A stretch of 64,000 nucleotides of DNA from Pseudogemmobacter hezensis (GTDB taxonomy: Bacteria > Pseudomonadota > Alphaproteobacteria > Rhodobacterales > Rhodobacteraceae). Position 1 is the first letter of the stretch. Every line of letters starts with the position of its first letter. The notes below the pieces were generated by a model that saw only the letters and a list, made by a program, of their open reading frames with translations, made no database searches and was not told where the DNA came from. The translations under genes and the position numbers were made by a program. The stretch spans positions 62,001 through 126,000 of the forward strand of contig NZ_JABJXT010000001.1 of NCBI RefSeq assembly GCF_013155295.1, in the 5' to 3' direction. Shown here piece by piece: positions 1 to 64,000 of the stretch.

Positions 1-468
1 ATGGAGCCGCGCGCGCCCGCGCCCGCGCGCCGCCTGCAGATCATCCGCCGCCTGTCCGAGGCGGGGATCCCGGTGCGGCTGATGCTGGCCCCGGTGATTC
101 CCGGCCTGACCGACCACGAGATCGAGCCCTTGCTGCAGGCCGCCCATGAGGCGGGCGCGACCAGTGCCAGCTGGATCTCGCTGCGGCTGCCGCAAGAGGT
201 TGCGGGCCTCTTCCGCGACTGGCTGGAACGCGCAGAACCGGGCCGCGCCGCCAAGGTGATGAACCGGGTGCGCGAGATGCATGGCGGCAAGGATTACGAC
301 GCGAATTTCGGCAAGCGCATGCGCGGCGAGGGGCTTTGGTCGCGGCTGATCGCTGACCGTTTCCGCCGGGCTGCGGCAAAACTGGGGCTGGATGCGCCCC
401 AGCCCCCCCTTCGCTGCGATCTGTTCCGGGTGCCCTTTGCCAAAGGCGATCAGCTGGGGCTGTTCTGA
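1..468 (+). CDS. PA0069-family radical SAM protein, C-terminal part (5' end outside window)
   Basis: The frame is open from the first base and ends at TGA 466-468, so only the last 155 or so residues are visible. Motifs such as EPRAPAPARRL, MLAPVIPGLTD and GKDYDANFGKRMRG match the C-terminal half of the Rv2578c/PA0069 radical SAM family, which resembles spore photoproduct lyase. The CxxxCxxC iron-sulfur motif would lie upstream, outside the window. The substrate of the family is not known. The ATG at base 1 is probably internal. The gene is followed by about 130 bp and then dnaG on the same strand. I am sure of the family assignment but not of the role. Confidence 0.85.
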   Translation: MEPRAPAPARRLQIIRRLSEAGIPVRLMLAPVIPGLTDHEIEPLLQAAHEAGATSASWISLRLPQEVAGLFRDWLERAEPGRAAKVMNRVREMHGGKDYDANFGKRMRGEGLWSRLIADRFRRAAAKLGLDAPQPPLRCDLFRVPFAKGDQLGLF

Positions 469-521
469 TCGGCCAGGAAGCCGGGGGCATGGGCAAGACC
501 CACGGCTTACTGGCGGTTTGG

Positions 522-536
522 TTAACGTAACCTTTA
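522..536 (+). promoter_or_regulatory. Possible CtrA-like box upstream of dnaG
   Basis: TTAACGTAACCTTTA fits the CtrA consensus TTAA-N7-TTAA with one mismatch in the second half. It lies inside a small dyad (GGTTA-ACG-TAACC, 520-532), 62 bp before the dnaG start. CtrA links cell-cycle state to transcription in alphaproteobacteria. A single near-consensus site can occur by chance, so this is only a candidate. Confidence 0.25.
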
Positions 537-597
537 CGCCCCGCCCGCCTGACGGATTGCTCTGGCATCCCGGCGCGGCTGGCCCCATATTCACACC

Positions 598-2604
598 ATG
601 AGCCTGCCGCCCGGTTTCCTTGATGAATTGCGCAACCGCGTCTCGCTTTCTGCCGTTGTCGGGCGGAAGGTCACCTGGGATATGCGCAAATCCAATATGG
701 CCAAGGGCGACTGGTGGTCGCCCTGCCCCTTCCACCAGGAAAAATCCGCCAGCTTCCACGTCGATGACCGCAAGGGATTCTATTACTGCTTTGGCTGCCA
801 CGCCAAAGGCGACGCGCTGACCTTCATCAAGGAAAGCGAGAACCTCGGCTTTATGGAGGCGGTCGCCGTTCTGGCCTCTGAGGCCGGGATGCAGATGCCC
901 GAGCGCGACCCCAAGGCCGCCGCCATCGCCGACAAACGCAGCCAGCTGTCTGAGGTGATGGAAGAGGCGGTCCGATGGTTCCGCCTGCAGCTGAAAACCC
1001 AGGCCGCCGCAGATGCCCGCGCCTATCTGGCCAAACGTGGCCTGTCAGAGGCCGCCCAGGGCCGCTGGGAAATCGGCTTTGCCCCCGATGGCTGGTCGGG
1101 GCTGTTCCAGGCGATGACCGGCAAGGGGATCGCCAAAGAACTGCTGGTCGAGGCCGGTCTTTGCGCCACCTCAAGCAAGGGCAAAGAGCCCTATGACCGC
1201 TTCCGCAACCGCATCATCTTTCCGATCCGCGACGGGCGCGGCCGGGCGATCAGCCTTGGCGGCCGGGCGATGGACCCGAACGATCCGGCCAAATACCTGA
1301 ACGGCCCCGAGACAGAGCTTTTCGACAAGGGCCGCAACCTCTTCAACCACGGCCCCGCCCGTGAGGCGGCAGGCAAGGGCCAGACGCTGATCGTGGGCGA
1401 GGGATATATGGATGTGATCGCGCTCAGCGAGGCGGGGTTCCAGGCCGCCGTCGCGCCGCTTGGCACCGCCGTCACCGAGGATCAGCTGCGGCTTTTGTGG
1501 CGCATCAGCCATGAGCCGGTGATCGCGCTGGATGGCGACAAGGCCGGGATCCGCGCCGCTTTGCGGGTGATTGATCTGGCGCTGCCGCTGCTTGAGGCGG
1601 GCAAGGGCCTGCGGTTTGCCATGATGCCTGAGGGCATGGACCCCGACGATCTGATCCGCGCCAAAGGGCCCGAGGCGGTGGCGGCGGTGATCCAGGACGC
1701 GCAGCCGATGGTGCGGCTGCTGTGGAACCGCGAAACCGAAGGCCAGGTCTTTGACAGCCCCGAACGCAAGGCCGCGCTGGACAAAAAGCTGCGCGAGGCA
1801 TTGAAGCGCATCCAGGACCCCTCGATCCGCGCCCATTATGGCGAGGATATCAAGGAACTCAGGTGGGAGCTGTTTCGCCAGGGCCGCCGCCCGGCACAGC
1901 GCACACCCGGGCGCCCCTGGCAGCCAGGCCCCCGCGGCCAGATGCGGGGCGGAAAATTCGTGCCGCCCCCCCTGCCCGCAACCGATGCCACCCGCAACTC
2001 GGCGCTGGCCGGGCATGAGGCGGATCTGCTTTACCCCAGCCGCATCTCTGACGGGATCCGTGAGGCGGTGGCGCTGGCGATCCTGATGCGTTTCCCGGCG
2101 CTGATCTCACGTTTTGAAAGCGATCTTGAGCGGCTGGAGTTAAGCAATGAGACGCATTTCCGGCTGCGCAATCTGATCCTGACCCATGCCCATGCGGATG
2201 ATTGCCGGGCTTTGATCGAAAGCGACAGCCCTGGCCTTCTTGACGAACTGATGCGCAGTAACCATGTCCGCTCTAACCCCGGTCTGCAGCCCAAAGCCGA
2301 TGCCGATTTCGCCGCCGCCTGCGTCGAAGAGGCTCTGGCGCGTCTGCAGGCCGATCGTGGCCACCGGATTGAACTGGCCGAGGCGGTCGAGGATCTCAGT
2401 GGCCTTGTCGATGAGGGGCTGACCTGGCGTCTTTCAAAGGCGGCAGAGGCGCGGGTGGCGGCAAGCCGTGGCCCGCAGGAACAGAAAACCGAATCAGTGA
2501 TCGCGCCCAATGGCGTAGAGCTGGACCGTGAAGAGCTTGAAAGACGTCATAAATTGTTCGATTCGATTGATTTCAGTGCCGGTGGCAAGGCCAGACGCGA
2601 CTGA
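598..2604 (+). CDS. dnaG: DNA primase DnaG
   Basis: DnaG makes the RNA primers for lagging-strand replication. The 668-aa product has the full family order. An N-terminal CHC2 zinc finger carries Cys43, His46, Cys64 and Cys67. A central primase core follows, with a TOPRIM domain: acidic residue Glu268 in VGEGYMDV, and the DGD motif at 312-314. The C-terminal region (about 430-640) should bind DnaB helicase. The start ATG 598 gives the expected N-terminus beginning SLPPGFLDELRNRVSL. rpoD follows 90 bp downstream on the same strand, the classic macromolecular-synthesis gene order without rpsU. The length is slightly greater than E. coli DnaG (581 aa) because of a Pro/Gly-rich linker near residues 440-465. 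Confidence 0.97.
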   Translation: MSLPPGFLDELRNRVSLSAVVGRKVTWDMRKSNMAKGDWWSPCPFHQEKSASFHVDDRKGFYYCFGCHAKGDALTFIKESENLGFMEAVAVLASEAGMQMPERDPKAAAIADKRSQLSEVMEEAVRWFRLQLKTQAAADARAYLAKRGLSEAAQGRWEIGFAPDGWSGLFQAMTGKGIAKELLVEAGLCATSSKGKEPYDRFRNRIIFPIRDGRGRAISLGGRAMDPNDPAKYLNGPETELFDKGRNLFNHGPAREAAGKGQTLIVGEGYMDVIALSEAGFQAAVAPLGTAVTEDQLRLLWRISHEPVIALDGDKAGIRAALRVIDLALPLLEAGKGLRFAMMPEGMDPDDLIRAKGPEAVAAVIQDAQPMVRLLWNRETEGQVFDSPERKAALDKKLREALKRIQDPSIRAHYGEDIKELRWELFRQGRRPAQRTPGRPWQPGPRGQMRGGKFVPPPLPATDATRNSALAGHEADLLYPSRISDGIREAVALAILMRFPALISRFESDLERLELSNETHFRLRNLILTHAHADDCRALIESDSPGLLDELMRSNHVRSNPGLQPKADADFAAACVEEALARLQADRGHRIELAEAVEDLSGLVDEGLTWRLSKAAEARVAASRGPQEQKTESVIAPNGVELDREELERRHKLFDSIDFSAGGKARRD

Positions 2605-2672
2605 TTCGTATGATTCGCCCTTTTCCCCGCTGTGATTCGCGTTATTGATTCGATTTAAACCCACGCGATTCG
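2603..2672 (+). promoter_or_regulatory. Cluster of GATTCG (GANTC) words between dnaG and rpoD
   Basis: GATTCG occurs at 2603, 2612, 2634, 2647 and 2667 inside the 90-bp dnaG-rpoD gap, and once more at 2560 in the end of dnaG. Four gap copies are preceded by T (TGATTCG) and the fifth by C. GATTC is a form of GANTC, the site methylated by the cell-cycle methyltransferase CcrM in most alphaproteobacteria. Five sites in 70 bp is far above the chance rate of about one per 256 bp. The cluster lies where an rpoD promoter would be. The copies are clear; regulation by methylation, or a binding protein for the longer TGATTCG word, is inference. Confidence 0.6.
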
Positions 2673-2694
2673 CACCATCCCCACAGGAGCATCC

Positions 2695-4713
2695 ATGGCC
2701 CTCAAGGAAAACGACGACGTAAAGCAGGATGGCGACGAGGCTGATATCTCGCTCGACATGTCGCAGGCTGCCGTCAAGAAGATGATCGCCGACGCCCGTG
2801 AGCGCGGCTATATCACGATGGAGCAGCTGAACAGCGTGATGCCCCCCGATCAGGTCTCTGGCGACCAGATCGAGGATGTCATGTCGATGCTTTCGGAAAT
2901 GGGCATCAACGTCGTCGAGGATGATGAGGCCGAAGAGGCCGATGACGGCGGCACCGGATCCGAGCTGATGGATCCCTCTGCGGGCCCCGGCTCGCGCGAG
3001 GTGGCGCTGGCTGGCCCGGCAAGCGAAACGCTGGACCGCACCGATGATCCGGTGCGCATGTATCTGCGTGAGATGGGTTCGGTTGAACTGCTGTCGCGCG
3101 AGGGCGAGATCGCGATTGCGAAACGGATCGAGGCCGGTCGCAATACGATGATCGCCGGGCTTTGCGAAAGCCCGCTGACCTTCCAGGCGATCACCATCTG
3201 GCGCGACGAACTTCTGTCCGAAGAGATCCTGCTGCGCGACGTGATCGACCTTGAGGCCACCTTCGGCCGCAATCTCGACGGCGATGAGGATCTCGAAGGC
3301 CCGCCGCTGGATGAGATGGGCGTGGTTGCGGCCGGTGGCGAAAGCCCTGCCCCGCGCCGCTCGTCCTCTGAGCCGGAACTCGACGCCGACGGCAATCCGA
3401 TCATGCGCGAAGACAGCGATGACGAGGATGACGACGGCTCGAATATGTCGCTGGCCGCGATGGAGGCCGCGCTGCGCCCCAAAGTGCTGGAGATCCTGGA
3501 ACAGATCGCCGCCAATTACGCCGAACTGTCAGAGATGCAGGAACAGCGGATGGCGGCGACCATGTCGTCCTCTGCGCGCTTCTCGACCTCGGAAGAGGGC
3601 GCCTATCAGAAGCTGCGCTCTGAGATGGTGCTGCTGGTCAATGAACTGCATCTGAACAACAGCCGGATCGAAGCGCTGATCGACCAGCTTTACGGCATCA
3701 ACAAACGCATCATGTCGATCAATTCGGGCATGGTGAAACTGGCCGATGCCGCCCGCATCAACCGCCAGGAATTCATCGCCGAATATCAGGGCTATGAGCT
3801 GGACCCCTCCTGGGTTGACCGCATGGCCGCCAAAGGCGCGCGTGGCTGGCAGACCCTGATCGAGAAAAGCCGCGAAAAGGTCGAAGAGCTGCGCGCCGAT
3901 ATGGCCCAGGTCGGCCAATATGTCGGCGTCGATATCGGTGAATTCCGCCGCATCGTGAACCAGGTGCAAAAGGGCGAGAAAGAAGCCCGCCAGGCCAAGA
4001 AAGAAATGGTCGAGGCCAACCTGCGCCTGGTGATCTCGATTGCCAAGAAATACACCAACCGTGGCCTGCAGTTCCTGGACCTGATCCAGGAAGGGAACAT
4101 CGGCCTGATGAAAGCGGTCGATAAGTTCGAATATCGCCGCGGCTATAAGTTCTCGACCTATGCGACCTGGTGGATCCGTCAGGCGATCACCCGGTCTATT
4201 GCCGACCAGGCCCGCACGATCCGTATCCCGGTCCATATGATCGAGACGATCAACAAGCTGGTCCGCACCGGGCGGCAGATGCTGCATGAAATCGGCCGCG
4301 AGCCGACGCCGGAAGAGCTGGCCGAAAAGCTGCAGATGCCGCTTGAGAAGGTCCGCAAGGTGATGAAAATCGCCAAGGAGCCGATCTCGCTGGAAACGCC
4401 GATCGGCGATGAGGAAGACAGCCAGCTGGGTGACTTCATCGAGGATAAGAACGCGGTTCTGCCGCTGGACAGCGCCATTCAGGAAAACCTGAAGGAAACC
4501 ACGACCCGCGTTCTGGCCTCGCTGACCCCGCGTGAAGAGCGCGTGCTGCGGATGCGTTTCGGCATCGGCATGAACACCGACCACACGCTGGAAGAGGTTG
4601 GCCAGCAGTTCAGCGTGACCCGCGAACGGATCCGTCAGATCGAGGCCAAGGCACTGCGCAAACTGAAGCATCCCTCGCGCTCGCGCAAGCTGCGCAGCTT
4701 CCTCGATCAGTAA
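2695..4713 (+). CDS. rpoD: RNA polymerase primary sigma factor RpoD (sigma-70)
   Basis: This 672-aa protein directs RNA polymerase to housekeeping promoters. Region 1.1 occupies about residues 20-85, followed by region 1.2 ([20 protein letters not shown]). Next comes the acidic non-conserved region of about 240 residues that primary sigma factors carry. The core regions 2.1-2.4 include [19 protein letters not shown] and the tryptophan-rich [10 protein letters not shown] that melts the -10 element. Regions 3 and 4 follow, ending with the helix-turn-helix [18 protein letters not shown]. An AGGAG ribosome site at 2685-2689 supports ATG 2695. A strong terminator follows the gene. The upstream GATTCG cluster suggests its own promoter in addition to read-through from dnaG. 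Confidence 0.98.
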
Positions 4714-4731
4714 GCCTGCAGAACAGATCGG

Positions 4732-4757
4732 AAAAACGCCCTTCGGGGCGTTTTTTC
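4732..4757 (+). terminator. Rho-independent terminator of rpoD
   Basis: A stem ACGCCC (4736-4741) / GGGCGT (4746-4751) closes a TTCG tetraloop (4742-4745), flanked by A5 before and T6 after. It lies 20-40 bp after the rpoD stop. Confidence 0.92.
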
Positions 4758-4814
4758 ATGCCCGGGCGAAACCCGGACTTACCGTTCCCCGAAAATGCGC
4801 GATATTCTCCCGGG

Positions 4815-5600
4815 GTGACTAGGGTCGGAGATTTCCCGCTGCTGCCTTTCCTGCTTCATTCGCTGATCCTTCTTGCGCTGACCGCCCTGACCCAGATCGG
4901 CGGGCTGGCCTGGCTGATCAGCCTCGGCTTTCGCAGGATCGGCAGGATCGGGCGGCTGGGGGCTTTCGGGGCGCTTTATCTTGCCGGGCTGATGCTGGCG
5001 CAGCAGGTGGCGCCGCAGTTTGGCAGGGTGCCGCTGCAATGTGGCACTGATGGAGCCCTGCAGATGCAGTCCTGGTTCTATTGCGCCACCGCCCGCAATT
5101 ACGTGACGCCAGAGCTGGCACAGACCGCTGAAGACCTGGCGCAGCATATGGGCGCGGCCTATCCCGGCACCATTACCCTGGTTCTCGACGGGAATTTCCC
5201 GTTCCTCGACGGTTTCCCGCTTTTGCCGCATCTGTCACATGCGGATGGACGCAAGCTGGATCTGGCACTCTACTATATGGATGCGCAGGGCAATTATCTG
5301 GCGGGGGTGACGCGCTCGCCGCTGGGATATTTCGCCTTTGAGGACGGCCCGCATCAGTGCCCGCCAGCTGCGCTGACATTGCGGTGGGATCTGGCCTGGC
5401 TGCAGCCCCTGATGCGCAACGCAAGGCCCGAGCCCGAGCGTATGCGCGCCGCGCTGAACTGGCTGGCCCGCGATGCAAGGGTCGAAAAGATCTTCATCGA
5501 ACCGCATCTGCGCGAATCCCTTAACCTCTCGTCAGAGAAATTCAGGTTCCAGGGCTGCCGCGCGGCCCGCCACGACGACCATCTGCATTTCCAGATCTGA
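4815..5600 (+). CDS. Membrane-anchored protein with LAS-type (M15/M74-like) peptidase motifs
   Basis: I do not recognise this as a named gene. The protein has two or three hydrophobic segments in its first 90 residues, then a soluble domain. Two motifs in that domain fit the LAS zinc-peptidase fold: SHADGRKLD (the H-x6-D spacing of SxHxxGxAxD) and a C-terminal DDHLHFQI (the HxH ligand pair). LAS enzymes such as MepA and VanX cut peptidoglycan peptides, so a membrane-held murein endopeptidase is a reasonable guess, not a demonstrated function. Starts are uncertain. GTG 4815 is taken here; ATG 4758 gives 280 aa but sits directly behind the T-run of the rpoD terminator. Neither has a clear ribosome site. 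The gene converges on rnpB. Confidence 0.6.
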   Translation: MTRVGDFPLLPFLLHSLILLALTALTQIGGLAWLISLGFRRIGRIGRLGAFGALYLAGLMLAQQVAPQFGRVPLQCGTDGALQMQSWFYCATARNYVTPELAQTAEDLAQHMGAAYPGTITLVLDGNFPFLDGFPLLPHLSHADGRKLDLALYYMDAQGNYLAGVTRSPLGYFAFEDGPHQCPPAALTLRWDLAWLQPLMRNARPEPERMRAALNWLARDARVEKIFIEPHLRESLNLSSEKFRFQGCRAARHDDHLHFQI

Positions 5601-5659
5601 CGCCTGGGCCTGACGCCCCGGCGCGGCCCTGAGAGGCCAGAGCATCTGATAAAAGCAAC

Positions 5660-6101
5660 GTGCACGGATGGCCTGTAAGCCGGATTCTGTCCAGGCAGCT
5701 GATCCCTTTTGCAAGGGGGCCGCCCTGGATGACCATTCATCTGCCCCCGCCCTTACGGACGGGATCCAGCTGCCAACCCGGGCCTCTCGGGCTGAAGCAT
5801 CCCTGCGGCGGTATCGGGCGAACCCGACCGGACCCGCGCGAGGCCCCTATTCGGCATTGCTCCGGGCGGGGCTTGCCATGCCATTCCTGTTGCCAGGACT
5901 GCGGTGGGCTCTTACCCCACCGTTTCACCATCACCCTGATCTGATCGAACCAATGGCCCGGATCAGGGCTGTCTCTTCTCTGTTGCGCTTTCCCTCGGGT
6001 TACCCCGGCCGGGAGTTACCCGGCGCCCTTGCTCCATGGAGTCCGGACTTTCCTCGGCACGATGCAAAGCATCCCCCGCGGTCATCCGGCCATCCGTGCG
6101 A
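5660..6101 (-). ncRNA. rnpB: RNase P RNA, bacterial type A
   Basis: This is the catalytic RNA that trims tRNA 5' ends. Helix P1 is visible as GCACGGATGGCC (reverse of 6088-6099) pairing with GGCCATCCGTGC (reverse of 5662-5673), which fixes both ends to within a few bases. On the minus strand the conserved AGGAAAGTCCGGACTCC-like core lies near 6035-6055, and the terminal GACAGAATCCGGCTTA near 5674-5692. The length is about 440 nt. The gene begins only about 10 bp after the stop codon of the AmpD-like amidase, so its promoter must lie within that gene or further upstream. Confidence 0.93.
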
Positions 6102-6109
6102 GGGGGGAC

Positions 6110-6796
6110 TTATGCCCCGGGCGCGGGCGGGTCAACGGGGAATCGTTGCAAGCCAGCCGCAAGCCTCAGATCCGCTGCTGAAATCGCCCCCTGCCCCATC
6201 GGGTAAAACCGCAGACGGAAGGCCCGCAGAAGATCCGCGTCCGAGGCCTCGGGGTCATAGCCATAGGCCAGAAGGGCTGCGCGGAAATCACCGGCTGCAT
6301 CCATCTGTTGCGGCCAGAAGGCCAGCCCCTGGCGTGCCAGCCGCTGCCAGTCAAAGCGGGGGCCGGGGTCGATCTTGCGATCAGGCGCGATGTCGGAATG
6401 GGCCAGGACCCCCTCGGGGGGGATCTGCCAGCGCTGCATTACGCCGCGCAACAAATCCTCAAGCGCGGCCATCTGCGGCTCGGGAAAGGGGTGGGTGCCG
6501 GGATTGGCCAGCTCGATGCCGATGGAATGGCTGTTCACATCGGAAATGCCGCGCCAATGGCTGCGCCCGGCATGCCAGGCGCGGGCCTCTTCCGGCACCA
6601 GCGCCTCTGTCGCGCCGCTCTCAGAGATCAGCCAATGCGCCGAAACCTCGGCCACAGGATCGCAAAGGCGTTCCCGCGCCAGATCCGCGCTTTCCATTGC
6701 CGTATAATGGATAATGATCAGCGAGGGGCGCACCCCGCCCCGCCGCTCGCCAAAATTCGGCGAGGGGAAGGCGGCGGCGTCAATCTCTGCGCTCAC
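6110..6796 (-). CDS. AmpD-like N-acetylmuramoyl-L-alanine amidase
   Basis: The amidase cuts the bond between N-acetylmuramic acid and the stem peptide. The 228-aa product is an Amidase_2 domain with zinc ligands His30 (SLIIIHYTAM), His133 (LAHSDIAPDRK) and Asp143 (KIDPG). The segment SHSIGIELAN (residues 89-98) is also typical. A C-terminal tail of about 60 residues resembles a small peptidoglycan-binding helical domain. I see no signal peptide, so a cytoplasmic role in muropeptide recycling, as for AmpD, is more likely than an outer one. Its ATG overlaps the stop of the upstream lipoprotein gene by 4 bp, implying coupled translation. The stop codon is about 10 bp from rnpB. Confidence 0.88.
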   Translation of the reverse strand: MSAEIDAAAFPSPNFGERRGGVRPSLIIIHYTAMESADLARERLCDPVAEVSAHWLISESGATEALVPEEARAWHAGRSHWRGISDVNSHSIGIELANPGTHPFPEPQMAALEDLLRGVMQRWQIPPEGVLAHSDIAPDRKIDPGPRFDWQRLARQGLAFWPQQMDAAGDFRAALLAYGYDPEASDADLLRAFRLRFYPMGQGAISAADLRLAAGLQRFPVDPPAPGA

Positions 6797-7635
6797 TGCA
6801 GGGCGGTGCGGAAGGGGCGCGGATCCCAGCCACAGGCGAAACCGTCGCCATCGGGATCAAGGCCGTGGCGGTCCTTGTCGGGGCCGCCTGCGGCCAGAAA
6901 CGCCTCTTGCGCCAGATCGGGCGAGGTATATTTCGCACAGGCGATATTCGGATCTTTCGAGCTGCGCCCCCGCGAATACATCGCAACACCGGGCGCATTA
7001 TTGGTGGCCAGCGCATATTCGACGATATTCGGGCCGCTTTCGCCCTGGCGCACCGGCAGGGCACCGGGCTGGATCACCACATATTCCGCGCGATTGCGGG
7101 CAATCCGGTCAGCATCCGAGGCAATGGTTTCACGCGCAGCAACCGCGTTGAAATCATTCTCATCCGAGATCGAGGGGTTGGAATGGGCAAGCTCGCCGCT
7201 TTCCTCTTTGATCCCGGCCGGGGCACCGCCACGCGGGCGCACACCCGTATTTGTGGCACCCGTATCCGAGCCAAGACTGTTATAGGGCAGGATCGCGGCG
7301 CCCTGAACGCCCGCATCCGGATTGGTGATTATCGCAGGCGGCGGGGCGGACGAACCACCCTCGGCGCGATCAATCGCGGCGGCAGCGGCCGAAGGGTCAA
7401 AGCCGGTGCTGGCCGCAGGCGGTGTCGCCGCCAAAGGCGTCTGCCCCTGCCCCGCTGCACCGCCGGGCAGCCCGGCCGAATTGCCGCGCTGATAATTGTC
7501 ACGGATGTAGGAATTGTAATCCTGAAACCCGACGCCAGGCACACCTGATTCCGGAACCGAGGGCGTGCAGGCGGCCAGCACGACCACTCCAAGAGAGGAA
7601 AGCCCAGGAAGAATCTGCCAGCGCGGGATCATCAT
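6793..7635 (-). CDS. Lipoprotein with C-terminal Excalibur-like calcium-binding motif
   Basis: The protein starts MMIPRWQ with an AGGAT ribosome site directly upstream. It has a signal sequence ending in the lipobox VLAAC, so it should be lipid-anchored. The middle (about residues 30-150) is Ala/Gly/Pro-rich and looks disordered. The C-terminus carries DPDGDGFACGWDP, which fits the Excalibur family (acidic DxDxDGxxC calcium site with two cysteines; a partner cysteine is in NIACAKY). A longer reading from 7683 adds 16 residues before the signal and is less likely. The gene overlaps the amidase start by 4 bp, which suggests a joint role in the cell envelope. Its exact function is unknown. Confidence 0.75.
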   Translation of the reverse strand: MMIPRWQILPGLSSLGVVVLAACTPSVPESGVPGVGFQDYNSYIRDNYQRGNSAGLPGGAAGQGQTPLAATPPAASTGFDPSAAAAAIDRAEGGSSAPPPAIITNPDAGVQGAAILPYNSLGSDTGATNTGVRPRGGAPAGIKEESGELAHSNPSISDENDFNAVAARETIASDADRIARNRAEYVVIQPGALPVRQGESGPNIVEYALATNNAPGVAMYSRGRSSKDPNIACAKYTSPDLAQEAFLAAGGPDKDRHGLDPDGDGFACGWDPRPFRTALQ

Positions 7636-7732
7636 ATCCTCATCTGTTACGGCAAAGCCGCCCGCTGCGCCGCCGCCCGCCACATGGCAAGGCCGGAAAA
7701 GCGCAGCAGGACTGGCTCATTTCAGGCGGCGA

Positions 7733-9223
7733 TTACCACCATTTTTGCGGCTTGGCTACAAATCCCGCCGCGCGCTCCAGCACATAGGCGTGATTGAGCA
7801 GCCCCGCCTCATCCCATGGCTTGCCGATCAGCTGCAGGCCCAGTGGCAGGCCCTTTGCATCCAACCCGACCGGAACCGAGACACCAGGCAGCCCGGCAAG
7901 GTTCACCGTCACCGTGAAGACGTCGTTGAGATACATCTCAACCGGGTCAACCGCCGTCATCTCGCCCAGACCAAAGGCCGAGGATGGCGTCGCAGGCGTC
8001 AGAATCGCGTCAACGCCTTCCGCAAAGACCGTCTCGAAATCCTGTTTGATCAGGGCGCGAACGCGGCGGGCGCGGTTGTAATAGGCGTCGTAGAAGCCTG
8101 CCGACAGCACATAGGTGCCGATCATGATGCGGCGCTGCACCTCGGGGCCAAAGCCCTCGGCGCGGGTTTTCTCATACATCTCGGTGATGCCATCGCCCGG
8201 CCCCAGTTTGGCGCGGTGGCCATAGCGGACGCCATCATAGCGGGCGAGGTTCGAAGAGGCCTCTGCCGGGGCGATCACGTAATAGGCGGGCAGCGCGTAT
8301 TTGGTATGCGGCAGGCTGATTTCGCGCACCTCGGCGCCCGCGTCACGCAGCATGGCGATGCCCTGCTCCCAAAGCGCGTCGATTTCTGCCGGGATACCGT
8401 CAAGGCGGTATTCCTTCGGGATGCCGATCACTTTGCCACGGATGTCCCCGGTCAGGGCGGCCTCGAAATCGGGAACTGCCAGATCGGCGCTGGTCGAATC
8501 CTTCGGATCATGGCCCGACATCGACTGCAGGAAGATCGCCGCGTCCCGCACCGATTTGGTCATCGGCCCGGCCTGATCGAGGCTGGAGGCAAAGGCCACC
8601 ACCCCCCAGCGCGAGACACGGCCATAGGTCGGCTTGATGCCCACAATGCCGGTGAAAGCCGCAGGCTGGCGGATCGAGCCGCCGGTATCGGTGCCGGTTG
8701 CCGCCAGACACAGATCGCCCGCCACCGCCGCCGCCGAACCGCCCGAAGAGCCGCCCGGTGTCAGCTGACGCTCATCCACCTTCCAGGGGTTCACCGCAGG
8801 CCCGTAGACCGAGGTCTCATTCGACGAGCCCATGGCAAACTCGTCCATGTTCAGCTTGCCAAGCATCACCGCGCCATCCGCGAACAGCTTCGTGGTGACG
8901 GTGGATTCGTATTCCGGCTTAAACCCTTCCAGGATCCCCGAGGCCGCCTGGCTGTTCACGCCTTTGGTGCAGAAAAGATCCTTGATCCCCAGCGGGATGC
9001 CGCACAAAGAGGGCGCATCGCCCGCCTTCAGGCGCTGATCCGCCGCCCGCGCCTGTTCCAGCGCAATCTCGGGCGTCTTATGCACGAATGCGCCCAGCTG
9101 ATCGCCCGCATCAATCGCCGTCAGGCAGGACATGGTCAGATCAACGGCGGAAATCTCGCCTTTACGCAGCGCATCCCGCGCCTTCTCGATCGTCCAGCTG
9201 TTGAGTTCGGAATTCGCGCTCAT
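7733..9223 (-). CDS. gatA: Aspartyl/glutamyl-tRNA amidotransferase subunit A
   Basis: GatA hydrolyses glutamine and feeds ammonia to GatB, which converts Glu-tRNA(Gln) or Asp-tRNA(Asn) to the amide form. The 496-aa length is normal. The amidase catalytic triad is visible as Lys in [10 protein letters not shown] and the two serines of [15 protein letters not shown], followed by [13 protein letters not shown]. Its ATG overlaps the gatC stop by 4 bp, so the two are coupled. gatB is not in the window, as is common in alphaproteobacteria where gatB lies elsewhere. Confidence 0.96.
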
Positions 9224-9507
9224 TCCACCACCTTCGGCACGGCAAAGAAGCCTTCGCGGGCTTCGGGGGCATTTTTCAGAACCTGCGGCTGAATGTTCCC
9301 ATCAGTCACCACATCCGCGCGGCGCGGCAGGCGCATGGGCGTGACCGAGACCATCGGCTCGACGCCCGAGACATCAACCTCATTGAGCTGCTCCATGAAG
9401 GTGAGAATGCCGGACAATTCCCGGGCCAGACCCGGAAGTGCAGTTTCCTCAACACGGATCCGGGCGAGTTTCGCCACTTTCCGTGCGGTATCAATGTCGA
9501 TGGACAT
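9220..9507 (-). CDS. gatC: Aspartyl/glutamyl-tRNA amidotransferase subunit C
   Basis: GatC is the small subunit that stabilises GatA and GatB. The 95-aa product has the family pattern: [12 protein letters not shown] near the N-terminus, [16 protein letters not shown] in the middle, and the C-terminal [20 protein letters not shown] strong ribosome site CAGGAGGG lies about 8 bp before the ATG. The 280 bp between this gene and the next (9508-9787) holds the divergent promoters and no further gene that I can support. Confidence 0.95.
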
Positions 9508-9787
9508 GGATCAGACCCTCCTGACGCTTGGCGCCCCGTTTAACGGCGGCGCTTTGGCTGCGCAAGGCAAAGGCAACAACGAGACATCACCGGGCCGCCA
9601 TCCGCCCCCGGTGATGCGCTTTCTTTCGCCTGTCGCCAAAGACCTCTGCGCGGAAAGCTGGCAAACTGCGATGTGCTGCGCCTATATTGCGCCCCCGGGG
9701 CCATGCGGGACCGGGCCATGCGCCTGATCCATGCACCCGCGTGCGCCCCCCGATCCTGTCACCCGGAAATCATGTGGAGAAATTGGG

Positions 9788-10483
9788 ATGAAAATCACCT
9801 GGCTTGGGCATTCCGGCTTTCGTATCGAAATCGAAGAGGCGGTTTTGCTGGTCGATCCCTGGCTCAGCGGCAATCCGGTTTTCCCCGCCACCCGGCGCGA
9901 AGAGGCGCTGGCGGGCGCGACCCATATCCTTTTGACCCATGCGCATGGTGATCACGCAGCGGATGCGGCGGCTTTGTCAAAAGAGCTGAGTGTCCCGGTC
10001 GCCTGTATCCATGAGGCCTCAGTCTGGCTGAACGGCCAGGGGGCCACGACCATCGGCTTTGGCAAGGGCGGCACAATCGACTGCGGCGGCGCGAAGGTGA
10101 CGATGGTGAACGCCACCCATTCGGCCTCGGTCGATTTTGGCGGGGGGGCGCTGCTGCGTGCAGGATCGGCGGCGGGCTTCATGATCAAAGGCGAGGGCCG
10201 GACGATCTATGTCTCGGGCGATACCGATATCATGGCGGATATGGCCTGGATGGGCGAGTTGCATCACCCCGAGATCGGCATCCTCTCCTGCGGCGGCCAT
10301 TACACCATGGATATGGAGCGTGCCGCCTGGGCTGCGCGGAAATACTTCAACTTCCGCTGGGTGATTCCCTGCCATTACAAGACCTTCCCGCTGCTGGCGC
10401 AAAACGCCGATGCGCTGCGGGCAGGCCTGCCCCCCGGTGTCGAGGTGATCGAGCCTGAGGTGCTGGACCCGATCAGCTTTTAA
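9788..10483 (+). CDS. UPF0173-family metal-dependent hydrolase (metallo-beta-lactamase fold)
   Basis: This 231-aa protein starts MKITWLGHSGFRIEI, the typical UPF0173 start. The metal-binding motif THAHGDHAADA fits HxHxDH, and later ligands are GDTDIM and the C-terminal PCHYKTFPLL. The natural substrate of the family is not known. I chose ATG 9788, with GGAG at 9776-9779, over an upstream in-frame ATG at 9731 because homologues begin at MKI. It is divergent from gatCA and followed closely by an unknown gene on the same strand. Confidence 0.9.
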   Translation: MKITWLGHSGFRIEIEEAVLLVDPWLSGNPVFPATRREEALAGATHILLTHAHGDHAADAAALSKELSVPVACIHEASVWLNGQGATTIGFGKGGTIDCGGAKVTMVNATHSASVDFGGGALLRAGSAAGFMIKGEGRTIYVSGDTDIMADMAWMGELHHPEIGILSCGGHYTMDMERAAWAARKYFNFRWVIPCHYKTFPLLAQNADALRAGLPPGVEVIEPEVLDPISF

Positions 10484-10541
10484 CGATGGCGCAGGAAATC
10501 CCCACCATCGCCCCTCGCCCTGGCGTGACGAACTGCTTGCG

Positions 10542-11297
10542 GTGATTGCCGATGCCTATGCGGCAGCGCCACGGTATCTGCCGCATGACCTTAAGGTCTG
10601 CCCCTGCCCGCTCTGCGTCTCGAAAGAGACCTTCGATGCCATGCGCAGCACCCCGGTCAGCGCCCTTTCACCAGAGCTGATCTGCCAATACTCCAACTCT
10701 GCCCATGAGTTGCCGAAGAACAGCGCCGAACTGACCGCGTTCCTGCCCCGCTATCTGGAACTGATAGCGCAGGGTATCCGGGTCGATTATGTCGAGGTCG
10801 GCACAGAGCTGCGGCGCTTTGGCATAGCGCAGGCGGCAAAGCCCCCGCTTCCCGAGGTTGCTCAATGCGACCTGATGGACCGTTGGGCACGGCTGATGCT
10901 GCGGCATGTGGGTTGCCGCAAGCCCGGCTCCTATCCGGAGCGAATTGAAACGCTGATTGGCCTGGCCGAGACCTTGCTGGTTGGCGGTGCCCCCCTGAAT
11001 GCGGTCACCACTGCGCTGGAGGATCTTTTTGCCGATCCCGGTTTTGGGCGCGCAGCCCTTCTGGTCTTTCTTCAGCAGATTGGCCTGTGTTTACGGCACG
11101 ACACACTCGCGTGCCGGGCGCTCGTGGCCAACCGCCCCGGGCTCGCCGCCCCCTTCGCCGACTGGCTGAACAGCATCCTGGCAGCCAAGCGCAGTCTCGA
11201 AATTGCCCGCGATCCGGCCTTGCCCGATGATCTGCGGCCTGATGTTCAACGCGCCGTTGATCGGGCCAGCACCATCACGCCAGAGAGAATCGGCTGA
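10542..11297 (+). CDS. Unknown 251-aa protein (start uncertain, possible frameshift)
   Basis: I do not recognise this protein. It is mostly helical by eye, with a CPCPLC motif (residues 20-25) that could bind metal or form disulfides, and no signal peptide. The only start in frame is GTG 10542, yet coding-like sequence (PWRDELLAVIADAYAA) continues upstream of it without a start codon. An ATG with a good context at 10486, 2 bp after the UPF0173 gene, opens a 19-codon reading frame that ends in TGA overlapping this GTG. Either the gene is coupled to a tiny leader ORF, or one base has been gained or lost near 10515-10530. It abuts tadA tail to tail with no gap. Confidence 0.6.
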   Translation: MIADAYAAAPRYLPHDLKVCPCPLCVSKETFDAMRSTPVSALSPELICQYSNSAHELPKNSAELTAFLPRYLELIAQGIRVDYVEVGTELRRFGIAQAAKPPLPEVAQCDLMDRWARLMLRHVGCRKPGSYPERIETLIGLAETLLVGGAPLNAVTTALEDLFADPGFGRAALLVFLQQIGLCLRHDTLACRALVANRPGLAAPFADWLNSILAAKRSLEIARDPALPDDLRPDVQRAVDRASTITPERIG

Positions 11298-11765
11298 TCA
11301 GCGCCGCCCGGCAAAGAACTCACGCAACAGCACCTCGGCCTCGCGGGCAGCGATACCGTCATAGACCTCGGGCGCGTGGTGGCATTGCGGATGCGTGAAT
11401 ATCCGCGCCCCCACCGCCACGCCCCCTGATTTCGGATCGCCCGCCCCATAGTAAAGCCGCGCAATCCGCGCCGCCGACACCGCCTGCGCACACATCGGGC
11501 ATGGCTCCAGCGTCACGTAAAGATCATGGCCCGGCAGACGCTCAGACCCCAAAGCCGCACAGGCGGCGCGGATCACCAGCACTTCGGCATGCGCGGTCGG
11601 GTCTGACAGCTCGCGGGTGCGGTTTCCGGCCCGGGCCACGACCTCGCCGCCCGGAGCCACCAGAACCGCGCCCACCGGCACCTCGCCGCGCGCCCCTGCC
11701 GCCCGTGCCTCATCCAGGGCCAGCCCCATGTAAGATTGGAAGACCACGCCGCATTGTCCTTTCAT
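11298..11765 (-). CDS. tadA: tRNA-specific adenosine deaminase
   Basis: TadA converts adenosine 34 of tRNA-Arg(ACG) to inosine, which allows wobble decoding. The 155-aa product has the cytidine-deaminase-fold zinc motif: TAHAEVLVI (His ligand plus catalytic Glu) and the PCPMC pair of cysteines. GEVPVGAVLV precedes it, as in E. coli TadA. ATG 11765 is used; an internal ATG at 11729 is possible but would cut into the first helix. It converges with the unknown gene ending at 11297 and is divergent from the rluB-type gene. Confidence 0.93.
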   Translation of the reverse strand: MKGQCGVVFQSYMGLALDEARAAGARGEVPVGAVLVAPGGEVVARAGNRTRELSDPTAHAEVLVIRAACAALGSERLPGHDLYVTLEPCPMCAQAVSAARIARLYYGAGDPKSGGVAVGARIFTHPQCHHAPEVYDGIAAREAEVLLREFFAGRR

Positions 11766-11789
11766 CTGTCCTGAAATATCCTCGGGGGT

Positions 11790-11809
11790 CCGGGGGGAGA
11801 TCCCCCCGG
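11790..11809. repeat. Perfect GC hairpin in the tadA / rluB divergent gap
   Basis: CCGGGGGG-AGAT-CCCCCCGG is a perfect 8-bp stem with a 4-base loop, followed by CGTTTT on the plus strand. It looks like a terminator but lies between two divergent genes, 31 bp before the rluB start. It could sit in the 5' leader of rluB or be a dispersed intergenic element. Confidence 0.7.
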
Positions 11810-11840
11810 CGTTTTCCCATACGCGAAAAGGTCGCCCCCC

Positions 11841-13271
11841 ATGTCCGAGAAAACAACCCCTCCTGGCACCCGTCAGGACAACTCGGCACCCGAGGGCGAG
11901 CGTATTGCCAAGGTGCTGTCGCGCCGGGGCGTCGCCTCGCGCCGCGAGGCCGAGCGTCTGATCGAGGCAGGCGAGGTCAGCGTCAATGGCAAGATCATCA
12001 CCAGCCCCGCGCTGAATGTCACCTCCGCCGACCGGATCACCGTATCAGGCCGCCACCTTCCCGAGGAAGAGGAAGCCAGGCTCTGGCTTTACTACAAACC
12101 CGAGGGGCTGGTCACCACCGCCTCGGACGAAAAGGGCCGCGATACGGTCTTTGACCACCTGCCCGAAGATATGCCCCGGGTGATGTCGGTCGGCAGGCTT
12201 GACCTCAACTCTGAGGGGCTTTTGCTTTTGACCAATGACGGCGGGCTGAAACGGCGGCTGGAACTGCCCTCGACCGGCTGGCTGCGCAAATACCGGGTGC
12301 GCGTCAATGGCCGGCCCGAAGATCAGGCCTTCGCCCCCCTGCGCGAAGGCATCACCGTCGATGGTGAGCGGTTCAAGCCGATGCAGGTCACCCTTGATCG
12401 CCAACAGGGCGCCAATGCCTGGCTGACCGTCGGCCTGCGCGAAGGCCGCAACCGCGAGATCCGCCGCGCGATGAACGCGATCGGCTTTTACGTGAACCGC
12501 CTGATCCGGGTCTCTTACGGCCCGTTCCGGCTGGGCGATCTGGAGCCGGGCCAGGTCGAAGAGGTCAAGGCCCGCGTGCTGCGCGACCAGCTGGGCGAGA
12601 TCGAGGCCGAGGGCGAGAAATCGGCAGGCGGCAGGCCGGTCGGCACCGCCCGCGCCCGCCCCGCCCTGACCCGCGTTCGCGTCGGAAAACCCGACAGCGC
12701 CAGAGCAGCGGGCGGCAAATCCCCGGCAGGGCGTCCGGCGGGCGAGCGCACCTATAGTGACAGCGCGGGCAGCCGCAGCAGCAAATTTGGCGCGCCAAAG
12801 GGGCGTGACGACGGCGCAGGCAGCCGCAGCGCGGGCGCACCCGCCAAACGCAGCGCAGGCGGCAGCATGTCCGGCGCTCAGGCCGCCCGCAGCCTGCGGG
12901 CCGCACAAAGCGACGAGCGCAGCGCCCCCCGTGCCGCCACATCCCGGGCCAAACGAGGGCCGTCACGCGGCGATGCAGGAAATGATTTTTCCCGTAATCG
13001 TGATGCCGACCGAGAGTCTGGCCGTGATACTGGCCGTGAGTCTGGCCGTGGCTTCGGGCGCGGTTCGGCTGGCGCAAAGCCGGCCTCTGGCTTTACGGGC
13101 GCGTCACGCCCGCGCAACGCCGCCGCAGGCGCAGGCAATGCGGATGGGGCATCCCCCCGCAAGCCTGGCCCCGCAAAGCCCCGCGCCCCGCGCAAGGTCA
13201 GCACCCGTAATGCTGCCCCTGAAACGGCACCGGGCAAACCCCGCAGCAGGCCGCCCCGCGACAAAGACTGA
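11841..13271 (+). CDS. rluB: RluB-type 23S rRNA pseudouridine synthase with long disordered tail
   Basis: An S4 RNA-binding domain (about residues 20-70: RIAKVLSRRGVASRREAERL) is followed by an RsuA-type catalytic domain with the key aspartate at 121 (GRLDLNSEGLLLLTNDG). RluB makes pseudouridine in helix 89 of 23S rRNA; other family members (RluE/RluF) are possible. The enzyme part ends near residue 250. The remaining 225 or so residues are a low-complexity Ala/Gly/Arg/Ser tail rich in RGG- and SGR-like repeats. That tail is basic and probably disordered, which suits RNA contact. Total length 476 aa against about 290 for E. coli RluB. Long tails of this kind are common in alphaproteobacterial copies. 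Confidence 0.88.
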   Translation: MSEKTTPPGTRQDNSAPEGERIAKVLSRRGVASRREAERLIEAGEVSVNGKIITSPALNVTSADRITVSGRHLPEEEEARLWLYYKPEGLVTTASDEKGRDTVFDHLPEDMPRVMSVGRLDLNSEGLLLLTNDGGLKRRLELPSTGWLRKYRVRVNGRPEDQAFAPLREGITVDGERFKPMQVTLDRQQGANAWLTVGLREGRNREIRRAMNAIGFYVNRLIRVSYGPFRLGDLEPGQVEEVKARVLRDQLGEIEAEGEKSAGGRPVGTARARPALTRVRVGKPDSARAAGGKSPAGRPAGERTYSDSAGSRSSKFGAPKGRDDGAGSRSAGAPAKRSAGGSMSGAQAARSLRAAQSDERSAPRAATSRAKRGPSRGDAGNDFSRNRDADRESGRDTGRESGRGFGRGSAGAKPASGFTGASRPRNAAAGAGNADGASPRKPGPAKPRAPRKVSTRNAAPETAPGKPRSRPPRDKD

Positions 13272-13318
13272 ACAGCGACAAAGGCTGAACCGCCGTCCCA
13301 ATATGGCAAAAGCCAGCC

Positions 13319-13366
13319 CGGGTACGGGAACGGGAACGGGTGCAGGAACGCGAACGGGCACGGGCT
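13319..13366. repeat. Hexamer tandem repeat, eight units of CGGGAA type
   Basis: Eight consecutive 6-bp units read CGGGTA, CGGGAA, CGGGAA, CGGGTG, CAGGAA, CGCGAA, CGGGCA and CGGGCT. The array begins 47 bp after the rluB stop. No gene that I trust crosses it. The rest of 13272-13554 shows no coding sequence. Confidence 0.8.
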
Positions 13367-13554
13367 GGCCAAGGCTCTGCCCGAGGAACGCCCCGGGGGC
13401 AGCGGCAGCCCCCTCAGGCCCCCCTCAGGCCACAGCCGCTGCCGCGCTGACAGGCAAATGGTAGATTCCCGCGCATTCCCCGCCTCTTGTGCTGGAAAGC
13501 GCATTCTCCATTCGCTAGGATCATCACAACCGACCGTTTGAAACGGAACCACAA

Positions 13555-13638
13555 ATGTCCGAATCCGGCCTGCGAACCCTGTCGCTCGCGCTTTTGATCG
13601 CCCTTGTCTTCTACGTCGCCGGATCGGGAGGCATCTGA
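13555..13638 (+). CDS. 27-aa single-span membrane peptide heading the XpaC/TelA operon
   Basis: A short ORF beginning MSESGLRTL encodes one hydrophobic segment (LALLIALVFYVAG) and ends with TGA at 13636-13638. That stop overlaps the ATG of the XpaC gene in a TGATG arrangement, typical of translational coupling. The upstream ribosome site is weak (CGGA). The coupling and the clean hydrophobic stretch support it; its shortness makes chance possible. No function is known. Confidence 0.5.
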   Translation: MSESGLRTLSLALLIALVFYVAGSGGI

Positions 13639-14567
13639 TGGCCGCACAGCGCTTTGGCGGAAAATACAGCCCCGACGGTCAAGGCGGCGGTCAAGGCAGC
13701 GGTCAGCGCAGCCCCGCCACATCCGGCGCGATGCCGCCCATCCCCCGCGCCGCGCCCGGATCTGAACGCCCCCGGGGCGGCTGGCGGGCCACGCTTTTGT
13801 TCCTGACCGCTTTCGCCTTCCTCTTCCCTGCCTTTGGCGACGAACCTGGCGCGATGCTGATGGACCTGATCGCGGGCGGCTTGCTGATTCTGGCCGCCTG
13901 GCTCACGCGTGAGGGGATGCGCGCCCGCGCCGCCTTCGCCGCCCGCAAGGTGGCCCGCCGCCCCGCCGTGCCGCGCATCCTCTTTGGGGCAATCGCTACG
14001 GGCGCGGCCCTTTTTACCGGCGGGCTGATCGGGCACGGGGTCTCGCTTTACCCGGTGCTTTTCGGCCTCGCAGGCGCGGCGCTGCATATCGGCGCCTTCG
14101 GCTTTGATCCCTGGTCCGACAAGGGCATGGAGGGGATCGACCGCTTCCAGACCGACCGCGTCGCCCGGGCGCTGGCCGGGGCGGAAAAGACGCTTTCGCA
14201 GATGAAAGACGCGATCCTGCGCGCCAAAGACCGCCAGCTTGAGGCCCGGGTCGACCGTTTCATCGCCCAGACCCGCGGCCTGATGCAGCGCGTCGAGGAA
14301 GATCCAGGCGATCTGACCGCCGCGCGGCGCTATCTGACCGTCTATCTTGAGGGCGCGCGCGATGCGACGGCGAAATTCGCCGATCTCTGGGCGATCCGCC
14401 CCGACCCAAAGGCCCGCGCCGATTATGAGGCGCTGCTGACCGATCTGGAAACCACTTTCGCCACCCGTTCTGAAAACCTGCTGGGCAATGACCGCGACAA
14501 TCTCGATATCGAGATCTCGGTGCTGCGTGACCGGCTGAAATTTGAAACCCCGAATTCCCAGCGTTAG
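13638..14567 (+). CDS. XpaC-like (5-bromo-4-chloroindolyl phosphate hydrolysis) membrane protein
   Basis: The 309-aa product has a Gly/Ser/Pro-rich N-terminal 45 residues, then four likely membrane segments (about 50-66, 74-89, 114-133, 137-155). A charged helical cytoplasmic region follows (170-300: FQTDRVARALAGAEKTLSQM, VDRFIAQTRGLMQRVEEDP). This layout and the pairing with telA fit the XpaC family. The family name comes from a Bacillus phenotype and does not prove a hydrolase; the protein is better seen as a partner of TelA in membrane or toxic-anion stress. It overlaps the preceding 27-aa ORF by one base and is followed 60 bp later by telA. Confidence 0.78.
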   Translation: MAAQRFGGKYSPDGQGGGQGSGQRSPATSGAMPPIPRAAPGSERPRGGWRATLLFLTAFAFLFPAFGDEPGAMLMDLIAGGLLILAAWLTREGMRARAAFAARKVARRPAVPRILFGAIATGAALFTGGLIGHGVSLYPVLFGLAGAALHIGAFGFDPWSDKGMEGIDRFQTDRVARALAGAEKTLSQMKDAILRAKDRQLEARVDRFIAQTRGLMQRVEEDPGDLTAARRYLTVYLEGARDATAKFADLWAIRPDPKARADYEALLTDLETTFATRSENLLGNDRDNLDIEISVLRDRLKFETPNSQR

Positions 14568-14627
14568 AATTCCCCGCGTCAACGGATCCTGCGGGATCCC
14601 CACGCCCCAGCCATAAGGCCCTCTGCC

Positions 14628-15809
14628 ATGTCGAATGAGAACACCACCCGCGCCGCTGCCGAAGCAACCCTGGCCGAGGTCGAAGCGGTCACCGCCGTCA
14701 TCCTGCCCGAGCCCACCGGCGAGGTCGTGACCCTGGAAGCCGCCAGCCCCGACAAGGCCGCCGCGATTGAAAAGCGGATGGCAGAGCTGGATCTGACCAA
14801 TACCCAGTCGATCATCTCTTTCGGCTCTGCAGCCCAGGCCGAGCTGCAGGTCATCAGCCAGGAGATGCTGCAGGATGTGAAGAACAAGGATGTCGGCCCG
14901 GCGGGCGACAGCCTGCGCAAGATCGTCACCACCATCCGCGGCTTCTCAACCTCAGAGCTGGATCTGCGCCGCGAATCCTCCTGGTGGGAGCGTCTTCTGG
15001 GCCGCGCCGCCCCCTTCGCCGATTTCGTGGCGAAATATGAGGATGTGCAAAGCCAGATCGACAAGGTCACCGGCGAGTTGCTGGGCCATGAGACCAGGCT
15101 GCTGAAAGACATCAAATCGCTTGATCTGCTTTATGCAAAAACGCTGGCCTTCTATGACGAGCTGGGCCTTTACATCGCGGCGGGCGAGGCACGGCTGAAA
15201 GAGGTGGATGCGAAAGACATCCCCGCCAAAGAGGCCGAGGTCGCTGCCGCCCCCGAAAACGATCAGGTGATCCGCGCCCAGGAGCTGCGCGATCTGCGCG
15301 CCGCGCGTGACGATCTGGAACGCCGCGTCCATGATCTGAAACTGACCCGCCAGGTGACCATGCAGTCGCTGCCCTCGATCCGGCTGGTGCAGGAAAACGA
15401 CAAATCGCTGGTCACCAAGATCAACTCGACGCTGGTGAACACCGTGCCGCTGTGGGAAACGCAGCTGGCCCAGGCGGTCACCATCCAGCGCTCGAAAGAG
15501 GCCGCCGAGTCGATCCGCGATGCCAATGACCTGACCAATGAGCTGCTGAAATCCAACGCCGAGAACCTGCAGCAGGCCAACCGCACTGTGCGCGAGGAAA
15601 TGGAGCGCGGCGTCTTTGACATTGAAACGGTGAAACACGCCAATGAGACGCTGATCGCCACCATCAACGAAAGCCTCGCAATCGCCGATGAGGGCAAGGC
15701 CCGCCGCGCCGCGGCTGAGGTTGAGCTGCAAAAGATGGAAACCGAGCTGCGCGATACCCTCGCTTCGGCCCGCGCCCGCTCGATCGCGCCCAGCCAGTCG
15801 CAATCATGA
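14628..15809 (+). CDS. telA: TelA-family toxic anion resistance protein
   Basis: This 393-aa, largely alpha-helical protein matches the TelA/KlaA family: SIISFGSAAQAELQVISQEML near residue 60, WWERLLGR near 118, and long charged helices with conserved LRDLRAARDDLERRVHDLKL and PSIRLVQENDKSLVTKINST. TelA proteins were linked to tellurite resistance and later to membrane-linked stress responses; their biochemistry is unresolved. There is no signal peptide, so it should act in the cytoplasm or at the inner membrane face. The stop overlaps the start of the next gene by 4 bp. Confidence 0.9.
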   Translation: MSNENTTRAAAEATLAEVEAVTAVILPEPTGEVVTLEAASPDKAAAIEKRMAELDLTNTQSIISFGSAAQAELQVISQEMLQDVKNKDVGPAGDSLRKIVTTIRGFSTSELDLRRESSWWERLLGRAAPFADFVAKYEDVQSQIDKVTGELLGHETRLLKDIKSLDLLYAKTLAFYDELGLYIAAGEARLKEVDAKDIPAKEAEVAAAPENDQVIRAQELRDLRAARDDLERRVHDLKLTRQVTMQSLPSIRLVQENDKSLVTKINSTLVNTVPLWETQLAQAVTIQRSKEAAESIRDANDLTNELLKSNAENLQQANRTVREEMERGVFDIETVKHANETLIATINESLAIADEGKARRAAAEVELQKMETELRDTLASARARSIAPSQSQS

Positions 15810-16765
15810 TCCAAAACCGGACCCCAGGTCTGAAATTCTGGCCCGCCGCTTTGCTGGCGGCGGGCCTTACTGCCTGCACCACGCTGCCCGACCAGGGCAT
15901 GCCGCGCATGGCGGCACCGCCCCCGCGCCCGGCAAGCCCGGCCCCCGCCCCGGCTGACACCGAAAAAAGCGCCGCGATCCGGGCCTATTACACGCAAATC
16001 CAGGCCTCACTGTTGGCCCAGGGGCGGTTGCGCACCGATGGCGGTGGCCAGGACACGCCCTTTGACGCAAGGATCCTGGCAGAGAACTTCATCCGCATCG
16101 CGCTTTATGACGAATACAGCCGCCAGGATGGCGCGTTCAAAGCAGGGGAATCCAGCTCGATCCTGCGCCGCTGGGATGTGCCGATCCGCTTTCAGATCCA
16201 TTTCGGCGCCTCGGTGCCCGCAGATCGCCGCGCTGCGGATCGCGCCCGGATCGCCTCTTACCTCAAACGCCTGTCGGATCTGACCCGTCACCCGATCACC
16301 CTTGTCGATCAGGGCGGCAATTTCAGCCTCTATGTGGTCTCTGAGGATGAGCGCGAGGCCCTTGGCCCCGCCCTGCGCAGCGCCCTGCCGGGGCTGAGCA
16401 CGCAGGATGTGACCGATGTGACCGGCATGCAGCCGACAACCTATTGCCTGGTCTATGCGCTGTCAGACGGCGACAGCGGCAATTACCGCCGGGCGGTGGC
16501 GGTTGTGCGGGCCGAGCATCCCGATCTCTTGCGCCAATCCTGCTATCATGAGGAAATCGCGCAAGGCCTGGGGCTGGCCAATGACAGCCCACGCGCCCGC
16601 CCCTCGATCTTCAATGACGATGAGGAATTCGCGCTGCTGACCCGCCAGGATGAGCTGATGCTGAAGATCCTTTACGATCCGGAAATGTGGCCCGGCATGA
16701 CCGAGGCCGAGGCGGCCCCCGTGGTGCGCCGCATTGCGCAGCGCCTGATGGGGGGCGGCACATGA
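15806..16765 (+). CDS. DUF2927 lipoprotein
   Basis: The 319-aa product begins with a signal sequence ending in the lipobox LTAC (Cys24), then a Pro/Ala-rich linker to about residue 55. The DUF2927 domain fills the rest, with motifs such as IRFQIHFGASVP, SCYHEEIAQGLGLANDS and FNDDEEFALLT. CYHEEIAQ contains an HE pair reminiscent of a metal site, but no activity is established for the family. It is expected in the periplasm, tethered to a membrane. Its ATG overlaps the telA stop, so it is part of the same operon. Confidence 0.82.
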   Translation: MIQNRTPGLKFWPAALLAAGLTACTTLPDQGMPRMAAPPPRPASPAPAPADTEKSAAIRAYYTQIQASLLAQGRLRTDGGGQDTPFDARILAENFIRIALYDEYSRQDGAFKAGESSSILRRWDVPIRFQIHFGASVPADRRAADRARIASYLKRLSDLTRHPITLVDQGGNFSLYVVSEDEREALGPALRSALPGLSTQDVTDVTGMQPTTYCLVYALSDGDSGNYRRAVAVVRAEHPDLLRQSCYHEEIAQGLGLANDSPRARPSIFNDDEEFALLTRQDELMLKILYDPEMWPGMTEAEAAPVVRRIAQRLMGGGT

Positions 16766-16974
16766 ACGGCAGAGGCGCCCGGTCACAGCAAGCAGGCAGT
16801 TCCGGGGAACGGGCGGCATTTTACGCTGCGGGCTACGCTGCGGGCCGAACCGATATCGGCCCGGATTTGGCGCGTTTCCCCCTTCAATCCAGGCAAATGG
16901 TCGCTATTTTGACCATGACATTTACAGCGGCAGCTGCGGCCCATCAGGCAGCACCACGCGGACAGAAAGGCTGA
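16762..16974 (+). CDS. Possible 70-aa small ORF coupled to the DUF2927 gene
   Basis: ATG 16762 overlaps the DUF2927 stop (ATGA), and the frame ends 4 bp before the SPFH gene, so it would fill the gap exactly. The predicted peptide has a weakly hydrophobic stretch (MVAILTMTFTAAAAAH) near residues 46-61. No family is recognised. The spacing is the main support; it may instead be an untranslated spacer. Confidence 0.35.
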   Translation: MNGRGARSQQAGSSGERAAFYAAGYAAGRTDIGPDLARFPLQSRQMVAILTMTFTAAAAAHQAAPRGQKG

Positions 16975-16978
16975 GCCC

Positions 16979-18085
16979 ATGGTTTTCGATTTCCTCAGAG
17001 GCGAGTTTATCGACGTCATCTCCTGGCTCGATGACACCCGTGACACCATGGTCTGGCGCTTTGAGCGTCGCGGCCAGGCGATCAAATACGGCGCCAAGCT
17101 GACCGTGCGTGAGGGTCAGGCTGCGGTATTCATCCATGAGGGTCAGCTGGCGGATGTCTTCGGCCCCGGTCTCTATCAGCTTGAGACCAACAATATGCCG
17201 ATCCTGACCACGCTGCAGCATTGGGATCACGGCTTTAAATCGCCCTTCCAGTCAGAGGTCTATTTCGTCTCGACCACCCGTTTCACCGACCAGAAATGGG
17301 GCACCAAAAACCCGATCATGGCCCGTGATCCGGAATTCGGCCCGGTGCGGCTGCGCGCCTTTGGCACCTATGTGATGCGGGTCACCGATCCTGGTAAGTT
17401 CATGACGGAAATCGTTGGAACTGATGGGGAATTCACCGCTGACGAGATCTCGCTGCATATCCGCAATATCATCGTCCAGGCGGCAAGCCAGGTGCTGGCG
17501 GGCTCGGGGATTCCGGTGCTGGATATGGCCGCGAATACCACCGATCTGGGCAAGCTGATCGCCACCGCGATCACACCGAAAGTGGCGGAATACGGAATCT
17601 CGATTCCCGAATTCTACATTGAAAACATCAGCCTGCCGGACGAAGTTGAGAAAGCACTTGATAAGCGCACCTCGATGGGTGTCGTTGGCGATCTGAACAA
17701 ATACATGCAGTTCCAGACCGCCGAGGCGATGGGGAACCCCGCCTCTGGCGCGGGCTCGGCCATGGCGACGGGTGCGGGCATGGCGATGGGCATGGGAATG
17801 GCTCAGAATATGGGACCGAACATGGGGCCCTGGGGGGCGCAGCCTGCTGCCGCGCCCCATACGCCACCGCCGCCGCCCCCCGTCGGCAAGGAATGGCATC
17901 TGGCCGAGAATGGCGCCACCAAAGGCCCCTTCACCGAGGCGCAGCTGCAGGGCCTGGTCGCCTCGGGGCAGCTGCAGCGCGGCACCATGGTCTGGTCTGC
18001 GGGCATGGACGGCTGGAGCGCCGCGACCGAAACCGAGCTTGCGCGGCTCTTTTCTTACCAGCCGCCACCGCCGCCTGCGGGATAA
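16979..18085 (+). CDS. SPFH-domain protein with C-terminal GYF_2 domain (YdjI / virion-core-like)
   Basis: The 368-aa product starts with the YdjI-type SPFH (flotillin-like) domain, residues about 25-235 (LTVREGQAAVFIHEGQLADV, DPEFGPVRLRAFGTYVMRV). A Gly/Ala/Met-rich linker (250-285) and a run of prolines (296-301) follow. A GYF_2 domain covers about 305-358 (WHLAENGATKGPFTEAQLQ, GTMVWSAGMDGWSAA), and a second proline run (362-366) ends the chain. SPFH proteins form rings or scaffolds at membranes. GYF domains bind proline-rich peptides, so the proline runs here and in the DUF2927 lipoprotein linker are possible internal or partner ligands. The next gene follows after 3 bp. Confidence 0.85.
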   Translation: MVFDFLRGEFIDVISWLDDTRDTMVWRFERRGQAIKYGAKLTVREGQAAVFIHEGQLADVFGPGLYQLETNNMPILTTLQHWDHGFKSPFQSEVYFVSTTRFTDQKWGTKNPIMARDPEFGPVRLRAFGTYVMRVTDPGKFMTEIVGTDGEFTADEISLHIRNIIVQAASQVLAGSGIPVLDMAANTTDLGKLIATAITPKVAEYGISIPEFYIENISLPDEVEKALDKRTSMGVVGDLNKYMQFQTAEAMGNPASGAGSAMATGAGMAMGMGMAQNMGPNMGPWGAQPAAAPHTPPPPPPVGKEWHLAENGATKGPFTEAQLQGLVASGQLQRGTMVWSAGMDGWSAATETELARLFSYQPPPPPAG

Positions 18086-18088
18086 GTG

Positions 18089-19234
18089 ATGGCTGTCACC
18101 ACGCCTGTCACGGGCGAACATCGCTGGCCCTGCAGCCAGTGCGGCGCCCAGTTGCGCTTTGCGCCCGGCCAGCGAGAGCTGGTCTGCGATCACTGCGGCA
18201 ATGTCCAGCGCCTGCCCGATGTCGCGCTAAGCGACAGTCAGGCGGCGCTGGCCCGCCATGATCTGGCACGCGGGCTGAGCGATGATCTTGCCAGCAGCGC
18301 GATGGAAGTGGTGCGCACCACCCGCTGCACCTCTTGCGGCGCGCTGATCGAGTTCGAGGGCGCGACCCATGCCACCGAATGCCCGTTCTGCGCCACCCCG
18401 GTGGTGGCCTCGACGGGCGAGACGCGGCAGATCAAACCCCAGGCGCTGGTGCCCTTTGTGCTGTCCGAACGCGAGGCCCGCGAGGCGCTGGTGAAATGGC
18501 TGGGGGGCCTGTGGTTCGCGCCCAACCGCCTGCTGGAATTCACCCGTCGCGGCAGGGCGATGAATGGCGTCTATGTGCCCTGGTGGAGCTTTGATGCCGA
18601 GACCAGCTCGCGCTATACCGGCAGCCGGGGCGATGCCTATTATGTCACCCGCACCGTCACCATCGACGGCAAAAAGCAGACCCGCCAGGAGCGGAAAATC
18701 CGCTGGAGCCCGGCCTCGGGCCAGGTCTCGCGCGATTTTCAGGACGTGGGGGTGCTGGGCTCGCTCAGCCTGCCGGCCCGCTATGCCAATGAGCTGGATC
18801 CCTGGGATCTCAGCAAGCTGGTGCCCTATTCGCCCGACTACCTGGCCGGGTTCACCGCCGAGGGCTATACCGTGCCCGTGCGCCCCGCGAGCGAGCAGTC
18901 AAAGGACAAAATGGCGGTGGTGATCGCCCATGATGTGCGCCGCGATATCGGCGGGGACGAGCAGAGGATCGCCTCGATCGACACCCGCTACCGCGACGAG
19001 ACCTTCCGCCACATCCTGCTGCCGATCTGGATGGCCGCCTATAAATACAACGGCAAAAGCTATCAGTTCCTGGTCAATGGCCAGACCGGAGAGGTCCAGG
19101 GCGAGCGCCCCTGGTCGGTCTGGAAGATCGCCTTTGCGGCCCTGGCGGCGGCTGCGCTGGCGGCTTTGGTGCTTTACCTGATGAAGGATGGCGATTTCAG
19201 CGTCAGCTCAGGCGGGCTTGACTGGCTGGATTAG
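18089..19234 (+). CDS. Double zinc-ribbon protein with C-terminal membrane anchor
   Basis: The 381-aa product has two treble-cysteine ribbons: Cys15/18/33/36 and Cys80/83/98/101 (CxxCG pairs). A middle domain with WWSFDAETSSRYTG and tandem aromatic residues follows, and one hydrophobic helix lies near residues 346-365. Automatic annotation often calls such proteins primosomal protein N'-like or TFIIB-type zinc ribbon; neither function is shown here, as no helicase motifs are present. Paired with an SPFH protein it recalls the Bacillus ydjG-ydjI membrane-stress group. ATG 18089 follows the SPFH stop directly; a GTG 3 bp earlier is possible. It is the last gene of the operon, with 149 bp before purC. 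Confidence 0.8.
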   Translation: MAVTTPVTGEHRWPCSQCGAQLRFAPGQRELVCDHCGNVQRLPDVALSDSQAALARHDLARGLSDDLASSAMEVVRTTRCTSCGALIEFEGATHATECPFCATPVVASTGETRQIKPQALVPFVLSEREAREALVKWLGGLWFAPNRLLEFTRRGRAMNGVYVPWWSFDAETSSRYTGSRGDAYYVTRTVTIDGKKQTRQERKIRWSPASGQVSRDFQDVGVLGSLSLPARYANELDPWDLSKLVPYSPDYLAGFTAEGYTVPVRPASEQSKDKMAVVIAHDVRRDIGGDEQRIASIDTRYRDETFRHILLPIWMAAYKYNGKSYQFLVNGQTGEVQGERPWSVWKIAFAALAAAALAALVLYLMKDGDFSVSSGGLDWLD

Positions 19235-19383
19235 GCGGCCTGGCCGGATAAAGCGCCCAGGCACTGACAGCACCGCTTACAGCACGGATGCAGGACGGGC
19301 ACAGCTCTGGCACAGCACGGGCGTTGACTTGCGCCCGGCTGCGGCCCATAGCAGCCGCGATAAATCACGCAAGGCTGGCTCTG

Positions 19384-20364
19384 ATGTCGATTGATCTTTC
19401 CCGCGTGCTCGGCGAGGCACGTATCCCCGAGCTTCCCGCCCCCTATTTCGGCAAGGTCCGCGATTGCTATGACCTGCCTGCGGACAGCGAATTTCCCAAT
19501 GGGCGGCGGATCCTGATCTCATCCGACCGGATCTCGGCCTTTGACCGTATTCTGGCGGCGATCCCCTGGAAGGGCCAGGTCCTGACCCAGGTTGCCCGCT
19601 GGTGGTTTGACCGCACCGCAGACATCTGCCCCAATCATGTCACCGCCTATCCCGACCCCAATGTGGTGATCGGCAAGCGCGTCGACATCCTGCCCGTTGA
19701 GATCGTGGTGCGCGGCTATCTGGCGGGGACCACTTCGACCTCGGTGCTGACGCAATACAAGGCGGGCCTGCGCGAGATGTATGGCCACCGCCTGCCCGAC
19801 GGTCTGCGCGACAATGAGGCGCTGCCAGCCGCAATCATTACGCCGACATCGAAGGCCTTTGACGGCGGCCATGACGAGCCGCTGACCGCAGATGAGATCG
19901 TGTCCCAGGGCCTGCTGACCAAAGCGCAATGGGATGAGGTTTCCGACAAAGCGCTGCGCCTTTTCGCCTTTGGCCAAAAGGTTGCGGCAGAGCGCGGGCT
20001 GATCCTGGTCGATACGAAATACGAATTCGGCCTGGATGAAAACGGACAGATCCTTCTGGCCGATGAGATCCACACCCCCGATTCCAGCCGCTACTGGATC
20101 CAGGATGGCTATCAGGCGGCGCTGGAAACGGGCAGCCGCCCGCCGTCCTTCGACAAGGATGTGATCCGCTCCTGGGTGGTGGCGCGTTGCGATCCCTACA
20201 AAGACCCGCTGCCCGAGATCCCCGCCGAGATGATCGCCCAGACCGCCGCCGTCTATATCGAGGCCTATGAGCGTATCACCGGCGAGACCTTCGTGCCTGA
20301 CACCTCTGGCGCGACGCCACTTGATCGGGTGCGCCAGAACCTTGCGCCCTGGTTCGGGCTCTGA
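19384..20364 (+). CDS. purC: Phosphoribosylaminoimidazole-succinocarboxamide synthase
   Basis: PurC joins CAIR and aspartate with ATP in purine synthesis. The 326-aa form with [35 protein letters not shown] and [12 protein letters not shown] is the longer type, as in yeast Ade1, rather than the roughly 240-aa E. coli type. ATG 19384 (MSIDLSRVL) fits the family; the open frame continues upstream but is not conserved-looking. Alphaproteobacteria often also carry a short purC elsewhere. Confidence 0.94.
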
Positions 20365-20454
20365 TCCGGTCGCGGCCTCAGGAAAGCGGGGCAACAGGGG
20401 TCTGACAGCCGCAGGTTTTGCGCTAACATCGGTGCCGGATATGCGGAGGCGTAA

Positions 20455-21393
20455 ATGATTCTATGTTGTGGTGAGGCGCTGATCGATATGTTGCCGCGCC
20501 TCTCGACCGAGGGCGAGCAGGCTTTCGCCCCCTATGCGGGCGGCGCGGTTTTCAATACGGCAATCGCGCTTGGGCGGCTGGGGGCCCCGGTCGGCTTTTT
20601 CTCGGGCATCTCGACCGATATGCTGGGCGAGATCCTGGCAGATGGGCTGGTGGCCTCTAAGGTTGATACCGCGCTGCTGGCCCGCTCGGCCCGCCCGACG
20701 ACGGTGGCCTTTGTGAAGCTGACGAATGGCCAGGCAAGCTATGCCTTTTACGATGAGGCCAGCGCCGGGCGTATGCTGTCGCAAGCCGATCTTCCCGCCC
20801 TGCCCGACCACATCAGCGCCCTGTTCTTTGGCGGCATCTCGCTGGTCAATGCCCCCGCCGCCGACACCTATGAGGCGCTGCTTTCGCGTGAGGCGGGCCG
20901 CCGCCTGATCATGATCGACCCCAATATCCGCCCGGGCTTTATCCAGGGCCAGGAAGACAGCTACCGCGCCCGCATCACCCGGATGATCGCGCAAAGCGAT
21001 ATCGTTAAACTCTCGGATGAGGATCTGCACTGGCTGGAAGGCGAAGGCGATCCCCAGGCGCTGGCCTCGGCGATCCTGTCGCGCGGGCCAAAGCTGGTGC
21101 TGATCACCCGCGGGGCCGAAGGTGCGCTGGCGTTAAGCGCGGGCGGGGCTGTCCGGCTGCGCCCGGCACCAAAGGTCACCGTCGCCGATACGGTCGGTGC
21201 GGGCGATACCTTCAACGCGGGCTTCCTTGCCGGGCTTGTTGCCGAGGGGGCGCTTTCATCTGCGGCGCTGGCCACCCTCAGCGATGCAGCGCTTGACCGC
21301 TGCCTTGATCTGGGCATCGCGGCGGCAGCGGTCACCGTCTCGCGCGCAGGCGCGAACCCGCCCTGGCGGCACGAGCTGCCGATCCCCGCATAA
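20455..21393 (+). CDS. PfkB-family sugar kinase (fructokinase-like)
   Basis: The 312-aa protein starts [15 protein letters not shown] and contains the PfkB signature [17 protein letters not shown], with the catalytic aspartate in GAGD. An N-terminal [17 protein letters not shown] motif binds the sugar. Fructose is the most usual substrate for this subtype, but ribokinase-like relatives cannot be excluded. No sugar transporter is adjacent, so context does not settle the substrate. dtd follows 26 bp later. Confidence 0.87.
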
Positions 21394-21419
21394 ACCAGCC
21401 CCAACCGGAAAGAACCCCG

Positions 21420-21863
21420 ATGCGAGCCGTATTACAGCGTATCACCAAAGCCGAGGTCTCGGTTGACGGAGAGGTGGTCGGCCGCTCTGGCCCGGGGCTG
21501 ATGATCCTGGTCTGCGCGATGCAGGGCGATGATGCGGCCACCGCCGAGAAGGTGGCCGCAAAAATCGCAAAGATGCGGATTTTCCGCGACGACCAGGACA
21601 AAATGAACCTCTCGGTTCGGGACATCGGCGGCAGCGCCCTGGTGGTCAGCCAGTTCACCCTGGCCGCCGATCTGCGCGGCAACCGCCCCGGCTTTTCCAC
21701 CGCTTGCCCGCCTGACGAGGGCAAACGCCTTTATGAGCATTTCGCCGCCGCCCTGGCCCGCGAGGGCGTGCCCAATGAGACCGGGATCTTCGGGGCCGAT
21801 ATGCAGGTCAGCCTGGTCAATGACGGGCCGGTGACGATCTGGCTAGACAGCGCCAGCGGCTGA
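21420..21863 (+). CDS. dtd: D-aminoacyl-tRNA deacylase
   Basis: Dtd removes D-amino acids wrongly charged to tRNA. The 147-aa length and the paired motifs [19 protein letters not shown] and [11 protein letters not shown] (the NxGPVT motif) are diagnostic. [21 protein letters not shown] is the usual start. The last 17 bases of the gene are repeated directly downstream (see the repeat at 21847-21888). Confidence 0.96.
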
Positions 21864-22115
21864 CTGGCGGAACAGCGCCAGCGGCTGAGGCGCCGCATCG
21901 GTCCTTACCCCCATATCGCCACAGGCATATGCCCACAGGCGGCGGGCCTCGAACCACATGCGAATGCCGTGCGCAAAGCGGCGGAAATCGCGCTGCAGAA
22001 ATCTGCGGGGTTCCCCCTGGGCGCGAAATCCGTTAATCTCGCGGCAAAACCAATGCCAGATCCAGGGGACGCAATCTTGCCCCCAACAGGATCTGCGATC
22101 CGAGCAGGAGATCAA
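21843..22115 (-). CDS. Possible small minus-strand ORF after dtd (remnant or start unknown)
   Basis: The open frame encodes a stretch rich in Arg and aromatic residues, such as [20 protein letters not shown] and [11 protein letters not shown], with codon third positions mostly G or C as in neighbouring genes. There is no convincing ATG with a ribosome site, and the 3' end overlaps the dtd end by about 20 bp. It may be a small gene with an unusual start or a remnant. Confidence 0.3.
21847..21888. repeat. 17-bp direct repeat at the dtd 3' end
   Basis: ACAGCGCCAGCGGCTGA occurs at 21847-21863, including the dtd stop, and again at 21872-21888, separated by 8 bp. It looks like a slippage or duplication scar. 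Confidence 0.85.
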
Positions 22116-22117
22116 AG

Positions 22118-22477
22118 ATGAAGAAAATGCGCAATTTCTTTGCGTCTGCCACTGTCATGTCGATGACTGCGCTGATGGCACCTGGCGCGGCTTTGGCCGG
22201 GGATGCAGGCGTTGGCGTCGGCCTGACCTGGGTGTTTGGCAGCGGCCCGAATGGCGGCCTGGCGGCTGGCGCGAAGATCTTTACCGATCGCAACAAAGAC
22301 AGCTCGGGCGGCTCACTGGGGCTGGATTACCATTTCAGCTCTTCGGCGCTGCGGCCCAATATCGGCGCCTCTTATGTCGGTGATGGCGGCTATGTCGATG
22401 CCAGCTTTGGCTATAACATCGGCACCCGCAATATCGACTTTGGCCTTGGCGCAGGTCTGGTCAATTCGCGCGACTGA
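22118..22477 (+). CDS. Small exported beta-rich protein of unknown function
   Basis: The 119-aa product has a clear signal peptide (KKMRNFF, hydrophobic core, AALAG cleavage region near residue 28). The mature part alternates Gly and aromatic residues (VGVGLTWVFGSG, SLGLDYHF, PNIGASYVGDGGYVD, IDFGLGAGL), as in small outer-membrane beta-strand proteins. A CAGGAG ribosome site precedes ATG 22118. No family is recognised. The chain is short for a complete barrel. Confidence 0.65.
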   Translation: MKKMRNFFASATVMSMTALMAPGAALAGDAGVGVGLTWVFGSGPNGGLAAGAKIFTDRNKDSSGGSLGLDYHFSSSALRPNIGASYVGDGGYVDASFGYNIGTRNIDFGLGAGLVNSRD

Positions 22478-22567
22478 CCCGGTCATTGCGCTGCAGGCGG
22501 GCTGATCCAGAAGCCGGCACCGCCCCCCTCCAAGCCCGGTTGCCCCGCCAGACGAGATGCGCGATAA

Positions 22568-22615
22568 GCGGGGCATCCTTTCCCGCGGCGAAAGCCCCCC
22601 GCGGGCAGGCCCCGC
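22568..22615 (+). promoter_or_regulatory. Nested GC hairpin in the leader of trpG
   Basis: An outer stem GCGGGGC (22568-22574) / GCCCCGC (22609-22615) encloses an inner stem CCCGCGG (22582-22588) / CCGCGGG (22599-22605). It lies about 75 bp before trpG, within the 214-bp gap after the exported protein. There is no T-run after it and no tryptophan-rich leader peptide. It could be a folded leader or simply GC-rich sequence. Confidence 0.4.
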
Positions 22616-22691
22616 GCCGCAAAGCCGGCCACGGGCAGGCCGCCAGGGGGCTTATCGCATCGGGGATCCGCACCAGAGGGTGAGACAGACG

Positions 22692-23279
22692 ATGCTGCTT
22701 CTGATCGACAATTACGACAGTTTCACCTGGAACCTCGTGCATTACTTCGGCGAGCTGGGGGCCGATGTGGTGGTCAAACGCAATGACGCGCTTGAGGTCC
22801 AGGAGGCGCTGGCCATGCGCCCCGAGGCGATCATCCTTTCACCCGGCCCCTGCGATCCGGCCCAAGCCGGGATCTGCCTGCCGCTGACCCGCGCCGCCTA
22901 TGAAGCCGATGTGCCACTGATGGGCGTCTGCCTTGGCCATCAGACCATCGGCGAGGCCTTTGGCGGCCATGTGATCCGCGCCCATGAGATCGTCCATGGC
23001 AAGATGGGCACCATGCATCACGCCGGGATCGGCATGTTCCGCGGCCTGCCCTCCCCCTTTGAGGCCACGCGCTACCACTCGCTGATCGTCGAGCGCGAGA
23101 CCCTGCCCGACTGCCTTGAGGTCACCGCCTGGCTGGAGGATGGCACCATCATGGGCCTGCGCCACCGCGAGAAGCTGATCGAGGGCGTGCAGTTCCACCC
23201 CGAAAGCATCGCCTCGGAACACGGGCACCGGCTTTTGGCGAATTTCCTTGAAGAAGCAGGCGTTAAGGTCACGGCATGA
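22692..23279 (+). CDS. trpG: Anthranilate synthase glutamine amidotransferase subunit
   Basis: TrpG supplies ammonia for anthranilate formation. The 195-aa class-I amidotransferase has the nucleophile Cys80 in [15 protein letters not shown] and the His/Glu pair in [34 protein letters not shown] is the standard start, so ATG 22692 is chosen over the open frame upstream. Its stop overlaps trpD by 4 bp. trpE is not in the window. A role as the PabA partner in folate synthesis is possible for this fold, but the trpD linkage favours tryptophan. Confidence 0.95.
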
Positions 23280-24289
23280 GCGACGTTCTGAAACCGCTGA
23301 TCGGCATTGCCGCCAGCCGCCCCCTGACCCGCGCCGAGGCTGAGGCCGCCTTCAACGCGCTGTTTGAGGGCTTGGCCACCCCCGCCCAGATGGGCGGCTT
23401 TCTGATGGCGCTGCGCACCCGTGGCGAGACGGTCGATGAATATGCCGCCGCCAGCGCGGTGATGCGCGCGAAAAGCCATAAGGTCCGCGCCCCCGAGGGG
23501 GCGATGGACATCGTCGGCACCGGCGGTGATGGCAAGGGCACGCTGAACATCTCGACCGCCACCGCCTTTGTGGTTGCAGGCGCGGGTGTCGCGGTCGCCA
23601 AACACGGCAATCGCAATCTCAGCTCGAAATCCGGGGCGGCGGATGCGCTGACCGAGCTGGGGCTGAACGTAATGATCGGCCCCGAGCTGGTCGAGAAATG
23701 CCTGGCCGAGGCCGGGATCGGCTTTATGATGGCGCCGATGCACCACCCGGCGATGCGCCATGTCGGGCCAGTGCGGGCCGAACTGGGCACCCGCACCATT
23801 TTCAACATCCTTGGGCCGCTGACCAATCCGGCCGGGGTGCGTTATCAGCTGACGGGCGCCTTCAGCGCCGATCTGCTGCGCCCGATGGCCGAGACGCTGC
23901 GCACCCTTGGCACGATCAGCGCCTGGCTGGTTCACGGCGGCGATGGCACCGATGAGCTGTCGATTGCCGCGCCCAGCCAGGTTGCCGCGCTGGAAAACGG
24001 TGAGATCCGCGAATTTACCGTCCACCCCGAGGACGCAGGCCTGCCCTATCACCCGTTTGAGAAGATCATGGGCGGCAATCCGGCCGAGAATGCAGCTGCT
24101 TTGCGGGCGCTGCTGGATGGCGAAACCGGGGCCTACCGCGATGCGGTGCTGCTGAATTCCAGCGCGGCGCTGGTGGTGGCGCAAAAGGCGGCCGATCTGA
24201 AAGAGGGTGTCGCCCTGGCCCGCGCCTCAATCGACAGCGGCGCGGCAAAGGCAAAGCTTGAAGCCCTGGTCCGGGTCTCGAATGGCTGA
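23276..24289 (+). CDS. trpD: Anthranilate phosphoribosyltransferase
   Basis: TrpD transfers phosphoribose from PRPP to anthranilate. The 337-aa length is standard. The PRPP motif [17 protein letters not shown] and [15 protein letters not shown] are present, followed by [17 protein letters not shown] and [12 protein letters not shown]. It is coupled to trpG by an ATGA overlap and itself overlaps ung by 8 bp. Confidence 0.97.
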
Positions 24290-24950
24290 GACTGCCCTGG
24301 CCGGGGTCAGGCCAGAGATCCCTGCCTCCTGGGCGGATCTGCCGTTCTTTCGCGATCACTGGCCCGCGCTGTGGGAAAGGCTGGCCGCCACGCCCGGCTG
24401 GCAGCCAGCGGCTGAGAATATCTTTCGCGCCCTGACGCTGACACCGCGCCAAAGCGTGCGGGTGGTGATCCTGGGCCAGGACCCCTATCCCACAGCGGGC
24501 CGCGCCCAGGGGCTGGCCTTTTCCTTCCCCCCCGGCGTGCCCCCGCGCGATTCCCTGAAAAACATCCTGGCCGAGCTGGCCTCAGATACCGGGCAAAGCA
24601 AATCCGACGGCGATCTGGCGGGCTGGGCGCGGCAGGGCGTGTTGCTTTTGAACACAACGCTGACCGTGCCTCTGGGCCAGGCCTACGGCCATAAGGGCTG
24701 GGGATGGCAGCATCTGACCGGGCAGATTTTGCAGGCCACCGCCCAGGACGGGCCACGCGCTTTCCTGCTTTGGGGTGCGCCTGCACAAAAGCTTTGCGCA
24801 AAGCTGCCGCGCGACGGGCATCTTTTTCTGGAAAGCGCCCATCCCTCGCCCCTTTCGGCCTATCGCGGCTTTTTCGGATCCCGCCCCTTCAGCCAGACCA
24901 ATGCCTGGCTGGAAGCCCAGGGCCAGCCACAGATCGACTGGCAGGCGTGA
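24282..24950 (+). CDS. ung: Family-1-type uracil-DNA glycosylase
   Basis: The enzyme removes uracil from DNA. The 222-aa protein shows motif [17 protein letters not shown] (water-activating Asp), the LLLNTTLTV motif, and [21 protein letters not shown] with the leucine-loop histidine. GQDPYP replaces the E. coli GQDPYH, a known variant in alphaproteobacteria. ATG 24282 starts inside the trpD end (8-bp overlap). The gene thus splits trpD from trpC, a DNA-repair gene within a biosynthetic operon. Confidence 0.93.
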
Positions 24951-25083
24951 CGGCTTTCCTTCACGCTTTCGTCACGTTACACATTGCCTGAACCGTCAGT
25001 TTTTCTGGCACAGCCATGCAGCGCCCCTGGACCCGACCCACCCGGGACCAAAGGCATCAGACCCGCGACCGGAGGCCCTCCCC

Positions 25084-25929
25084 GTGACCACATCGCCCGT
25101 GCCCACATCGCCCGTGACCGTGCTCGATCGCATCAAGGCCTATAAGCTGGAAGAGATCGCCGCCCGCAAACTTGAACGCCCCCAGGCCGAGATTGAGGAC
25201 GCTGCCCGCCAGGCCCCTGCGCCGCGCGGGTTTGCTGCGGCCCTGCAGGCGGCGGCGACCAATGGCTATGGCCTGATTGCCGAGATCAAGAAAGCCAGCC
25301 CCTCCAAAGGGTTGATCCGCCCCGATTTCGATCCGCCCGCCCTGGCGCGCGCCTATGAGGAAGGCGGCGCGACCTGTCTTTCGGTGCTGACCGATGCGCC
25401 CTCTTTCCAGGGCGCGGATGCCTTTCTGACCGAGGCCCATGACGCGGTGAAACTGCCCTGCCTGCGCAAGGATTTCATCTATGACCCCTGGCAGATCGCG
25501 GAATCGCGGGCGCTGAAGGCCGATTGCATCCTGCTGATCATGGCCTCTTTGTCCGACGAACAGGCCAAAGAACTGGAAGCCGCCGCCTTTGAATGGAAGA
25601 TGGACGTGCTGATCGAGGTCCATGACGAGGCCGAACTGGAACGCGCCCAGCATCTGAAATCGCCGCTGATCGGCATCAACAACCGCAATCTGCATACCTT
25701 TGAGGTCACCCTCGATACCACGCGCAGGCTGGCGCGGCGGGTGCCCGAGGATCGGCTGATCGTCGCGGAAAGCGGCCTGCACACGCCCGAGGACCTGGCC
25801 GATCTGGCCCGTTTCGGAGCGCGTTGCTATCTGATCGGTGAAAGCCTGATGCGCCAGGACGATGTGACCGCCGCCACCCGCGCCATCCTTACCCGCCCGG
25901 CAACTGCCCAGGGCGGCATGCCGCTGTGA
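25084..25929 (+). CDS. trpC: Indole-3-glycerol phosphate synthase
   Basis: TrpC closes the indole ring. The 281-aa beta-alpha barrel has [15 protein letters not shown] (catalytic Lys), [26 protein letters not shown] and [18 protein letters not shown] site at 25071-25075 fits GTG 25084 with 8-bp spacing. Further GTG codons at 25099 and 25114 are possible. The 133 bp after ung may carry a separate promoter. moaC follows after 10 bp. Confidence 0.95.
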
Positions 25930-25939
25930 GGTAAGAGAG

Positions 25940-26422
25940 ATGTCGGGACCGCTCAGCCATTTTGACGCCCGGGGCAATGCCCATATGGTCGATGTCTCGG
26001 AAAAGCCGGTGACCTCGCGGATCGCGCTGGCCGAGGGCTGGGTGCTGATGGAACCCGCGACGCTTTCGCTGGTCACCTCGGGCGGGGCGGCCAAGGGCGA
26101 TGTGCTGGGCACGGCGCGGCTGGCGGGGATCATGGGGGCCAAACGCACCGCCGATCTGATCCCGCTGTGCCACCCGCTGCCGATCACCAAAGTCGCGCTG
26201 GAGCTGACGCCCGATGCCGCGAAATCGGGCATCCATATCACCGCGACCGTACGCACATCCGGCCAGACCGGCGTCGAGATGGAGGCGCTGACCGCCGTCT
26301 CTGTCGCCGCCCTGACCGTCTATGACATGCTGAAGGCTGCGGAAAAATCCATGCAGATCGAGGGGATACGCCTTTTACGCAAAGAAGGCGGCAAATCCGG
26401 CACCTATGAGGCCGGGGCATGA
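25940..26422 (+). CDS. moaC: Cyclic pyranopterin monophosphate synthase
   Basis: MoaC works with MoaA in the first step of molybdenum cofactor synthesis. The 160-aa product has [13 protein letters not shown] and the C-terminal [19 protein letters not shown], both diagnostic. Its stop overlaps the moeA ATG by 4 bp, so the two cofactor genes are coupled. The pair sits between trpC and lexA. Confidence 0.97.
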
Positions 26423-27645
26423 GCCGCCCTGCCGATACTGGCCGCGATAATGGTCCGGGCCCGCGCAATCCCGGTCCGCTGATGCCCGTCGAAGAGGCAA
26501 TGGCGCGGCTTCTGGCGCTGGCCCCTGAACTGTCCACCGAAGAGGTGCCGCTGCAACAGGCTGCCGGCCGCTGGCTGGCCGAACCCGTCACCGCCGGGCG
26601 CGATCAGCCGCCCTTTGACGCCTCGGCGATGGATGGCTACGCGGTGGCCGCCGCCCCCGCCCCCGGTGACCGTTTTCGCATCATCGGCGAGGCGGGCGCG
26701 GGCCATGCCTTTACCGGCCCGATTGGTCAGGGCCAGGCCGTGCGCATCTTCACCGGCGCCCCGGTGCCCGATGGCGCGAAACATGTGGTGATCCAGGAAA
26801 ACACCCGCGCCGAGGGCGATCATATCACCATCACCGACCGCGATTCCGGCGCGAATATCCGCCCGCGCGGCCAGGATTTCCGCATCGGGGCCCAGGTCGC
26901 ACCGCGCCTGTTGAAACCCGTCGATCTGGCGCTGATCGCGGCGATGAATGTGCCGAAAGTGACGCTGCGCCGCCGCCCGGTTCTGGCCGTGATCTCTACC
27001 GGAGATGAGCTGGTCATGCCAGGCGAGGCCCCGCGCCCCGATCAGATCATCGCCTCAAACTCTTTTGCAATCAAAGCCCTGGCCGAGGAAGAAGGCGCTA
27101 TCGCCCGTTTCCTTCCCATCGCCCGCGACCGCGAGGCCGATCTGCGCGCCGTCTTTGAAATGGCCCGCGACGCCGATGTGATCGTGACCTCGGGCGGCGC
27201 TTCGGTCGGCGATCACGACCTGGTTGCGCCTGTCGCCCAAAGCCTGGGGCTGACGGCGGGATTTTGGAAAATCGCGCTGCGGCCGGGCAAGCCGCTGATG
27301 GCGGGGCGGCTGTTCGACGCGGCCTTCCTTGGCCTGCCCGGAAACCCGGTATCGGCCCTGCTCTGCGCCGAGCTGTTTTTGCGCCCTCTTTTGCGCCATA
27401 TGCAGGGCGATCCCGCCCCCCAGCCCCGCCAGAGGCTGGCACGTCTGGCGCAGGCTCTGCCCGCGAACGGCCCACGCGCCCATTATATGCGCGCCCGCGT
27501 CGGGGATGATGGCACGATCACCCCCTTCGATCGCCAGGACAGCGCCCTGATCTCAGTGCTCAGCGCCGCCAATGCGCTTTTGATCCGCCCGGTCGGCGAT
27601 CACGCCCGCCAAAGCGGCGATCTGGTGCATTACATCCCGATCTGA
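26419..27645 (+). CDS. moeA: Molybdopterin molybdenumtransferase
   Basis: MoeA inserts molybdate into adenylated molybdopterin. The 408-aa product has the usual domains: an N-terminal domain with [10 protein letters not shown], a MoCF-like domain with [11 protein letters not shown] and [23 protein letters not shown], and a C-terminal beta-barrel. The product acts in the cytoplasm. It is coupled to moaC and followed by 137 bp that hold the lexA promoter and SOS box. Confidence 0.96.
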
Positions 27646-27711
27646 GTCTTTCGCGTCACAAACCCCGGGCGTATTTCCGCGAATGTGTTCTGCAGACTTG
27701 ACACAAACCGG

Positions 27712-27726
27712 GAACATCGTCAGAAC
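27712..27726. promoter_or_regulatory. SOS box (LexA operator) upstream of lexA
   Basis: GAAC-ATCGTCA-GAAC matches the alphaproteobacterial LexA box GTTC-N7-GTTC read on the other strand. It lies 57 bp before lexA and just after a TTGACA -35 hexamer at 27698-27703, so LexA would cover the promoter and repress its own gene. A weaker GAAC-N8-GAAC at 27745-27760 has the wrong spacing. Confidence 0.85.
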
Positions 27727-27782
27727 ATTACACCAACGAGGCCCGAACACATCACCGAACACCAAAGCTGAATGGAGAGAAG

Positions 27783-28514
27783 ATGCTGACGCGGAAGCAG
27801 CTGGAGCTTTTGAACTTCATTCGTGATCGTCTGGATCGTGACGGGGTGCCACCCTCTTTTGACGAGATGAAAGAAGCGCTCGATCTGCGCTCGAAATCCG
27901 GCATTCACCGGCTGATTACCGCTTTGGAAGAGCGCGGGTTTATCCGTCGCCTCGCGCATCGCGCCCGGGCGCTGGAAATCATCCGCCTGCCCGAGGCGCT
28001 GGAGCGCCGGGCAGAGGCCGCGCCACCTGCCGCCCCCGCTGCCGCTGATGCGCCCGGCTTCTCGCCACGGGTGATCAAAGGGGATCGCAACACTCCCCCG
28101 CCCGAGGTCACGCCGCTGACACCCGTCCACGCGCTTGAATTGCCGGTCATGGGCCGCATCGCCGCCGGTGTGCCGATTGAGGCGATTGCCGAAGTCTCAC
28201 ATCATATCGCGGTGCCAGGCGCGATGCTTTCGGGGCGCGGCAACCACTATGCGCTTGAGGTTAAAGGCGATTCGATGATCGAGGCCGGGATCAATGACGG
28301 TGATATCGTCGTGATCCGCGAACAGGGCACCGCCGACAATGGCGATATCGTGGTCGCCCTGGTCGAGGACCAGGAGGCGACGCTGAAGCGCTATCGCCGC
28401 CGCGGCAATATGATCGCGCTGGAGGCGGCAAACCCTGCCTATGAAACCCGGATGATCCCGGATCATCTGGTGCGGGTTCAGGGCCGTCTTGTCGGCCTGA
28501 TCCGCAGCTATTGA
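27783..28514 (+). CDS. lexA: SOS repressor LexA
   Basis: LexA represses DNA-damage genes until RecA filaments trigger its self-cleavage. The 243-aa product has the winged helix ([32 protein letters not shown]), a Pro/Ala-rich linker of about 50 residues, the Ala128-Gly129 cleavage site (GRIAAGVP), Ser164 (KGDSMIEAG) and Lys202 (ATLKRYRRR). The linker is longer than in E. coli LexA (202 aa), as is usual in alphaproteobacteria. GAGAAG upstream is the likely ribosome site. An SOS box precedes the gene and a strong terminator follows it. Confidence 0.98.
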
Positions 28515-28525
28515 GCAATGATCAG

Positions 28526-28563
28526 GGCCGGATTTGGGGGCGACACCCCAGATCCGGCCTTTC
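28526..28563 (+). terminator. Rho-independent terminator of lexA
   Basis: Stem GGCCGGAT (28526-28533) with inner TGGGG, loop, CCCCA and ATCCGGCC (28552-28559), followed by TTT. It starts 12 bp after the lexA stop. Confidence 0.88.
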
Positions 28564-28661
28564 GCCTGTCTGCAGGCCCGATTTCTGTGCGATAACAAAG
28601 GATCATCTGAGGTAATCGCTGTCGCAAAGGCCTGGGGCGGCGCGCTGTCCCCAAAGATTTC

Positions 28662-30893
28662 TTAGCGAATTTCAAAAATCTTTTCGGGCAGGCGCTTGCG
28701 CAGATCAGTCAGATCGCCCGCCCCGCCACTCCAGATCCGGTCAGGCCTGGCAGGCCGCAGAAGATAGCGCGGATGTGCCGCTGCTGGCTCGGCTTCTGGC
28801 AGCGGGAATACCGCAATCGCCCCGGTCTCTCGCAGGGTTTTCTGGTCAATCAGCGGGCAATTTGCGGGGATGTTTTCGGCCCGCGCCGCCAGGATCACCA
28901 GGTCATATTGCCTGCAGGCGGTATCCAGCTGCGCAATGCCCCGCTTTCCTGTCAGAACCACCCCCTGCATCCCCAGCAGCTGAAAGCTGCGCAGGGCGGC
29001 AGGCCCGTCAAAGCCCGGCCGCTTTGCGGCCTCGGCCTGGGGGGCCAGATCGCCATCGGCCTCCAACCAGTTCGAGGCGGAAAAACCGCCCGCCGTTGGC
29101 CCTGAAAGCGCCCTGCCCTCAGACCCCATCAGCCCAACCAGCCGCCCATCTGACGCGATGAGCAGCACCGGGCGCGCGGCAAAGGGCCAGGCCACCAGGC
29201 CCAGCACTATCACCAGTGCCCCCGCCAGCCGCGCCCGCCCAGGCCAGGCGATCAGCCACAGCCCGCCCAGGGTGATCAAAGGCAGCGCCAGCCAATGCGG
29301 CGCGGGGATCGCGGTGACCGAGCCCTCCATCTCGGCCACGCGGTAGGCGACCAGCAGGATCCATTCCGAGGCCTTGCCCATCACCCAAAGTGGCAGCGCC
29401 TGAAGCCCGACCGGGGCCAGCAAAAAGGCCAGCACCCCCATCGGCATGATCGCCACCCCCATCGCAGGCGCAGTCAGGATATTGGCCACCAGCCCGTAAT
29501 CGGCAAAGCGGTTGAAATGCGCCGCCGCATAGGGCGCGGTCGCCAGCCCGCCGATCAGCGAGCTGGCCACGACCGTAATCACCACCACCGATATCCGCGA
29601 AAGGCTGCCGCGCTGCATCCGCGCATCCAGCGCCTGAAAGCCTGCGATCAGCGCCACCGTCGCCGCCATCGACATCTGAAACCCAGGCGCCAGCAGGCTT
29701 TCGGGTTTCAGCGCCAGCATCACGAAACCCGCAATCGCCGCCGTGCGGATCGTCATCGCCCGGCGATTGAACAGGATCGCCAGCAGCATCACCAATGTCA
29801 TAACAAAGGCCCGCTCGGTCGCCACATTCGCGCCCGAGAGCTGCAGATAGAACCAGGCCACGAAGATCGAGACCAGGGCCGCGATCTTTTTCGCATTCAC
29901 CCGCAGCGCCAGCCAGGGGATGCAGGCAATGCCGCCCCGGATCAGCGCAAAGACGAAAGCGGTAAGGCAGACAAGGTTCATCCCCGAGATCGCCAGAATA
30001 TGCGCCAATGACGAATCGCGCAGCGCCTCAACCGTCGCCTGGCTGATGCCAGAGCGGTCGCCGGTCATCGCGCCCGAGGCAAAAGCCCCCGCCTCACCCG
30101 GAATATGGGCGCGGATCCCGGCGGAAAACCAGGCGCGCAGCCGCCCGATCCACTCTTCACCCGGCTCGGGCGGCTCAATCAGCACAACCGGCGTGCGGCT
30201 ATAGCCCACGCCGCCCAGCTGCGCGAAATAGGCCATGCGGCGGAAATCAAAACCGCCAGGCTCGGCCGGGCCTTCGGGGGGCGACAGATGCGCGGTCATC
30301 ATCACCCGCTCGCCCGGCGCGGGGGGATGGCCTATTGCATTTCCATGCAGCGAGACGCGCACGCGCAGGGGCGTTTTCGCCGGATCCATCCGCTCCAGCA
30401 CCACCTGATCCAGCGTGATCCTCAACGCGTCAGAGGCGGAATTGTCGATCTCGACCACCCGCCCCTCTACCGCGCCGTAATAGCGAAAGCCTAAGACAGG
30501 CGCGTCCTGCAGATGCGCCCGGAGGCCTGCCAGCAGAAAGCCCAGCGACAGTGCCAGCAGCCCGGCGGCACAGGGCCGCCAGGGATACGGCAGGCTGATC
30601 TGCCCGATCCCGGCCAGCAGCATCAGCCCGAAAATCATCCCGTAAAGCGGCAGGCCAGGCTCTGAGCCAAGCGCGAACCAGATCCCGATGCCAGTGCCAA
30701 AAAGCCCCACCGCCAGCGCGAAGATATGGCCCCGCGCCTCTTCCAGCGCGATCAGCGGGCCGATGATCCCCAGGCGCCACAGCCTTAACGCCCAAAGCAG
30801 GGCCGCGTCAGACCAGCGCTGCCACCCGGCCCGGGGCGGCGCCTCTCCGAACGGCTCTGCCACCTCTGCGGTGGCAGCAATCTCGTCAGCCAC
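28662..30893 (-). CDS. comEC: ComEC/Rec2-family DNA uptake channel
   Basis: ComEC carries single-stranded DNA across the inner membrane during natural transformation. The 743-aa product has N-terminal hydrophobic segments, a DUF4131/OB-like domain (about 95-230) and the competence domain with many membrane helices (LAHILAISGMNLVCLTAF, GANVATERAFVMTLVMLL). The C-terminal part is short and lacks the full metallo-beta-lactamase nuclease with HxHxDH, which is common in alphaproteobacteria. GTG 30893 (VADEIAATAEV) with AGGGGAAGGG upstream is chosen; the frame stays open upstream but runs antisense into gltX. It is convergent with lexA and divergent from gltX. Confidence 0.9.
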   Translation of the reverse strand: MADEIAATAEVAEPFGEAPPRAGWQRWSDAALLWALRLWRLGIIGPLIALEEARGHIFALAVGLFGTGIGIWFALGSEPGLPLYGMIFGLMLLAGIGQISLPYPWRPCAAGLLALSLGFLLAGLRAHLQDAPVLGFRYYGAVEGRVVEIDNSASDALRITLDQVVLERMDPAKTPLRVRVSLHGNAIGHPPAPGERVMMTAHLSPPEGPAEPGGFDFRRMAYFAQLGGVGYSRTPVVLIEPPEPGEEWIGRLRAWFSAGIRAHIPGEAGAFASGAMTGDRSGISQATVEALRDSSLAHILAISGMNLVCLTAFVFALIRGGIACIPWLALRVNAKKIAALVSIFVAWFYLQLSGANVATERAFVMTLVMLLAILFNRRAMTIRTAAIAGFVMLALKPESLLAPGFQMSMAATVALIAGFQALDARMQRGSLSRISVVVITVVASSLIGGLATAPYAAAHFNRFADYGLVANILTAPAMGVAIMPMGVLAFLLAPVGLQALPLWVMGKASEWILLVAYRVAEMEGSVTAIPAPHWLALPLITLGGLWLIAWPGRARLAGALVIVLGLVAWPFAARPVLLIASDGRLVGLMGSEGRALSGPTAGGFSASNWLEADGDLAPQAEAAKRPGFDGPAALRSFQLLGMQGVVLTGKRGIAQLDTACRQYDLVILAARAENIPANCPLIDQKTLRETGAIAVFPLPEAEPAAAHPRYLLRPARPDRIWSGGAGDLTDLRKRLPEKIFEIR

Positions 30894-31046
30894 CTTGCCC
30901 TTCCCCTCTCTGCACGGATAAATGCGCGGTGAAATCGCCCGTCCTCGCGATCCAGGTCGTGAAGGCATCTGCCGCGACTGTTCCAGATCCCTGCGCTGTT
31001 TCGGGACATTCTTGCCCGTTATGGTTTCCGAAAGGTTAATTCGATC

Positions 31047-32465
31047 ATGCCCGCCGCCTCCACCACCCTGCCCGTCGTCACCCGTTTCGCGCCCTCGCCC
31101 ACCGGCTATCTGCATATCGGCGGGGCCCGGACGGCGCTGTTCAACTGGCTTTATGCCCGTGGCCGGGGCGGCAAATTCCTGCTGCGCATCGAGGATACCG
31201 ACCGCGAGCGTTCCACCCCCGAGGCGACGGCGGCCATTTTGCAGGGTCTGACCTGGCTGGGTCTGGACTGGGACGGCGATGTCGTCAGCCAGTTTGAACA
31301 AAAAGACCGCCATGCCGAGGTCGCGCGTGAGATGCTGGCCCGTGGCACCGCCTATAAGTGCTTCTCGACGCAGGAAGAAATCGCCGCCTTCAAAGAGGCG
31401 GAAAAGGCCCGTGGCGTCAGCTATCCGGTCTTTCACTCGCCCTGGCGCGACGCTGATCCGGCGACCTTCCCCGATGCGCCCTTTGCCATCCGCATGAAGG
31501 CCCCGCGCGAGGGCGAGACGGTGATCACCGATCAGGTCCAGGGCGATGTGGTGATCAAAAACGACACGCTCGACGACATGATCGTGTTACGTTCCGATGG
31601 CACGCCTACCTATATGCTGGCGGTGGTGGTGGATGATCATGATATGGGCGTGACCCATGTGATCCGGGGCGATGACCACTTGGTCAACGCGGCCCGTCAG
31701 CAGATGGTCTATGATGCGATGGGCTGGACGGTGCCTGTCTGGGCGCATATCCCGCTGATCCACGGGCCGGACGGGAAAAAGCTGTCCAAGCGCCATGGCG
31801 CGACGGGCCTCGAAGAATATCAGGCCATGGGCTACCCGGCATCGGGCATGCGCAACTATCTGACCCGTCTGGGCTGGGCGCATGGCGATATGGAGATCTT
31901 CACCAGCGCCGAGGCGATGGAGGTCTTTGATCTGAAGGGAATCGGGCGTGCGCCTGCCCGGCTGGATTTTAAGAAGTTGGAAAACACCTGCGGGCATCAT
32001 ATCGCCATGGCGGATGATGCCGCACTGCTGCATGAGATCACCGCCTATCTGCAGGCCGCAGAGAAGCCTGCGCTGACGCAAGGGCAGTCTGCGCTTTTGC
32101 TAAAGGCGATGTATTGCGTGAAGGACCGTGCGAAAACCCTGCCGGAACTGCTTGAAAAGGCTCACTTTGCGCTGATCTCGCGCCCGGTGGTGGCGGAAGA
32201 GAAAGCGGCGGCAAGCCTTGATGCGGTATCCCGTGGTATACTGAAATCATTGACGCCGCAGCTGCAAAATGTTAGCTGGACGAAGGAGGCGCTTGAGCCC
32301 ATTCTGAACCAGGCCGCCGCCGATAACGGGATCGGATTCGGCAAGCTGGCCAGCCCTCTCCGGGCCGCATTGGCAGGACGGGCCGCGACTCCTTCGGTCT
32401 TTGACATGATGCTGGTCATCGGTCGGGACGAAACCATTGCGAGGCTCTCGGAGGCCGCAGCGTAA
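31047..32465 (+). CDS. gltX: Glutamyl-tRNA synthetase
   Basis: GltX charges tRNA-Glu and, since gatCA is present, probably also tRNA-Gln before amidation, although a second gltX is usual in this group. The 472-aa class-I synthetase has the HIGH motif as HIGG ([19 protein letters not shown]) and KMSKS as KLSKRHG. The start ATG 31047 gives a 10-residue lead before VTRFAPSP. The 153 bp to comEC carries the divergent promoters. Confidence 0.95.
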
Positions 32466-32567
32466 GCCTGCACCCACCCCCCCGAGCCCCGTCAGCGCCA
32501 CAAGGCGCATCAGAAGCCATGAGGCCGCCACGCCGATGCGGGCGGCCTGCCATACGGGGGATTAGGT

Positions 32568-33857
32568 ATGACTGACAGAAAAGCGACGCTGACGCTGGAC
32601 GGTAAGGATTTCGACCTGCCGGTGCTGAAGCCGGTGCTGGGCCCGGATGTCCTGGACATTCGCAAGCTTTACGGCCAGGCCGATGTTTTCACCTATGACC
32701 CCGGTTTCACCTCGACCGCGTCCTGCGAAAGCGCCATCACCTATATCGACGGCGACAAGGGCGAGCTGCTCTATCGTGGCTATCCGATCGAGCAGCTGGC
32801 CGAGAAATCGACCCATCTCGAGACCTGTTTCCTGCTGATGTATGGCGAGCTGCCCACCGCAGACCAGCTGGCCGATTTCAACACCCGCGTGACCCGTCAC
32901 ACGATGGTGCACGAGCAGATGACGAACTTCTTCCGTGGCTTCCGCCGCGATGCCCACCCGATGGCGACCATGGTCGGCGTGGTCGGCGCAATGTCTGCTT
33001 TCTACCACGACAGCCTGGATATCACGGATGAATGGCACCGTGAGGTCGCCTCGATCCGCATGATCGCCAAACTGCCGACCATTGCCGCCATGGCCTATAA
33101 ATACTCGATCGGTCAGCCGTTTGTTTATCCGAAGAACTCGCTCTCTTATGCCGGGAACTTCCTGCATATGTGCTTCTCGGTCCCGGCTGAGGAGTATGTC
33201 GTCAATCCGATCCTCGAAAAAGCGATGGACCGGATCATGATGCTGCACGCCGATCATGAGCAGAACGCCTCGACCTCGACCGTGCGTCTGGCGGGCTCTT
33301 CGGGCGCCAATCCCTTCGCCTGTATCGCCGCCGGCATCGCCTGCCTCTGGGGCCCGGCCCATGGTGGCGCGAACCAGGCCTGCCTGGAAATGCTGAAGGA
33401 AATCGGCACCGTTGACCGGATCCCGGAATTCATCGCCAAGGCGAAAGACAAGAACTCGGGCTTCCGCCTGATGGGCTTTGGCCACCGGGTCTATAAGAAC
33501 TTCGACCCGCGCGCCAAGGTGATGAAGGAATCGGCTGACGAGGTGCTGGAGCTTCTGGGCGTTCACAACAACCCGCTGCTGCAGGTCGCCAAAGAGCTGG
33601 AGCGGATCGCGCTGGAAGACGAATATTTCGTCTCGAAAAAGCTTTACCCGAACGTCGACTTCTATTCGGGCATCATCCTCGAGGCGATGGGCTTCCCGAC
33701 CTCGATGTTCACCCCGATCTTTGCGATTTCGCGCACCGTGGGCTGGATCTCGCAGTGGAAAGAGATGATCTCGGATCCGACCGGCAAGATCGGCCGGCCG
33801 CGCCAGCTTTACGTCGGCCCGGGCAAGCGCGACTATCTGGATCTGCGCGCGCGCTGA
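32568..33857 (+). CDS. gltA: Citrate synthase (type II)
   Basis: GltA condenses oxaloacetate and acetyl-CoA at the start of the TCA cycle. The 429-aa length and N-terminal beta-rich domain ([19 protein letters not shown]) mark the hexameric type-II form. Catalytic histidines lie in [11 protein letters not shown] and [13 protein letters not shown], and the catalytic aspartate in [26 protein letters not shown] stretch precedes ATG 32568. gltX-gltA is a conserved order in this group. Confidence 0.98.
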
Positions 33858-33910
33858 GCAGGTCAGACCGCCCTGGCGGGTCCGCATTGCGGGCCCCCGG
33901 GCGGATGCCC

Positions 33911-33948
33911 GCCAGACCAATCCCGGCCAAACCAATCCTGGCCAGACC
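33911..33948. repeat. Short tandem repeat after gltA (15-bp units)
   Basis: GCCAGACCAATCCCG, GCCAAACCAATCCTG and a partial GCCAGACC lie in a row. No gene crosses the region 33858-34182, which otherwise contains only the terminator at 34048-34075. Confidence 0.7.
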
Positions 33949-34047
33949 GTCACGCAGCAGCGCGTCTCTGGCCGACACCGCCGGAAAGACCGTGCCATAT
34001 AGGCTGTGCCAGAAAGACGGTCCCACAAAGGCGATGTCATAAAGAAA

Positions 34048-34075
34048 AAGGGCGGCCCATCCGGACCGCCCTTTT
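34048..34075. terminator. Bidirectional terminator between gltA and the XRE gene
   Basis: GGGCGG (34050-34055) pairs with CCGCCC (34066-34071), with A-rich sequence on the left and TTTT on the right. It lies between two convergent genes and can serve both. Confidence 0.8.
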
Positions 34076-34182
34076 CCATTGCCCCCAAACGGATTTGGCA
34101 TCGTCCACCGATGCAACGGGATCAAAACACCCGGCATCGGCAGGCCGTCACCTCACCGATACGTCGAAATCAGAACGTCAGA

Positions 34183-34539
34183 TCAGGCCGCCGAAAGCAC
34201 GCGGGCCAGGTCAAAAAGCCTGCGACGCTGCGCCTCGGGAATCGAGTAGTAAGAGCGAACCAGCTCCAGCGCCTCTTTATCGGCCATCATATCTGCCTGA
34301 CCATTATGCGGGATATCGCCCTCAGCCAGCCCTTCAAAGAAGAACGAGATCTGCACGCCAAGCGCATCGGCAATGTCCCAAAGCCGCGATGCGCTGACGC
34401 GGTTCATCCCGGTTTCATACTTCTGAATTTGTTGAAATTTGATTCCAACCTTATCGGCAAGTTGCTGTTGGGTCATCCCAACCATCCAGCGGCGATGACG
34501 GATTCGCTTGCCAACATGGGCATCAACAGGGTGCTTCAT
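34183..34539 (-). CDS. XRE-family helix-turn-helix regulator
   Basis: The 118-aa product has a Cro/C1-type HTH at residues about 10-65 (GKRIRHRRWMVGMTQQQLADKVGIKFQQIQKYETG, given here only as boundaries of the HTH). A short C-terminal part contains ALELVRSYYSIPEAQRRRLFDL. Homologues are frequent in Rhodobacteraceae, but I know no established target. The gene is alone, convergent with gltA, and faces a 468-bp AT-richer gap. It may bind its own promoter there. Confidence 0.88.
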   Translation of the reverse strand: MKHPVDAHVGKRIRHRRWMVGMTQQQLADKVGIKFQQIQKYETGMNRVSASRLWDIADALGVQISFFFEGLAEGDIPHNGQADMMADKEALELVRSYYSIPEAQRRRLFDLARVLSAA

Positions 34540-35007
34540 TCTCTACTCCGTACAACTTCTACCAGTAACCAAAACCTGTGAAGTGGACACCCTTTATATG
34601 GGCTCCCTGAAATTACTATAAGCATAAAGCATGCCACGACCAAAGACTTTCGCAGATTTTTTCCTGATTGATCCGTTAACCAGGAAACCTGCCATAATTG
34701 TCAGGTTGAATTGGCCGGGCAAGCGATCAATCCGGCCAGCCTGGCCCCATCCACCCTTAGGTGTCCGGGGTGAATTGCCACTCGCCTCATGCGATACTTT
34801 CATTTTGAACATCATTTCGATATTATTCTCATATTGAGAATGCGGGCTATGACAGATGCCCGCGCCGGACGCCAGCCCTGCGCCGCTTCGGCCTGCCAGC
34901 CCCTGCCCCCGCATATTTCCCCCCATGGCCGCGGAAAATCATTTGCTTTCCTGTTCTTGAGCGGGAACTGTGTCGCGCAACATATCCGTCAAATTTCAGG
35001 GGTTCCG
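34540..35007. other. Gene-free AT-richer gap with a dyad
   Basis: No ORF here is convincing on either strand. Base composition is visibly richer in A/T than the neighbours. A perfect dyad ATTCTCA-TAT-TGAGAAT lies at 34825-34841, about 165 bp before the quinone oxidoreductase start, and looks like an operator. The promoter of the XRE gene lies at the left side. Confidence 0.6.
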
Positions 35008-35985
35008 ATGAAAGCCTGGCAGACCCTGGCAACAGGCACCCCAATCGCCCTTTGTGACATCCCCGCCCCCACCCCCGCAAAAGGCGAGGCGCTGGTGCGC
35101 ATGTTCGCCGCAGGGCTGAATTTTGCCGATCTGCTGATGAACCAGGGCCGCTATCAGCTGCGCCACCCCCTGCCCCTGACCGGCGGGCTGGAGCTGGCGG
35201 GCGAGCTGGTCTCGCTTGGGCCTGAAACCCAGGGGCCGCCCCCGGGCAGCCGGGTTGCGGCGCTGGTCTCTGCCGGGGCCTTTGCCGAATATGTGCGGGT
35301 GCCGGTCCCGGCCCTGGTCCCGCTGCCGGACGGGATGGATTACCCGGTCGCCGCCGGCCTGCAGATCGCCTGGGGCACCTCGCATCTGGCGCTGGCGGGC
35401 AAGGCACGGCTGCAACCGGGCGAGACACTGTTCGTCACCGGCGCGGCTGGCGGGGTCGGGCTGACTGCGGTTGCCATCGGGCGCCTGCTGGGGGCACGGG
35501 TGATCGCCTCGGTGCGCGGCGCTGAAAAGGCCGCGATCGCCCGGGCGGCCGGGGCAGATCTGGTGATCGACAGCGAGACGCCCGATCTGAAATCCGTGCT
35601 GCGCGAGCTGGGCGGCATTGATGTGACCTATGACACGGTCGGCGGCCCGGGTTTCGACGCCGCCATGCGGGCCACGCGCCCCGGCGGGCGGATGCTGGCC
35701 ATTGGCTTTGCGGGCGGGGATGTGCCTCAGGTGCCGCTGAACCAGCTGCTGGTGCGCAATATCACCGTGATCGGCTTCTGGTATGGCGGCTATGCCGATT
35801 TCGCCCCGCAAGAGCTGCAAGACAGCCTGACCCAGTTGCTGAACTGGTGGCAAGAGGGCCGGATCCAGCCGCTGATCTCGGAAAAGCTGCCCTTTGAGCG
35901 CCTGCCCGAGGGACTGGAAACCATTCGCAGCCGCCGGGCGACCGGCAAGCTGGTGCTGCTTGCGCCGGAAACTGCGGGGCTATGA
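35008..35985 (+). CDS. Zinc-free MDR-family NADPH:quinone oxidoreductase
   Basis: The 325-aa product has the GroES-like N-terminal domain (GLNFADLLMNQGRYQ) and a Rossmann domain with FVTGAAGGVGLTAVAIGRLLGA, typical of quinone oxidoreductase / zeta-crystallin-like medium-chain dehydrogenases. No structural-zinc cysteine cluster is visible. It probably reduces quinones or enones with NADPH; the physiological substrate is unknown. ATG 35008 (MKAWQTLATG) with AGGGG upstream is chosen over an open frame from 34789. The convergent LysR gene ends 15 bp downstream. Confidence 0.88.
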   Translation: MKAWQTLATGTPIALCDIPAPTPAKGEALVRMFAAGLNFADLLMNQGRYQLRHPLPLTGGLELAGELVSLGPETQGPPPGSRVAALVSAGAFAEYVRVPVPALVPLPDGMDYPVAAGLQIAWGTSHLALAGKARLQPGETLFVTGAAGGVGLTAVAIGRLLGARVIASVRGAEKAAIARAAGADLVIDSETPDLKSVLRELGGIDVTYDTVGGPGFDAAMRATRPGGRMLAIGFAGGDVPQVPLNQLLVRNITVIGFWYGGYADFAPQELQDSLTQLLNWWQEGRIQPLISEKLPFERLPEGLETIRSRRATGKLVLLAPETAGL

Positions 35986-36000
35986 GCCTGGCAGTCCCGG

Positions 36001-36873
36001 TCAGGCCGAAGCCGCGCCATAAGCCGCACGCAGCTCGGAGATCAGCATCGCCCCGACCTCACTGACGCGCGGCGAAGCGAAACCCTCGGCGGTATAAAGC
36101 GCAATCCTCGTGCGGCCCAGCTGCGGCAGCGTGTTCTCACCGCTGATCGGCTGGGTGCCATCTGGCAGCCCACCACCGATCCGCACGGTTACAGCCAGAT
36201 CGGCCGCGACCGAGGCCTCGATCACCTGCTCGCTGTCGCCATCGACCGCCATCTCCCAGGGGATGCCCGCCTGATCCAGCGCCGCCTGCGCCAGAGGCCG
36301 GAACAGGCAGCTTTGCTTGAACCCAAGCCGCAGCGGCCGGCGCTGCCAGGCGCTGCCCTCAACCGCCCCGATCCACAGCAGCTGACGTTCATGCAGCACC
36401 TCGGCCTCTGGGTCGGGCCGCTCTTCGGTGGTCAGCATCAGATCCAGCTTTCCCGCCTCGAAATACTCTTTCAGATGCAGCGTATATGAAGAGACAAGGT
36501 TGATCCGCATCAGCGGGTAATTCTGGCTCAGCCGTTTCAGGATCGGCGGAATCGCCGGATAGACAATGTCATAGGGAACGCCCAGCCGGATCTCTCCCTC
36601 ATATTGCCCATGGCCCAGCCGCGACAGGGCCTCGTCGTTCAGCTCAAGCATGCGGCGGCCGTAAGACAGGAGCATCTCGCCCTCAGGGGAAAGCAGCATC
36701 TTGCGCCCGGCCCGCAAAAACAGCTGCAGATCAAGCGCTTCTTCCAGCCGCCGGATCTGCATCGAGACCGCCGATTGCGTCAGAAAAAGACTGCCCGCCG
36801 CCCGCGTGACGCCGCCCAACTCGGCGACCATCACAAAAGACCGCAGGGCGGTCAGATCGAGGTTTCGCAGCAT
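36001..36873 (-). CDS. LysR-family transcriptional regulator
   Basis: The 290-aa product has the N-terminal LysR winged helix (LTALRSFVMVAELGGVTRAA, SAVSMQIRRLEEAL) and a substrate-binding domain of usual size. ATG 36873 has AGGA 8 bp upstream; an ATG 33 bp earlier is less likely. The effector is unknown. It is divergent from a DUF1127 gene, with a 143-bp gap that contains a dyad at 36918-36933, so it probably regulates itself and that gene. Confidence 0.9.
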   Translation of the reverse strand: MLRNLDLTALRSFVMVAELGGVTRAAGSLFLTQSAVSMQIRRLEEALDLQLFLRAGRKMLLSPEGEMLLSYGRRMLELNDEALSRLGHGQYEGEIRLGVPYDIVYPAIPPILKRLSQNYPLMRINLVSSYTLHLKEYFEAGKLDLMLTTEERPDPEAEVLHERQLLWIGAVEGSAWQRRPLRLGFKQSCLFRPLAQAALDQAGIPWEMAVDGDSEQVIEASVAADLAVTVRIGGGLPDGTQPISGENTLPQLGRTRIALYTAEGFASPRVSEVGAMLISELRAAYGAASA

Positions 36874-36917
36874 ATCACAAATCCTGATGTATTTCCCGAC
36901 AATCATTCATTTCCATT

Positions 36918-36933
36918 ATGCAGGTTTATGCAT
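36918..36933. promoter_or_regulatory. Candidate LysR operator
   Basis: ATGCA-GGTTTA-TGCAT is a perfect 5-bp dyad, in the size range of LysR T-N11-A sites. It lies between the divergent LysR and DUF1127 genes. Confidence 0.5.
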
Positions 36934-37016
36934 CAGACATCAAGCGTGGCATCAGACAACGTGATGATCACAAGGAAACGCATCATTTTTTGAGATACAC
37001 CCACAGGAGAGTTGCG

Positions 37017-37253
37017 ATGTTTACCCGCTCTGCCCTTTTCCCCGCCAGGCTATGGCACGGCCTGCGACGGCAGCTTTCTTTGCGGCGGCTTGCGGCAAAA
37101 TTCTCGATGCTGATTGCATTGCAGCGCAGCCGCAAAAAGCTGCGCAGACTAAGCGATGACAGCCTGCACGATATCGGCCTCAGCCGGGAAATCGCCGAGG
37201 CAGAAGCTGCACGCCAGATCTGGGATCCGCCTGCGCATTGGCGGCAAAGCTGA
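37017..37253 (+). CDS. DUF1127 small protein
   Basis: The 78-aa product ends with the DUF1127 motif (RSRKKLRRLSDDSLHDIGLS, residues about 37-56), a basic helix pair found in many proteobacterial small proteins. Relatives in Rhodobacter act in RNA-linked control, and in Agrobacterium in phosphate and carbon control; the role here is unknown. CAGGAGAG at 37003-37010 is a strong ribosome site. It is divergent from the LysR gene. A second DUF1127 gene lies at 61409, also divergent from a regulator. Confidence 0.88.
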   Translation: MFTRSALFPARLWHGLRRQLSLRRLAAKFSMLIALQRSRKKLRRLSDDSLHDIGLSREIAEAEAARQIWDPPAHWRQS

Positions 37254-37433
37254 GCTCACAGCTGTGCAGCCAGCGCGGCAGACAAAACGCGCGTCGAACC
37301 CCGGCAGGACCACAAATCCACCTTTAGGATCAAAGCACGACAGCACGGATTCACCTGGGCACAAGGACGCGCACAACCACGCGCGTATCGACACGCCCCT
37401 CTCTGCGCGGCTTTTCTCTGGCGCGGCTTTGCG

Positions 37434-37517
37434 CCTGAGGCCTGGTGCCTGAGACCTGAGACCTGAGACCTGAGACCTGAGACCTGAGATCTGGCATCTG
37501 AAGGCTGGCATCTGAGG
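37434..37517. repeat. Heptamer tandem repeat, twelve units of CCTGAGA type
   Basis: Six perfect copies of CCTGAGA (37448-37489) are flanked by degenerate units CCTGAGG, CCTGGTG before and TCTGGCA, TCTGAAG, GCTGGCA, TCTGAGG after. It lies in the 484-bp gap between the DUF1127 gene and the Bax-inhibitor gene. No convincing ORF crosses it. Seven bases is not a multiple of three, so changes in copy number would shift any reading frame. Confidence 0.9.
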
Positions 37518-37632
37518 CGGGCGGCCGCCAAAAGCCCCGGACAACCAAAGGTAGCCAAAGCCAGGCCGCAACGATGGATAGCCGAAAAAATGCAATGCAT
37601 TTGCTACCATAACGCGGATTTTAACGTGAAAT

Positions 37633-37706
37633 CTGCCCGGAAATCCTTGAAATTTCGTGCCAGCTTTCCGATATTCGGGCAGTAAGGTGCGCCGGACCCC
37701 CCGGCG
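37633..37706 (+). promoter_or_regulatory. Folded leader upstream of the Bax-inhibitor gene
   Basis: CTGCCCG (37633-37639) can pair with CGGGCAG (37676-37682), enclosing a small GAAAT/ATTTC hairpin (37640-37644 / 37652-37656). A separate CGCCGG/CCGGCG hairpin lies at 37690-37706. All lie within 110 bp of the start codon. This is a possible structured 5' leader; no known riboswitch class is recognised. Confidence 0.35.
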
Positions 37707-37737
37707 TTGCCCTTAGGGACAACATCGGAGGCTTATT

Positions 37738-38514
37738 ATGGCTCAATATGATACGGTCGGCGGCGTAGGCGTTGGCGCCCGCGCTCAGATCGACGAGGGG
37801 CTTCGCGCCCATATGAACAAGGTCTACGGGCTTATGTCCGTGGCAATGCTGATTACTGCGGCTGTTGCCTGGGGCATCGCCGGCCTGACCACCACCACCG
37901 ATCCGTCGCAGGCCGTCGCAGGTCTGCGCAATGGCGTCTATCTGACCAGCCTTGGCGAAACGCTTTACGCCTCGCCGCTGCGTTGGGTGCTGATGTTCCT
38001 GCCGCTGGTGATGGTTTTCGCCTTTGGCGCGCTGATCAACCGCCTGTCGGTCGCAGCGGCACAGCTGTTCTTCTACGTCTATGCAGCAGCCATGGGCCTG
38101 TCGCTGTCGTGGATCTTCATCGTTTTCACCGGCGGTTCGATCGCATCGACCTTCCTCGTGACCTCGATCGCCTTCCTGTCGCTGTCGCTTTACGGCTATG
38201 TGACCAAGCGCGATCTGTCGGGCATGGGCACCTTCCTGATGATGGGTCTTGTTGGCCTGATCGTCGCCATGGTGGTGAATATGTTCCTGCAATCCGAGGG
38301 TCTTGCTTTCGCAATCCCGGTGATCGGCGTGCTGATCTTCGCAGGCCTGACCGCCTATGACACGCAAAACATCAAGAACACCTACATCCAGCATGCGGTG
38401 GCAGGTGACCAGGAGTGGCTGGGCAAGGCCGCCATCATGGGCGCGCTGAACCTTTACCTGGACTTCATCAACCTGTTCATGTTCCTGCTGCAATTCCTCG
38501 GCAACCGCGAATAA
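37738..38514 (+). CDS. Bax inhibitor-1 / YccA family membrane protein
   Basis: The 258-aa product has about seven hydrophobic segments after a 35-residue N-terminal part. Family motifs include HMNKVYGLMSVAMLITAAVAW, FGALINRLS and the C-terminal LNLYLDFINLFMFLLQFLG. Bacterial members act as pH-sensitive calcium leak channels or FtsH modulators in the inner membrane. CGGAGG 9 bp before ATG 37738 supports the start. A strong terminator follows, so the gene is monocistronic. Confidence 0.93.
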   Translation: MAQYDTVGGVGVGARAQIDEGLRAHMNKVYGLMSVAMLITAAVAWGIAGLTTTTDPSQAVAGLRNGVYLTSLGETLYASPLRWVLMFLPLVMVFAFGALINRLSVAAAQLFFYVYAAAMGLSLSWIFIVFTGGSIASTFLVTSIAFLSLSLYGYVTKRDLSGMGTFLMMGLVGLIVAMVVNMFLQSEGLAFAIPVIGVLIFAGLTAYDTQNIKNTYIQHAVAGDQEWLGKAAIMGALNLYLDFINLFMFLLQFLGNRE

Positions 38515-38540
38515 CGGTTTCCGCCTGATCTGAGACCATT

Positions 38541-38573
38541 GCCCCGCGGTGCTTTCCAGCCCGCGGGGCTTTT
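38541..38573 (+). terminator. Rho-independent terminator of the Bax-inhibitor gene
   Basis: Perfect 9-bp stem GCCCCGCGG (38541-38549) / CCGCGGGGC (38561-38569) followed by TTTT. Confidence 0.92.
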
Positions 38574-39099
38574 CGTTGAAATGGTGCTGCGGTCAAAATG
38601 TCTGCACGAAACAGGGCCGGGCTTCACCGATACCTCCTGATCGGGCGGGCGCTACAACCAGAGAGAGGGCAGCACATATGCCCTGGCGGCCATGCTGCCC
38701 GCCCCGACAGATCAGAAATTTCGGTAGATGCAAATCGATGGATGCAAAAGGGCAAGTTCCATCCATTTCCCCCATCGTCCCCCATCGTCCCTCGTCCTGC
38801 GGCAGGGCCGTCAGCGGCACCCTGCCCCTCGGGCGGGCGGGTTGCTTCGCTCCGCCGATCGTGAAGCAACAATCTGTCACGGGCCTTTCCATAGTTGCGC
38901 ATTCTGACTATAGTGGCGGCAAGAAAAGGCAGGCAGTACAGCGCGACAATTCCCAGATCAGGCCACGGGTTCAGCGTAATTCAGGCGCGGCCCCGGCAGA
39001 TCATATGCCCGGATGCGGGCGGGACAGATCAGCTGCAGGCCCTGGAAACAGTTTTATAACGCGGCAAACAGACCGTGAATGGCGTGAATGAGGGCGGAA
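38574..39099. other. Gene-free gap before the SPOR gene
   Basis: About 525 bp with no ORF that I trust; the open frame on the plus strand has no family features. A short CCCCCATCGT doublet lies near 38769-38788. The promoter of the SPOR gene must lie at the right end. Confidence 0.5.
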
Positions 39100-40377
39100 A
39101 TGAGCAGAGGTGATCAGCCGGTCGAAATGGGTTCTGTGCCCGCCCCCGGCTATTCAGCGTTCAGGGATCCTGCGGCGGTCGCAGCGGTCGGCGCAGGTCA
39201 GGACAAGCGGCGCACGGATGCAGCTGTCGCATCACACCGCACTGCGACAGGCCGCACTGCGACGGGCCGCACCGGGGCAGGCCGCGTCAGCGCGATGCTG
39301 CTGGCCGGTGTTGCGGCGCTCGCCCTCGCGGGATGTGAGCCCGGCACCGGGCCATTCGCCTCTTCGCCTTCCGGGGCTGCAGCCAGCGATGCCGCCGCAG
39401 GCAAGGCAGCCGCGCAGACCCGTCGCTCTACCCGGATTGTCGACCGCGATGTCGAGGCACCCCAAGTGTTTCAGGTCACCGAGGACGCGCTTTGGGATGG
39501 CCGCCCCTCGCTGGGCGGTGTCTGGGTGGCCTCGCCCGATGCCACCGACCCTGAGCGCGTGATCATGCGCAACCAGGCGAACGGCAAATTCGTGATCGGG
39601 GCGCTGTTCCGGCGCGAGCGCGACAATCCCGGCCCGAAGCTGCAGATCTCTTCGGATGCAGCCGAGGCGCTTGGCCTGCTGGCAGGCGCGCCGGGCAAGC
39701 TTTCGGTCACCGCATTGCGCCGCGAAGAGGCCCCCGAGGCCACACCAGAAACCCCGGTGCTGGACAGCAATGAGGCCCTGGCCGCGGCCCCTGCCGCAGC
39801 AGGCGCAGGTGCAGGCGTAGCGGCGGCCGTCAGCACAACCGCGCTCGACACGCCTGCAGCCGGTGCAACAGCCGATGCCAAAGGCAAGCCCGCAGCGGCA
39901 GGCGCTGCTGCGACCGCCACAGCGGCGGCGGCCGCACCTGACGCAAACGCACCGAAAAAGACCAAACGCCAGCTGCGCCGTGAGGCACGAGAGGCCGAGG
40001 CCGCCGCAAAGGCGCAGGCAAAAGCCCAGGCTGCAGCCAATGCCCAGGCCGCCGCAGCGGCCCCCTCTGGCCAGCCGGCCGCCGCAGCCACCGCCCCGGC
40101 GGTTGCAGCAATCGCCACCACGGCCCCTGCGGCCCCCGCCAGCCCAGCTGCAAAACCCGCCGCCCCGTCCGGGCGCTCGATCCAGATCGGCTTCTTCTCG
40201 CAAGAGGCCAATGCCACCCGCGCCCAGAGCCAGCTGTCCAAGGCCGGTGTCAGCGCCCAGGTGCGCAAGGAAAGCTCGCAGGGCAAAGATTACTGGTCGG
40301 TCTTTACCAAAGGTGACGCCGCCACCCTGAAGAAGATCAAATCGGCCGGCTTTGCCGATGCCTATATGATGAAATAG
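39100..40377 (+). CDS. SPOR-domain protein with lipobox-like segment and Ala-rich linker
   Basis: The roughly 425-aa product has a hydrophobic segment ending in LALAGC (a possible lipobox or anchor). A folded middle (about 110-210, with FQVTEDALWDGRPSLGG) and a long Ala/Pro/Lys-rich linker (about 220-340) follow. The C-terminal SPOR domain reads RSIQIGFFSQEANATRAQSQ and beyond. SPOR domains bind glycan strands lacking stem peptides at division sites. The adjacent D,D-carboxypeptidase fits a septal peptidoglycan role. The hydrophobic part is about 65 residues from the start, long for a lipoprotein signal; an internal start near it is possible. ATG 39088 is an alternative. Confidence 0.78.
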   Translation: MSRGDQPVEMGSVPAPGYSAFRDPAAVAAVGAGQDKRRTDAAVASHRTATGRTATGRTGAGRVSAMLLAGVAALALAGCEPGTGPFASSPSGAAASDAAAGKAAAQTRRSTRIVDRDVEAPQVFQVTEDALWDGRPSLGGVWVASPDATDPERVIMRNQANGKFVIGALFRRERDNPGPKLQISSDAAEALGLLAGAPGKLSVTALRREEAPEATPETPVLDSNEALAAAPAAAGAGAGVAAAVSTTALDTPAAGATADAKGKPAAAGAAATATAAAAAPDANAPKKTKRQLRREAREAEAAAKAQAKAQAAANAQAAAAAPSGQPAAAATAPAVAAIATTAPAAPASPAAKPAAPSGRSIQIGFFSQEANATRAQSQLSKAGVSAQVRKESSQGKDYWSVFTKGDAATLKKIKSAGFADAYMMK

Positions 40378-40387
40378 GAAAGTGACG

Positions 40388-41572
40388 ATGGTTCTGAGAC
40401 GGATTTCCGCCCGCCTGAAACTCGGCTTTGCGCTGGTTGTGATGACGCTGGCCCCGGCTCAGGCCTTTGAGACCCAGGCCCGTGCCGCCTGGGTCTATGA
40501 CGTGACGACCCACACCGTTTTGCTGGACAAAAACGCGACCGAGGCGCTGCCACCGGCCTCTATGTCCAAGCTGATGACCATCAATATGATGTTCGAGGCG
40601 CTGAAATCGGGCCGGATGCAGCTGACGGATACCTTCTCGGTCTCAGAGAAGGCCTGGAAGATGGGCGGCTCGAAGATGTTCGTCAAACCGGGCGACCGCC
40701 CGACGATTGAGGAACTGCTGCACGGGATCATCATCAATTCCGGCAATGATGCCTGTGTGGTGGTGGCCGAGGGCATGGCCGGGACCGAAGAGGCTTTCGC
40801 ACGGCTGATGACCGAACGCGCCCATGAGCTGGGCATGGCGAATTCGACATTCGCCAATGCCTCGGGCTGGCCCAATCCCGACCACCGCATGAGCGTGCAG
40901 GATCTGGGCATCCTGGCCGTGCGGCTGATCGAGGAGTTTCCTGAATATTATCCGATGTTTGGCATGACCGGCTTTGTCTATAAAGACCGCGTCCCCTCAA
41001 ACAGTGAGAACCGCAATCCGCTGCTGCGCATCAAGGGCGGCGACTGGCAGGCCGATGGTCTGAAAACCGGCCATACCGAAGAGGCGGGCTACGGCCTTGT
41101 CGGCTCTGCGGTGAAAAATGACGGGCGGCGGGTGGTTTTCGTGATCACCGGCCTTCCCTCGGATGCGGCCCGCGCCCAGGAATCAGAGGCAATCGTGAAC
41201 TGGGCATTCCGCCAGTTTGCCGCGAAAACCGTGGTTCGCCAGGGCATCCGCGTCGCCGAGGCCGAGGTTTTCATGGGCGAGGCTGCAACGGTTGGCCTGA
41301 CCCCGGCGAAAGACCTGACGCTTTTGCTGCCGACCATGGGCCAGACCGCGATTGACGCCAATGTGGTCTACAAAGGCCCGATCCCCGCCCCCATCGAGGC
41401 GGGCCAGCAACTGGCCGAGCTGATCCTGCGCATCCCCGGCCTGCCCGAACACCGCGTGCCGCTGGTCGCCGAGACCCCGGTGCAAAAGGCCGGTTTCATG
41501 CGCCGCCTTTCGGTCACCTCGGGGATTTTGTGGAAAACCTATGTTGCGGGTGATGCCGCTCAGGCCAGCTGA
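40388..41572 (+). CDS. D-alanyl-D-alanine carboxypeptidase (PBP5/6-like, S11)
   Basis: The enzyme trims the last D-Ala from peptidoglycan stem peptides. The 394-aa product has a signal peptide cut after APAQA. The three active-site motifs are SMSK (Ser58, Lys61), SGN (in IINSGNDAC) and KTG (in GLKTGHTEE). A C-terminal beta domain as in DacA/DacC ends with an amphipathic stretch that may bind the membrane. AGGAA 7 bp before ATG 40388 selects this start over GTG 40382. It follows the SPOR gene by 10 bp and overlaps or abuts tmk. Confidence 0.94.
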   Translation: MVLRRISARLKLGFALVVMTLAPAQAFETQARAAWVYDVTTHTVLLDKNATEALPPASMSKLMTINMMFEALKSGRMQLTDTFSVSEKAWKMGGSKMFVKPGDRPTIEELLHGIIINSGNDACVVVAEGMAGTEEAFARLMTERAHELGMANSTFANASGWPNPDHRMSVQDLGILAVRLIEEFPEYYPMFGMTGFVYKDRVPSNSENRNPLLRIKGGDWQADGLKTGHTEEAGYGLVGSAVKNDGRRVVFVITGLPSDAARAQESEAIVNWAFRQFAAKTVVRQGIRVAEAEVFMGEAATVGLTPAKDLTLLLPTMGQTAIDANVVYKGPIPAPIEAGQQLAELILRIPGLPEHRVPLVAETPVQKAGFMRRLSVTSGILWKTYVAGDAAQAS

Positions 41573-42197
41573 GGCGGGTTTGGCGGGACTTTTCCTCTCA
41601 TTTGAAGGGATCGACGGATCCGGCAAAAGCACCCAGGCCCGCCGCCTGGCTGAGGCTTTGCGCGCCGAGGGCCGCTCTGTCACCCTGACGCGCGAGCCTG
41701 GCGGATCGCCCGGGGCCGAGGAAATCCGCCGCCTCGTGCTGGAGGGCACGGCTGATCGCTGGTCAGCCGAGACCGAGATCCTGCTGTTCACCGCCGCGCG
41801 GCGCGACCATCTGGAAAAGACCATCCGCCCGGCGCTGGCGCGGGGTGATGTGGTGATCTGCGACCGCTTTGCCGATTCAACGCGGGTTTTCCAGGGCCTG
41901 ACCCGCGGTGATCTGACCGCTACCGTCGACCGCCTGCATGATCTGATGATCGGCACCGAACCGGATCTGACGCTCCTGATCGATCTTGATCCCGCCGAGG
42001 GCCTTGCCCGCGCAACCTCCCGACAGGGCGCAGAGATGCGGTTCGAGGATATGGGCCTTGGCTTTCAGACCCGGGTGCGTGAGGGGTTTCTGGCGCTGGC
42101 GAAAAAGCACCAGCGCTTTCGCGTGATCAACGGGGCCGCCCCCCCCGACCAGGTCGCCGCCGCGATCCGCCAGACCATCGCCACCGCGCTGGCGTAA
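41541..42197 (+). CDS. tmk: Thymidylate kinase
   Basis: Tmk phosphorylates dTMP to dTDP. Walker A FEGIDGSGKSTQ, DR(F)ADST and the lid are present; the DRF motif is CDRFADSTRVFQG. Starts are uncertain. ATG 41541 or 41553 lie inside the carboxypeptidase end, giving a 20-30 bp overlap and an N-terminal extension. TTG 41580 has GAGG upstream and gives a standard 205-aa protein just after the previous stop. The gene begins a tmk-holB-tatD-MBL cluster found widely in bacteria. Confidence 0.94.
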   Translation: MLRVMPLRPAEAGLAGLFLSFEGIDGSGKSTQARRLAEALRAEGRSVTLTREPGGSPGAEEIRRLVLEGTADRWSAETEILLFTAARRDHLEKTIRPALARGDVVICDRFADSTRVFQGLTRGDLTATVDRLHDLMIGTEPDLTLLIDLDPAEGLARATSRQGAEMRFEDMGLGFQTRVREGFLALAKKHQRFRVINGAAPPDQVAAAIRQTIATALA

Positions 42198-42290
42198 GGC
42201 TTGCGCATCGGGGCCCGGCGGGCGCATAAAGACCCACGCAAGACATGGGCCACCCCTTCCCCCACCCGCCCCCACATGCGATGACCGCTT

Positions 42291-43424
42291 ATGGCTGACG
42301 ATTCTGATCTTCCCGAACCCGACCGCAGCGAGGGCGCTCCGCATCCGCGTGAGACCGGGGCGCTTTACGGTCAGGCCCGCGCCGAGGCCGGTTTTCTTGA
42401 GGCCTGGAATCAGGGCCGCCCGCATCACGCCTGGATGCTGACCGGGCCAAAGGGGGTGGGCAAAGCCACCCTTGCCTGGAAGATCGCCCGTTTCCTGCTG
42501 ACCACCCCCGATGCCGATGGCGGGCTTTTCGGCGCACCAGAGCCGCCCAGCAGCCTCGACACCGATCCAGAAAGCCCCACCGCGCGGCGGATGCGGGCCC
42601 TGGCGGAGCCGCGCCTTTTTCTTCTGCGCCGTGCGCCGAATGAAAAGCGCAATGCGATTTCCCAGGTGATCACCGTCGATGAAGTGCGACGGATGAAAAG
42701 CTTCTTTTCACTTTCCGCAGCCGACGGCGGCCGACGGGTGGCGATTGTCGATTCCGTCGATGAGATGAACCCCAACGCCGCCAACGCGCTTTTGAAACTG
42801 CTGGAAGAGCCACCGCCGCAGACGTTTTTCCTGCTGATCTCGCATCAGCCCGCGCGGCTTTTGCCGACCATCCGCTCGCGCTGCCGCGAATTGCGGCTGC
42901 AGACGCTGCCCCCTGAGGCGCTCTCTGACGCGCTGACCCAGGCCGGGGGAGCTGTGGCGCCCGAGGACATCATCGCCCTGACCGAGCTTGCGGGCGGATC
43001 GGCCGGTGAGGCCTTCCGGCTGACCAATCTTGAAGGGCTGCAGACCTATCAGATGCTGGTCAATCTTTTCGCAGGCATGCCGCGCCTTGACCGCCCCCGG
43101 GCGCTGGCCCTTTGTGAGGCCGCCGGGGCACGCGGCCAGGGTGAGCGTTTCGATCTGATCCTGACCCAGATCGAGCAGCTTCTCTCGCGCCTTGCCCGCG
43201 CCGCCGCCCGGCGCGAGACGCCACCCGAGGCCGCGAATGGCGAGGCGGCGCTTTTCGCGCGGCTCGCCCCCGATCACGCCTCGGCCCGCCCCTGGGCCGA
43301 ACTGGCGCAAAGCCTGACCTTGCGCGCCCGGCGCGGCAAGGCCGTTAACCTTGACCCCGCCGCGCTTCTTATGGATATCCTGCTTCGGACGGATGCCACG
43401 GCGGGAACACTGATCCCCGGATAG
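42291..43424 (+). CDS. holB: DNA polymerase III subunit delta-prime
   Basis: Delta-prime is a fixed part of the clamp loader. The 377-aa AAA+ protein has Walker A-like GPKGVGKATLAWKIA, LLKLLEEPPPQTFFLLISHQ and the SRC motif in TIRSRCREL. The N-terminal region is about 40 residues longer than in E. coli HolB. The stop is directly followed by tatD with no gap. Confidence 0.93.
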   Translation: MADDSDLPEPDRSEGAPHPRETGALYGQARAEAGFLEAWNQGRPHHAWMLTGPKGVGKATLAWKIARFLLTTPDADGGLFGAPEPPSSLDTDPESPTARRMRALAEPRLFLLRRAPNEKRNAISQVITVDEVRRMKSFFSLSAADGGRRVAIVDSVDEMNPNAANALLKLLEEPPPQTFFLLISHQPARLLPTIRSRCRELRLQTLPPEALSDALTQAGGAVAPEDIIALTELAGGSAGEAFRLTNLEGLQTYQMLVNLFAGMPRLDRPRALALCEAAGARGQGERFDLILTQIEQLLSRLARAAARRETPPEAANGEAALFARLAPDHASARPWAELAQSLTLRARRGKAVNLDPAALLMDILLRTDATAGTLIPG

Positions 43425-44264
43425 ATGATGACCAGCGACCTGACCTCTCGCCCTGCTCTGGTTGACAGCCACTGCCACCTGGACTTCCCCGATTTTGAGG
43501 GCCAGACCGATGATCTGATCGCCCGGGCGGCGGCGGCGGGGGTGACGCGGATGGTGACGATCTGCACCCGCATCGCGCGGCTGCCGATCTGCCAGGGCCT
43601 GGCTGAGGCGCATCCGGGCGTCTTCTACACATACGGCGTTCACCCGCTGCATGTGACCGAAGAGCCCGAAATTTCGGTGGCGGAGCTGGCGGCCCTCAGC
43701 CAGCATCCGAAATTCGTGGGCCTGGGCGAGACCGGGCTTGATTACCACTACACCCCCGCCACGCGTGAGGCGCAGATCAAAAGCCTGCGCATCCATATTG
43801 AGGCCGCGCAAGAAACCGGCCTGCCGCTGATCATCCATGCCCGCGCCGCCGACCAGGATATGGAAGACATCCTGACCGAGGGCATGAAGATCGCCCCCTA
43901 TAGCTGCGTGATGCATTGCTTTTCCTCAGGCCCGAGGCTGGCGCAGGCGGCGCTTGAGCTGGGTTTCTACCTCTCGATGTCGGGGATCGCGGCCTTCCCC
44001 AAAAGCCAGGAGATCCGCGACATCTTTGCCGCCGCGCCGCCAGATCGTATCCTGGTTGAGACCGACAGCCCCTACCTGGCCCCGCCCCCCTTCCGCGGCA
44101 AACGCAATGAGCCCGCCTATGTCGCCCATACCGCCAAAGTCGGCGCCTCCCTTTACGGCCTGTCAGAGGCCGCCTTCGCCGAGCTGACCAGCGCAAATTT
44201 CGACCGCCTTTTCCCAAAGGCCCGCCTTGCCTTACCCGCCATCGACGCGCAGAGGACAGCATGA
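43425..44264 (+). CDS. tatD: TatD-family metal-dependent DNase/hydrolase
   Basis: The 279-aa TIM-barrel protein has metal-binding HxH in DSHCHLDF, GLGETGLDYH, PLIIHARAA, MHCFSSG and ETDSPYLAPPP. The family shows 3'-5' exonuclease and D-aminoacyl-tRNA deacylase activity in different members (TatD, YcfH, YjjV). The position after holB matches the ycfH arrangement. Its stop overlaps the next gene by 4 bp. Confidence 0.92.
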   Translation: MMTSDLTSRPALVDSHCHLDFPDFEGQTDDLIARAAAAGVTRMVTICTRIARLPICQGLAEAHPGVFYTYGVHPLHVTEEPEISVAELAALSQHPKFVGLGETGLDYHYTPATREAQIKSLRIHIEAAQETGLPLIIHARAADQDMEDILTEGMKIAPYSCVMHCFSSGPRLAQAALELGFYLSMSGIAAFPKSQEIRDIFAAAPPDRILVETDSPYLAPPPFRGKRNEPAYVAHTAKVGASLYGLSEAAFAELTSANFDRLFPKARLALPAIDAQRTA

Positions 44265-45064
44265 GCACCCTGCGTTTCACGATCCTTGGCTGTGGCTCAT
44301 CGGGCGGTGTGCCGCGCATCGGTGGTTTCTGGGGCGATTGCGATCCGGCGCAGCCGAAAAACCGCCGCCGCCGCTGCTCGATGCTGGTCGAACGGGTGGG
44401 AGATGCGGGCACCACCCGCGTGCTGATTGACACCGGCCCCGACCTGCGTGAGCAGCTGCTGGATGCAGGTGTCGGCAGCCTTGATGCGGTGATCTACACC
44501 CATTCGCATGCCGATCACGTCCATGGCCTGGATGATCTGCGCCAGGTGGTCCTGAATATGCAGCGCCGCCTGCCGGTCTGGGCCGATGGTCCCACCCAGG
44601 AGGCGCTGATCTCGCGCTTTGGCTATGCCTTCGTGCAGCCCGCCGACAGCGCCTATCCACCGATCCTTGAGATGAACAGCATCAAAGGCACGGTGACGAT
44701 TGACGGTGCCGGGGGCAGGCTTGATTTCACCCCCTTCACCGCCGGGCACGGCACAATCGACGCGCTTGGCTTTCGGATCGGGCCGCTGGCCTATCTGCCC
44801 GACGCCGTCTCGCTGCCCGAGGCAACCTGGCCGCTGCTTGAGGGTCTGGATTGCTGGGTGGTCGATGCGCTACGCCATCAGCCGCACCCAACCCATGCCC
44901 ATCTGGCAATGACGCTGGACTGGATCGCCCGCGCGCGTCCCAGCCGCGCGGTGCTGACCAATATGCACCTCGATATGGATTACGACAGCCTCTTAACCAC
45001 GCTGCCGCCCCATATCCGCCCCGCCTTTGATGGGATGGTGATCGAGTATCCCTCCGGCAGCTGA
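44261..45064 (+). CDS. PhnP-like metallo-beta-lactamase-fold hydrolase
   Basis: The 267-aa product has HSHADHVHGLDDLR (HxHxDH) and further ligands GHGTIDALGFRI and an HPTHAHL segment; TNMHLDMDYDSL near the C-terminus is typical of the PhnP subgroup of phosphodiesterases. GCGSSGGVPRIGGFWGDCDP near the start is also typical. Substrate unknown; a cyclic nucleotide or phosphodiester is likely. It is coupled to tatD by an ATGA overlap. Confidence 0.88.
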   Translation: MSTLRFTILGCGSSGGVPRIGGFWGDCDPAQPKNRRRRCSMLVERVGDAGTTRVLIDTGPDLREQLLDAGVGSLDAVIYTHSHADHVHGLDDLRQVVLNMQRRLPVWADGPTQEALISRFGYAFVQPADSAYPPILEMNSIKGTVTIDGAGGRLDFTPFTAGHGTIDALGFRIGPLAYLPDAVSLPEATWPLLEGLDCWVVDALRHQPHPTHAHLAMTLDWIARARPSRAVLTNMHLDMDYDSLLTTLPPHIRPAFDGMVIEYPSGS

Positions 45065-45108
45065 AGGCCCCGGAAAACACCCTCTCTGGCCAAAGCGAGC
45101 CTGCGCCC

Positions 45109-46047
45109 ATGTCCGCCTTACTCGACGTTATCCTGCCGGTTTTCCTGCTGATCGGCTGTGGCTGGCTGGCGGCCCGCTTTGGCGGCTTCAGCGAAAGCCA
45201 TGTCGATGGGCTGATGAAATTCGCGCAAAGCTATGCCCTGCCCTGCGTGCTGTTTCGTGGTGTGGCAGAGCTGGATCTTTCGGCGGCCTATGATCCGGGG
45301 CTGATGCTGTCTTTCTACATTGCCGCTTTTGCGGGTTTTGCGATCTGCTTTTCAGGGGCGCTCTGGCTGTTTCAAAGGCCGCTGACCGATGCCATCGCCA
45401 TCGGATTTGCCGGAATGTTCTCCAACTCGCTGCTGCTGGGCCTGCCAATCACCGAGCGCGCCTATGGGCCAGAGGCGCTGGCGGGTAACTTCGCCATCAT
45501 CTCGATCCACTCGCCGCTGTTCTACGGGCTGGGGATCTCGCTGATGGAATGGGCGAAGTCGCGCGATCAGGGTATCTCGCTGCCACGGCTTTTGCGCAAG
45601 ATCGCCAATGCGATATTGCATCAGCCGCTGGTGGTGGGGATCATCATCGGCTTTGTCGTTAATCTGAGCGGGATCGGCCTGCCCGGCCCGGTATGGTCAG
45701 GGGTGAATATGCTGGCCATGGCGGCCCTGCCTGCGGCCCTTTTCGGTCTGGGCGGCGTGCTTTGGCGCTATCGCCCCGAGGGGGATCGCTGGGCGATTGT
45801 GATGGTCTGTGTGACCTCGCTGGTGATACATCCGGCGCTGGCCTGGAGCATCGGTCGCGGCATTTTCGGGGTCAGTGATGCGGCTCTGCGCTCTCTGGTT
45901 CTGACCGCGGCCATGGCGCCCGGGGCGAATGCCTATATGTTCGCGCATATGTATGGGGTGGCCAAACGGGTCAATGCATCGGCGGTGCTTTTTGGCACCG
46001 CCTTTTCAATCCTGTCAGTCTGGATCTGGTTGCAACTGCTGCCATGA
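45109..46047 (+). CDS. AEC-family transporter (auxin efflux carrier-like)
   Basis: The 312-aa membrane protein has about ten hydrophobic helices and family motifs GCGWLAARFGGFSE, SNSLLLGLPITERAYG and PGANAYMFAHMYGVAKRV. Bacterial relatives (MdcF, MleP, YfdV) move malonate, malate or other acids. No substrate clue lies in the neighbourhood. The gene ends at a run of hairpins and converges with an ABC permease. Confidence 0.85.
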   Translation: MSALLDVILPVFLLIGCGWLAARFGGFSESHVDGLMKFAQSYALPCVLFRGVAELDLSAAYDPGLMLSFYIAAFAGFAICFSGALWLFQRPLTDAIAIGFAGMFSNSLLLGLPITERAYGPEALAGNFAIISIHSPLFYGLGISLMEWAKSRDQGISLPRLLRKIANAILHQPLVVGIIIGFVVNLSGIGLPGPVWSGVNMLAMAALPAALFGLGGVLWRYRPEGDRWAIVMVCVTSLVIHPALAWSIGRGIFGVSDAALRSLVLTAAMAPGANAYMFAHMYGVAKRVNASAVLFGTAFSILSVWIWLQLLP

Positions 46048-46056
46048 AGCGCAACC

Positions 46057-46119
46057 CCGGAGTTTTGCAAAACTCCGGACCGATTTCCTGAAGGAAATCG
46101 GGGGCGCTTTCAGCGCCCC
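46057..46119. repeat. Three back-to-back perfect hairpins in a convergent gap
   Basis: Hairpin 1: CCGGAGTTTTG / CAAAACTCCGG, a 22-bp palindrome (46057-46078). Hairpin 2: CGATTTCC-TGAA-GGAAATCG (46081-46100). Hairpin 3: GGGGCGC-TTTCA-GCGCCCC (46101-46119), which covers the stop codon of the permease. They probably act as terminators for both convergent genes, but the triple layout is unusual. Confidence 0.85.
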
Positions 46120-47051
46120 GTCACCCCGCGCAGACGGTCAGAGCGTCGCCGCAAAACCTCAAGCGTGGTCAGCAAGGCGATTGAGATCACCACAAGGATT
46201 GTCGCAACCGCCAGGATTGCCGGGCTGATTGCCTCACGGATCCCGTTCCACATCTGCCGCGGGATCGTTTGCTGCTCTGGCCCGGCGATGAACAGAACCG
46301 CTACCACCTCATCAAATGAGGTGACAAAGGCGAAGAGCGCGCCCGAGATCACCCCCGGCAGGATCAGCGGCATGATCACCTTGAAAAAGGTAGTGCGCGG
46401 GTTGGCGCCAAGGCTGGCCGAGGCCCGGATCAGCGACTGATCAAAGCCCGAAAGCGTCGCCGTCACCGTGATGATCACAAAGGGAATGCCAAGCGCCGCA
46501 TGCGCCATAATCACCCCGGTATAGGTCGAGGTCAGCCGCCAGGGCTGCGCCTCGCTGCCGCAGGTGATGCCAATCACGCCGCAGGGGTTCGAGTAGAAGA
46601 AGAACATCCCCGTCGCCACGATGATGATCGGCACGATCATCGGCGAGATCAGAATGGCCATGATCAGCCGCCTGTAGGGCATCTCGGGGCGCGACAGACC
46701 AAGGGCTGCCAGCGTGCCCAGCACCGTTGACAGGATCGTCGCCCAGAACCCGATGATCACCGAGTTTTTCGCAGCCTTCACCCAGACCGCATTGGCCCAC
46801 ATGTCTGACCAGCCGCCCCCCTCGGACTGCATGCCCTTGGTCACCAGCTCGTTATACCAGCGCAGGCTGTAGCCCTCTGGATCCAGCGTCAGCATTTTGC
46901 TGGTGAAGGTGAAATAGGGTTCGGCGTTGAAGGAAAGCGGGATGATCACCAGGATCGGCGCGATCAGGAAGATGAAGATCAGCGTGCAGATCACCAGGTA
47001 GGTGTAATACCAGATACGCTCAAGCGGGTCGGCATAGGACGGAAGGGCCAT
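46110..47051 (-). CDS. Polyamine-type ABC transporter permease (PotC-like)
   Basis: The 313-aa product has six or more membrane helices and the ABC permease EAA loop in RASASLGANPRTTFFKVIMPLILPG. It starts with about 20 residues before the first helix. Homology points to the spermidine/putrescine (PotC/PotI) branch, but related systems carry other compounds. It is the last gene of the ATPase - binding protein - DUF2314 - permease - permease cluster. The stop lies within a hairpin. Confidence 0.88.
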   Translation of the reverse strand: MALPSYADPLERIWYYTYLVICTLIFIFLIAPILVIIPLSFNAEPYFTFTSKMLTLDPEGYSLRWYNELVTKGMQSEGGGWSDMWANAVWVKAAKNSVIIGFWATILSTVLGTLAALGLSRPEMPYRRLIMAILISPMIVPIIIVATGMFFFYSNPCGVIGITCGSEAQPWRLTSTYTGVIMAHAALGIPFVIITVTATLSGFDQSLIRASASLGANPRTTFFKVIMPLILPGVISGALFAFVTSFDEVVAVLFIAGPEQQTIPRQMWNGIREAISPAILAVATILVVISIALLTTLEVLRRRSDRLRGVTGR

Positions 47052-47068
47052 GTCTCTTTATCTCCTTC

Positions 47069-48316
47069 TCAGCCGAGTTTCAGCTTGTCGATGCCGATCA
47101 GGCGATCATAAAGCCAGTAAAGCACCAGCACGCCCGCCAGCAGCATCGCCGCCAGCGCCGCCGCCTGGCTCCAGTTTGATTTGGTCATATGGAACTGGAT
47201 CTGGTTCGAGAAAAGCTGCCCATCGGCGCCCCCAACCAGCGCTGGCGTGATGTAATAGCCGACCGCCAGGATGAACACCAACAGCACCCCTGCCCCGATC
47301 CCCGGCAGCGTTTGCGGCAGGTAGATGCGGCGGAAGGTGGTCCAGGACGTGGCCCCCAGCGAGCGCGCGGCGCGGGCATAGCTGGGCGGGATCACCCGCA
47401 TCACCGAGTAAAGCGGCAGCACCATGAAGGGCAGCAGAATATGCACCATCACGATAATGGTGCCGGTCTGATTGTAGATCATCGCCAGCCGGCCGGATTC
47501 GTCGATGATCCCCAGCGAGACCAGCACCGAATTCACCACACCCTGCCCCTGCAACAGCACAATCCATGAGGTGGTCCGCACCAGAAGCGAGGTCCAGAAC
47601 GGCAGCAGCACCAGGATCATCAGCAGATTGGCCTTCGCCATCGGCAGCGTCGCCAGCATATGCGCGACCGGGAAGGCCAGCAGCAGACAGATCCCGGTAA
47701 TCACCGCCGACAAAAGGAATGTCTTGACGTAGAGCCAGAGATAGACCCGGTTCGTCTCGGCCACTTTTTCCACCCCGCCATCGGCCGAGCGCTGCATATC
47801 CAGCCCCGTCAGATAGAAATCGGTGGTCCAGGGCGAGGCTGCCTCGCGCATGGCGACCCAGATCAGCGGCTCGCCCCATTTGCGGTCTGCGGCCAGCAGC
47901 GCCTCTTTGAAAGGCGGGGTCAGATCATCGGCATTTCGCGCCGATGCGGTGAAAAGCGAGCGCGTGCCCGGCACCGAATAATTGATCCGCGTTCCGGCCT
48001 CGCCAGCCAGACGGTTCTCCTTCATCAGCACCAGATCGGCGGCAAGCGCGGCATAGGCCGCCTCATCGGGGGCGGTACCCTGCGGGTTTGCATCGAACCA
48101 GGCCGCCAGATTGGGCGAGGTTTTCGAGAAGCCGTCATGATAGACCGAGCGTTGCAGCATCTGGCCAATCGGAATTGCAAAGGTCAGCAGAATGAACAGC
48201 AAAAGCGGCAGCACCAGCAGGAAAGCCCGCCGCTTTGCCCGCGACTGCGCTTTGGCCAGCGCCGCCTTCAGCGGGCGGCCATCTGCGGTGGTAAGGGGGG
48301 CGGTCGTCTCTGCCAT
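47069..48316 (-). CDS. Polyamine-type ABC permease (PotB-like) with large periplasmic insert
   Basis: The 415-aa product has a first membrane helix at about 33-50, then an insert of about 130 residues (58-190), then the normal five-helix permease core. The EAA loop is ARAARSLGATSWTTFRRIYLPQTLPG. PotB is normally about 285 aa, so the insert accounts for the extra length. By topology the insert should be periplasmic, where it could touch the binding protein or the exported DUF2314 protein encoded upstream. The 205 bp between this gene and DUF2314 holds no gene; it contains a CTGGGGCCCCAG palindrome near 48467-48478. Confidence 0.86.
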   Translation of the reverse strand: MAETTAPLTTADGRPLKAALAKAQSRAKRRAFLLVLPLLLFILLTFAIPIGQMLQRSVYHDGFSKTSPNLAAWFDANPQGTAPDEAAYAALAADLVLMKENRLAGEAGTRINYSVPGTRSLFTASARNADDLTPPFKEALLAADRKWGEPLIWVAMREAASPWTTDFYLTGLDMQRSADGGVEKVAETNRVYLWLYVKTFLLSAVITGICLLLAFPVAHMLATLPMAKANLLMILVLLPFWTSLLVRTTSWIVLLQGQGVVNSVLVSLGIIDESGRLAMIYNQTGTIIVMVHILLPFMVLPLYSVMRVIPPSYARAARSLGATSWTTFRRIYLPQTLPGIGAGVLLVFILAVGYYITPALVGGADGQLFSNQIQFHMTKSNWSQAAALAAMLLAGVLVLYWLYDRLIGIDKLKLG

Positions 48317-48521
48317 GCTTGTTCCTCAGGTATTCATGCGGTCGTCACGGCGATCCTGGCCTTGTGCGCCCTGGGCCCCGACCACCCCCCGCATGAAGCT
48401 GCGGGGATGCTGTCATTCGGTCTTGCCGCGCCCAAAGCGGCGCAGTCATCTGTCGCTACGGGCCGCCTGGGGCCCCAGTCGGCATAAGGCCACCAAAGCC
48501 TGGCCAGGCTTTGCAGTCTCT

Positions 48522-49064
48522 TTACTCTTCGGGCAGCGGCGCGAATGTGACGCCGATCTCGGCCCGCTCGGCCTCACTCATCTGCGCCAGCATCACCCGG
48601 GTCGTATAGCTGCCCTCGACCGAGCCATCCTCGCGGTAAAGCATCCAGTCGCTGATCTGCGCCACCGGAACCACGGCGATATCGCCCATCTCTCCGGTGA
48701 ATCCCTGCGGCTGATTGGCAAAACGGCCAAGGACGGTGTCGCCCTCGATCCGCTCGACGCCGACCCAGATATGCTCAACCTCTGTGTCGCCCCATTCGGT
48801 CGGATGCGCCCATTTCACCATATAGTCGCTGCCCGACAGATCAGCGGCGGCGGCACGCTGCAAAAAGCCCGGCAGGCTTTTCTTCGCATCTTCGATCGCC
48901 TTGTTCATCGCGGCGTCGCCCGCCTCAAAGACAGTCACCTCATCGGCGGCTGCAGGGCCAGTCTGGGCAACAAGCGCGCTAAGCGCGGATGCCCCCAGCA
49001 GGCTGGCTGCGAACAGGGTAGCCCTGAACCGGGTTGCAAGATCCGTTACAAACGCTGCGCTCAC
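48522..49064 (-). CDS. Exported DUF2314-domain protein
   Basis: The 180-aa product has a signal peptide (cleavage near AAADE, residue about 40). The DUF2314 domain follows, with VKWAHPTEWGDTEVEHIWVGV, GRFANQPQGFTGEMGDIAV and QISDWMLY. The family has no known biochemical function. It lies between the binding protein and the permeases of a polyamine-type ABC operon, and shares their strand with short gaps, so it is probably co-transcribed. Whether it belongs to the transporter is inference. Confidence 0.82.
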   Translation of the reverse strand: MSAAFVTDLATRFRATLFAASLLGASALSALVAQTGPAAADEVTVFEAGDAAMNKAIEDAKKSLPGFLQRAAAADLSGSDYMVKWAHPTEWGDTEVEHIWVGVERIEGDTVLGRFANQPQGFTGEMGDIAVVPVAQISDWMLYREDGSVEGSYTTRVMLAQMSEAERAEIGVTFAPLPEE

Positions 49065-49124
49065 AATGGCACCTTTACCTGTGGGAAATGGCCACGGAGT
49101 TCGCCTCCGTGGCCAGGGAAAGCT

Positions 49125-50204
49125 TCAGTTAGAGACCAGCCATGCGTTGTAGCGCTCGCCCAGTTCGGTGTCGCGGTCGACCCAGAAATCGAGATCAGAA
49201 CCAAGCGCATTGGTCATGTTCTCAGGCGAGGTCGGCAGGTTCGGCGACATCGGCACATCGGTTCCGAACACATTGCCAACCAGCGGTGCAGAGGACTTAC
49301 GGGGCGGGCCGTAAGAGATATATTCGGCGGCCTTGGCCAGCGGCTCGGACGAGGTGGCGAATTTCACGAAATCAAGCGCGGCCGCCTCATTCGGGGCCCC
49401 TTTCGGGATCACATAGCCTTCCCATTCAAAGACCTGGCCGTCCCAGATGATCTTGAAGGGTTTGTTCTCGGCCACCGCGGCGTTGTAGATCCGGCCGTTC
49501 CAGCCCATGGTCATGGTGACTTCGCCATCCGCCAGCAGCTGCGGCGGCTGTGCGCCTGCTTCCCAGAACACCGCATCTTTCTTGATGGTGTCCAGTTTGG
49601 CGAAGGCGCGGTCCTGGCCCTCGGGGGTTTCCAGCAGGGCATAGACGTCAGCTGCGGGCACGCCGTCGGCCATCAGCGCCATTTCCAGCGTTGCTTTGGC
49701 GCCTTTTTTCACGCCGCGCTTGCCGGGGAATTTCTCAAGATCGAAGAAATCGGCAATCGTGGTCGGGCCCGCACCTTCGGGGAATTTCGAGGCATCATAG
49801 GCCACGACGGTCGAGAAGATATCGGTCGGGATCATACATTCGGTCAGGGTGCCGGCGATAAAGTCATCGGTCGCGGCCGTGCCATCAGCGCCCGCAGGCA
49901 GCGCGGCGGCGTCGATCGGGATGATCAGGCCTTCGTCGCAAAGACGCACCGCATCCGCGATCTCGACCGAGGCCACGTCGATGGTGACATTGCCCGCATC
50001 GACCTGCGCCTTGATCGGCGTGGCCGGATTGTCGGCATCGACCGAGTTCACCTTGATGCCGCTTTGCGCAGCGAAAGGCTTCAGATAGGCCTCTGTCTGG
50101 CTGTGGGTATAGGCGCCGCCCCAACCCATAACGGTGATTTCCTGCGCCATTGCAGGCAGCGCAAAGCCGCCAAGCGCGGTGGAGAGGACGAGCAATTTCT
50201 TCAT
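49125..50204 (-). CDS. Polyamine-type ABC transporter substrate-binding protein
   Basis: The 359-aa product has a signal peptide (MKKLLVLSTALGGFALPAMAQ region, cut after AMA). The mature part is a PotD/PotF-like binding protein with EITVMGWGGAYTHSQTEAY and MGWNGRIYNAAV. ATG 50204 has GGGAG 8 bp upstream; an ATG 27 bp earlier is less likely. Substrate could be a polyamine or a related cation or small organic molecule; the ligand-contact residues cannot be judged safely here. The gap to the ATPase is 165 bp and may hold a second promoter. Confidence 0.9.
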   Translation of the reverse strand: MKKLLVLSTALGGFALPAMAQEITVMGWGGAYTHSQTEAYLKPFAAQSGIKVNSVDADNPATPIKAQVDAGNVTIDVASVEIADAVRLCDEGLIIPIDAAALPAGADGTAATDDFIAGTLTECMIPTDIFSTVVAYDASKFPEGAGPTTIADFFDLEKFPGKRGVKKGAKATLEMALMADGVPAADVYALLETPEGQDRAFAKLDTIKKDAVFWEAGAQPPQLLADGEVTMTMGWNGRIYNAAVAENKPFKIIWDGQVFEWEGYVIPKGAPNEAAALDFVKFATSSEPLAKAAEYISYGPPRKSSAPLVGNVFGTDVPMSPNLPTSPENMTNALGSDLDFWVDRDTELGERYNAWLVSN

Positions 50205-50369
50205 TTCAGTCTCCCGTGTTGGTTGGTTCAACCCCGTAATGCGGGGAAATGGCTGGGCCGGATGCGGATCTGAACGCCCGCTTTAAAGGCCCGAATTATC
50301 GTCGCGCGCTGCCCTGGCCCGCAGCCTGAGGTACGGGCAGGGCTGTGGCCCGCCCGCGGGCGCCGCCGG

Positions 50370-51473
50370 TCAAATCGCGTCCAATGCGCGTGCATCCTGC
50401 GGATGCCAGCCGATGCGGATCTTTTCGCCCGGGTTCAGCCGGGTCTGGCCCAGCGTATTGCGGCATTTCAGCACGAAATCATCGCTGCCCGCGACCCGCA
50501 TCCGGGTGCGCAGGATGTCACCCATATAGATCACCTCCAGCACCTCAGCATCAAGGCCATGCGCCCCTGCGGGCATCAGCTCGGGCTTGAACTCGATCCG
50601 TTCCGGGCGGATCGAGACCAGGGTCTTTTGCCCTTTGGCCGAGACATTGACGGGCGTTGCATCGATCAGCTCGCCCGTTTCCAGCCGGACCAGCGCCTTG
50701 CCCTCAGCGATCTCTTCGACAGTGCCGGGCAGTTTGTTGTTCTCGCCGATGAACTGCGCGACAAAACTGTTTTCGGGCCGTTCATAAAGATCGGCGGGCG
50801 GCGCAAGCTGCTGGATGCGGCCGTCATTAAAGACGGCGACGCGGTCAGACATGGTCAGCGCCTCGCCCTGATCATGGGTCACATAGACGACCGTGATGCC
50901 AAGGCTTTCATGCAACCGCTTGATTTCAAACTGCATATGTTCGCGCAGCTGCTTATCCAAAGCGCCCAGCGGCTCATCCATCAGGACCAGTTTCGGATCG
51001 AACACCAGCGCCCGCGCCAGCGCGATCCGCTGCTGCTGCCCGCCTGACAGCTGCGCCGGGCGACGGTTGGCGAAAGCGCCCATCTGCACCATATCAAGGG
51101 CGCGTTTGATGCGGGTCTCGCGCTCATCCTTGCCCATGCCGCGCACTTCAAGTGGGAAGGAAAGGTTCTCACCCACCGTCATATGCGGGAAAAGCGCGTA
51201 ATTCTGGAAGACCATGCCGATGCCACGCTTATGCGGCGGCACCTGATTGATCGGGCGACCATCCAGGCGGATCTCACCATGGGTTGCAGTTTCAAACCCG
51301 GCCAGCATCATCAGACAGGTGGTTTTGCCAGAGCCCGACGGCCCAAGCATGGTCAGAAACTCACCCTCGGCAATGTTGAGATTCAGGTCTTTGACCACCA
51401 GCGAGACGCCATCATAGCTTTTCTGAACATGCTCGAAAGCGACGAAGGCGTTGTTACCCGAAACTGAGGTCAC
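50370..51473 (-). CDS. Polyamine-type ABC transporter ATPase (PotA-like)
   Basis: The 367-aa product has Walker A GPSGSGKTT, signature LSGGQQQRIALARAL, Walker B LVLMDEPLGALD and a C-terminal TOBE-like domain (about 290-360). GTG 51473 has GGGAG 6 bp upstream; the upstream open frame is not conserved-looking. It is the first gene of its operon, with the binding protein, DUF2314 gene and two permeases following on the minus strand. Confidence 0.92.
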   Translation of the reverse strand: MTSVSGNNAFVAFEHVQKSYDGVSLVVKDLNLNIAEGEFLTMLGPSGSGKTTCLMMLAGFETATHGEIRLDGRPINQVPPHKRGIGMVFQNYALFPHMTVGENLSFPLEVRGMGKDERETRIKRALDMVQMGAFANRRPAQLSGGQQQRIALARALVFDPKLVLMDEPLGALDKQLREHMQFEIKRLHESLGITVVYVTHDQGEALTMSDRVAVFNDGRIQQLAPPADLYERPENSFVAQFIGENNKLPGTVEEIAEGKALVRLETGELIDATPVNVSAKGQKTLVSIRPERIEFKPELMPAGAHGLDAEVLEVIYMGDILRTRMRVAGSDDFVLKCRNTLGQTRLNPGEKIRIGWHPQDARALDAI

Positions 51474-51927
51474 GCAAGTCTCCCTGATATTTATTGGCAG
51501 CCTGGCTGCTCTCTTGCCTCTGACGTAAGCAAATGCCGCAGCGCATTGCAACGCCCAAGTCACAAGAGCCGCATCCAACCGGAATGACAGCGCTAACACA
51601 GGAAAAACGCCTGCCGCCCGGGCGATAGCCAGGAAATTATGCAATTTCGCCGCCAGAAGCCGGCGCGGCGCGGCGGGCGCATTGCACAGATTTTGGGCAT
51701 GTGGTTGATTCTCCAGGCGTTAATGAAACGCCACCTGGCGCATCACGCCCGGGGGGCGGCCCTGTTGGTGGCAGCTGCGCCCGTCAAGTGGGGGCCCCGT
51801 CAAGCGGGGCCGCCAGTCAAGCGGGGCCGCCCAGCTCTGCCTTGCCTGCCCATTTCCCCTGCCCGCCCAGGCCTCTTTGCCGCCAATTTCCCTTGCGACT
51901 CGCACCGAGCCGACCTATGGCGAAGCC
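51474..51927. other. Divergent gap before guaA with a 17-bp tandem repeat
   Basis: No gene is supported here. Three tandem units GTCAAGTGGGGGCCCC, GTCAAGCGGGGCCGCCA and GTCAAGCGGGGCCGCCC lie at 51783-51832. The left part carries the ABC operon promoter and the right part that of guaA. Confidence 0.7.
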
Positions 51928-53499
51928 ATGACCCAGCCCCTGATCTCCCAGCCTCAGCGCCTCCTCATCATCGACTTCGGTTCGCAAGTCACCCAGCTCA
52001 TCGCCCGCCGTCTGCGCGAGCTGAGCGTGTATTGCGAAATCCACCCCTATCAAAGCGTCACCGACGCCTTCCTGAAGGACTTCGCGCCAAAGGCCGTGAT
52101 CCTGTCGGGCGGCCCGGATTCGGTGACCCGTGAGGGCAGCCCCCGCGCGCCCGAGGGCCTCTGGACGGCGGGCATCCCCGTCCTTGGCATCTGCTATGGT
52201 CAGCAGACCATGATGCAGCAACTGGGCGGCCTGGTCGAATCCGGCCATGGCACCGCCGAGTTTGGCCGCGCCTTCGTGACCCGCAAAGGCCCCGACCTCG
52301 AGATCCTCGACGGCTGGTTCCAGGCCGGCGACGAGCAGGTCTGGATGTCGCACGGCGACCATGTCTCGAAGATCGCACCGGGCTTTGAGGTCTATGGCAC
52401 CTCGCCCAATGCGCCCTTTGCGATCACCGCCGATCCCGCGCGCCGCTTCTATGCCGTGCAGTTCCACCCCGAGGTGCACCACACCCCCAAAGGCGCGAAA
52501 CTCTATGAGAATTTCGTGCGTCTGGCGGGCTTTACCGGCGACTGGACGATGGCGGGCTACCGCGAAGAGGCCATCGCCAAAATCCGCGCCCAGGTCGGCG
52601 ACAAACAGGTGATCTGCGGCCTTTCTGGCGGCGTTGACAGCTCGGTCGCGGCGATCCTGATCCATGAGGCAATCGGCGACCAGCTGACCTGCGTCTTTGT
52701 CGACCACGGCCTCTTGCGCAAGAACGAGGCGGCGGAAGTCGTCAAAATGTTCCGCGACAACTACAAGATCAAACTGATCGCGGCGGATGAATCGGATCTG
52801 TTCCTGAATGCCCTCGAAGGCATCTCAGACCCCGAGGTCAAACGCAAAACCATCGGCCGCCTCTTCATCGAGGTGTTCCAGAAATACGCGAACCAGATCG
52901 AGGGCGCAGAGTTCCTGGCCCAGGGCACCCTTTACCCCGATGTGATCGAATCCGTCTCCTTCTCGGGCGGCCCTTCGGTCACCATCAAATCGCACCACAA
53001 CGTCGGCGGCCTGCCGGAAAAGATGGGCCTGAAACTGGTCGAACCGCTGCGCGAGCTGTTCAAGGACGAAGTCCGCGCTTTGGGCCGCGAGCTGGGCCTG
53101 CCCGCATCGTTCATCGGCCGCCACCCCTTCCCCGGCCCGGGCCTTGCGATCCGCTGCCCGGGCGAGATCACCCGCGAGAAACTGGCCATCCTGCGCGAGG
53201 CCGACGCCGTCTATATCGACCAGATCCGCAAACACGGCCTCTATGATGAGATCTGGCAGGCCTTTGCCGCGATCCTGCCGATGAAAACCGTGGGCGTGAT
53301 GGGCGACGGGCGCACCTATGACTACGCTGTCTCGATCCGCGCGGTCACATCCGTTGACGGCATGACCGCCGACACCTACCCCTTCACGCATGACTTCCTC
53401 GGCGAGACGATGACCCGCATCATCAATGAGGTGAAAGGCGTGAACCGTGTGTTCTACGACCTCACCTCAAAGCCGCCAGGCACGATCGAGCTGGAATAG
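51928..53499 (+). CDS. guaA: GMP synthase (glutamine-hydrolysing)
   Basis: GuaA turns XMP into GMP. The 523-aa product has the class-I amidotransferase domain ([13 protein letters not shown]-like nucleophile in [17 protein letters not shown]), the PP-loop SGGVDSSVA and the C-terminal dimer domain ending [12 protein letters not shown] 51928 ([20 protein letters not shown]) is the family start; an upstream ATG at 51877 is unlikely. A strong terminator follows. Confidence 0.97.
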
Positions 53500-53510
53500 G
53501 CAAAGCACCC

Positions 53511-53536
53511 AAAGGCGCCCCATCGGGCGCCTTTTT
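53511..53536 (+). terminator. Rho-independent terminator of guaA
   Basis: Stem AAAGGCGCCC (53511-53520) / GGGCGCCTTT (53525-53534), loop CATC, then further T residues, 12 bp after the guaA stop. Confidence 0.92.
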
Positions 53537-53715
53537 CAATTCCGCGCGGTTCAAAAGAAACAACGCCCGCCCCCTGGCACGCGGCAGCAGCCGTCGCAGC
53601 GGCCTCAATGGCCGCGCCCGACGGCGGCCCCCATCCGACACCCCCCCCTTTGCCATTGCAGGGCCACAGCCTTGCGATTATTCCAATGGCCGAACCCGCG
53701 CAAAAAGGCCGTTTC

Positions 53716-54597
53716 ATGATCTATCCCTCCGGCGAAACCTATCTCGAAGCGAGCGAAAAGCGGGTCCTGCTTTTTGGGATGTCAGGGCTGGGCAAGACCT
53801 ATCTCTCAAACATGCTGCGCAACGCCCCCGCAGATCGCGGCGGCTGGTTCCATTACTCGGTCGATTACCGCATCGGCACCCGCTATATGGGCGAATATAT
53901 CGCTGACAACTTCAAACGCGAGGCGATGAAAGTGCCGCTCCTGCGCGAGCTGCTGATGTCGGATTCCGTCTATATCGCCTCGAATATCACCTTCAACAAT
54001 CTCGCGCCCCTCTCAACCTATCTCGGCAAGCCGGGCGATCCGGCCAAAGGCGGCCTGCCCTTTGCTGAGTATATGAAACGCCAGGATCAGCACCGCCAGG
54101 CCGAGATCGACGCCACCCTCGACACCCGCCCCTTCATCGCCCGCGCGGGCGATCTTTACGGCTATCGCAACTTTGTCTGCGACACCTCGGGCTCGGTCTG
54201 TGAGGTGGTCAATCCATGGGATCCGCAGGATCCGGTGCTGTCGCAGCTGTCGAAAACCCTGCTGATGGTCTGGATCAAAGGCTCTGACGCCCATACCGAA
54301 GAACTGGTCCGCCGCTTTGACCGCGCGCCAAAGCCGATGTATTACCAGCCCGATTTCCTGACCCGCATGTGGGAAGAATATCGCACCAGCCATAACGTCA
54401 CCGAAGACAGCTGCGACCCCGACCATTTCGTGCGCTGGACCTATGCAAAGGCGCTGGCCCATCGTCAGCCCCGCTATGCCGCGATGGCCGAATGGGGTGT
54501 CACCGTCACCGCCGAAGAGGTCGCTCTGGTCAAAAGCCCCGCAGATTTCGACGCTTTGATCGCCCGCGCCATTGACCGCAAGGCCCCCGACGCCTAG
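53716..54597 (+). CDS. P-loop ATPase of unknown function
   Basis: The 293-aa product begins MIYPSGETYLEASEKRVLLFGMSGLGKT, whose end is a Walker A motif, followed by YLSNMLRN. The rest resembles no transporter or kinase that I can name; conserved-looking stretches are HYSVDYRIGTRYMGEYI, VCDTSGSVCEVV and MYYQPDFLTRMWEEY. ATG 53686 would add 10 residues. It is followed by metA after 42 bp and then ppk2, so the three may be co-transcribed. A nucleotide- or polyphosphate-linked role is possible but unproven. Confidence 0.75.
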   Translation: MIYPSGETYLEASEKRVLLFGMSGLGKTYLSNMLRNAPADRGGWFHYSVDYRIGTRYMGEYIADNFKREAMKVPLLRELLMSDSVYIASNITFNNLAPLSTYLGKPGDPAKGGLPFAEYMKRQDQHRQAEIDATLDTRPFIARAGDLYGYRNFVCDTSGSVCEVVNPWDPQDPVLSQLSKTLLMVWIKGSDAHTEELVRRFDRAPKPMYYQPDFLTRMWEEYRTSHNVTEDSCDPDHFVRWTYAKALAHRQPRYAAMAEWGVTVTAEEVALVKSPADFDALIARAIDRKAPDA

Positions 54598-54639
54598 GTC
54601 AGGTTCTTCCCGCAAACAGGCGAAATTCAAGGAAAAGCC

Positions 54640-55557
54640 ATGCCGATCACCCTGCCAGAGACCCTTCCCGCCTACCGCGTCCTGCAAGACGAGGGCGTGA
54701 TGGTCATGTCGCCCGAGCGCGCGGCGCGGCAGGATATTCGGCCTTTGAAAATCGGCCTGCTCAATCTGATGCCGAAAAAGATCCAGACCGAGAACCAGTT
54801 CGCGCGTCTGATCGGGGCCACGCCTTTGCAGATCGACCTTTCACTGATCCGCATGTCTGAACATCAGACCAAAAACACCGCCGCCGAACATATGGAGACC
54901 TTTTACCGCCCCTTCCAGGAGGTAAAGGATGAGAAATTCGACGGGCTGATCATTACCGGCGCCCCGATTGAACATCTGGAATTCGACCAGGTCACCTATT
55001 GGGAGGAATTGCGCCAGGTCTTTGACTGGACACAGACCAATGTCCATTCCACCTTTGGCGTCTGCTGGGGCGGGATGGCAATGATCAACCATTTTCACGG
55101 CGTCAAAAAACACATCCTGCCGCAAAAGGCCTTTGGCTGTTTCCTGCAGGACAATGTCGCCCCCGCCTCGCATTATCTGCGTGGATTTTCGGATGACTGT
55201 TTTATCCCGGTCTCGCGCTGGACCGAAATGAAACGTGAGGAAATCGAAGGGGTTGACGGGATGAAAATCTTGCTCGACAGCAAAGAGACCGGCCCCTGCC
55301 TGGTCGAGGATGAAAAGCGGCGTGCACTTTATATATTCAATCATTTTGAATATGAAAATGACACGCTGAAGCAGGAATATGACCGAGACGTGGCCAATGG
55401 CACCCCGATCAATGTGCCTTCGCATTACTATCCCGGCAATGATCCCAGCCAGCGGCCGCGCAATCGCTGGCGCAGCCATGCGCATCTGCTTTATGGCAAC
55501 TGGATCAATGAAATCTATCAGACCACACATTTTGACATGGATAAAATCGGCCGCTGA
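54640..55557 (+). CDS. metA: MetA-family homoserine O-acyltransferase, probably acetyl-CoA specific
   Basis: MetA activates homoserine for methionine synthesis. The 305-aa product has nucleophile Cys142 (GVCWGG), His235 and Glu237 (FNHFE). Residue 111 is Glu (GAPIEHLEF). In this family Glu111 goes with acetyl-CoA and Gly111, as in E. coli, with succinyl-CoA, so this enzyme is predicted to make O-acetylhomoserine despite the usual MetA label. A GGAAAAGCC stretch precedes ATG 54640. No SAM riboswitch fits in the 42-bp gap upstream. Confidence 0.93.
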
Positions 55558-55578
55558 GGCCGTATAAAGGGGCGCGAC

Positions 55579-56466
55579 ATGGCAAAGAAGAATGATGATC
55601 TGCCCTTTGATGGCGCGATCAGCCGCTATTTCCAAAAGTCCGCGCCGAAATCCATCCGCCAGGCGATTGAGAAAGCGGGCAAGGATGACATCCTGACCCC
55701 CGGTTTCCCCTATGATCAGGAAATGGGCCGCAAAGACTATGACACCGCGATGGAGGGCCTGCAGCGTCAGCTGGTCCGCCTTCAGGCCGATGTCAAAGCC
55801 AGCGGCAAGCGGATCGTGGTGATCTTTGAGGGGCGCGATGCAGCCGGAAAAGGCGGCACGATTGCGCGCTTTCGGGAAAACCTGAACCCGCGCGTCGCCA
55901 ATGTGGTCGCCCTGCCCGCCCCCTCAGACCGGGAAAAGGGCCAGTGGTATTTTCAGCGCTATATCGACTGGCTGCCCGCCAAAGGCGAAATGGTGCTTTT
56001 TGACCGCAGCTGGTACAATCGCGGCGTGGTGGAAAAGGTCTTTGGCTTTTGCTCGGATGCGGAACGCGCCACCTTCTTCCGCCAGGTGCCCGAGTTTGAG
56101 CATATGCTGGTCGATGAGGGCGTGATCCTGATCAAGCTCTGGCTTGAGGTTGGCCGCGCCGAACAGCTGCGCCGCTTCATGGAACGTGAGCAAGACCCGC
56201 TGAAGCAATGGAAGCTGTCCCCGATTGATATCGAGGGGCTGGCGAAATGGGACGAATACTCACAGGCGATCACGGAAACGCTGGAGCGCAGCCATAGCGA
56301 GCACGCGCCCTGGACGGTGATCCTGTCGGATGACAAGCGCCGGGCCCGGTTGGCGGCGATCCGTCAGGTGCTGCACCGCATCGACTATAAGGGCAAGGAT
56401 GCCGCGCTGATCGGCCAGATCGACCCGCTGATCAGCGGCGGCCCGGGCCATCTGCAATCCAGCTGA
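55579..56466 (+). CDS. ppk2: Polyphosphate kinase 2 (single-domain PPK2)
   Basis: PPK2 transfers phosphate between polyphosphate and nucleotides. The 295-aa product has Walker [11 protein letters not shown] (residues 84-93), Walker B-like FDRSWYNRG (141-149), and the lid region with [12 protein letters not shown]. Size and motifs fit a class-I, single-domain PPK2, which generally phosphorylates ADP or GDP. AAAGGGG 8 bp before ATG 55579 is the ribosome site. It closes the metA cluster and converges with the second ABC operon. Confidence 0.94.
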
Positions 56467-56544
56467 GACAATCCGGCTGGGGCCAGCTGAGGCAGACCCG
56501 CCCCCGCCGCGCCCGGAACCCCCAGGCGCGGCAGGGCAAATATC

Positions 56545-57678
56545 TCAGCGGAACAGCACCAGCGCCGAGGGCGACCAGGACAGCTCCACCTCGGTGCCGA
56601 CATCCATCACCGGGCGGCCAGGCACGTTGCGCATCGACAGCCGCACCTCGATATCGGTGCCGCCGATGAACACATCGTAAGAGGTCATGTCGCCGAAATA
56701 GATCACCTCGTCGATCTTGCCCGGCACTTTACGCTCTTCGCTGGACTGGCCCGGGAAGAGAAGCGTCAGCGCCTCGGGGCGCAGGCCCACCGCAGGCGTG
56801 CCGCTGTTCTCATCCGATGCGACCTGATCCGCGCCCAGCGTCACCCGGCCAAGGCCTTTGATATCAACCTCATAGCTGCCCGCGTTTTCCGAGAGGATCT
56901 CGCAGGGGATGAAGTTCATGGTGCCGATGAAATCCGCCACTTTGCGGCTGTTGGGGCGACGATACAGCGTTTCCGGGTCGGCCAGCTGCGCGATCTGGCC
57001 CTCGAACATCACCGCGATCCGGTCAGACATGACCAGCGCCTCTTCCTGGTCGTGGGTGACCAGAATGAAGGTGATGCCGACCTGGCGCTGCAGCTTGATC
57101 AGCTCGACCTGCATATGCTCGCGCATCTTTTTATCCAGCGCCGAGAGCGGTTCGTCCAGCAGCAGAACTTTCGGCTTCAGGATCAGCGCCCGCGCCAGCG
57201 CCACCCGCTGCCGCTGGCCGCCCGAAAGCGCATGGGCCGCGCGTGCGCCATAGCCCTTGAGGCCGACCATGGTCAGCGCCTCTTCCACCGCCGCGGCCTT
57301 CTCGGCCTTACTGCGCGGATCGCGGCGCAGCCCGAAAGCCACATTTTCCGCCACCGTCATATGCGGGAAGATCGCATAGCTTTGGAACACCATATTGGTG
57401 GGGCGAAGGTTGGCGGGCACATCGCTCATATCGCGGCCATCAATCAGAACGGCCCCGGAGTCGACGCCCTCAAAGCCTGCGATGGTGCGCAAAAGCGTGG
57501 TCTTGCCACAGCCCGACGGCCCCAGCAGCGAGAAGAATTCGCCCGCTTTGATGGTGCCATTGATCCCGCGCAAAGCGTGGTAATCGCCGTAATATTTCTG
57601 AATATCGCGGAACTCGATCATGGTCTGGCGATCGGCCGAAGGGGTGGGTTTCTTCGACAGGCTGGGTTGAGCGGTCAC
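56545..57678 (-). CDS. Polyamine-type ABC transporter ATPase, second system
   Basis: The 377-aa product has Walker A GPSGCGKTTLLRTIAG, signature LSGGQRQRVALARAL, Walker B VLLLDEPLSALD and a C-terminal TOBE domain. It is the last gene of a permease-permease-ATPase operon; its start overlaps the upstream permease stop by 4 bp. An internal ATG at 57621 is possible. It belongs to the PotA/PotG branch. Confidence 0.92.
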   Translation of the reverse strand: MTAQPSLSKKPTPSADRQTMIEFRDIQKYYGDYHALRGINGTIKAGEFFSLLGPSGCGKTTLLRTIAGFEGVDSGAVLIDGRDMSDVPANLRPTNMVFQSYAIFPHMTVAENVAFGLRRDPRSKAEKAAAVEEALTMVGLKGYGARAAHALSGGQRQRVALARALILKPKVLLLDEPLSALDKKMREHMQVELIKLQRQVGITFILVTHDQEEALVMSDRIAVMFEGQIAQLADPETLYRRPNSRKVADFIGTMNFIPCEILSENAGSYEVDIKGLGRVTLGADQVASDENSGTPAVGLRPEALTLLFPGQSSEERKVPGKIDEVIYFGDMTSYDVFIGGTDIEVRLSMRNVPGRPVMDVGTEVELSWSPSALVLFR

Positions 57679-58484
57679 AGGAAGCCTCCGGAATCCTTGC
57701 CACCGATTTTGGCGATGCCACGGCGGCGGAAATATTCAGCAATTGCAAGCAAGATGATCGACAGGCCGACCAGGATCGTGCCCAAAGCCAGCATCGAGGG
57801 CACTTTGGCCGGGAAACGGAACTGGCCGAAGATATAGACCGAAAGGATCGGCTGGCCCGAGCCCAGAAAGTTCGCCACGATGAATTCATCGATTGAGATG
57901 GTGAAGGTGATCAGGAAGGATGACAGGATCCCCGGCATCACCAAGGGCAGAATGATCAGGCGGAAGGTCGAGGCAGGTGTCTCGCCCAGATCCAGCGCCG
58001 CCTCTTCGAATGAGCGGTCCAGCGACTGGAAGGCCGAGGTCAGCAGCGCGACTGAGAAGGGCGTGCAGATCAAGAGATGCCCCAGGATCACCGTGAAGAT
58101 CGACAGCGGAATGCCAATCGCCATCAGCACGATCAGCAAGGACATCGCCACGATCATCTCTGGCAGCACCAGCGGCAGCATGATGAAGCCCATCACCGGC
58201 GCCTTGAACGGCCATTGATAGCGCACCGAGGACCGCGCGGCGAAGATGCCCAGGATGGTCGAAAGCGTCGCCACGGAAAGCGAGATGGTCAGGCTGTTTT
58301 TCAGCGCCTTCCACAGGTTCGGATCGGCCCACATCTCGCCAAACCACTTGGTGGTGAAGCCCGACAGCGGGAAGGCCACCACGGCGGCATTGTTGAAGGC
58401 AAAGACCGGCAGGATCAGAATCGGGCCGTAGAGAAACAGCAGATAGATGATCGCATAGGTTTTCAGGCCGGGGGCTTTGGTCAT
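57675..58484 (-). CDS. Polyamine-type ABC permease (PotC/PotI-like), second system
   Basis: The 269-aa product has six membrane helices and the EAA loop EEAALDLGETPASTFRLIILP. It overlaps both neighbours by 4 bp, which implies strict co-expression. The size is normal for PotC, in contrast to the permeases of the first system. Confidence 0.92.
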   Translation of the reverse strand: MTKAPGLKTYAIIYLLFLYGPILILPVFAFNNAAVVAFPLSGFTTKWFGEMWADPNLWKALKNSLTISLSVATLSTILGIFAARSSVRYQWPFKAPVMGFIMLPLVLPEMIVAMSLLIVLMAIGIPLSIFTVILGHLLICTPFSVALLTSAFQSLDRSFEEAALDLGETPASTFRLIILPLVMPGILSSFLITFTISIDEFIVANFLGSGQPILSVYIFGQFRFPAKVPSMLALGTILVGLSIILLAIAEYFRRRGIAKIGGKDSGGFL

Positions 58485-59353
58485 TTCCGGCCTCCGATAA
58501 AGCGTTTGTTCAGCAAGATGAAACCGACGCTGATAATGGCCACCGCGATCATTGCCGTTGCCGCCAGCGCAGATCCCATGGCGAAATTGCGCGACTTAAG
58601 CAGCTGTGTTTCCACGAAATTCGACACCATCGGCACTTTGCCACCGCCGATCAGCTCTGGCGTGACATAGTCGCCCGCGGTCGGAATGAAGACGATCAGC
58701 ACCGCCGCGATCACGCCCGGCATCGACAAGGGCAGCGTCACGCGCAGGAAGGTGCGCCATTTGCTTTCGCCCAGGTCCTGCCCCGCCTCCAGCAGCGAGC
58801 GGTCCACCTTTTCCAGGCTGACAAAGATCGGCAGCACCGCAAAAGGCGCATAGGCATGGGCCAGCGTGATGATGATCGAGGGTACGCCATATTGCAGGAT
58901 GTTCAGTTGCGTATCCATCAGCCCCACCCCCATCAGCGAGCTGTCCACGATCCCGTCATAACCAAGGATCGTGCGCCAGAGCGCGACACGGATGATGTAG
59001 CTGGTCCAGAACGGAATGGTGATCAGGAACAGCCAGAGCGACTTTTTCGACGGCTGCACGTGAAAGCTGACGAAATAGGCAATCGGATAGGCCAGCAGCA
59101 CGGTTGCCAGCGTCACCAGCACCGAGACATTCAGCGACCTGAGCAGCACGATGTGATACTGCGGCCCGGTCAGCACCTTATAGTAATTCTCGCCGGTAAA
59201 CGGCAGGTCAACCGCCCCCCGTGAGCCGGTCAGCAGCGAATAGACCAAAACTGTCGCCAAAGGTGCTGCCAGCAGCAGGAAGGTTACCACGGCTGGTGGC
59301 GCTATCAAAAGCCACCCGGTCCGCGCCTCAGAGGAGTTCGTTCGCGCCATCAT
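58481..59353 (-). CDS. Polyamine-type ABC permease (PotB/PotH-like), second system
   Basis: The 290-aa product has six membrane helices and EAA loop LEAGQDLGESKWRTFLRVTLP. It is the first gene of the operon and starts ATGATG. The normal length shows that it lacks the large insert found in the first system. No binding-protein gene is present in the 145 bp upstream or elsewhere nearby. Confidence 0.92.
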   Translation of the reverse strand: MMARTNSSEARTGWLLIAPPAVVTFLLLAAPLATVLVYSLLTGSRGAVDLPFTGENYYKVLTGPQYHIVLLRSLNVSVLVTLATVLLAYPIAYFVSFHVQPSKKSLWLFLITIPFWTSYIIRVALWRTILGYDGIVDSSLMGVGLMDTQLNILQYGVPSIIITLAHAYAPFAVLPIFVSLEKVDRSLLEAGQDLGESKWRTFLRVTLPLSMPGVIAAVLIVFIPTAGDYVTPELIGGGKVPMVSNFVETQLLKSRNFAMGSALAATAMIAVAIISVGFILLNKRFIGGRK

Positions 59354-59498
59354 CCCCCCAATATGCCGATCTTAAGGCCAGCATCTGTTTGATCAAAATA
59401 CTGGCTCTGCTCTGGCTTTGATGCAAGCCCTGACCCGCCGACGCAAGCCGTTAAGCAGAAAAAAAGTGCACAGCCAGGGGGATTAACTGCACGAAAAT

Positions 59499-59759
59499 TC
59501 AGCCTCTGATCATTTCGACAGCAATGGCGCGCTTGTGCAACTCGACATACAGCGCCGAGACAACCTTGGGCTGTCCGACGGCAACCTCAAGCGCGTCCGA
59601 AAGATGCCCTTCTTCGAAGCCATCCTCTTCTTCGACCCGCCAGATCATGTGACGTGCGGCACCATCATCATAAACCACCTCAAGCGCATCACCGCGACGG
59701 CGCCAGCCCAGAAAATCCGCGCCACCATCGGGGGCGTGGAAGAAGGTATTCTGTCCCAT
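59499..59759 (-). CDS. Small hypothetical protein
   Basis: The 86-aa product (MGQNTFFHAPDGGADFLGWR at the start) has no recognised family. It is mixed charged, with GHLSDALEVAVGQPKVVSAL in the middle, no signal peptide and no membrane segment. A GAGAT site precedes ATG 59759; an upstream ATG at 59792 is possible. It stands alone between the ABC operon and the MocR gene. Codon use is like its neighbours, which supports coding. Confidence 0.55.
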   Translation of the reverse strand: MGQNTFFHAPDGGADFLGWRRRGDALEVVYDDGAARHMIWRVEEEDGFEEGHLSDALEVAVGQPKVVSALYVELHKRAIAVEMIRG

Positions 59760-59922
59760 TTCGAGATCTCTTTTACTGCTCTTTTTTCCCATCGGACAAC
59801 GGCAGCGCCGCGTCGTCAATCTTAAGAACAGCCGCTAACCTACCGAAATCACGATGCGAGTCCGCAATGCCACACTGGACCACCCCCCTTTGACGGGCGC
59901 AACACGCCCCCGGATCGCCCGC

Positions 59923-61323
59923 CTAGACCGCCAGCGCCGAGGGCGGGTTTGCCAACAGATCCGCCAGCTGATCCAGCCCCGCCTCGAAGTCACAGATCGG
60001 CAAGGCGCCGGGAATCGCGATGCGGATCGCATGCGGCGCCCTGCCCCCAACCAGCGCATATTCATCGGCCGAGCGCACCATGACCCCGCGCGCTTCGGCC
60101 ATGCGCGAGAAAGATGAGGCCCGCCAGCCCTGCGGCAGGTTCAGCCAGACGAACGGCACCCCCGACTGCCAGGAAATGTCATAGCCCCCCAGCCGGTTCA
60201 CCACGATCTGGATGCGATGGGCGAATTCGGCCTGCACCTTGGCCCGGATCTGCGCCGCCGCCCCCGAGCGGAACAGATGCAGCATCAGATCAGAGACCGG
60301 CCGCGCCAGCGCGAAGAACCCATATTGCGCCGAAAGCCGTCCCGCCTCGCCCATTCCCGCCGGGCAGATCACATAGCCAAAGCGCAGCGCCGCAGAGACG
60401 GTTTTTGAGATCGATCCGACCAGCCAGACCCGCTCTGGTGCCAGGGCGCGCAGCGTTGGCAGATCGCTTTCGGCCACCGAATAGCAGTCATCCTCAAGGA
60501 TCTGCAGGTCATAATTGCGGGCGATTTCAGCGATTTGCAGCCGCCGCTCAATCGGCATCCGCCCGGTGGTCGGGTTTTGCGCCTCGCAGGTCAGGCACAG
60601 AACCTGGGGGCCATGACGGCGACAAACCGCCTCTAACGAGGCTGGGATCACGCCGAATTCGTCAATCTCAACGGCCACCACCTCGGCCCGCGCCGCACGC
60701 GCGGCATAGCGGAAACCGGGATAGGCCAGCTCCTCCAGCACGATCACCGGGCGGTCACCGCGCAGGCAACAATCCAGCACCAGCCCCACCGCATTCTGCC
60801 CCCCATGGGTCAGCATCACATCATCAGGCGTCGCAGGCCCGAGGATCCGGTCGCCCAACCAGGCCAGAACCTCAGCCCTGAGCGGATATTCCCCGGTCTG
60901 ACTGGTGTAATCGGTCCAGCCCAAGCTGGTCGTCGCCGCCATCGCGGTCAGCGCCTCATGGAAGGCCTGGGCCTGGCCGACCTCTGGCACCTGCGGCGGG
61001 CGCATTTCAATATAGCCGGACATGCCGGGCTTGCGCTCGGTATAAAGGGGTTGGGTTGGCCCAAGACGCGGCTGGCTGGAGGCAACGAATGTGCCGCGCC
61101 CGACGGTCGCCTCAAGCAGGCCTTCCTGGGTTGCGATCTGATAGGCGCGGGCCACGGTGCCCGGGGTCAGATGCAACCGCCAGGCCAGATCACGCACTGT
61201 CGGCAGCTGGGTGCCAGGCGGCAGAGCGCCATTGCGGATCGCCTCGCGCAGGGCGCGGCTGAGACCCAGATATTTTGGCCCTGACCAGGAGGTCAGGTCG
61301 GGCAGCCATCTTGTATCAGGCAC
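59923..61323 (-). CDS. MocR-type (GntR plus aminotransferase) transcriptional regulator
   Basis: The 466-aa product has an N-terminal GntR winged helix (LREAIRNGALPPGTQLPTVRDLAWRL, residues about 24-50, given as boundaries) and a class-I aminotransferase-like domain. The PLP lysine is Lys307 in GSISKTVSAALRFGY. MocR regulators sense PLP or an amino-acid adduct rather than catalyse. The start is GTG 61323. It is divergent from the DUF1127 gene at 61409, with a short gap that contains repeated ATTGTATC-like words, so it probably controls itself and that gene. The co-effector is unknown. Confidence 0.92.
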   Translation of the reverse strand: MPDTRWLPDLTSWSGPKYLGLSRALREAIRNGALPPGTQLPTVRDLAWRLHLTPGTVARAYQIATQEGLLEATVGRGTFVASSQPRLGPTQPLYTERKPGMSGYIEMRPPQVPEVGQAQAFHEALTAMAATTSLGWTDYTSQTGEYPLRAEVLAWLGDRILGPATPDDVMLTHGGQNAVGLVLDCCLRGDRPVIVLEELAYPGFRYAARAARAEVVAVEIDEFGVIPASLEAVCRRHGPQVLCLTCEAQNPTTGRMPIERRLQIAEIARNYDLQILEDDCYSVAESDLPTLRALAPERVWLVGSISKTVSAALRFGYVICPAGMGEAGRLSAQYGFFALARPVSDLMLHLFRSGAAAQIRAKVQAEFAHRIQIVVNRLGGYDISWQSGVPFVWLNLPQGWRASSFSRMAEARGVMVRSADEYALVGGRAPHAIRIAIPGALPICDFEAGLDQLADLLANPPSALAV

Positions 61324-61391
61324 AATGTATCTCTGGCGGTTAATTGTCGAGCATTGTATTCATACTTACACCCTAGCAGCCAGATTGTATC
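61310..61391. promoter_or_regulatory. Repeated ATTGTATC-like words between the MocR and DUF1127 genes
   Basis: CTTGTATC (61310-61317), AATGTATC (61324-61331), ATTGTATT (61353-61360) and ATTGTATC (61384-61391) lie in the same direction. MocR/PdxR proteins typically bind direct repeats in such divergent gaps. The first lies in the first codons of the MocR gene, the last 18 bp before the DUF1127 start. Confidence 0.6.
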
Positions 61392-61408
61392 AACACAAGG
61401 TAAATATC

Positions 61409-61636
61409 ATGACCTGGCAAGTCGCAGAGACCCGCACCACGCAGATCACATCGCAGACCAGCCTGCCTATGGTGTCGCGCATGCTGATCGCATTGGGCTA
61501 TGCGCTGGCCGGCTGGCGAAACCGCCGCCGTACACGGCGGGCACTTTCCTTGCTGGATACACGCCTGCTGCAGGATATTGGCCTGAGCGAGGCCAGCCGG
61601 GACGCCGAAGCCGCCAAACCATTCTGGCTGCCCTGA
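61409..61636 (+). CDS. DUF1127 small protein, second copy
   Basis: The 75-aa product ends with the DUF1127 motif RRALSLLDTRLLQDIGLSEA. The N-terminal part contains a short hydrophobic helix (MVSRMLIALGYALAGW). The ribosome site is weak (AAGG 8 bp upstream). It is divergent from the MocR gene and has its own strong terminator. The first copy (37017) is similarly paired with a LysR gene. Confidence 0.85.
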   Translation: MTWQVAETRTTQITSQTSLPMVSRMLIALGYALAGWRNRRRTRRALSLLDTRLLQDIGLSEASRDAEAAKPFWLP

Positions 61637-61692
61637 CCTGCGCCGGAACGCCGGCAGCGGACAGGTGACAGCCTTAACGAACCCCTGAGCCT

Positions 61693-61721
61693 GGGGCCGG
61701 ATCTTCCGGCCCCCTTTTTTT
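61693..61721 (+). terminator. Rho-independent terminator of the second DUF1127 gene
   Basis: Perfect 8-bp stem GGGGCCGG (61693-61700) / CCGGCCCC (61706-61713), 5-base loop, then seven T residues. Confidence 0.95.
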
Positions 61722-61778
61722 ATGGCCTGCGCCCCTGCCCGTGGCCGGGCTGAAATTTACACGATGGGCGCAGGCGGC

Positions 61779-61813
61779 ATTGTATCAAAGCATCCAGGCC
61801 AAAACGATACAAT
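61779..61813. repeat. Inverted ATTGTATC pair in a convergent gap
   Basis: ATTGTATC (61779-61786) and GATACAAT (61806-61813) form a perfect 8-bp inverted repeat with a 19-bp spacer. It repeats the words in front of the MocR gene but lies between two terminators, with no gene that it could obviously control. Confidence 0.8.
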
Positions 61814-61830
61814 CCCGGAGACAGCCATAA

Positions 61831-61860
61831 AAAAGAGGCCCCCCGAAGGAGACCTCTTTT
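61831..61860 (-). terminator. Rho-independent terminator of the RTX gene
   Basis: Read on the minus strand, AAAAGAGG / CCTCTTTT forms an 8-bp stem ending in a run of T residues, about 50 bp after the RTX stop codon. Confidence 0.82.
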
Positions 61861-61908
61861 CTCTCATCCAACGGTAACCCATCAGATTCGCTGCATAAAC
61901 CGTGTGGC

Positions 61909-63999
61909 TCAGCGGGCCAGAAGCTTTGCCTCATGCCGCTTCAGCGTGCGGCGTGCGGCGTGATATCCGTCAAGACCTTCCTGGCTCTTCAGATCAGGGA
62001 AGAGTTCAAAGATCTCATTGCGTTGGGCATTGCCCATCCCCTTCAGCGTATAGTCACCGGGCTGGAAGCTTTCGGTCCAGGCCCCGTTCGACAGCACGAC
62101 CTCATGGCGGTCACACATGAAGTGGATATAACTGACACCGATCGAAGCGATCTGATGGATCCCTTTCGAGCCGACCAGGTGCTTTGCTGCGACCAGCACT
62201 TCGTGCTCGTCAAAGTAGAGCTGGGTGCGATCATTGGCGACCAGCAGGCGGTGGTTCGGCGAGACCAGCATATCACGCTCGGGCAGGCCATTGCCCAGGC
62301 TGTGCGCCCTGACCAGCACCGGCTGCAGATGGTTGTTCAGCCGCAGGTCCTGGCCCGAAAGCGCTTTTTCACCGATCCAGCGGATCTCCTGGATGCCATT
62401 GTCGCGGGTGATCACCCGGTCGCCGGCGCGCAGCTCTTCGACAGGAACCTCACCGCGCGGAGTGGCGATCATGGTGCCCGGCGTGAAGCAGGGGATCACA
62501 TTCTCGATGTTCTGGAAGTCGAGATGCCCGACCTCATTGCCATCGGTGTCAAGGAAGTGAACCCGGCCGTTTTCAGGGTTGTCGGGGTCATAGACGATGC
62601 GCAGCGGGCCTGCATCCGACAGATCCAGCGTGTCGAAATCGTCGCCCTCTTCGCCGCCATCGATAAAGCTGCCGATGCCTGCGCCCTGGGTCTCGACCAC
62701 AATGGTGTCACGATCTGCGCCGCCAAAGACGGTGTCGCCGCCGCCACTCAGGTGGATGGTGTCATTGCCCGCGCCGCCAAAGACAACATTGTTGCCCTCG
62801 CCGCCGTGGATCAGATCTTCGCCATCACCGCCGAACAGCGTGTCATTGCCGGCGCCGCCGAACAGCGTGTCATTGCCCGCATCGCCATAGAGGACGTCAT
62901 CGCCCTCGCCGCCATAGGCCACATCATCGCCGGCACCGCCATAAAGCGTGTCATTGCCGGTGCCGCCATAAAGCTCGTCATTGCCATCGCCGCCATAGAG
63001 GATGTCGTTGCCCTCATCGCCATGCAGCGTGTCATCGCCCTCATCGCCATGCAGATGGTCATCGTCGATACCGCCATACAGCAGGTCATCGCCGGTGCCG
63101 CCATAAAGCGTGTCATTGTCGTCGCGGCCATAGATCGTGTCATTGCCCGCACCACCGAACAGAAGGTCGGTATTGTTGTTCGGCCGCAGGTCACGGTCAT
63201 CGGGGATGTCGAGAACCTCGCCCAGGGTATTGTCCAGGCCGCCGAAGATCAGATCATCGCCGTCGCCGCCGAAGATGGTATCCGCACCCTCATCGCCGAT
63301 CAGCGTGTCATTGCCTGCGCCGCCATAGACCAGATCCGCATCCCATCCGGCGTAGACAAGATCATCGCCCTCGCCGCCATAGATGGTGTCGGCATCATCC
63401 CCGGTCAGGATCGTGTCATTGCCCGCGCCGCCATAGACCAGGTCGCGATCATTGTTCGGATCGGTATCGGCAGGGTAATAGCCGGGGTAATCAATATCCG
63501 GCATCGGGTTTTCATAGTTCGAGGTGTCGATGTAATCGTCACCATCGCCGCCATAGGCGGTATCATTGCCGGTCCCGCCGATGATGGTGTCATCACCTGC
63601 ATCACCGCTGAGCAGATCATCGCCCGGGCCGCCATAGATGCGGTCGTCGCCCTCACCGCCATAGACGGTGTCATTGCCGAGGCCGGAATAGATCGTGTCA
63701 TTGCCCGCGCCGCCATAGATACGATCATCATCGGGGCCATCGCCCGGAATGATCGCATCGCCGCCATCCACGCGGTCGCCATCATGATCGACATAGCTTT
63801 CATCAATCAGATCGCCGCCATCGGTACCGATGATGATGCCGTCATTGCTGCTGCCGCCGCCAGGGGTGACGGTAATATGGATCGTTGCTGTATCGGTGCC
63901 GCCATTGCCGTCCGAGATCTCATAATCGATCTCGGCGGTGCCGGTGAAACCGGGGGCCGGGGTAAAGCGGATACCGCCATCGGGCAGAACCTCGACCGT
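61909..63999 (-). CDS. RTX calcium-binding protein with cadherin-like and C-terminal Hint domains (5' end outside window)
   Basis: The frame is open through the right edge, so about 697 C-terminal residues are visible. The first 50 or so look like a tandem cadherin/VCBS-type domain end (FTPAPGFTGTAEIDYEISD). About 430 residues of RTX nonapeptide repeats follow (GGxGxDxxx pattern, coordinates about 63790-62550), which bind calcium outside the cell. The last 190 residues are a Hint_2 domain starting at Cys (codon 62490-62488, CFTPGTMIATPRGEVPVEEL). Such proteins are secreted by type I systems, and Hint domains can self-process. The internal ATG at 63771 is not the true start. Likely an extracellular surface or adhesion protein. 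Confidence 0.92.
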   Translation of the reverse strand, partial: TVEVLPDGGIRFTPAPGFTGTAEIDYEISDGNGGTDTATIHITVTPGGGSSNDGIIIGTDGGDLIDESYVDHDGDRVDGGDAIIPGDGPDDDRIYGGAGNDTIYSGLGNDTVYGGEGDDRIYGGPGDDLLSGDAGDDTIIGGTGNDTAYGGDGDDYIDTSNYENPMPDIDYPGYYPADTDPNNDRDLVYGGAGNDTILTGDDADTIYGGEGDDLVYAGWDADLVYGGAGNDTLIGDEGADTIFGGDGDDLIFGGLDNTLGEVLDIPDDRDLRPNNNTDLLFGGAGNDTIYGRDDNDTLYGGTGDDLLYGGIDDDHLHGDEGDDTLHGDEGNDILYGGDGNDELYGGTGNDTLYGGAGDDVAYGGEGDDVLYGDAGNDTLFGGAGNDTLFGGDGEDLIHGGEGNNVVFGGAGNDTIHLSGGGDTVFGGADRDTIVVETQGAGIGSFIDGGEEGDDFDTLDLSDAGPLRIVYDPDNPENGRVHFLDTDGNEVGHLDFQNIENVIPCFTPGTMIATPRGEVPVEELRAGDRVITRDNGIQEIRWIGEKALSGQDLRLNNHLQPVLVRAHSLGNGLPERDMLVSPNHRLLVANDRTQLYFDEHEVLVAAKHLVGSKGIHQIASIGVSYIHFMCDRHEVVLSNGAWTESFQPGDYTLKGMGNAQRNEIFELFPDLKSQEGLDGYHAARRTLKRHEAKLLAR

Positions 64000-64000
64000 G

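Follow-up and report, generated by a model that had tools for sequence, protein, structure and literature searches.

TelA, XpaC and YdjG-like proteins are widespread, and their mode of action is poorly understood. In Pseudogemmobacter hezensis, genes for all three kinds of protein lie in one compact cluster together with genes for an SPFH protein and a DUF2927 lipoprotein, which raises the question whether these products act together and in which process. We analysed the cluster in the window, by which we mean the whole stretch of 64,000 nucleotides under study, and compared it across 121 Rhodobacterales genomes, establishing gene families and their order, genes retained and lost together, a microgene, predicted folds and a motif replacement. 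The cluster joins an XpaC-TelA pair and a YdjI/YdjG-like SPFH-zinc-ribbon pair, two groups that are usually found apart. With a probability of about one half, these two pairs make up an envelope or membrane-stress module. The features are the following.

13555..13638, forward strand: orf1, a single-TM microprotein of 27 aa, with a 1-base overlap with the XpaC start
13638..14567, forward strand: XpaC (PF10112, by Pfam), 309 aa, TM helices 71-89 and 114-132 by crude hydropathy
14628..15809, forward strand: TelA (PF05816, by Pfam), 393 aa, no TM segment by hydropathy
15806..16765, forward strand: DUF2927 lipoprotein (PF11150, by Pfam), 319 aa, predicted metzincin fold
16762..16974, forward strand: variable slot with orf5 (70 aa), very probably not a gene
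16882..16910, forward strand: promoter-like element CTTCAA-17 nt-TATTTT, 5' of SPFH
16979..18085, forward strand: YdjI-like SPFH protein (Band_7_1) with C-terminal GYF_2, 368 aa, no TM segment by hydropathy
18089..19234, forward strand: ZnR, a YdjG-like double zinc ribbon protein, 381 aa, alternative start GTG at 18086

All seven open reading frames of the original prediction are present on one strand, and its family assignments agree with the Pfam matches: XpaC (2.8e-24), TelA (2.7e-107), DUF2927 (3.4e-63) and, in the SPFH protein, Band_7_1 (PF13421, 2.1e-102) and GYF_2 (PF14237, 1.5e-16). Spacing is tight. The gap between XpaC and TelA is 60 bases; TelA and DUF2927 as well as DUF2927 and orf5 overlap by 4; orf5 and SPFH are 4 apart, and SPFH and ZnR are 0 or 3 apart, depending on whether ZnR starts at GTG 18086 or ATG 18089. 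A consensus promoter and terminator scan of the cluster scored at most slightly above shuffles, so that operon status is inferred from spacing and conservation.

The PF10112 gene lies directly 5' of the PF05816 gene. The same two families occur in the same order in Firmicutes (Listeria lmo1966-1967, L. lactis llmg_1115-1116); in the Listeria record the pair stands alone, whereas here the pair is joined to SPFH, ZnR and lipoprotein genes. TelA is 38% identical to a Listeria TelA over 322 columns, and XpaC is only weakly like Listeria XpaC (8e-5). By analogy with these Firmicutes homologues, the cluster may have a role in stress. Overproduction of membrane proteins in L. lactis is reported to raise expression of the XpaC gene 10.3-fold and of the TelA gene 3.4-fold, and the double deletion is partly impaired (PMC3139573), while the Listeria pair is discussed within the response to garvicin KS (PMC12791056). 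It is quite improbable that the cluster is instead a toxic-anion resistance locus, with TelA and XpaC conferring protection from tellurite or oxyanions like it and the remaining genes in a supporting part. The Pfam name of TelA and the annotation of plasmid homologues as KlaB, tellurium resistance, point that way, and an lmo1967 (telA) mutant is 2-fold more sensitive to tellurite; the same mutant, however, is 4-fold more sensitive to nisin (PMC12791056), and the L. lactis pair responds to membrane-protein overload. TelA is moreover present in 119 of the 121 genomes, which fits a general stress function better than a special resistance.

For the second pair, the original prediction had named a double zinc ribbon in the last reading frame and a link to the ydjG-ydjI group. 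Pfam gives only sub-threshold zinc-ribbon matches to ZnR, but eight conserved cysteines (C15, C18, C33, C36 and C80, C83, C98, C101) bear the assignment out. The protein has a beta-rich middle domain and a C-terminal TM helix (344-366), and aligns over about its full length, with 26% identity, to the ZnR of an Enterococcus SPFH-ZnR-TPM cluster. PMC11237479 describes YdjG as a protein with two zinc ribbons, a domain related to YpeB and one TM segment; our structure model of ZnR (models were made for DUF2927 and ZnR) is in line with this description and supports the link. That paper treats ydjFGHL-type operons, and its text contains neither TelA (count 0) nor 'tellur'. No article among the open-licence PMC papers searched combines three of TelA, XpaC, SPFH and zinc ribbon, nor did the search yield expression or phenotype data for any Rhodobacterales.

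Like the pspA-ydjGHI region of B. subtilis, the cluster has an SPFH gene adjoining a gene for a double-zinc-ribbon, tail-anchored protein, a likeness that rests on the Enterococcus ZnR alignment and not on the B. subtilis proteins themselves. Of the latter, YdjI is the SPFH protein, YdjG the zinc-ribbon membrane protein and YdjH the TPM protein. In contrast to that region, the cluster lacks pspA and TPM genes (no PspA match among the cluster ORFs scanned with Pfam, no YdjH-type TPM match among the seven ORFs) and has XpaC, TelA, DUF2927 and the TM microprotein; its SPFH C-terminus carries GYF and proline runs instead of a zinc ribbon. Localisation of PspA needs YdjI with YdjG/H, according to PMC8581546. 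A PspA match was found in 41 of the 121 genomes, the window's own genome among them (PspA-family match on another contig, C62), and the SPFH-ZnR pair is present in 76 of the 80 genomes without one. The SPFH proline runs lie at 296-301 and 362-366, as originally predicted, on either side of the C-terminal GYF. This domain is present in 111 of 113 SPFH orthologues, 105 of the 113 have a run of at least four prolines within the last 110 residues, and 95 have two or more runs; judged from these sequences, GYF with flanking proline runs is a conserved SPFH trait.

The DUF2927 lipoprotein adds a feature that the original prediction did not contain, namely a metzincin fold with changed zinc ligands, the fold being assigned in a second look at a predicted model. 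Compared with metzincin metallopeptidases (MMP-7, karilysin), the predicted fold is alike, but the zinc motif HExxHxxGxxH is replaced by E249-E250-x-x-Q253-x-x-G256-x-x-N259-D260, where E249, E250, Q253, G256 and N259 are mapped to H, E, H, G and H by motif spacing within the aligned range and not by residue superposition. EExxQxxGxxND occurs in 205 of 208 DUF2927 sequences and HExxHxxGxxH in none (some genomes are counted twice). We infer that the protein acts by binding a ligand instead of by classical cleavage. No mention of DUF2927 was found in the open-licence PMC papers searched.

Across Rhodobacterales, the XpaC family is present in 118 of 121 genomes, the DUF2927 family in 120, and SPFH (above cut-off) and ZnR in 117 each. 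The original prediction had set scattering of the genes in close relatives as its refuting test, and for the core it withstood that test. Among the genes present, order is the same in all 121 loci, all 437 partner matches in TelA-bearing loci share the TelA strand, and relocated copies are found in some genomes. The kept order argues that the arrangement is not due to chance. Of 111 XpaC-TelA pairs, 108 are spaced by no more than 100 bp, as are 112 of 114 TelA-DUF2927 pairs. The 117 genomes with SPFH above cut-off are also those with ZnR, and the four that lack one lack the other (Fisher p 1e-7, uncorrected for kinship), and in one genome they are paired at a different place. ZnR lies far from the remaining genes in six genomes of one genus, about 50 kb off in a further genome and upstream and reversed in another, and XpaC is unlinked in six genomes of a second genus. 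DUF2927 is missing from three loci (L048, L085, L140), and in two genomes (G011, G106) it is kept while the other cluster genes are gone. One genome, G081, has XpaC-TelA-DUF2927 and neither SPFH nor ZnR, which indicates that TelA is able to do without the scaffold. In a phylum sample, outside Rhodobacterales, TelA co-occurs only weakly with full-length Band_7_1: 6 of 19 genomes with SPFH also have TelA (p 0.04), and the two genes are not on one contig less than 5 kb apart in any of the six.

Common descent may account for some of the synteny in the block, since 91 of 121 loci have RluB upstream. We consider it distinctly unlikely that the whole cluster is a set of housekeeping genes that each act on their own and have stayed side by side through descent, with no common function. 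Conserved neighbours such as RluB and, downstream, carbohydrate kinase-like (52 loci) and dtd-like genes (72 loci; names from sequence) speak for such descent, as does purC: among the 80 nearest named loci, 21 have it after the cluster, so that close relatives of the window share this neighbour. Yet the core pairs overlap or sit less than 100 bp apart, SPFH and ZnR are lost together, and the core recurs as XpaC-TelA-SPFH-ZnR, without DUF2927, in three genomes from three other families (G171, G219, G229), where neither RluB nor purC was found beside it. As an order-wide member of the unit, purC was rejected, being found in only 5 of 120 Rhodobacterales loci, in one of them beyond RluB and reversed.

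A different neighbour raises the reading, unlikely in our view, that the cluster serves metal handling at the membrane and acts with upstream TerC in loading exported proteins with manganese or another metal. Of the TerC loci with XpaC, 26 of 27 have TerC (PF03741; 2.9e-39 in one example) 101-283 bp 5' of XpaC; TerC proteins load metal into exported proteins at Sec (PMC10550928), and DUF2927 has an altered metal-site motif. The TerC gene, shared with the TerC/Mee metal-loading system at the Sec translocon, was however found upstream in no more than 28 of the 121 loci and does not lie beside the window's cluster, and the literature search gave no metal phenotype for the other cluster genes.

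The two tiny reading frames fared differently. Of 111 loci, 110 have orf1 upstream of XpaC: a script detected it in 108, inspection by eye added L054 and L073, and in L043 it was not found. Its consensus is approximately M-S-x-x-x-L-Q-K-[IL]-A-[YF]-x-x-L-x-x-L...G-G. In its own frame pN/pS comes to 0.15 over 25 close pairs, whereas the alternative frames give 1.7 (31 pairs) and 2.9 (25 pairs). By this pattern of substitution orf1 is a real conserved microprotein gene, a point that goes beyond the original prediction. The second, orf5, is very probably not a gene: third-position GC is 0.56, as compared with 0.75-0.83 in the six other ORFs, and tblastn matched none of 120 order-wide loci at 1e-4. 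A weak match (1.8e-4) comes from one congener, counted twice as L180/L190, whose aligned DNA contains stops as well as gaps of lengths not divisible by three; it reads as DNA 5' of SPFH that is conserved but broken in frame.

At the orf5 position, 5 of 12 congeners have a slot gene. It is one of two variable inner slots, likewise absent from the original prediction, which hold DUF4241-type, cytochrome b561-like and other unrelated genes. Such slots could mark an island of conflict or defence with swapped effectors; this is highly improbable, as nearly all sampled genomes of the order have the core genes and a PADLOC scan of five proteins gave one weak match (ZorA, E 0.007, to TelA). The promoter-like pattern CTTC..N17-TAT..T stands 5' of SPFH in the window and in nine aligned congeners of 12 (read by eye), speaking for a second transcription start in the window's genus. 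It was rejected as an order-wide feature: it occurs in 1 of 113 SPFH loci, the window itself, in none of 112 SPFH upstream regions outside the genus, and upstream of no other cluster gene in 113 loci. The predicted single unit is backed by tight spacing and conserved order, while a single transcript is weakened by this element.

In the proposed membrane-stress module, ZnR, tail-anchored in the inner membrane, would be the membrane receptor on which the cytosolic SPFH-GYF protein assembles, and GYF domains and proline runs would link neighbouring SPFH subunits or clients. The effector would be soluble TelA, held by integral-membrane XpaC and the small TM protein that partners it; TelA would be brought to damaged or overloaded membrane, taking the part that PspA plays alongside YdjI/YdjG in Bacillus. 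The DUF2927 lipoprotein, without classical zinc ligands, would bind a ligand outside the cytoplasm and add an envelope-side input. All physical contacts between the products are presumed. A bolder and rather doubtful reading makes TelA a second, PspA-independent client of the SPFH/YdjG-type receptor, giving about two thirds of the sampled Rhodobacterales a complete PspA-free membrane repair; outside, a pseudo-metzincin lipoprotein would have kept its EExxQxxGxxN site for ligand or metal sensing, and the near-universal 27-residue TM microprotein would tune the system.

With orf1, the cluster gains a conserved microprotein of a kind that gene callers would easily miss, and for DUF2927 there is now a predicted fold, together with an active-site replacement open to test. 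The compact joined cluster, usually found without PspA, offers a clean setting in which to study the action of TelA and identify its partner. If true, the reading of TelA as a PspA-independent client would explain its action behind the tellurite label.

The original prediction described seven ORFs packed tightly on one strand, and this is borne out: all lie on the plus strand between a pseudouridine-synthase gene and purC, with junctions of -4 to +60 bases. The relevant features are:

11841-13271, pseudouridine-synthase gene, upstream flank of the seven-ORF run
13555-19234, plus strand, seven-ORF run
16882-16910, promoter-like element CTTC..N17-TAT..T before the SPFH gene, from alignment with congeners
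end at 20364, purC (SAICAR synthetase gene), downstream flank

Five of the seven ORFs belong to clear families: XpaC, TelA, DUF2927, SPFH (Band_7_1) with GYF_2, and a double zinc-ribbon protein (ZnR). These families are nearly universal in an order-level sample of 121 Rhodobacterales genomes from 59 genera, which includes the window's genome (family f1 of the sampled genomes). TelA is present in 119, XpaC in 118, DUF2927 in 120, Band_7_1 in 118 (117 over cut-off) and ZnR in 117. Gene order was compared in the window and 120 fetched stretches, comprising TelA loci from every TelA genome except G025, to which stretches from G011 and G106 and an additional one from G048 were added. The 121 loci contain TelA in 118, XpaC in 111, DUF2927 in 116, SPFH in 113 and ZnR in 101 cases, and all five together in 92. 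The genes present keep the same order throughout, and all 437 of 437 partner matches lie on the strand of TelA. Some absences are contig ends and some are real relocations: ZnR is located elsewhere in six genomes of genus g8, about 50 kb off in G021, and upstream and reversed in G044; XpaC is unlinked in six genomes of genus g7, and in G110 11 kb separate TelA from DUF2927. Distances of at most 100 bp were found for 108/111 XpaC-TelA, 112/114 TelA-DUF2927, 73/109 DUF2927-SPFH and 41/101 SPFH-ZnR pairs. Of the 101 loci in which SPFH and ZnR are both present, 29 (e.g. L046 and L114) have a cytochrome b561-like membrane gene inserted between the two (one example checked with Pfam).

The same four genomes, G011, G081, G085 and G106, lack both ZnR and an over-cut-off SPFH. 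XpaC is missing from G011, G085 and G106, TelA from G011 and G106 (the G085 match is only fragmentary), and DUF2927 from G085 alone. G081 has kept XpaC-TelA-DUF2927 and lost the SPFH-ZnR pair, which shows that TelA can be retained without it. This pattern of losses argues for two tight pairs that have been joined, with DUF2927 as the loosest member.

Outside Rhodobacterales, a class draw of 125 genomes (three Rhodobacterales, 122 others) gave TelA over cut-off in nine of the 122 and full-length Band_7_1 (over 200 bits) in five, all five with TelA (p 6e-7). A compact XpaC-TelA-SPFH-ZnR cluster without DUF2927 occurs in G171, G219 and G229 (L270-L272), stretches in which neither RluB nor purC was found. 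The SPFH-ZnR pair sits on another contig in G243, and about 129 kb separate SPFH from TelA in G141. A phylum draw of 299 genomes (24 of family f1, 275 others) yielded TelA over cut-off in 39 of the 275, Band_7_1 over 200 bits in 19 and both in six, in none of which they lie within 5 kb on one contig. Records of Vibrio, Comamonas, Tsukamurella and Enterococcus show the SPFH-ZnR pair apart from XpaC-TelA, and one Listeria record has XpaC-TelA alone. From the class- and phylum-draw counts, the joined cluster characterises in these samples the Rhodobacterales together with a few further alphaproteobacteria, and its pairs are seen apart elsewhere. L274 and L279, from two other alphaproteobacterial genomes, have an ORF of about 525 aa that looks like a lipoprotein between XpaC and TelA.

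The first ORF, orf1, encodes 27 residues with a single hydrophobic helix. An orf1-type ORF precedes XpaC in 110/111 loci (108 by script; L054 and L073 by eye), a count which alone is biased, as the script picks hydrophobic ORFs. It ends at most 8 bases from the XpaC start in all scripted loci but one (21 bases). The codon test checks the gene independently of that count: in-frame pN/pS is 0.15 (25 pairs, divergence up to 20%), and the two other frames give 1.7 (31 pairs) and 2.9 (25 pairs). The in-frame value rises with divergence to 0.32 (up to 30%) and 0.51 (up to 45%), and both other frames remain above 1. In some loci the ORF is longer, at about 67-76 residues, and contains two hydrophobic stretches. 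In L270-L272 no orf1-type gene was clearly seen before XpaC. The microprotein family looks new, and has no name by which the literature can be searched. A TerC gene lies 5' of the microprotein and XpaC genes in 28 Rhodobacterales loci, e.g. L036, and a link to metal loading is possible.

The 70-aa orf5, one of the two tiny ORFs of the original prediction, is very probably not a gene; its codon-position GC (0.65, 0.63, 0.56) is unlike that of the other six ORFs. It lies in the window's 213-bp DUF2927-SPFH gap. Five of 12 congeners (L178-L182) have a gap of 768-878 bp with a slot ORF of 223-241 aa (called at 166 aa in L181) that overlaps the DUF2927 stop and is secreted-looking in four; the sole one tested, from L178, matches DUF4241 (1e-10). 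In the other seven the gap measures 13-177 bp and contains no 50-aa ORF. Three related-looking slot-type proteins stand in a row in L039. The promoter-like element lies within the orf5 DNA and is shared by the window and nine aligned congeners (L178-L183, L186, L188, L189; three unaligned), with a constant 17-base spacing in 10/10 aligned genus members, and was found in none of 113 loci besides the window. SPFH-ZnR may therefore have a start of its own, which bears on the claim of a single transcript and leaves the module reading untouched.

According to the cited papers, PspA in Bacillus depends on YdjI and YdjG/H for its placement at the membrane (PMC8581546), and Firmicutes XpaC-TelA respond to envelope stress (PMC3139573, PMC12791056). 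The window's genome has a PspA-family match on another contig (G000:C62:185669-186343, E 2.5e-21); such a match occurs in 41/121 Rhodobacterales genomes in all. Since the SPFH-ZnR pair occurs in 76 of the 80 genomes that lack one, it must have a PspA-independent activity in most of the Rhodobacterales sampled. TelA could be its client in place of PspA, and gene context makes it the nearest candidate.

L281-L283 (G015, G033, G001) each hold an unlinked DUF2927 protein, about 460 aa long and bearing the motif CLHEExAQALGPLND; in all three genomes read, its neighbour is an ORF that resembles an acetyltransferase, judged by its sequence. In L149 (G106, without TelA, XpaC, SPFH and ZnR) DUF2927 is one of only three exceptions to EExxQxxGxxND. 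DUF2927 as a putative metzincin-fold protein with replaced ligands looks new. The cluster would be a joined envelope-stress module, a variant of known pairs, whose new-looking parts are the microprotein family and this reading of DUF2927.
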